A DNA stretch of 20,126 nt from a virus. The position numbers were made by a program, and so were the translations under genes. This document shows positions 1-20,126 of the stretch, one piece after another. The stretch covers positions 1 through 20,126 of IMG/VR virus record IMGVR_UViG_3300035698_005226; one strand, 5' to 3'. The stretch's first letter is position 1. The number at the start of each line of letters is the position of its first letter. A model generated the notes under the pieces. That model was not told where the DNA came from, made no database searches, and saw only the letters and a program-made list of their open reading frames with translations.

Positions 1-201
1 AGAGATGTTGCGAGATATGCTGGATGTGCTGCGAGAGATGCTGCGAGAGCTGCTGCGAGAGATGCGAGATATGCTGCGAGACGTGCTGCGAGATATGCTG
101 GAGATGCTGCGAGAGATACTCAAAACAAAGAATTAGAAGCGATGTTAGTTAGTGAATTATCTAATGATCTGATTGCTGAATATTTGGAGGAGAAATGTTA
201 A
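1..201 (+). CDS. Ala/Arg-rich repeat protein, C-terminal part (cut by window edge)
   Basis: Frame 1 is open from the first base to the TAA at 199-201, giving 66 residues of a protein whose start lies outside the window. The first ~38 residues are almost only Ala, Arg, Asp, Tyr and Gly in AAR/DAAR steps. They fall into 11-residue units (codons from 4, 37, 70 and 103), a hendecad pattern expected to form a long straight helix. The last ~25 residues are a normal acidic helix ending in EEKC. Similar Ala-Arg-Asp/Trp repeat proteins are common in phage genomes and are sometimes annotated as putative immunity-like proteins (recalled, not searched); the function here is unknown. Its end overlaps the start of the next gene by 7 bases, so it is translated in the same operon. 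Confidence 0.75.
   Translation, partial: RDVARYAGCAARDAARAAARDARYAARRAARYAGDAARDTQNKELEAMLVSELSNDLIAEYLEEKC
4..117 (+). repeat. 33-bp tandem repeat, about 3.5 copies
   Basis: Units start at 4, 37, 70 and 103 (the last is partial, to about 117). Each is built from GATGCTGCGAGA-like 12-mers plus a 9-mer, which equals 11 codons. The repeat is in frame with the partial CDS, so it reflects protein repeat expansion. It probably continues left of the window. Confidence 0.75.
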
Positions 202-419
202 CAATAGAAACGAATGATTTTACAGTAAGAAAGAGTTGTTACGACGAACAAGTAACTTTAACGATAAAGCAGATTAGCGAAGGCGGCTTTGACGAGTTAT
301 TCGATACTTTGATTAATAAAAAAGGGCTTGATTTTGTCTTGAATAAAATTGACTTTGAAGCGATAGAAATATATGTGATTAAAAAGCAACGAAAACTTTT
401 AGAAAGAGAGGGTGAATAA
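195..419 (+). CDS. Hypothetical 74-residue phage protein
   Basis: ATG at 195 has a perfect GGAGGAG site 5 bases upstream (187-193 region) and overlaps the TAA of the previous gene. The TAA at 417-419 shares a base with the ATG of the ERF gene, so translation is coupled. The 74-residue product is mixed charged, with a likely beta-rich first half and a helical second half ending KLLEREGE. It has no cysteine cluster, signal peptide or membrane segment. I do not recognise the family. Its position directly before ERF suggests a small accessory of the recombination block, which is inference from context only. Confidence 0.7.
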   Translation: MLTIETNDFTVRKSCYDEQVTLTIKQISEGGFDELFDTLINKKGLDFVLNKIDFEAIEIYVIKKQRKLLEREGE

Positions 420-1021
420 TGAGCGAGTTAAAAAAACAATTATCTAAAATTCAAAGAGAATTAAAGACTCCGAAAGGTCAAATGAATACTTTTGGAAAAT
501 ATAAATATCGGTCTTGTGAAGATATTTTGGAGTCATTAAAACCACTACTAGGAAACTGCATTCTTACCGTATCAGACGATATGATAATGGTAGGAGAAAG
601 GACTTATGTAAAAGCAACGGCAACCATTTCGCTAGGAGACGAGTCAATATCTGTCAATGGTTTTGCAAGAGAGCCGCTAATGAAAAAAGGAATGGATGAA
701 TCTCAAATTACTGGAGCGGCGAGCAGTTATTCGAGAAAGTATTCCCTGAATGGTCTTTTTTGTATCGACGATACGAAAGATGCCGACGCGACCAATGATC
801 ACAAAGGCGAGCAAAAGAAAGCACCACAACAACAAACTGAAATAAAAGATCCTTCAACATACGTCGTATGCGTGGGAAAATTTAAAGATATGAGAATCAA
901 TGAAATAGAAGAAAAAGAGTTGATCGGATATTGCACTTATATTAAGCAGCAGGGCGAGGTCGACGGTAAGATGAAAGAATTTATCGATAATGCAAGAGCA
1001 TATTTGAAACAAAAAAAATAA
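419..1021 (+). CDS. erf: ERF family single-strand DNA annealing protein
   Basis: ERF-type recombinases bind single-stranded DNA and anneal complementary strands during phage recombination or genome circularisation. The 200-residue product carries the family hallmark at about residues 92-122: MDESQITGAASSYSRKYSLNG, followed by LFCIDDTKDADA. The N-terminal ~90 residues match the usual ERF core length. A Gln/Lys linker (about 125-145) leads to a separate ~50-residue C-terminal domain, STYVVCVGKFKDMRINEI onward. That domain resembles the small GKxK-type domain of DUF3820-like proteins (tentative). The start is fixed by the TAATG overlap with the upstream gene and a GAGGGTG site. A DEDDy exonuclease follows 15 bases downstream, a sensible partner that would expose the single strands. 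Family assignment is confident; the C-terminal domain assignment is a guess. Confidence 0.93.
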   Translation: MSELKKQLSKIQRELKTPKGQMNTFGKYKYRSCEDILESLKPLLGNCILTVSDDMIMVGERTYVKATATISLGDESISVNGFAREPLMKKGMDESQITGAASSYSRKYSLNGLFCIDDTKDADATNDHKGEQKKAPQQQTEIKDPSTYVVCVGKFKDMRINEIEEKELIGYCTYIKQQGEVDGKMKEFIDNARAYLKQKK

Positions 1022-1036
1022 TATCCTGGAGGGATT

Positions 1037-1666
1037 ATGAACGACTTAATTAGTATTGATATTGAAACCTATAAATCTGAAAACTCAATGAAATGGTGGG
1101 AGAAAACAACAATCTCCGCACCGTCAAATTATAAAGATCTTGAAAAGGTCGACGCATATATCGAAAAAGAGCGCGAGAAGCAAAGCAAAAAAAGCGCATT
1201 GCACTGGTACGTTGCAAGAGTCGTAAGTGTTGCAATGGTTTTTGGCGACAACAACGAATCTGTTTTTATTAGCCATATCGATGAAAAGAAATTACTATCA
1301 ACATTGTTTGATTCAATTTCTCCAAGAGCTAAATTGATTGGAAAAAATAGCAAGACTTTTGACTTTCCGTTTCTGATTGGCAGATATATGGCTAATGAAA
1401 TGAAAATACCGCAAGCATTGAAAAATAAAAACGATATGCTCGACGTTGAGGATTTTTTCGGATATGGTCAAAATTCTTCAAAGGGCAAATTGGACGCATA
1501 TGCTTTTGGATTGAATCTTGATGCGAAAACTGGAAGCGGCGGCGGGGTTGCTGCGCTATGGGAAAAGATTTTGGCGGGAGATCTCGAAGCGTTGGAAGAA
1601 TTGAAAAAATATAACATTCAGGATGCTATGATCGTTCACGAAATGGCTAAAAGGTATTATCGATGA
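1037..1666 (+). CDS. DEDDy-type 3'-5' exonuclease (DnaQ/PolB-exo-like)
   Basis: The 209-residue product is a ribonuclease H-fold exonuclease by motif. Motif I is SIDIET (D8, E10), motif II is KNSKTFDFPFL (D109), and motif III is YNIQDAMIV (Y192, D196), i.e. the Y-x3-D spacing of the DEDDy class. All four metal-binding acids and the tyrosine are present, so it should be active. It has no polymerase domain and is a free-standing exonuclease, as seen beside phage recombinases. The ATG follows a GGAGGG site. The stop overlaps the next ATG (ATGA at 1663-1666). Likely role: processing DNA ends for the ERF annealing protein, inferred from adjacency. Confidence 0.9.
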   Translation: MNDLISIDIETYKSENSMKWWEKTTISAPSNYKDLEKVDAYIEKEREKQSKKSALHWYVARVVSVAMVFGDNNESVFISHIDEKKLLSTLFDSISPRAKLIGKNSKTFDFPFLIGRYMANEMKIPQALKNKNDMLDVEDFFGYGQNSSKGKLDAYAFGLNLDAKTGSGGGVAALWEKILAGDLEALEELKKYNIQDAMIVHEMAKRYYR

Positions 1667-1830
1667 ATTTATCAGTAGTAACGCTAGGGCTGATTGGGTT
1701 AATTCTCTCAATTGGCTCAACGGCATTGTATCAACATCAAGGCAATCAAGCAGGATCTATAATTATGGGATCTTTTATTCTAATTAATGTGGTAATAATT
1801 GGATTAGGAATTAAAAATGGAAAAGAATAA
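1663..1830 (+). CDS. Small two-helix membrane protein (55 residues)
   Basis: A 55-residue ORF starts at ATG 1663 inside the exonuclease stop (ATGA) and ends TAA at 1828-1830. Two hydrophobic stretches, about residues 5-22 (VVTLGLIGLILSIGSTAL) and 31-50 (GSIIMGSFILINVVIIGLGI), are joined by a polar QHQGNQA turn. The protein ends in KNGKE. This is the profile of a hairpin inner-membrane protein. It has no cysteine or lipobox. Function is unknown; phage membrane microproteins of this size can be holin-like or act in exclusion, but nothing here selects one. The end overlaps the next gene by 14 bases. Confidence 0.6.
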   Translation: MNLSVVTLGLIGLILSIGSTALYQHQGNQAGSIIMGSFILINVVIIGLGIKNGKE

Positions 1831-2044
1831 GCGAATGGAGCAGGTGGCGACGGAATATATCTATTGTGCTTTGGAGGAATTGCAAGGCATAAATAAAGAA
1901 GACCCTTGCCAAAACTACGATTGGGCGATTGCTGCATTGTTGAACGCTATAGGCGTTTTAAAGAGAAAGGAAAACGGCGGTAGAGGGACAAATGATTATT
2001 ACGAAAAAGGAAGAATCGATGGGAAAAATAAAGAAAATAGTTAA
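1817..2044 (+). CDS. Hypothetical 75-residue protein
   Basis: ATG at 1817 sits after GGATTAGGA and overlaps the membrane protein gene by 14 bases. An alternative in-frame ATG is at 1835. The product has an N-terminal helix with YIYCALEELQGI, then QNYDWAIAALLNAIGVLKRKE, and a Gly/Lys/Asp-rich tail. The Trp/Ala/Leu pattern suggests a small helical-bundle protein. There are no metal-binding clusters and no membrane segment. I do not recognise it. Its stop (TAG, 2039-2044 region) lies inside the next small zinc-ribbon ORF, continuing the overlapping gene chain. Confidence 0.6.
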   Translation: MEKNKRMEQVATEYIYCALEELQGINKEDPCQNYDWAIAALLNAIGVLKRKENGGRGTNDYYEKGRIDGKNKENS

Positions 2045-2150
2045 TATGTGGAAGTGCTTTAAATGTGGGCATGAATGGAAATCTAATTTGAGAAAACCAA
2101 AGATTTGTCCAGTTTGCAAAACTTATAAATGGAATGATGACAAGAAATGA
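2019..2150 (+). CDS. Zinc-ribbon microprotein (43 residues)
   Basis: ATG at 2019 is preceded by AAAGGAAG at a good distance. The 43-residue product is basic and has two CxxC knuckles, CFKCGHEW (C13, C16) and CPVCKTYKW (C30, C33), the layout of a rubredoxin-like zinc ribbon. Such phage microproteins may bind nucleic acid or a host protein; which one cannot be told. It overlaps the gene before it by 26 bases and the next one by an ATGA. A second in-frame ATG (2046) would shorten it by nine residues. Confidence 0.6.
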   Translation: MGKIKKIVNMWKCFKCGHEWKSNLRKPKICPVCKTYKWNDDKK

Positions 2151-2269
2151 AAAGACAAATTGAAATTATAAAAAATTTAATAGATCTCGCAATGTCGCCT
2201 TTTAAATTCGCTAAGATTTTAATTTGCGAAATATGGTCATTAATAAAAGAAGTTTGGAAATTATTATAA
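2147..2269 (+). CDS. Hypothetical 40-residue amphipathic protein
   Basis: ATG overlaps the previous stop (ATGA at 2147-2150) and the ORF ends TAA 2267-2269, just before the GGAGG of the next gene. The product is one or two helices with strong hydrophobic/basic alternation (IEIIKNLIDLAM, then FAKILICEIWSLIKEVWKLL). It looks membrane-associated or amphipathic. There is no clear ribosome binding site of its own, so expression would depend on re-initiation. Support is position and composition only; no family recognised. Confidence 0.4.
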   Translation: MKRQIEIIKNLIDLAMSPFKFAKILICEIWSLIKEVWKLL

Positions 2270-2281
2270 CTTGGAGGAAAA

Positions 2282-3319
2282 ATGAAAGAATTAATAGTTT
2301 TAGAAAGTAAAAGTGCGCTTGAAATATTTTCAGATAATGGGCTTGATCCTATTTTAAATAAAATCGCCGAAGAAGTGCGAAGTTTTGCGCCGGACATTTC
2401 AACACCAAGCGGAAGAAAAGCAATCATATCTCTTGCAAGAAAAGTTGGAGATTCAAAAGCATATATTGAGAAGACCGGAAAAGAGCTAGTCACTGAATGG
2501 AAAGCAAAGGCTGGAGTTGTCGACAAAGAGAGGAAAAAAGCAAGAGATTTTTTAGCTGAATTGAGAATAGAGGCGAGAAAGCCATTGACCGATCATGAGA
2601 ATAAAGAAAAAGAAAGGGTTGCTGGGCATGAAAAAGGACTAGAGTATTTTCAAACAATAATAAATGCCGCCCATGATGACACTGAAAATCTTGATGAACT
2701 AAAAAGGAAGCTTTGTGTTGTCGAAAGCATTGTCGTAGATGATTCCTGGGAAGAGTTTAAAGACAGGGCTGTATATTCAAAAACAATGACAACTGACAAG
2801 CTCAGTAAAATGATTTTTACTCTTCAAGAGCGCGAAGCCGAACAGAAAGAACTTGAAAGGCTTCGAGCAGAAAATGAAGAAAGAGACAAGAAAAATAGAG
2901 AAGCCTTGATAGCAAAAGAAGCTGCGGAAAAGGCGACATTTGAAGCTGAACAAAAAGCAAAGATTGAAAAAGAAAAAATCGTTCAAGAAAAAGCCGATGC
3001 GGAAGCAAGAGAAAAGGCGCAAATTGAGAGAGCTGAAAGATTGGAAAAAGAAAAAATCGAAGCTGCGGAAAAGGCAGAAATTGACAAAAAAGAAGCTGCG
3101 GAAAAAGCCAAGCAAAATGAAATAAAAAGAGCTTCCGACGAATTGGAGGCATTGACAAAAGCAGCGACGAAACGAGAAGCAAATAAAAAACATAGTAAAA
3201 TGATTGAAGACGAATCTATTCAATCGTTAACAGAAAATGGCTTAAACTTAATGACGGCGAAAATCGTCGTCAAAGCAATCAAGTCCGGCAGAGTAATGAA
3301 TATAAAGTTGGAGTATTGA
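2282..3319 (+). CDS. Coiled-coil phage protein of the recombination block
   Basis: The 345-residue product starts after a strong TTGGAGGA site. Residues 1-130 form a conserved-looking domain (GLDPILNKIAEEVRSF, then SGRKAIISLARKVGDSKAYIE and RKPLTDHENKEKERV) that I recall from many phage proteins encoded next to ERF or RecT recombinases. Residues ~175-310 are a very long Glu/Lys/Ala-rich helix (AEKAKIEKEKI-type), a coiled coil or TolA-like rod. The last ~30 residues (SIQSLTENGLNLMTAKIV onward) are a short C-terminal domain with a GRVMNIKLEY end. Function is not established; an accessory in recombination or DNA metabolism is inferred from neighbours. The Glu/Lys-rich region creates long antisense ORFs that are artefacts. 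Confidence 0.75.
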   Translation: MKELIVLESKSALEIFSDNGLDPILNKIAEEVRSFAPDISTPSGRKAIISLARKVGDSKAYIEKTGKELVTEWKAKAGVVDKERKKARDFLAELRIEARKPLTDHENKEKERVAGHEKGLEYFQTIINAAHDDTENLDELKRKLCVVESIVVDDSWEEFKDRAVYSKTMTTDKLSKMIFTLQEREAEQKELERLRAENEERDKKNREALIAKEAAEKATFEAEQKAKIEKEKIVQEKADAEAREKAQIERAERLEKEKIEAAEKAEIDKKEAAEKAKQNEIKRASDELEALTKAATKREANKKHSKMIEDESIQSLTENGLNLMTAKIVVKAIKSGRVMNIKLEY

Positions 3320-3564
3320 TGAATTGTGAAATATGCGGAAGAACCGACAATCTAACGAAGCATCATAAATTTTCGCAAACTAAACTTCATAGAAAGCTGT
3401 ATAAAAACCTAATTGATGATCCGCGAAATATCTCAATTTTATGCTTAGATTGCCACCTAAATAAGCCAATTGAAAAGTATACAGAATTGGTATTTTGTGA
3501 AATATTAGGGATCGAACCGAGAAGTAAAATAGCGAAAGAAAGATATGAAAAAGCTAAGAAATAA
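3319..3564 (+). CDS. Small HNH-type nuclease-like protein
   Basis: ATG at 3319 shares a base with the TGA of the coiled-coil gene and has GGAG 7 bases upstream. A TTG at 3316 is a less likely start. The 81-residue product has C3-x2-C6, a double histidine TKHHKF (H15, H16), N38 in RNISILC, and C42-x2-C45-H46. This is the Cys-stabilised beta-beta-alpha-metal arrangement of small HNH proteins. The catalytic His and the Asn of the motif are present. It may nick or cut DNA, or simply bind it. It is far shorter than homing endonucleases and lacks a DNA-recognition domain, so it is more likely a resident phage gene than a mobile element. Confidence 0.75.
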   Translation: MNCEICGRTDNLTKHHKFSQTKLHRKLYKNLIDDPRNISILCLDCHLNKPIEKYTELVFCEILGIEPRSKIAKERYEKAKK

Positions 3565-3676
3565 GTTGAAAATATTATTTATGATTACCGACCCGATCGA
3601 CCCGCACAATACTAGGGATTTGCTGGTTGTTTTCTCTTGGTGCGGATTAATATTACTACTGTTGAGGTTTTTATAA
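3545..3676 (+). CDS. Single-pass membrane microprotein (43 residues)
   Basis: ATG at 3545 lies inside the HNH gene (20-base overlap) behind GCGAAAGAAAG, and the ORF ends TAA 3674-3676. The product starts with a basic stretch (MKKLRNKLK), has a polar middle with TDPIDPHNTRD, and ends in a hydrophobic helix LLVVFSWCGLILLLLRFL. The layout is a tail-anchored single-pass membrane protein. It lies before a lytic transglycosylase, so a lysis role (holin-like) is conceivable but unproven. The 3' end also contains the predicted -35 element of the next promoter. Confidence 0.45.
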   Translation: MKKLRNKLKILFMITDPIDPHNTRDLLVVFSWCGLILLLLRFL

Positions 3677-3692
3677 ATAGATAATATATAAT
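3662..3692 (+). promoter_or_regulatory. Predicted sigma70-type promoter
   Basis: TTGAGG at 3662-3667 is followed after 17 bases by TATATA (3685-3690), or after 19 bases by a consensus TATAAT (3687-3692), in very AT-rich DNA. Transcription would begin near 3697-3699, directly before the AGGAG site of the gene starting at 3713. It would drive the Cys/coiled-coil gene and the transglycosylase. Confidence 0.45.
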
Positions 3693-3712
3693 TATTTGAT
3701 AGGAGTGACAGA

Positions 3713-4039
3713 ATGAGCCTAGAGAAATGTGAAAAATGCGGAGAACGCTTTATCGTGATTGATCGAAAGCTACTCGAAGAAATTAAAAAAGAAAACGAGA
3801 AACTGAAAAAGCAAGTTGCTACTCTTGAAAAATACAGAGAAGAACCATATCAAGAAGTAGTAAGATTGCAAAATTGCAACATTAAATTGCATCAGGAAAA
3901 CGAGAAGCTCAAAAAAGAAAACACAAAGCTCAGAGAATTTGTATTTGACTGCTCAGTATCCCATCATGAAAACTGCGCAAAATACCGAGCAAAGAGATTG
4001 GTAAGTAGATTTAATATCAAACAAAAAAGAATTGTTTAA
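3713..4039 (+). CDS. Hypothetical Cys-cluster and coiled-coil protein
   Basis: ATG at 3713 follows TAGGAGTGA. The 108-residue product has an N-terminal CxxC knuckle (C6, C9), then a helix of heptads at about residues 18-76 (LLEEIKKENEKLKKQ, then KLHQENEKLKKENTKL). It ends with a second cluster C80-x3-H84-H85-x2-C88 and a basic tail. The ends could bind metal, perhaps together in a dimer held by the coiled coil. I do not recognise the family. It is the first gene after the predicted promoter at 3662-3692 and precedes the transglycosylase by 37 bases. Confidence 0.65.
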   Translation: MSLEKCEKCGERFIVIDRKLLEEIKKENEKLKKQVATLEKYREEPYQEVVRLQNCNIKLHQENEKLKKENTKLREFVFDCSVSHHENCAKYRAKRLVSRFNIKQKRIV

Positions 4040-4076
4040 ATTTGCCAAATAACACCAAGTAGCGATAAAATGACGA

Positions 4077-4574
4077 ATGATCGCAGCATGGTTACTAACA
4101 ATCCCTCTTGATATTATATTTGAGATATCTATTCTTAAAAGAGTTGACGAAAAACTCATTGCTGCAATTGTTTATACTGAAAGCACTGGAAACGCTTGCG
4201 CTACGAGATACGAGCCGCATTATCAATGGTTGTCAGACCCAGAAAAATTCGCAAAGTCAAATAAAATCACAGTTCAAACCGAAGTTGTTCACCAAAAAAC
4301 TTCATGGGGCTTAATGCAGATAATGGGAGCAAATGCGCGCGAGCTAGGGCTTAAAGGCTCTCTAACTACTCTATGCGATGTCAGGGTTGGATTATGGTAC
4401 GGAATTGAATACTTCACGAAGCTAATTGACAAGTATGATAGTATTGAAGATGCAATAAGTGCCTATAATCAGGGATCGCCCAAAAAAACGAGTGAAAATA
4501 AGTATCGAAATCAGACCTATGTTGATAAAGTTTTGGAAAAATGGGACTATCTTAAAAAATTACCTTCTTTTTAA
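4077..4574 (+). CDS. Lytic transglycosylase (SLT fold), probable endolysin
   Basis: The enzyme cleaves the MurNAc-GlcNAc bond of peptidoglycan. The 165-residue product is essentially one SLT domain. The catalytic glutamate is E35 in VYTESTGNA, the second motif is SWGLMQIM (77-83), and the third is AISAYNQGSP (127-135), followed by TYVDKVL. The size suits a free endolysin rather than a tail-associated domain. The first ~20 residues are rather hydrophobic (AAWLLTIPLDIIF) but contain Asp and Glu, so I do not call a signal-anchor. The upstream frame is closed by TGA at 4071, so ATG 4077 is the earliest start, though it has no good ribosome binding site. No holin or spanin is certain nearby. Confidence 0.88.
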   Translation: MIAAWLLTIPLDIIFEISILKRVDEKLIAAIVYTESTGNACATRYEPHYQWLSDPEKFAKSNKITVQTEVVHQKTSWGLMQIMGANARELGLKGSLTTLCDVRVGLWYGIEYFTKLIDKYDSIEDAISAYNQGSPKKTSENKYRNQTYVDKVLEKWDYLKKLPSF

Positions 4575-4575
4575 A

Positions 4576-4604
4576 TTTACTTATTAAAGGTTATTTTCTA
4601 TAAT
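4576..4604 (+). promoter_or_regulatory. Predicted promoter of the O-antigen ligase-like gene
   Basis: TTTACT (4576-4581), a 17-base spacer and a perfect TATAAT (4599-4604) lie in the short gap after the transglycosylase. The expected start (about 4611) is just before GGGGGAG and the TTG start at 4623. A private promoter is typical of moron genes expressed from a prophage. Confidence 0.6.
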
Positions 4605-4622
4605 TCTGAAATTGGGGGAGTT

Positions 4623-5702
4623 TTGGATTATAGAATAGATTTATTTATTTGGTCGGTTGCGCTTTCGATATTACTTTCTTTCGTCGTAATGTATAAAAAA
4701 TCCGGCTTAATTCTCACAATTGCTTTTGCATACATGCTATTTTCTGGAATTTTTTACGCATTAATGCCCGAATCACCTTATCTTTATCTTGGCAAGAAAT
4801 CAGCCGTAGCGACTCAATACATGGCTTTTATGGCACTTGCGAACGCATTGCTATGCTTTGTACCAATCTTTAGTATGAGCATTAAAAACGTCAAGAGGTT
4901 GCTTCAATTCATAGTAGTTTTGTCAATTACTAGCTCTTTGATTATTTTGTATAAAAAAATAATTCATTTCAACTCTGGATACTCTTTTTTATATGGATTG
5001 GTTCAGAATACTAGCTCGGAAGGTAACTTTTTGGCGATAATGACCCCAATAATCTTTTTTAGAAATGATTTTTTGCCAATTAACAAGCCTTGGAGAATAT
5101 TAGCTAGGATTATTCACGTAGTTGCTGCAATTATTACTACTTCATCAATGGCGATTGGTGGAATGTTACTAGCTTTTTGCCTATATGGAATAATTAAGAG
5201 CAAGAAAAAGAAAATGATTATATCAACTATCTTGATTTCAACTGTTGTCTTTGCACTATATCGAAGCGGGGTAGTTCTACCAACAAATAAGGTCGATTTA
5301 TTTAGTTCAAGTGGAAGAGTCGAACATTGGCTTTTTTTCATGGATAAGTGGTGGGATTATTGTAATTTATATTTTGGAACTGGAGTCGGGACTTTTCAGG
5401 GTTTCGGACCATGGCTCCAGTCTAGCTGGACGCACCCAATTGTCCTTTTTCCCAATATGCACAATTGTTGGTTGCAGCTTGTTTTTGAAATGGGTTTTGT
5501 TGGTTTATTCCTGGGATTACTTGTCGCTTTTCAAGCTCTTTGGAGATCTAAAAAAAATACATGGCTATTTATTTCGATATTGATTTATATTGTTATCGCT
5601 GCGATGAATATGCCTACCAAATATCAAATAACGGCAGTTTTGGGAGTTATTCTTCTAAGATTGTCGTGCGAGAGGGATCGAAAATGGCAATTGTTAGGCT
5701 AG
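4623..5702 (+). CDS. O-antigen ligase/polymerase-like membrane protein (Wzy_C/WaaL type)
   Basis: Proteins of this class join or polymerise surface polysaccharide units on the periplasmic side of the inner membrane. The 359-residue product has about nine or ten hydrophobic segments (for example 7-24, 28-47, 66-85, 92-110, 163-190, 198-213, 282-305, 313-330). The large loop carries the family pattern: SGR with W236 (S230-R232), a short GTGVGTF segment (252-258), then MHNCWLQLVFEMGFVGL with H280 and E289. R232 and H280 match the Arg and His expected in the periplasmic loop. The N-terminal half has the GNFLAIMTPI motif region. TTG start with GGGGGAG four bases earlier. It has its own promoter and no phage structural role, so I infer lysogenic conversion of the host surface. 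Ligase versus polymerase cannot be decided. Confidence 0.85.
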   Translation: MDYRIDLFIWSVALSILLSFVVMYKKSGLILTIAFAYMLFSGIFYALMPESPYLYLGKKSAVATQYMAFMALANALLCFVPIFSMSIKNVKRLLQFIVVLSITSSLIILYKKIIHFNSGYSFLYGLVQNTSSEGNFLAIMTPIIFFRNDFLPINKPWRILARIIHVVAAIITTSSMAIGGMLLAFCLYGIIKSKKKKMIISTILISTVVFALYRSGVVLPTNKVDLFSSSGRVEHWLFFMDKWWDYCNLYFGTGVGTFQGFGPWLQSSWTHPIVLFPNMHNCWLQLVFEMGFVGLFLGLLVAFQALWRSKKNTWLFISILIYIVIAAMNMPTKYQITAVLGVILLRLSCERDRKWQLLG

Positions 5703-5824
5703 TAGTAATTACTTCATTTATGATCTTTGTAACTTTTCTCGCGCTAGTCTTTTCAATATTTGTAGATCTTTTTTTGATAATTGATACTGCATTATTTAAG
5801 ATAATTAATTGGCTTTTACGATAG
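5684..5824 (+). CDS. Small hydrophobic protein overlapping the ligase-like gene
   Basis: ATG at 5684 has GAGAGGGA 5-10 bases upstream and lies in another frame inside the last codons of the ligase-like gene (19-base overlap). The 46-residue product is almost entirely hydrophobic (VVITSFMIFVTFLALVFSIF then LFLIIDTALFKIINWLLR), one or two membrane helices with a basic end. It may be a partner of the ligase-like protein or a small exclusion protein; neither is shown. The 3' end overlaps the end of the convergent phosphoesterase by 20 bases. Confidence 0.5.
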   Translation: MAIVRLVVITSFMIFVTFLALVFSIFVDLFLIIDTALFKIINWLLR

Positions 5825-6692
5825 ACATTTCTAAGCCGTATTTGTAAGAAAAAGACAGTGTTAGCCAATATGCTCCAATGGGTCGCGGACCATGACCCCG
5901 CTCAACCTCAAACTCACCAACCCCAGTGCCATATGAATCTTTATATGTCGGTATCTGAACAAAATAATTTGTTTTTCTTTCGATCTTACCATCGTTTGCT
6001 AAACAGAGCCTTACGTTTTCCTGCAACCAGCTTCGATGAACATGACCGCCAAGAAGAATATCTGCATTTTCTATATACGTTCTTTGGACGCTACTTTGTG
6101 GCATATTTTGCGTAGCATGACCGCCGCCGCCGTACCCATGATTATACCATATGGTTCGAGAGTATCCAGTCGTTCCGTTGCCCAGTTTCATGATAATTCG
6201 TATCCATCCCGTATAACCGAGAGCTTGAATTTGCGAACCTGTTTGATAATTGAGAATGTCGGCAAGTCTTGACGTTAAATCAGTCTCATGTTTCTTTTTT
6301 ATTGCAGTTTCGTGATTTCCATGACCCATTACTAGCCAATTTTTTGCATATTTCTCATAATCTTTTGCAGTAGTTTTAACGAGGCTATCAAGATAATTAT
6401 CTGTTTTGTGCTCGGGTCTCAAACTTGACTTACTGCTTCTCTTGTCGAATTTTCCCTGCATGGCACAGAATAAGTCTCCAATGTCTATTATATATCTATC
6501 TTTCTTTTCTTTATTGTTCTTAGCTAGGCATTGATCGAGGTGTTTAAATTCTAATTCTTGATTGCAATGTATGTTGTCGTGGTGGGCATCGGATCTCAAT
6601 AAAAATTTTTGCGACCAGCCTGCCTTTACTCCATTTAATTCAATTCTTAGAGCGTTCGCGTCGGTCTTGACTATTTTAAAATTGTCTTCCAT
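5805..6692 (-). CDS. Calcineurin-like metallophosphoesterase
   Basis: The 295-residue product has the complete metallophosphoesterase motif set: SDAHHDN (D35, H37), IDIGDLF (D73), MGHGNHE (N126, H127), YNHGYGGG (H185) and LGGHVHRS (H217, H219). It should bind two metals and hydrolyse a phosphoester; the substrate (nucleic acid, nucleotide or other) cannot be read from the sequence. No signal peptide, so it is cytoplasmic. It is the only clear minus-strand gene between two plus-strand operons, starts after GAGGT, and has its own promoter (6725-6754). Orientation and private promoter suggest an accessory gene, possibly for DNA or nucleotide metabolism or host takeover. Its 3' end overlaps the convergent small membrane ORF. 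Confidence 0.88.
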   Translation of the reverse strand: MEDNFKIVKTDANALRIELNGVKAGWSQKFLLRSDAHHDNIHCNQELEFKHLDQCLAKNNKEKKDRYIIDIGDLFCAMQGKFDKRSSKSSLRPEHKTDNYLDSLVKTTAKDYEKYAKNWLVMGHGNHETAIKKKHETDLTSRLADILNYQTGSQIQALGYTGWIRIIMKLGNGTTGYSRTIWYNHGYGGGGHATQNMPQSSVQRTYIENADILLGGHVHRSWLQENVRLCLANDGKIERKTNYFVQIPTYKDSYGTGVGEFEVERGHGPRPIGAYWLTLSFSYKYGLEMSIVKAN

Positions 6693-6724
6693 TAATACCT
6701 CAATTTTTTAGGAGTCATTTAGAA

Positions 6725-6754
6725 ATTATCCCTTTTTTGTTGATAAAATGTCAA
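6725..6754 (-). promoter_or_regulatory. Predicted promoter of the phosphoesterase
   Basis: On the minus strand a perfect TTGACA (plus 6749-6754) and GATAAT (plus 6725-6730) are separated by 18 bases. Expected transcript start is near 6718, with about 26 bases of leader and a GAGGT site at 6697-6701 before the ATG at 6692. It is the best-scoring promoter by eye in the window. Confidence 0.65.
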
Positions 6755-6800
6755 AATTGCGTTTTAGCGATGCGAAAGAATTACAATGGTTGGAATAATG

Positions 6801-6812
6801 TTGTCATGACAA
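6801..6812. promoter_or_regulatory. Perfect 12-bp palindrome over the -35, candidate operator
   Basis: TTGTCATGACAA reads the same on both strands and contains the whole rightward -35 element, so a dimeric protein bound here would block that promoter. I saw no second exact copy in the window. The rest of the 137-base gap (6693-6829) holds the divergent promoters and an imperfect inverted repeat near 6763-6778. Confidence 0.45.
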
Positions 6813-6829
6813 AAAAAGATTAGTATGAT
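6801..6829 (+). promoter_or_regulatory. Predicted promoter of the rightward packaging/head operon
   Basis: TTGTCA (6801-6806), a 17-base spacer and TATGAT (6824-6829) form a good sigma70-type promoter facing right. The expected start is about 6836. No further strong promoter was seen before the terminator at 19933, so it may drive a very long operon. It is divergent from the phosphoesterase promoter 47 bases away. Confidence 0.6.
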
Positions 6830-6841
6830 TTGAGAAAACAA

Positions 6842-7087
6842 ATGGAGGAAATTATCAAAACCTATCTTTTCACTTTTGGATTTAACGGAGAGGAAGCCGT
6901 TGCGTATGAAATGACTCAAGCTCAAAGAGATCAACTTTATCTTTACAAAGGCGAATACGGGGGCGAACCGGTGAGTTATTGGGATTGTAAGGGCGACAAT
7001 GGTTGCGATAAATGCATAATAAGAAAAATCTGCGACGACAGGGGAAGCGATGGCTTTCTTTTAGTCGAAAACATTGAGGAAATATGA
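6842..7087 (+). CDS. Hypothetical protein with CxxC motif; start codon uncertain
   Basis: The body of this ~80-residue protein is clear: KTYLFTFGFNGEEAVAYEM, then YWDCKGDNGCDKCIIRKICDD with four to five cysteines that may bind metal, and an acidic end. The start is not clear. TTG 6830 lies right after the -10 element, upstream of the expected transcript start. ATG 6842 has no ribosome binding site and would be nearly leaderless. A strong GGAGGAA (6844-6850) is placed for initiation at 6854, where the codon is ATC. The next gene begins MKTYIF after GAGGAAAT, matching KTYLF here, which favours 6854. I use ATG 6842 as the conventional choice. First gene of the rightward operon; function unknown. 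Confidence 0.6.
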   Translation: MEEIIKTYLFTFGFNGEEAVAYEMTQAQRDQLYLYKGEYGGEPVSYWDCKGDNGCDKCIIRKICDDRGSDGFLLVENIEEI

Positions 7088-7167
7088 AAACATACATTTT
7101 TAAATTTAAAACAGATCGACCGGATGAAGAAATTGAGAAGATAATGGAGAAATCATGCAAGAATTAG
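7084..7167 (+). CDS. 27-residue microprotein, N-terminus similar to preceding gene
   Basis: ATG at 7084 overlaps the previous stop (ATGA) and has TTGAGGAAAT upstream. The product begins MKTYIFKFKTDRPDEEIEKI and stops at TAG 7165-7167, 10 bases into the following gene. Its first residues mirror KTYLFTFGFNGEE of the gene before it, suggesting a partial duplication. It could be a translated microprotein or a degraded copy. Too short for any family assignment. Confidence 0.4.
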   Translation: MKTYIFKFKTDRPDEEIEKIMEKSCKN

Positions 7168-7505
7168 CTGGAAAACTAAAATCAATGAACTTTAAAGATG
7201 ATCATGGTCATCCTCTTGAAAATTGCATTGAGTTTCAAGAAATGAAATTGCAATTAAAAAGGCAATACGCTCAGAAGAAAATGGACGAAATTTGCAAGAA
7301 ATTATCCAAAAAAATGAATAACCAAGATGAAATGGAATGGACGGCAAAACAGTTAATTCTCGCTGGAAGGTTGACCGATCATTTCTTCATGGCTTATTTA
7401 GCCGGAGAAAAAACGTCGATGAAATATGTAAAAATGGTGAAAGAACCTAACGCGGCGGGCGGCATTGATATGTACTTTGATAAAAAAACGAGTATACTGG
7501 TTTAG
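7155..7505 (+). CDS. Hypothetical 116-residue protein
   Basis: ATG 7155 has GGAG eight bases upstream and overlaps the microprotein by 13 bases. The product is mostly helical and charged in its first 65 residues (EFQEMKLQLKRQYAQKKMD, CKKLSKKMNNQDEMEW), then has a short segment with HFFMAYLAGEKTSMKYVKM, and ends in DKKTSILV. No membrane segment, metal cluster or known motif is apparent. It belongs to the small-gene run at the start of the rightward operon. No function can be proposed. Confidence 0.65.
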   Translation: MQELAGKLKSMNFKDDHGHPLENCIEFQEMKLQLKRQYAQKKMDEICKKLSKKMNNQDEMEWTAKQLILAGRLTDHFFMAYLAGEKTSMKYVKMVKEPNAAGGIDMYFDKKTSILV

Positions 7506-7530
7506 AGATAACAACAACTAGGGGGTTTTT

Positions 7531-7791
7531 GTGACTCATTGCGAACAAATAGAACAAGCGTATAAAGATCTTTTAAAGATCAATACTCAAAAAACTGCAT
7601 TGTGCGCACACTATGAGGAAGAGTTAGGGAAATTATCAGCAAAGCAAACAGAAGCTATTTCTGAAATAGATCGAAAATATCAATTAATGCACGAAAGAGT
7701 TTTATCTTATTTAGTTGAAAATAATATAGTCATGGAGGAAAGTCCACAATATGACGCGATTATAAGTATGTTTCCAAGACGTACGAGATGA
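7531..7791 (+). CDS. Hypothetical helical 86-residue protein (GTG start)
   Basis: GTG at 7531 follows CTAGGGGGTTTTT, a clear ribosome binding site with no nearer ATG. The 86-residue product is helical through residue ~70 (YKDLLKINTQKTALCAHYEEEL, SEIDRKYQLMHERVLSYL in pieces) and ends in SMFPRRTR. The pattern suggests a short coiled coil. It shares the ATGA junction with the lipoprotein gene downstream. I do not recognise it. Confidence 0.6.
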   Translation: MTHCEQIEQAYKDLLKINTQKTALCAHYEEELGKLSAKQTEAISEIDRKYQLMHERVLSYLVENNIVMEESPQYDAIISMFPRRTR

Positions 7792-7982
7792 AGCTAATTT
7801 TAATCATAATGGCTTTTTGTATATTTATGTCGTCATGCACTACGATGAGAAGGAAGCTCCGAAAAAAGCCAGTTCTCAGAGTTAACCACAAAAGGCAATG
7901 CGTAAAAGAATTACTAGCAATAAAGAAAATTAACAATATTGACGAGGCGATTAAAGGCTGCGAGTGGGTTGAGGAAAAATGA
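7788..7982 (+). CDS. Small predicted lipoprotein
   Basis: The 64-residue product has a lipoprotein signal: MK, a hydrophobic core (LILIIMAFCIF) and a lipobox-like MSSC with C17, so processing would leave a ~48-residue lipid-anchored peptide. The mature part is strongly basic near the anchor (MRRKLRKKP) and has two further cysteines (QCVKELL, GCEWVEE). Candidates are an outer-membrane spanin-like subunit or a surface exclusion lipoprotein. It is not proline-rich as classical Rz1 proteins are, and no inner-membrane spanin gene overlaps it, so neither is secure. Overlaps the genes on both sides by 4 bases. Confidence 0.6.
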   Translation: MKLILIIMAFCIFMSSCTTMRRKLRKKPVLRVNHKRQCVKELLAIKKINNIDEAIKGCEWVEEK

Positions 7983-8176
7983 AATGCCCAGTATGTGAAA
8001 GTCTCTCGATTAGAATAATAGGAAAAGAGTTTAGTACTTCAATGAAAGAGATGGGAAATGTAATTTTAGTAAATGATGCTAGGAATTATGTTTGCGAGGA
8101 TTGCGGTTCTGAATGGGTAGCAAGCGAGCAAGCAAGACATATTGAAGCATATATAAGAGACCTGGAGAGGAAATGA
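7979..8176 (+). CDS. Zinc-ribbon protein (65 residues)
   Basis: ATG 7979 follows TTGAGGAAAA and overlaps the lipoprotein stop. The product has C3-x2-C6 at the N-terminus and CEDCGSEW (about residues 39-46) after a beta-hairpin-like segment, a zinc ribbon, then a helix (SEQARHIEAYIRDLERK). Size and two-CxxC layout are like Com, the 62-residue zinc-finger translational activator of mom in phage Mu. A Mom-family gene lies 500 bases downstream, but the sequence itself is not evidently Com-like. It could equally be a MqsA/YgiT-type N-terminal zinc ribbon. Role unproven. Confidence 0.65.
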   Translation: MKCPVCESLSIRIIGKEFSTSMKEMGNVILVNDARNYVCEDCGSEWVASEQARHIEAYIRDLERK

Positions 8177-8685
8177 AAGAGAAGATAAATTGCACCTTTA
8201 CCAATATGGTAGATATTCACAAAATAATACCAAATCCAAAAAATAATAATCGTCACAGCGTTGAGCAAGTTGCAAGATTAGCGAAAATAATTGATTTTCA
8301 AGGACAAAGAAGACCCTTGATTATATCCAAAACTAGCGGATTCTTGAATTGCGGACATTGTACTCTCGATGCGATTAAATTGCTTGAATGGAAAGAATGT
8401 GCGGTTGATTATCAGAAGTTTGAAAGCGAAGCGGCTGAATATGCAAACATGACAGCGGATAATGAGCTTGCGCGGTGGGCTGAATTAGATAAGCATCAAA
8501 TGGCTATATCGATTAAAGACATGGATTTTAATATTGATTTGGACTTATTGGGGATACAATCGTTTAATGACGACTTTGCGCCAGGAAGCGAGGAGGATCA
8601 AGGCGTTTTAGACGAACTAGACGCTAAATGGTTTACCTGTCCTTCTTGTGATAAAAAAGTAGATTTGAGGGACTATGGGCATTAA
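8173..8685 (+). CDS. ParB-like N-terminal domain protein with C-terminal zinc knuckle
   Basis: The 170-residue product has a ParB/Srx-type N-terminal domain: DIHKIIPNPKNNNRHS (14-29), VARLAKIIDFQGQRRPLII (33-51) and GFLNCGHCTLDAIKLLEW (56-73). The usual G-x-x-R of ParB box II is replaced by GHCT, so CTP binding or nuclease activity may differ. Residues 85-107 (ESEAAEYANMTADNELARW) match the region after box II seen in phage ParB-like proteins. The C-terminus adds CPSC (C156, C159) and ends DLRDYGH. It lacks the ParB helix-turn-helix and dimer domains, so it is not a partition protein. It overlaps mom by 11 bases; a role with the modification system is inferred. Confidence 0.8.
   Translation: MKEKINCTFTNMVDIHKIIPNPKNNNRHSVEQVARLAKIIDFQGQRRPLIISKTSGFLNCGHCTLDAIKLLEWKECAVDYQKFESEAAEYANMTADNELARWAELDKHQMAISIKDMDFNIDLDLLGIQSFNDDFAPGSEEDQGVLDELDAKWFTCPSCDKKVDLRDYGH
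8639..8673 (+). promoter_or_regulatory. Possible hairpin sequestering the mom ribosome binding site
   Basis: GTCCTTC (8639-8645) can pair over seven positions (one G-U) with GAGGGAC (8667-8673), which is the Shine-Dalgarno of the Mom gene, one base before its ATG at 8675. The 21-base loop is AT-rich. Mu mom is known to be held off by an RNA stem-loop that Com opens. Here the pairing is visible but its stability was not computed. Confidence 0.35.
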
Positions 8686-9355
8686 ACCAAAATTAAAACT
8701 AGACTGGGCAACACACGAAGCCGCTAAATATGCTTGCACTCATTGGCATTACTCTAAATGTCTTCCTGTTGGAAAACTTGTAAAAATAGGAGTATGGGAA
8801 GATAATGTCTACAAGGGTGTTATAATATATTCGAGAGGTGCAAATAAGTCGCTAATGTCTCAAGTCGGACTATCTCAAACAGAAGGATGCGAGCTTACGC
8901 GAATTGCATTGACTGACCATTGTCACGAAGTTAGTAAAATGATTGCAATTTCTCTCAAAATACTGAAAAGAAAAGATAAAGGCTTGAAGGCAGTTATCTC
9001 TTTTGCTGACAAAGAACAAGACCATCACGGAGGGATATATCAAGCATCGAATTGGATATATATGGGAGAGACGAAAGGTGCTGACGAATATCTCTACAAT
9101 GGCAAGAGGTGGCATGGTCGAGCGTTTAGAAAAAGCAAAGGATCTCATCTTAATTATTTAAGCAGAGGGCTTGAAATAATAAAAGGATCACAAAAGCATA
9201 GATACTTAATGCCATTGCATAACAGAAAGGCGTATGATAAATACTCCAAAGGAAAATACCCTACGCGCGTCGAGCATGAAAGTAATGCGTCTAGCTACCA
9301 GCTAGAAGAAAGCGGTGCAATACCGACTGACGCGCTCCATAAAAAGAGGAAATAA
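8675..9355 (+). CDS. mom: Mom-family DNA adenine hypermodification protein
   Basis: Mom of phage Mu converts adenine in phage DNA to N6-(carbamoylmethyl)adenine and protects it from restriction. This 226-residue product carries the family pattern in order: AAKYACTHWHYSKCLPVG (16-33), LVKIGVWEDNVYKGVIIYSRGAN in pieces (35-57), EGCELTRIAL (70-79), KAVISFADKEQDHHGGIYQA (105-124) and SNWIYMGET (125-133). This is the GNAT-like Mom core. Start ATG 8675 uses GAGGGA and lies inside the ParB-like gene. It sits directly before the terminase genes, whereas in Mu mom is at the far end of the genome. The modified base is predicted from family membership and not seen in the sequence. Confidence 0.88.
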   Translation: MGIKPKLKLDWATHEAAKYACTHWHYSKCLPVGKLVKIGVWEDNVYKGVIIYSRGANKSLMSQVGLSQTEGCELTRIALTDHCHEVSKMIAISLKILKRKDKGLKAVISFADKEQDHHGGIYQASNWIYMGETKGADEYLYNGKRWHGRAFRKSKGSHLNYLSRGLEIIKGSQKHRYLMPLHNRKAYDKYSKGKYPTRVEHESNASSYQLEESGAIPTDALHKKRK

Positions 9356-9717
9356 TGGGAAGACCAAGAAAGGAATTAAACCAGGATGAATTTGAGAAAC
9401 TTTGTGCAATGCAAGCAACAAAAGACGAGATATGCGGCTGGTTTGAGTGTGACGAGAAGACTGTCACCGCGCGTTGTAAGGAATGGTATGAATTAAGTTT
9501 TTCCGACACATACAAACAAAAGAGAGGAGTGGGAAAGATTGCACTTCGGAGAGCGCAGTACCAGAACGCACTTGGAGGCAATACTGTCATGCAGATATGG
9601 CTCGGAAAACAGCACCTCAAGCAATCTGATAAGCAAGAAATCAATAATCCCGATGGGAACATGTCGAGAGTCATTGTGGTTCCAAGCAATGGAAGGGAAA
9701 AAATCGAAGATGACTAA
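9355..9717 (+). CDS. terS: Terminase small subunit
   Basis: The 120-residue product begins MGRPRKELNQDEFEKLCAM and has a helix-turn-helix region (about 17-45: ATKDEICGWFECDEKTVTAR) typical of small terminase subunits that recognise the packaging site. The second half (IALRRAQYQNALGGNTVM, then QIWLGKQHLKQSDK) is the conserved helical segment seen in this group. TAATG overlap with mom and a GAGG site fix the start. The large subunit follows after 56 bases. DNA recognition site is not visible. Confidence 0.85.
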   Translation: MGRPRKELNQDEFEKLCAMQATKDEICGWFECDEKTVTARCKEWYELSFSDTYKQKRGVGKIALRRAQYQNALGGNTVMQIWLGKQHLKQSDKQEINNPDGNMSRVIVVPSNGREKIEDD

Positions 9718-9796
9718 ATGGATTAAAAAATTGTTAGGTGACTATTCCGCAACAACATGTCGACCATACCTAGATGAAACAAAAAAAAGTCGATAA
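9710..9796 (+). CDS. Possible 28-residue bridging ORF between terminase genes
   Basis: ATG 9710 overlaps the end of the small terminase gene and the ORF runs through the gap to TAA 9794-9796, 23 bases inside the large terminase gene. It begins MTKWIKKLLGDYSATT. The large terminase start has no ribosome binding site, so translation of this ORF could carry ribosomes to it. No homology or own strong site supports it. Confidence 0.25.
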   Translation: MTKWIKKLLGDYSATTCRPYLDETKKSR

Positions 9797-11204
9797 AATT
9801 ACCGCACAATCTGGACCACAAACACAATTATTGGAGTGTGGTGCCGACGTAGCTTTTTACGGTGGTTCTGCGGGCGGTGGAAAAACTTTTGGCATACTCT
9901 TGGACGCATCAAGACATATCAATAATGGAAATGCAGGCGTTGAGATCTTTAGAAAAACAATGCCTCAAATTACAAAAGAGGGTGCATTGTGGGACGTTGC
10001 AAAAGACCTATTCGTTCCGATGGGCGCAAAAACTAGGGAATCGCCCGCGCATGATTTGATATTTAATTCAGGATATAAGATGTCTTTTTCTCATTTACAA
10101 CATGAAAAAGATAAGCACAATTACCAAGGTTCACAAATACCTGTTATTTATTTTGACGAATTAACTCATTTCACAAGGACGCAATTCTTTTATTTATTAG
10201 GCAGAAATAGGTCAACAAATTGTGGATTTGATCCCTATGCGAGAGCAACCTGCAACCCTGATAAGACCTCATGGGTGCGCTCATTTATCGATTGGTACAT
10301 TGATGCCGATGGATATGCAATACCGGAAAGATCCGGCGTTATTCGCTGGTTGTGTGTAGTTGACGATAAGGATAATTGGTTTGATTCAAAAGAAGAGGCA
10401 TTGGAGGCTTTTCCAAATATTCCACCTATTTCTTTTACTTTTATATTGTCAAGATTAAAGGATAATAAAATTCTTAACGAAAAAGATCCATCTTATCGAG
10501 CTAAACTTTTGGCATTGTCTAAAGTCGAAAGAGAAAGGCTTTTAGGCGATGAGGAAAAGGGTGGCAATTGGGATATTATGCCAGCGGCAGGAATGTTTTT
10601 TAAGCAAGAGCAATTTGAGGAAGTCCAGGCGCATCAACCATTTATTGAAGTCGTTAGGGCATGGGATCGAGCAGCAACCGAATGGAAATTAGGTGATTCG
10701 GGAGATCCTGACTATACAGTAGGCGTTAAACTTGGCAAATGTCATGATAATACTTTTGTAGTACTAGATGTAATTAGAGAGAGGTATTCTCCGGGAAAAG
10801 TAGAGGCATTGATATTGAATACTGCGCGTCAAGATGGAATTAATGTTACCATTAAAGGCTTTCAAGACCCTGGCGGCGCGGGAAAGGGCGAGGCAGAAAA
10901 CTTTGTTAAAATGTTGTCGGGATTTGTTGTCAAAATAGAGAAGATTTCAACAGATAAAGAGACATCGGCGCGCGCTGTATCGGCTCAAGTCGAGGTAGGA
11001 AACGTCAGAGTATTAGCGACTTGCAGAAAGAAAGATGCGTTTTATTCGGAGCTTGAAAACTTTCCCGAAGATAATCACGATGATATTGTAGATGCTTTTT
11101 CGGGAGCTTTTAACTATCTGAATGAAGGTAACGTGGGAGAGTTTACAGACGATCACGTTAATAATAACATGGATAGTGAACATCAAGAAAAGGAAGAGTG
11201 GTAA
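9774..11204 (+). CDS. terL: Terminase large subunit (ATPase and nuclease)
   Basis: The packaging motor cuts concatemeric DNA and pumps it into the prohead. The 476-residue product has Walker A GGSAGGGKT (30-38), Walker B VIYFDE (124-129) and the ATCNP coupling motif (158-162). The C-terminal RNase H-like nuclease has acids D298 (RAWDRAAT), D332 (VVLDV) and D436, D437 and D440 (HDDIVDAF). Also conserved is FQDPGGAGKGEA (364-374). Length is normal. The codon before ATG 9774 is a TAG, so no upstream extension is possible, yet no Shine-Dalgarno is seen; coupling to the preceding ORF is likely. The last ~25 residues are acidic and variable. Confidence 0.95.
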   Translation: MKQKKVDKITAQSGPQTQLLECGADVAFYGGSAGGGKTFGILLDASRHINNGNAGVEIFRKTMPQITKEGALWDVAKDLFVPMGAKTRESPAHDLIFNSGYKMSFSHLQHEKDKHNYQGSQIPVIYFDELTHFTRTQFFYLLGRNRSTNCGFDPYARATCNPDKTSWVRSFIDWYIDADGYAIPERSGVIRWLCVVDDKDNWFDSKEEALEAFPNIPPISFTFILSRLKDNKILNEKDPSYRAKLLALSKVERERLLGDEEKGGNWDIMPAAGMFFKQEQFEEVQAHQPFIEVVRAWDRAATEWKLGDSGDPDYTVGVKLGKCHDNTFVVLDVIRERYSPGKVEALILNTARQDGINVTIKGFQDPGGAGKGEAENFVKMLSGFVVKIEKISTDKETSARAVSAQVEVGNVRVLATCRKKDAFYSELENFPEDNHDDIVDAFSGAFNYLNEGNVGEFTDDHVNNNMDSEHQEKEEW

Positions 11205-11206
11205 AT

Positions 11207-11482
11207 ATGAGGGGCGACAAATTGACAGTAGGTGGGACTAAAAACAATTACGGTAATAATTATGATAAGATTTTTGGATCCGAAAAATCAACAAAAATGG
11301 TAGAAATTCCTAGAAAAATTATAAGCGGAAACGAGTTAAAAGATTTGAAATATGCAGCATATAGAGCGCATTTAGTTTTATCGACGAATGAGTGGAATAA
11401 TAAAGGTGATGAAAAAATCGCCAATACTGCTATAAATATTCTTGATGAGATAGTTAATTGCAATGATATTTATGAAAAATAG
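11207..11482 (+). CDS. Hypothetical 91-residue protein between terminase and portal
   Basis: ATG 11207 has AGGAAG about 10 bases upstream; a GTG at 11198 would leave too little spacing. The product has a Gly/Asn-rich first third (TVGGTKNNYGNNYDKIFG), then a helical part (LKDLKYAAYRAHLVLSTNEWN, IANTAINILDEIVNCNDIYEK in pieces). It is soluble and has no known motif. Position between terL and portal is conserved for small unknown genes in Mu-like head clusters. Function unknown. Confidence 0.65.
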   Translation: MRGDKLTVGGTKNNYGNNYDKIFGSEKSTKMVEIPRKIISGNELKDLKYAAYRAHLVLSTNEWNNKGDEKIANTAINILDEIVNCNDIYEK

Positions 11483-11494
11483 AGAAAAATAGAG
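11475..11494 (+). repeat. Tandem 10-bp duplication before the portal gene
   Basis: AAAAATAGAG occurs twice in a row (11475-11484 and 11485-11494). The first copy contains the stop codon of the preceding gene. It only lengthens the gap before the GGAG site of the portal gene. Confidence 0.6.
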
Positions 11495-11511
11495 AAAATT
11501 TGGAGCTAAGA

Positions 11512-12882
11512 ATGGCGATTTGGGATGTTTTCAAGAAGAATCAAGAGGTAGTTGAAAAAGAAATCAATACAGTAACAGTGCAAGTAGTAGAGCGAGGAAC
11601 TTCGGGAACTGAAATCTATGCAGGTTATTATGATGAAGAGTATCTGGACAGCTTAAATACTAACGAGAGAGCCGCAGTATTCGACAAGATGCGAAGGAGC
11701 GACTACCAAGCCAAGATGCTTCTATCTGCGGTTAAGCACCCGATAAGAACGGCGAATAAAGAGATCTTTGAAGCAAGCGAAGACGTAGAGCATTTACGTC
11801 ATGCCGAAGTTTGTCGCAGGGTATTACTTGAAGATTTGAATACCGACAAGTTTATTAATGAGCAGTTAACAATGCTTGATTTTGGACATTCAGTATTTGA
11901 AAGAGTCATGCAACCCAACATTAATAAACCAATCACGGACAAGGAAGGTAAAAAAATCCTAGATTCATACGTTGGATATAAAAAATTAGGTTGGAGATCT
12001 CCAAAGACTATCGAAACGTGGAATTTTGATTGCGTTACTAGAGAATTTTTATCTATTCGGCAATGTGCTGACGGTGATCTCTCGATCGACGTTGATATTC
12101 CTGCAAAGTTTCTCACTATTTTAACTTTAGAACATGAAGGCGATAATTTAGAAGGAATTTCCATGTTAAGACCTTGCTATGGTAACTGGTTTAGAAAAAA
12201 CACTTATTTAAAACTTAATGCGATTGGAATCGAAAAATCAATGCCAATCCCTACCGCCGAAGTGCCATTGGGTAAAGAAGCGTCAACAGAATTTAATAAT
12301 TTAGTCTCTGTTTTGGAGAAATTCACAACAAATCAAAAGAACTATATAACCTACCCTGTAGGCTGGAATGTAAATCTAAGTAATGGAACTGTATACGATC
12401 CATCTAAGGTCGAAACTTCTATAGATTCCGAGGATAGGAGAATGGCAAAGGCTTTTATTGCTAATTTCTTAGAACTTGGAAGCGGTGGTAGTACAGGCTC
12501 TTACGCATTATCTAATGATTTATCAGATTTCTTTTTGGGTGGTTTAGTTTATATTTCCAGGATATTAGAAAAAGCGTTCAATGATCTTTGCAAAGAAATT
12601 ACTATAATGAACTTTGGAGAGCAGGAAAAATACCCAACATTTGAATTTTCAGGGATTAGAGATAAGGCAGGAAAAGAACTTGCGGAAATTCTAAAAATGA
12701 TGGTTGATGGAAAGGTAATCGTTCCCGATGATAAATTAGAACATCACATAAGGAAGAGATTAAGCTTGTCTCCCAAAAGCGATGAGGGTCAAAGAGATCA
12801 AGAGGAAGCCGCGCCAATGCAGTTTTCTTTGTCTGAGAAAATAAAGATGGGAATTGAAGCACGAAAGAATATGGTGGAATAA
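11512..12882 (+). CDS. Portal protein, DUF935 (Mu gp29-like)
   Basis: The portal dodecamer forms the DNA gate of the head. The 456-residue product follows the Mu gp29/DUF935 pattern: YDEEYLDSLNTNERAAVFDKM-type N-terminus, SDYQAKMLLSAVKHPI, LLEDLNTDKFINEQL, MLDFGHSVFERV, KLGWRSPKTIETWNFD, then a C-terminal LGSGGSTGSYALS and FFLGGLVYISRILEKAFND. GGAG at 11502-11505 selects ATG 11512 over the in-frame TTG 11500. It is followed with TAATG overlap by a small gene and then MuF, as usual for this cluster. Confidence 0.9.
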   Translation: MAIWDVFKKNQEVVEKEINTVTVQVVERGTSGTEIYAGYYDEEYLDSLNTNERAAVFDKMRRSDYQAKMLLSAVKHPIRTANKEIFEASEDVEHLRHAEVCRRVLLEDLNTDKFINEQLTMLDFGHSVFERVMQPNINKPITDKEGKKILDSYVGYKKLGWRSPKTIETWNFDCVTREFLSIRQCADGDLSIDVDIPAKFLTILTLEHEGDNLEGISMLRPCYGNWFRKNTYLKLNAIGIEKSMPIPTAEVPLGKEASTEFNNLVSVLEKFTTNQKNYITYPVGWNVNLSNGTVYDPSKVETSIDSEDRRMAKAFIANFLELGSGGSTGSYALSNDLSDFFLGGLVYISRILEKAFNDLCKEITIMNFGEQEKYPTFEFSGIRDKAGKELAEILKMMVDGKVIVPDDKLEHHIRKRLSLSPKSDEGQRDQEEAAPMQFSLSEKIKMGIEARKNMVE

Positions 12883-13058
12883 TGACAACAGAAACGGCTC
12901 CTAGCGACAGACAGGTAAATAGGCGAGAGCATGACAAAGACAAGAGAGCGAAGAGAGTTACTCTTGACGAATACCTAGCCTCGAATACTCTCCAATACAC
13001 GACAACAACAATCAGTACAACAGCGAAAGATTCTAACTTTTTGGTAATTTACGAATAA
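12882..13058 (+). CDS. Hypothetical basic 58-residue protein
   Basis: ATG 12882 shares a base with the portal stop and the ORF ends TAA 13056-13058, filling the gap to MuF. The product is basic in the first half (RQVNRREHDKDKRAKRVTLD) and Thr/Ser-rich in the second (YTTTTISTTAKDSNF). No motif is recognised. Lying between portal and MuF it may be a head accessory, but only its placement and coupling support it as a gene. Confidence 0.5.
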   Translation: MTTETAPSDRQVNRREHDKDKRAKRVTLDEYLASNTLQYTTTTISTTAKDSNFLVIYE

Positions 13059-13069
13059 ATAGAGGGAAC

Positions 13070-13939
13070 ATGGCAAAGAATAAAGCAGGAAAACAAATAC
13101 GAGAAGCTAGAAAGGAATTGCGCGACGTAATGATGTTAGGACTAGCACCAATTGCCGACGATATTATAAAAAAAGTTATGAATAAATGGAGAAAGTCTAC
13201 AAAGGCATCAATGCTAAATGCTACTAAAGATATTAAGCCGATCGGAGTCAATATCTATAAGAAGGATTTGCAATCTGCTCTCGCTGTAGTCTCTTCCGTT
13301 GCGATCGATCAAGCCAGGAAAGAAGTGCCAAATACTAAGAATGTTAAATTTATCGAAGACGAAGAAAGATTATTATTTGGAGAATTTGAAAAATTACCTC
13401 CCAACCTAAGGCGACGAATCAATAGGACTAATGATTTATTAATAGGTACTCAAGTCGCAGATCTCGAAAAGTCTATTTATTTTCAATATCAATCGTCGGC
13501 AGGCGCAGGATTAACCGAATTAGAAATTACTGCCAACATGAACACAAAAGCCTCTAAATATATTGAAGGAAATGCGATAAATGGAGCCGCTGGAGTATCA
13601 GTATCAACGGTTGTTAATGAATCCAGGAACGCTTTCTTTATGCAAGACGATGTATTGGAGCAAATTGCAGCTTTTCAGTTTTTAAATGATGACCCAGTAA
13701 CTCCAATATGCCAAGACCTAAACGGAACTGTTTTCGATAAGAACGATCCCGACCATTTCAAGTATACGCCACCGCTTCATTGGAACTGCGATAGCTACAT
13801 GGTAACTATTCTGGTAGGAGATCCAAAAGCGAAAGAGATTGAAAAATTACAGCCATCCACGAAAGCACTTGATCAATCAATTCAATTTCAAGAGATCTTG
13901 ACCGCATTGCATCAACGCAAGAGAAGAAATTTAAGTTGA
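13070..13939 (+). CDS. MuF-like head morphogenesis protein
   Basis: The 289-residue product has the MuF signature near the C-terminus: PVTPICQDLNGTVFDKNDPD (209-228) and YTPPLHWNCDSYM (232-244), with C214, H237, W238, N239 and C240. Before that is the helical part with ANMNTKASKYIEGNAINGAA and SVSTVVNESRNAFF. MuF proteins are minor head proteins next to the portal, sometimes carrying toxin domains; none is seen here because the protein ends ~45 residues after the motif. Start from GAGGGA before ATG 13070. Confidence 0.88.
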   Translation: MAKNKAGKQIREARKELRDVMMLGLAPIADDIIKKVMNKWRKSTKASMLNATKDIKPIGVNIYKKDLQSALAVVSSVAIDQARKEVPNTKNVKFIEDEERLLFGEFEKLPPNLRRRINRTNDLLIGTQVADLEKSIYFQYQSSAGAGLTELEITANMNTKASKYIEGNAINGAAGVSVSTVVNESRNAFFMQDDVLEQIAAFQFLNDDPVTPICQDLNGTVFDKNDPDHFKYTPPLHWNCDSYMVTILVGDPKAKEIEKLQPSTKALDQSIQFQEILTALHQRKRRNLS

Positions 13940-13971
13940 CGATGCCTATTATCTTAACAGAGAATTAGGTA

Positions 13972-14991
13972 ATGAATAGTTATAGATTTATTCCCTTAAA
14001 ATTATCCGAAACTCTCTTTATGAATCCCGACATTGCTTCTACGGAAGTGCAATTGTTGAGAACTGGGAAGTTTTTCCAGAAAGATGTTGAGGTTGAGATC
14101 ACAAAAAAGACTCTTCGCAGTATGGTAAAGAACTTTTCGGAAGGGGTTCGCGGGATCGATTTAATGATTGACTATTCACATGACTCCGACAAGGAAGCGG
14201 CTGCATGGATTAAGGGCGTTTACTTATCTGAAAATGAAACCGAGCTTTGGTCAACAGTAGAGTGGACGGATGACGGTGAGAATGCGGTTAAGGGCAAGAA
14301 GTATAGATATTTATCAGCCGATTTCCAATTCAATTATAAAGATAACGAAACAATGGCAGAATATGGTCCAACATTGTTTGGAGCAGGCTTAACAAACAGA
14401 CCTGTTGTCAAAGGGATGCAACCAACTGTAGAATTAAGTGAAATTAAACTAGGGGATAATGAAATGTTAGAAAAAATGAAAAAAGAACTTGAAGAAATGA
14501 AAGGAAATCTTGTTAAAAAAGACGGGAAAATAAAAGAGCTTGAAGAAAAACTAGCTGAAAAAGATGCTAAGTTTGCAGAGAAAGAAGAAGAAATCAAACT
14601 AGCCGAAGAGAAGAAAGCTAACGAAGTTAAATTGACAGAAGAGAAACTAGCCGAAGAAACTAAGTTGGCAGAAAAGAAAACTTCTTTTGATAAGCTACTT
14701 TCTGAAAGCAAAGCAGTAGAAGCTCAGAGAGATTCTTATATGAATGACAATATGGCAGAATTTATTGAAAAAGCCGTAGATGTTAACGCAAATGAAAAAG
14801 GTTCAGGCGCGGACGTTGAAGTTAAAAAACCAGTAGACTCTGATACTCCAGCGCAAGATAAAGTCATTGAATTAGCAGAAAAAAAGATTGCAGAAAATAA
14901 AGATCTCGATATCGGAACGGCACAAAGTCTTGTTTTAAGTGAAGACAAGAAATTACTTGACGCATACGAAAAAGAGATGAATCCAGAATAG
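13972..14991 (+). CDS. Head maturation protease with scaffold domain (Mu I-like)
   Basis: Residues 1-~155 form a Mu I-like prohead protease: GIDLMIDYSHDSDKEAAAWI (61-80, H70), YRYLSADFQF (111-120, S115) and GAGLTNRPVVKGM (137-149). H70 and S115 are the likely catalytic pair by family resemblance (inferred). Residues ~165-260 are a Glu/Lys coiled coil, the scaffold, and the rest is an acidic helical tail. In Mu the scaffold Z is also made from an internal start of gene I, and an internal start with AGGGG is present here at 14464. The order protease, decoration, capsid fits the cluster. ATG 13972 follows AGGT. Confidence 0.85.
   Translation: MNSYRFIPLKLSETLFMNPDIASTEVQLLRTGKFFQKDVEVEITKKTLRSMVKNFSEGVRGIDLMIDYSHDSDKEAAAWIKGVYLSENETELWSTVEWTDDGENAVKGKKYRYLSADFQFNYKDNETMAEYGPTLFGAGLTNRPVVKGMQPTVELSEIKLGDNEMLEKMKKELEEMKGNLVKKDGKIKELEEKLAEKDAKFAEKEEEIKLAEEKKANEVKLTEEKLAEETKLAEKKTSFDKLLSESKAVEAQRDSYMNDNMAEFIEKAVDVNANEKGSGADVEVKKPVDSDTPAQDKVIELAEKKIAENKDLDIGTAQSLVLSEDKKLLDAYEKEMNPE
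14464..14991 (+). CDS. Possible separate scaffold protein from an internal in-frame start
   Basis: ATG 14464 is in frame with the protease gene (codon 165) and has AGGGG at 14451-14455, an 8-base spacing, better than the site of the full gene. It would give a 175-residue protein consisting of the coiled coil and acidic tail only, exactly the scaffold without protease. This parallels gene Z inside gene I of Mu and Nu3 inside C of lambda (known biology). Expression is inferred, not shown. Confidence 0.5.
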   Translation: MLEKMKKELEEMKGNLVKKDGKIKELEEKLAEKDAKFAEKEEEIKLAEEKKANEVKLTEEKLAEETKLAEKKTSFDKLLSESKAVEAQRDSYMNDNMAEFIEKAVDVNANEKGSGADVEVKKPVDSDTPAQDKVIELAEKKIAENKDLDIGTAQSLVLSEDKKLLDAYEKEMNPE

Positions 14992-15034
14992 TGATTGCCA
15001 AACCGTAGGGGAAAGCAGAAAATAAAAACAACGT

Positions 15035-15050
15035 AATCATGGATATGATT
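15035..15050 (+). other. Short hairpin upstream of the decoration gene
   Basis: AATCAT and ATGATT (6-bp arms, loop GGAT) lie 24 bases before the decoration ATG. It has no U-run. A similar hairpin precedes the capsid gene. The rest of the 14992-15074 gap shows nothing else. Confidence 0.35.
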
Positions 15051-15074
15051 GCACCTAACATCAAGGATGAAAAT

Positions 15075-15458
15075 ATGTCAGTACACAGCGAACCTAATTT
15101 AGTTACTTATCAAGCCGAAGGCGCATTGTTAGCAAAATCTTTCGTTATTTTTGGAACGACTGACGGGCTAGTTGATCAAGCAGGGGAAAACGGAAATGTT
15201 ATCGGAATCTATATGGGCGACGCAGATGCGGTTGCTAATGATTTCGTAGAAATTGCTCTTTTTGGCGGCGGTGCATTGCTAACAATTAGCGAAACAATCA
15301 CAAGAGGCGATATTTTAACAGCAACACCAACTGGGATTGGCGAGCAAGTCGATGCAGCGGGTGAAATTTTCGGAGCTATTGCAATGGAAAGCGGAGTAGT
15401 AAACGACATTATAGGCGTACAAGTTGTATACGGACAATCACACGACTCGGATGCTTAG
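15075..15458 (+). CDS. Capsid decoration/cement protein (DUF2190-like)
   Basis: AAGGAT at 15063-15068 selects ATG 15075; an in-frame ATG at 15039 lacks a site. The 127-residue product begins SVHSEPNLVTYQAEGAL and has beta-rich, Gly/Ala-rich segments (GTTDGLVDQAGENGNVIGIY, FVEIALFGGGALLTIS, TRGDILTATPTGIGEQV, GAIAMESGVVNDIIGVQVV). This is the pattern of DUF2190-type capsid cement proteins that stabilise the expanded head from outside. It lies between scaffold and major capsid genes as expected. Family assignment from pattern, fairly sure. Confidence 0.75.
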   Translation: MSVHSEPNLVTYQAEGALLAKSFVIFGTTDGLVDQAGENGNVIGIYMGDADAVANDFVEIALFGGGALLTISETITRGDILTATPTGIGEQVDAAGEIFGAIAMESGVVNDIIGVQVVYGQSHDSDA

Positions 15459-15480
15459 TAAATAATTTTATTAATAATTA

Positions 15481-15502
15481 GCTCATGGATTTGAGCGACT
15501 TT
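15481..15502 (+). other. Short hairpin upstream of the major capsid gene
   Basis: GCTCA (15481-15485) and TGAGC (15492-15496) can pair around TGGATT, followed by GACTTTTT. It could be a weak terminator or an mRNA-stabilising 5' structure, 22 bases before the capsid ATG. The loop region shares CATGGAT with the hairpin at 15035. Confidence 0.35.
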
Positions 15503-15518
15503 TTACAAGGAAGAAAAT

Positions 15519-16454
15519 ATGTCACAAATGAAAGCAATCGTTGATAAACTTTTAGGAAATGCATCCTCTCAATATATGCCGGAAGGTTTTTTAGCTGAAA
15601 GTCTATTCCCTAAAATCCAATCAGTACAAAATACTGGCAAATTGGCAAAATACGGAACTGATCACTTGAGAGTTGAGAATACTATCATCGGTGGTAAAGG
15701 TAAATATAGACGAGCAGAGACAGTTAGTAGGAGCTCGGACTCTTATTCAATTGAAGGTCATGGACTTTCTGGACTAGTCACTGAGAGCGATTACAGGAAT
15801 GTTGAAAAACCATTCGATGCGGAACTAGATGAAACTATCGGGCTAACAACTACTATTTTAGTCGGTAAAGAAAAAGGCTTGGCAGATATGCTAACAAGCG
15901 AAACATATCTTACTCAATATACGACTTTGACAGGAACTTCTCAGTACAGTGATTACTTAAACAGTGATCCAATTGATGACTTCAATACTGCAAGAGCAAC
16001 GGTTAAGTCAGGTTGTGGAGCAGCGCCGGATACTGCAATTTTAAGTTGGGAAGTTTTTAATCAGCTAAAATTTCACCCGGGTCTTTTGGATGCTCTTGGA
16101 TTTAAACAAAATCGTCCGGGCGGCTTAAAAGGTTCTGAACTTGCATCAATCATGGAAGTAAAAAGAATAATGATAGGGGAAGCAAGTTACGAGTCAGCCA
16201 ACAAGGGTCAAACTTCTAGCCTTCTACCAATTTGGGGCAAGCATATAGTTTTCGCAAGAATCCCAGTAACAGCACAAAAAAGACAAATATCACTAGGATA
16301 CAATTTTCAACTTGCAGGAATCAAACAAAGAAGAGTAACAAAATGGAATGTTAATAATCCTCCAGGCTCTAAAGAGATCCTAGTTGATGATCATTACGAT
16401 ATGTTAGTTACAAATGCAAATGCAGGCTATTTAATTAAAGACGTAATAGCTTAA
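15519..16454 (+). CDS. Major capsid protein
   Basis: The 311-residue product is the size of an HK97-fold capsid protein and lies right after protease, scaffold and decoration genes. Recognisable segments are EGFLAESLFPKIQSV (22-36), YRRAETVSRSSDSYSIEGHG, DYRNVEKPFDAELDETIGL, DDFNTARATVKSGCGAAPDT, ILSWEVFNQLKFHPGLLDAL, MIGEASYESANKGQ and IWGKHIVFARIP. They match a common phage capsid group with a long N-terminal arm and no delta domain. AGGAAG before ATG 15519 is strong. Assignment rests on pattern and gene order. Confidence 0.88.
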   Translation: MSQMKAIVDKLLGNASSQYMPEGFLAESLFPKIQSVQNTGKLAKYGTDHLRVENTIIGGKGKYRRAETVSRSSDSYSIEGHGLSGLVTESDYRNVEKPFDAELDETIGLTTTILVGKEKGLADMLTSETYLTQYTTLTGTSQYSDYLNSDPIDDFNTARATVKSGCGAAPDTAILSWEVFNQLKFHPGLLDALGFKQNRPGGLKGSELASIMEVKRIMIGEASYESANKGQTSSLLPIWGKHIVFARIPVTAQKRQISLGYNFQLAGIKQRRVTKWNVNNPPGSKEILVDDHYDMLVTNANAGYLIKDVIA

Positions 16455-16489
16455 TTTGTTAGAATATAAATTTTAAATGAGGTATTGAT

Positions 16490-17176
16490 ATGAAAATGAT
16501 CACTTTTATCCTTTGCGCTTGCGTAATGTTTTTATCGCTAAACGCCTGGGCTTCTCCAGTTAAAAGAAACTTTAGAGATATGAAATTGCCAACCCAAGTA
16601 ATGATGGAAAAGCAAACTATCACGAATCCTGCGGCAGCTTCAAGTGTAGATGTCTTGGCTTATAATGCAGGAAATACGAGTTCTTCGGCAACGACAATAA
16701 TTGTTGGAAATTTAATAGCACAACCAGACGTTCCCAGGAACTTAGTAGTTCAACCTTCGGGAGTGACGGGCGATGTCTCGGTTTGCACTTTGGTTATCAA
16801 TGGAACCGACTTTCATTCTCAAACAATCTCAGAAAATTACAGCGTAACAGAGAATCTTTCAACTGCACTTACTGGATCATTAGCTTTTAAGTCAATTACA
16901 GGGATTACGCTTCCAGCGGGTTGCGAATCGGGAGCTTTTGGAGCAACTTGGAATGTTGGTTATGGCGAATTGTTAGGGCTCAAGAGATGCATGGATTCAG
17001 CAGGGCACGCAATCTTTTCAACAGTGGGTGGGGCGTATGAGGCAACGAGAGTTACCGCAGCGGCTTCGACATCAGTTGTAAGTGCAAATACGGCAGATTT
17101 TAACGGGACAATGAACGGAACAAATGACTTTGAACTATTCTTTATCCAAAATTTTCAGCCTGCCTGTTTTCCATAA
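16490..17176 (+). CDS. Exported beta-rich protein inside the capsid cluster
   Basis: The 228-residue product starts with a classic Sec signal peptide: MKMITF, hydrophobic core to residue 17, and AWA-S cleavage at 21/22. The mature part is beta-rich and Gly/Thr/Ser-rich: PDVPRNLVVQPSGVTGDV, VCTLVINGTDFHSQTISENY, TALTGSLAFKSITGITLPAG, FGATWNVGYGELLGLKRC, and it has four cysteines that could form disulfides in the periplasm. The middle resembles a beta-sandwich domain I recall from phage capsid-associated proteins. A cleavable signal is odd for a virion protein, since heads assemble in the cytoplasm. It may instead act on the host envelope (for example exclusion). ATG after GAGGT, 35 bases behind the capsid gene. 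Confidence 0.75.
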   Translation: MKMITFILCACVMFLSLNAWASPVKRNFRDMKLPTQVMMEKQTITNPAAASSVDVLAYNAGNTSSSATTIIVGNLIAQPDVPRNLVVQPSGVTGDVSVCTLVINGTDFHSQTISENYSVTENLSTALTGSLAFKSITGITLPAGCESGAFGATWNVGYGELLGLKRCMDSAGHAIFSTVGGAYEATRVTAAASTSVVSANTADFNGTMNGTNDFELFFIQNFQPACFP

Positions 17177-17195
17177 ACAATAATGCGAGGGAATT

Positions 17196-17528
17196 ATGAC
17201 AAATATGAAAGCTAACAAGAATTTTAGTTGCAATAGTGTTGCAAAAAGAAAGGGCGACGATTTGAGTCAAAAAGATATTGACAAGATCGGAGAAAAATTT
17301 CTAATTGCATTGATAAAAGATGGATTTATTGTTGGTGATCACGTTCAAATAGCGCAAGAATTGAAAAACGAAAAAGAAGCTAAAGAACAGATAGAGGAAA
17401 AGAGGGATTTTGTCCCAGTAATTGAAGAAAAAAAAGACAACTTCTCTCCAATCCCAGTCAAAGAACTAAAAAAAAAGATTAAAAATAAATTGAAAAAGAT
17501 TAATAAAAAATCTAACAAAGTAAAGTGA
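17196..17528 (+). CDS. Hypothetical Lys-rich 110-residue protein
   Basis: ATG 17196 follows GCGAGGGA. The product has a helical segment (LSQKDIDKIGEKFLIALIKD, about 24-43), an acidic stretch with EEKKDN, and a very basic end (LKKKIKNKLKKINKKSNKV). Such a Lys tail may bind DNA or RNA. No family recognised. Between the exported protein and DUF1320, where small head-completion accessories often sit; function unknown. Confidence 0.6.
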   Translation: MTNMKANKNFSCNSVAKRKGDDLSQKDIDKIGEKFLIALIKDGFIVGDHVQIAQELKNEKEAKEQIEEKRDFVPVIEEKKDNFSPIPVKELKKKIKNKLKKINKKSNKVK

Positions 17529-17532
17529 TTAA

Positions 17533-17964
17533 ATGGGATATTGCACCAATGCCGAAGTTATTAGCGAGTTTAAAAGCATTGACACAACCAATGGATTAAT
17601 CACTACGACAAAAATCGATACATGGATACTTCAAGCCGATGCTTATATAGATGGGCGAGTTGGCGTTGTCTATGCTACCCCAATAACTGGCACTAATTCA
17701 TTGCTGGTTATGAAAAATATTTCAATTGGTTTGGTAGCTCAGAGAATTGCAAGGATTTTAGAGACAAAATCAATTTCTCCAAAGGGTGATCAATATATTC
17801 CAAAGGATCTTATCAAAGAAGCGAAAGAAACTATTCAATTTATAGTAGATAAGACAATGAAGTTGAGCGATGCCGTTGAAGTTTCTACTCATGGCGGTGT
17901 TAAAAGCTATTCGAGCGACAATACAGTTACTAGAACATTCAGCCAATCAGCGGATCAATGGTAA
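17533..17964 (+). CDS. DUF1320 protein (Mu gp36-like), head-tail connector
   Basis: The 143-residue product begins MGYCTNAEVISEFKSID, the typical DUF1320 opening (Y-x-T-x-x-E), continues with TKIDTWILQADAYIDGRV and a helical LVMKNISIGLVAQRIARIL, and ends with an EVSTHGGVKSYSSDN segment. DUF1320 proteins lie after the capsid gene in Mu-like heads and are thought to act in head completion or the neck. Its stop shares a base with the next ATG. Confidence 0.88.
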   Translation: MGYCTNAEVISEFKSIDTTNGLITTTKIDTWILQADAYIDGRVGVVYATPITGTNSLLVMKNISIGLVAQRIARILETKSISPKGDQYIPKDLIKEAKETIQFIVDKTMKLSDAVEVSTHGGVKSYSSDNTVTRTFSQSADQW

Positions 17965-18482
17965 TGGCTCGATATACTATAGATGATTCCGGTAAATTTG
18001 AAAGTGCATTAAAGGACGCGCTATTAAAGTCGGGAGACTTGACCATTCCATTTAATTCAATGACAAGAGAATGGTTCAAGGCAAATAGAGCGCAATTTTC
18101 ACTAAAAGGACCTGGGCAATATACCGACTTGAAGAAAAAAACAAAAAAACAAAAAGCGGCGGCGGGATTTAGCGTATATCCTATTTTGGTCAGAAACGGA
18201 AAGCTTAAAAGATCGATGATCGTTCCTGGAGATACCGGAAGCGTTGCAAATATTGTTAATAAAAAATTTCTTTTTCTTGGAACTAAAGTTAAATCAAAAA
18301 AAGGTCACTCATATCCAGCATCATTGCATTACGGAACCAAGAGAGGTATGCCGAAAAGACCCGTTGTTTTCGCAAAGGGAGAGGGTGCGGCTCCGCAACA
18401 AATCAAAAAGAGAAATAAGTTATGGATCGAGTCGATAAAAAAATATGAGATGGATATTTCCAAATTTGGAGTTAAAAAATAA
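17964..18482 (+). CDS. Phage virion morphogenesis protein (gpG-like)
   Basis: The 172-residue product is basic (MARYTIDDSGKFESALKDAL onward) with a GPGQYTDLKKKTKKQKAAAG segment, ILVRNGKLKRSMIVPGD (near residues 70-90), LGTKVKSKKGHSYPASLHYG and a KRPVVFAKGEGA region. This LxxSG/Y-HxxG layout is that of Mu gpG / phage virion morphogenesis proteins needed to complete and join head and tail. I choose ATG 17964 (TAATG overlap); ATG 17958, two codons earlier, is an alternative. Confidence 0.78.
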   Translation: MARYTIDDSGKFESALKDALLKSGDLTIPFNSMTREWFKANRAQFSLKGPGQYTDLKKKTKKQKAAAGFSVYPILVRNGKLKRSMIVPGDTGSVANIVNKKFLFLGTKVKSKKGHSYPASLHYGTKRGMPKRPVVFAKGEGAAPQQIKKRNKLWIESIKKYEMDISKFGVKK

Positions 18483-18955
18483 TGGCAAGTAATGACTTTG
18501 AAGACATTCTAGCCGCTGTTAAGCTGATAATGACTACCAATCTAAACACAAAGATAGGTGCAATTAACACCGAGAAAGGCGATGGAATAACAGTACCAAC
18601 CATAAAAAGTCAGGCATATTTTCTTCAATCTCTTGATGATAAGATAGCTAATTTCAATCCTTTTATAGCTTATGGGATTGAAGATATTGAAGCAATTTCA
18701 AATAGCGTCGAGGTTGCTGAACAAATGTTTATTAGCGTTGTAGTTGTCTTGGCAGATAACGGGATAACTAGCATAAATGAAATTTTGTTCAGATATTCAA
18801 GAGCATTAAAAGAAATTTTTCAAGAAAATTGGCAAAACGCAGGCATAGGTAATAGAATAGTAATTAATAGGTTTACTCCGGTACCTTTCGAGGCACTGGA
18901 CTCTTCGGCTCAATACAAGGCGGTCGGGGTTATTTTAGAAACAACATTAGCTTAA
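18482..18955 (+). CDS. Probable tail terminator/completion protein
   Basis: The 157-residue product (MASNDFEDILAAVKLIMTT onward) has mixed alpha/beta character with VPTIKSQAYFLQSLDDKI and ISVVVVLADNGITSINEIL, and ends VILETTLA. Position between gpG-like and tail tube genes, length and the FIAYGIEDIEA then MFISVVVVLAD segment fit a tail terminator (gpU-like) or Mu gp37-type protein. Assignment is mainly from gene order. TAATG junction with the gene before. Confidence 0.6.
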   Translation: MASNDFEDILAAVKLIMTTNLNTKIGAINTEKGDGITVPTIKSQAYFLQSLDDKIANFNPFIAYGIEDIEAISNSVEVAEQMFISVVVVLADNGITSINEILFRYSRALKEIFQENWQNAGIGNRIVINRFTPVPFEALDSSAQYKAVGVILETTLA

Positions 18956-18979
18956 TAGCTTTACTACAAGGATGTAACA

Positions 18980-19363
18980 ATGGCACCTACAGCACCAAGA
19001 ACTTTTTTCGGAATCCACAGTTTTTCACCATATAATTATACTAATGGGGAATTTTATGGAATGTTGCGCGTTTTAGAAAATTCAAGCATAGGGCTAACCG
19101 CCGAGACCATTTCTCTTCAAGGCGGATCTAACAAGTTCGATTGGTCGGTTGAAATTGGATCAATGACGGCTGAAATGGCACTTTCTTTTTCTGAGTACCC
19201 AGATTTTGTTTTTGAATTGTTTGGTGGAAACGCTCCAACTACCGTTGCGGCGGCTGCATTGGGCACAATCGACAATGCTCTTGCAGATAAAAAGGGAACT
19301 GTGTTCATGCAACAACTGGAATCGCTTCGGTTGATATTATCGAAGATTCCGAAGCTGATTTAA
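18980..19363 (+). CDS. Tail tube protein, N-terminal part (frameshifted)
   Basis: ATG 18980 has AAGGATG upstream. The first ~108 residues (MAPTAPRTFFGIHSFSPYN, GMLRVLENSSIGLTAETI, LQGGSNKFDWSVEIGS, SEYPDFVFELFGGNAPT) match the phage tail tube pattern. After GTVF near 19303-19306 the reading frame goes out: the remaining ~19 residues (MQQLESLRLILSKIPKLI) are nonsense and stop at 19361-19363. The correct continuation is in the frame one base back. Restoring one base there gives a 302-residue protein. A base deletion in the isolate or an assembly error is most likely. Confidence 0.75.
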   Translation: MAPTAPRTFFGIHSFSPYNYTNGEFYGMLRVLENSSIGLTAETISLQGGSNKFDWSVEIGSMTAEMALSFSEYPDFVFELFGGNAPTTVAAAALGTIDNALADKKGTVFMQQLESLRLILSKIPKLI

Positions 19364-19887
19364 AATTCGGACGATATTTAATAAAGGTTGTCTCGGAAAC
19401 AACGGTAGATGTTTACTTCTCTTCTGATTTAGACAGAGGTAGAGGGGCGAATGTTGATATTCAAAACGATGATATGAAAATTACAGCGGACGCATTAACT
19501 GTTACCGGAACTGGCGGGACAGTAACTATACCAAACTGCGGAGTCGAAATAACTGGAGGTTCTGGAACTGTTGCCCTTGTAACTCTCGGAGCCGTTGGCG
19601 ATACAGCGACTTTTTCAGTCAAACCGCAAAATACGGAATCAATGTATGTAACGATAGGTCAACAGCTTGATCAAGTTTTCCCAGAATTTGGAGCCATAAT
19701 TATGGGCGCAAAAAAGGGATCTGGTCAGATGGTAGAAATCGATGCTTTGAAATGCAAAGCTGCTGGACTACCTCTCGGATTTGCTAGAAATGCTTTTGGA
19801 ACTTCAGAAGTTACAGTGAAATTGCAATATGATGCTGAACAAGATGGCGTTTATACATTGAGATATGTAGCACCAAGTACACCATAA
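19306..19887 (+). CDS. Tail tube protein, C-terminal part (frameshifted)
   Basis: Frame 1 continues the tail tube from HATTGIASVDII (19306) through EADLKFGRYLIKVVSETTV, GGTVTIPNCGVEITGGSG, QNTESMYVTIGQQLDQVFPE, KKGSGQMVEIDALKCKAAG and LPLGFARNAFG to TAA 19885-19887. It lacks a start of its own: the first ATG (19474) has no ribosome binding site and lies inside the fold. A stop in this frame at 19288-19290 limits where the shift can lie to 19291-19363. Treat with the preceding entry as one gene. Confidence 0.75.
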   Translation, partial: HATTGIASVDIIEDSEADLKFGRYLIKVVSETTVDVYFSSDLDRGRGANVDIQNDDMKITADALTVTGTGGTVTIPNCGVEITGGSGTVALVTLGAVGDTATFSVKPQNTESMYVTIGQQLDQVFPEFGAIIMGAKKGSGQMVEIDALKCKAAGLPLGFARNAFGTSEVTVKLQYDAEQDGVYTLRYVAPSTP

Positions 19888-19925
19888 TATCTTCCTAATT
19901 CCCTCCAATATTAGGACTTACACTA

Positions 19926-20126
19926 TTAGTCGAGAGAGTCGTTTTTACGGCTCTTTCTTCTTTTAGAGTATGATTGCATATCTTCCGGCTCAATCTCTCG
20001 CCTCATAGCATTTAGAGCCGAACAGACTACAAATAAAGACACGTTGCCGCCTGCGTATTTATCGGCAAGCCATTTGATTCTGTTTTTCTCAAAATCCGTA
20101 CATCTAACTTCAATTTTTCTTACCAT
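19926..20126 (-). CDS. Ribbon-helix-helix-like small protein, start at window edge
   Basis: The minus-strand ORF reads from ATG at 20124-20126 (last bases of the window) to TAA at 19926-19928; it may begin further right. The 66 residues start with a beta strand (KIEVRCT), then helix FEKNRIKWLADKYAG, turn, and helix SLFVVCSALNAMRREI. This is the layout of ribbon-helix-helix DNA-binding or MobC-like proteins, with a basic tail KRRKSRKND. It may be a regulator encoded against the structural operon. Its end contains the operon terminator. Confidence 0.55.
   Translation of the reverse strand: MVRKIEVRCTDFEKNRIKWLADKYAGGNVSLFVVCSALNAMRREIEPEDMQSYSKRRKSRKNDSLD
19933..19964 (+). terminator. Intrinsic terminator of the structural operon
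   Basis: AGAGTCGT (19935-19942) pairs with ACGGCTCT (19947-19954), one G-U, loop TTTT, followed by TTCTTCTTTT. Two more outer pairs are possible. It lies 46 bases after the tail tube stop and within the last codons of the convergent minus-strand gene. No T-run exists for the opposite direction. Confidence 0.65.

Follow-up and report, generated by a model that had tools for sequence, protein, structure and literature searches.

A ParB-like gene paired with mom in phages carries a tail that tracks the neighbouring modification enzyme

The window analysed here, the whole 20,126-nucleotide stretch of viral DNA, carries a ParB-like gene that overlaps the start of a mom gene. We consider that the two probably make up one functional unit, in which the ParB-like protein would serve as an adaptor subunit that docks the Mom enzyme through its C-terminal tail. 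The proposal is based on the conservation of the gene pair, on the match between the ParB-like tail and the enzyme encoded next to it, and on the exchange of tail and enzyme as one block between related phages.

The gene pair and its conservation

Both open reading frames were found where the sequence-only reading had put them. The ParB-like gene, a putative adaptor gene recognized from the ORF list, PHROG profiles and the fold of its AF2 model, occupies positions 8173–8685 of the + strand (170 aa), and mom occupies positions 8675–9355 of the same strand (226 aa). The two had been described as fused in translation, which we reject: the ParB-like ORF stops 11 nt inside mom (8675–8685, +) and in a different reading frame, so these are separate genes. 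A GAGGG motif resembling a ribosome-binding site is present in the sequence just 5′ of the mom ATG (8667–8671, +). Directly 3′ of the pair, PHROG profiles identify a TerS-like gene (9355–9717, +; phrog_309, E = 3e-6) followed by the gene for TerL, the terminase large subunit (9774–11204, +; phrog_979, E = 4e-141, also detected by a Pfam profile search), which confirms the position directly before terS/terL that had been assigned to the pair.

The pair is conserved. About 180 Mom ORFs, out of 212 distinct ones examined, are directly preceded by a ParB-like gene, most often with an overlap of 1–29 nt; the 212 ORFs, a few of which are pieces of one gene, come from viral contigs and species genomes and were drawn by similarity to the window Mom, so that the pairing holds for that branch rather than for the Mom family at large. 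The same order is seen in the isolates Enterococcus phiEf11, Microbacterium Appa (Appavirus) and Salinibacter B2_17. In Arthrobacter Marthavirus one small gene stands between the ParB-like gene and mom, and in seven loci on Chloroflexota MAG contigs the order is inverted, with the ParB-like gene directly downstream of mom and overlapping it. In five Mom loci (L260, L261, L266, L268 and L270) the ParB-like gene has diverged strongly and still encodes the Mom-type tail, and several loci in which mom appeared to be unpaired proved to be contig ends or to contain diverged ParB-like genes. Mom is found without a ParB neighbour in Mu, Salmonella FSL SP-031, Bacillus Riggi and some actinobacterial genomes. 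The conserved pairing supports the earlier suggestion that the ParB-like protein is a partner of Mom. Two of the outcomes named beforehand as refuting that suggestion, an absent Mom core and an unconserved gene pair, were checked and did not occur.

Variations on the cassette were also observed. In eight loci (L011, L051, L082, L094, L104, L111, L114 and L206) a conserved gene some 65 codons long (EQKNKNILxRFE...KFGxERF) is inserted between the ParB-like gene and mom, and its product is a possible third component. At another locus (L153, 235–756) a ParB-like gene with a Mom-type tail is followed directly by terS with no enzyme, perhaps as a decayed cassette. In the window itself, a small zinc-ribbon protein is encoded at 7979–8176 (+) by a gene that runs into the beginning of the ParB-like gene. 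It was considered as a third member of the cassette and dropped, as no enrichment of such genes was seen ahead of Mom pairs (11/151 versus 5/95, p = 0.6).

Further away in the window, Mu-like portal, protein F-like and Mu I-like protease/scaffold genes (11500–14991, +) come after a terminase of another type (phrog_979). A membrane protein matching O-antigen ligase (4623–5702, +; Wzy_C, E = 3e-9), unusual for a phage, perhaps alters host surface sugars. A calcineurin-like phosphoesterase/exonuclease-like gene (5805–6692, −) stands amid + strand genes, and at the contig edge (1–201, +) 9- and 12-nt tandem repeats encode the end of an Ala/Arg-rich protein.

The two gene products

The product of mom is securely a Mom-family DNA modification enzyme, as had been proposed. 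It matches the Pfam Mom family PF25680 with E = 4.5e-43 (147.7 bits, for a curated cut-off of 27.1) and phrog_1384 with E = 4e-55, and its sole PDB sequence match is Mu Mom (PDB entry 8BV8, E = 7.5e-34). Its AF2 model (pLDDT 89.6) displays a GNAT-like fold: 8BV8 is again the top entry in a PDB fold search (E = 2.3e-11, TM 0.66), and GNAT acyltransferases come next. The motifs THWHYSKC, SFADKEQDHHGGIYQA (the conserved Mom core; 8999–9046, +) and SNWIYMG are all present, and the core residues are kept in the alignment, with H25, Y26, S27, E73, L74, R76, S87, S109, A111, D112, G119 and Y122 common to the window and Mu enzymes. Among these, S87 (codon 8933–8935, +), at a position that is at least 90% conserved, aligns with S124 of Mu Mom, the residue substituted in the inactive 8BV8 protein (S124A).

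The ParB-like protein begins with a ParB/sulfiredoxin-type N-domain of the 'LAKIIDFQGQR' family (8173–8562, +), whose close relatives are mostly paired with other modification enzymes. It matches the phrog_620 ParB profile (E = 1e-18), the N-terminal part of the phrog_498 DNA methyltransferase (E = 2e-21) and, in a PDB profile search, Spo0J (PDB entry 6sdk, E = 1.7e-12); the solved folds nearest to its AF2 model (pLDDT 89.7) are those of Noc (PDB entry 7ol9, E = 1.5e-5), ParB and KorB. Neither an HTH nor a ParB dimerization domain was found by Pfam search or in the AF2 model, in which a short helical segment and then a hairpin follow the N-domain. A search for the ParB-like protein on plasmids gave no match.

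At box II, GHCT is indeed present in place of GxxR (residues 61–64; 8353–8364, +), with a threonine at the position of the NTP-binding arginine. The idea that this is a private trait of the window phage was dropped: of 283 aligned relatives, 21 also lack the arginine, and 15 of the 178 Mom pairs do so; the usual replacement is threonine, and the change is seen mostly in Mom pairs. This arginine is required for NTP binding in the homologues tested (PMC12704722), and the recurrence of its loss in both N-domain families suggests that some members may act without NTP.

The C-terminal tail (8569–8673, +; PGSEEDQGVLDELDAKWFTCPSCDKKVDLRD) is of the Mom-paired type and is the proposed Mom-docking module. 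It presents, on the short hairpin of the AF2 model, the CPSC knuckle (residues 156–159, with cysteines C156 and C159; 8638–8649, +) that the sequence-only reading had described as a gain of this protein. The knuckle does lie at the C-terminal end, but it is a common feature of the tail of Mom-paired ParB-like proteins and not a private acquisition. CPxC is invariant in 67 aligned relatives. The tail is predicted to be of the zinc-knuckle type and may bind zinc.

Tail, enzyme and block exchange

The ParB-like partnership is not special to Mom: across hundreds of related phages it extends to nearly all known types of phage DNA-modifying enzyme, which are chemically diverse. When loci were collected solely through the ParB N-domain, 103 of 115 ParB-like genes turned out to be joined to a modification enzyme or to have one as a neighbour, compared with 24 of 654 other ORFs with an enzyme directly downstream, a pairing that is far beyond chance; the enzyme classes were assigned by custom profiles whose representative sequences had been verified with Pfam. 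The window N-domain has its closest relatives in proteins that are fused to N6/N4 methyltransferases or stand beside D12 and C5 methyltransferases, ABC-ATPase-GNAT, TAGT glycosyltransferase, a queuine-transferase (TGT)-like and QueC pair, and a second Mom branch; a TET/JBP oxygenase is found beside a second ParB N-domain family (Pfam Tet_JBP, E = 1.2e-14). In 69 cases the same N-domains carry a fused adenine-type methyltransferase, which makes a physical complex likely; no natural ParB–Mom fusion occurs among the 212 Mom ORFs, which leaves direct docking of Mom a proposal. Three genes in the place of the enzyme after an orphan ParB-like gene (L132, 5500–5994; L316, 4591–5301; L380, 1175–1639) have no convincing family match and are candidates for new DNA-modifying enzymes.

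It is the tail of the ParB-like protein, and not box II, that tracks the enzyme. The Mom-type tail (consensus EDDQGxLDxLxPKxxxCPxCxxEFDxR) is found in 155 of 159 Mom-paired ParB-like proteins from two N-domain families, versus none of the 99 paired with other enzymes. Taken family by family, the tail profile is found in 8/8 Mom-paired proteins versus 0/43 others for the A3 family and in 147/151 versus 0/56 for A5. The tail itself had served to find some of the Mom set, and loci collected solely through the N-domain show a matching picture (5/5 versus 0/98, i.e. 1/1 versus 0/42 in A3 and 4/4 versus 0/56 in A5). Moreover, tail profiles trained on A3 recover the same enzyme in A5 proteins (146 for Mom, 3/3 for second-branch Mom and 3/3 for TAGT), and the second-branch Mom profile also recovers two inverted-order loci. 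The TAGT-type tail singled out one protein (L377) whose next gene is of another kind; a TAGT gene was found just beyond that gene. The TAGT- and D12-paired proteins have other tails, devoid of the knuckle. Since the profiles for D12- and C5-paired proteins are weak or leaky, firm evidence for the match is limited to Mom, second-branch Mom and TAGT.

Within the Mom pairs, a mirror-tree comparison gave no better agreement for the tail than for the N-domain (r = 0.46 between N-domain and Mom, 0.45 between tail and Mom and 0.36 between TerS and Mom). No cysteine or histidine of Mom was found to track the CPxC tail strictly, so a zinc site shared by the two proteins is not supported; H82 of Mom is present in 146 of 146 proteins with the tail and replaced by lysine in 6 of 7 without it, and is an arginine in three diverged knuckle-bearing loci. 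The travelling of the tail with the enzyme could partly be linkage.

Enzyme and N-domain are uncoupled: enzyme types are intermixed across the N-domain tree. The tree of 57 N-domains, in which many forks are open, requires 28 enzyme-label changes, against a mean of 30.6 after shuffling, and it contains well-supported sisters with different enzymes: L135 (Mom) and L129 (glycosyltransferase), L003 (Mom) and L309 (TET/JBP). Between related phages only the tail-plus-enzyme block is swapped, and the N-domain and terS stay. L003 and L309 share the upstream ORF (58%), ParB residues 1–130 (75%) and TerS (74%), but not the tail and the enzyme. L080 (Mom) and L148 (TAGT) likewise share the upstream ORF (69%), ParB residues 1–144 (76%), TerS (79%) and TerL (65%), again without the tail and the enzyme, and pairwise comparison of L135 with L129 and of L142 with L136 gives the same pattern. 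In the window, the downstream border of the exchanged block is placed, from these relatives, at the TerS-like gene. The window ParB-like protein is itself a mosaic of an N-domain that mostly stands beside other enzymes and a Mom-type tail: only 4 of the 40 best relatives of its N-domain are paired with the Mom branch of the window, and every one of the 129 significant tail matches belongs to a Mom pair. Its N-domain is closest to methyltransferase-fused ones (L116 and L118), with 59% identity to L116 over 128 residues.

Proposed mechanism and its rivals

In the mechanism that we propose, the C-terminal zinc-knuckle-type tail of the ParB-like protein would dock Mom, and the ParB-type N-domain would bring Mom to the phage DNA or switch it on. 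Adenines would then be hypermodified before packaging, which would let the phage DNA escape host restriction. The adaptor would not be specific to the chemistry of Mom, its tail acting as a matched plug, and phages would keep the N-domain and terS and swap the 'tail + enzyme' block in between. An NTP-gated clamp, as in ParB, is an attractive possibility that would serve any modifying enzyme; the threonine at box II and the missing HTH make engagement of DNA by the window protein less certain. A broader version, which we put forward more tentatively, is that a chemistry-independent ParB-like adaptor loads the enzymes onto phage DNA, that a tail code selects which one (Mom, second-branch Mom, TAGT glycosyltransferase, C5/D12 methyltransferase, TET/JBP or others), and that phages could change their DNA disguise by swapping tail and enzyme together. 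The N-domain would then perhaps be the NTP-gated clamp, and the window GHCT protein an NTP-independent variant.

We may wonder whether the ParB-like gene is instead a control element. It occupies the place that com has in Mu, overlapping the mom start, and the zinc finger protein Com activates translation of mom (PMC6483171); with a ribosome-binding-like motif at the window overlap, the ParB-like protein, its knuckle or translation through the overlap could regulate mom translation. Yet the tail is kept without gene overlap, both in the eight loci where the gene of about 65 codons separates the pair and in Arthrobacter phages, and second-branch Mom tails are kept with ParB downstream, in the inverted order. 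Moreover, the zinc site of Com is made of four cysteines (PMC6483171), compared with two in the tail, and the different, knuckle-free tails of the TAGT- and D12-paired proteins fit poorly with such control, which we find unlikely. Control at the level of transcription has a precedent in DndB, a ParB-like repressor of a DNA-modification operon (PMC12704722), but it appears very improbable for a protein that has no HTH, that has methyltransferase fusions among its relatives and whose family shows enzyme-matched tails.

A restriction-modification-like pair, in which the ParB-like protein would be an NTP-regulated nuclease acting on unmodified DNA and Mom would protect the phage DNA, would account for the pairing with chemically unrelated enzymes, and nicking ParB-like domains have been reported, including that of a Bacillus cereus ParB-methylase (PMC5512222). 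This seems rather improbable, since the active-site arginine of the superfamily is lost in the window and in 15 of 178 Mom pairs, and since a free nuclease needs no enzyme-matched tail. A link to packaging had also been suggested, in which the pair would work with the terminase and the DNA would be modified as it is packaged. Indeed, terS is directly downstream in the window and in many relatives, and of the 156 Mom pairs that could be assessed, at least 92 have a TerL-like gene no more than 1.6 kb away, as do at least 64 of 68 N6/N4 methyltransferase fusions. However, the pair is not directly before the terminase in Enterococcus, Arthrobacter and Microbacterium phages, the place before terS also holds methyltransferases, glycosyltransferases and others, and TerS correlates less well with Mom than ParB does (r = 0.36 versus 0.46). 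We therefore do not retain a link special to Mom, and regard modification coupled to packaging as quite improbable.

The adaptor reading, if correct, has several consequences. Phage ParB-like/methyltransferase fusions are already known but their role is not, and a tail that predicts the enzyme offers one, namely adaptor plus plug. Inspecting the gene that follows an orphan ParB-like gene would be a route to new DNA-modifying enzymes, with L132, L316 and L380 as examples. Finally, outside Mu the Mom enzyme may depend on a partner or be guided by one, which bears on attempts at reconstitution.

Relation to known systems

We found no description of a ParB–Mom pair or of the tail match in the literature searched, although earlier surveys could mention them. 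The closest systems are compared here. The phrog_498 fusions of a ParB-CTPase fold with an N6/N4 methyltransferase (PMC12704722) belong to the same N-domain families, and their survey makes no mention of Mom or terminase (PMC12704722). The window protein differs in that it has no methyltransferase domain: a zinc-knuckle-type tail replaces the linker and ends the protein, and Mom is encoded by a separate gene. In DndB phosphorothioate systems, compared by description only, a ParB-fold protein is also encoded with a DNA modification machine, but it is described as an ATP-dependent transcription repressor, with no exchangeable-tail pairing. Canonical ParB, Spo0J, Noc and KorB share the N-domain fold of the window protein, which is devoid of their HTH, dimerization domain and box II arginine. 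Cryoconite phages have a variable region with ParB adjoining terS/terL, in which methyltransferases are the most variable genes (PMC7468147); the portions of that work considered here do not describe the tail–enzyme match or the range of enzymes.

The last comparison is with the com-mom system of Mu. Mu Mom belongs to a distant branch (about 23% identity to the window Mom) with no ParB neighbour. The two enzymes nevertheless belong to the same Pfam family and have the same fold, with the HYS, ELxR, SFAD and GxxYQA residues in common, and in both systems a small zinc-type element is encoded across the mom start. In Mu the upstream gene encodes Com, a Cys4 zinc finger, whereas in the window this place is taken by the ParB-like gene.
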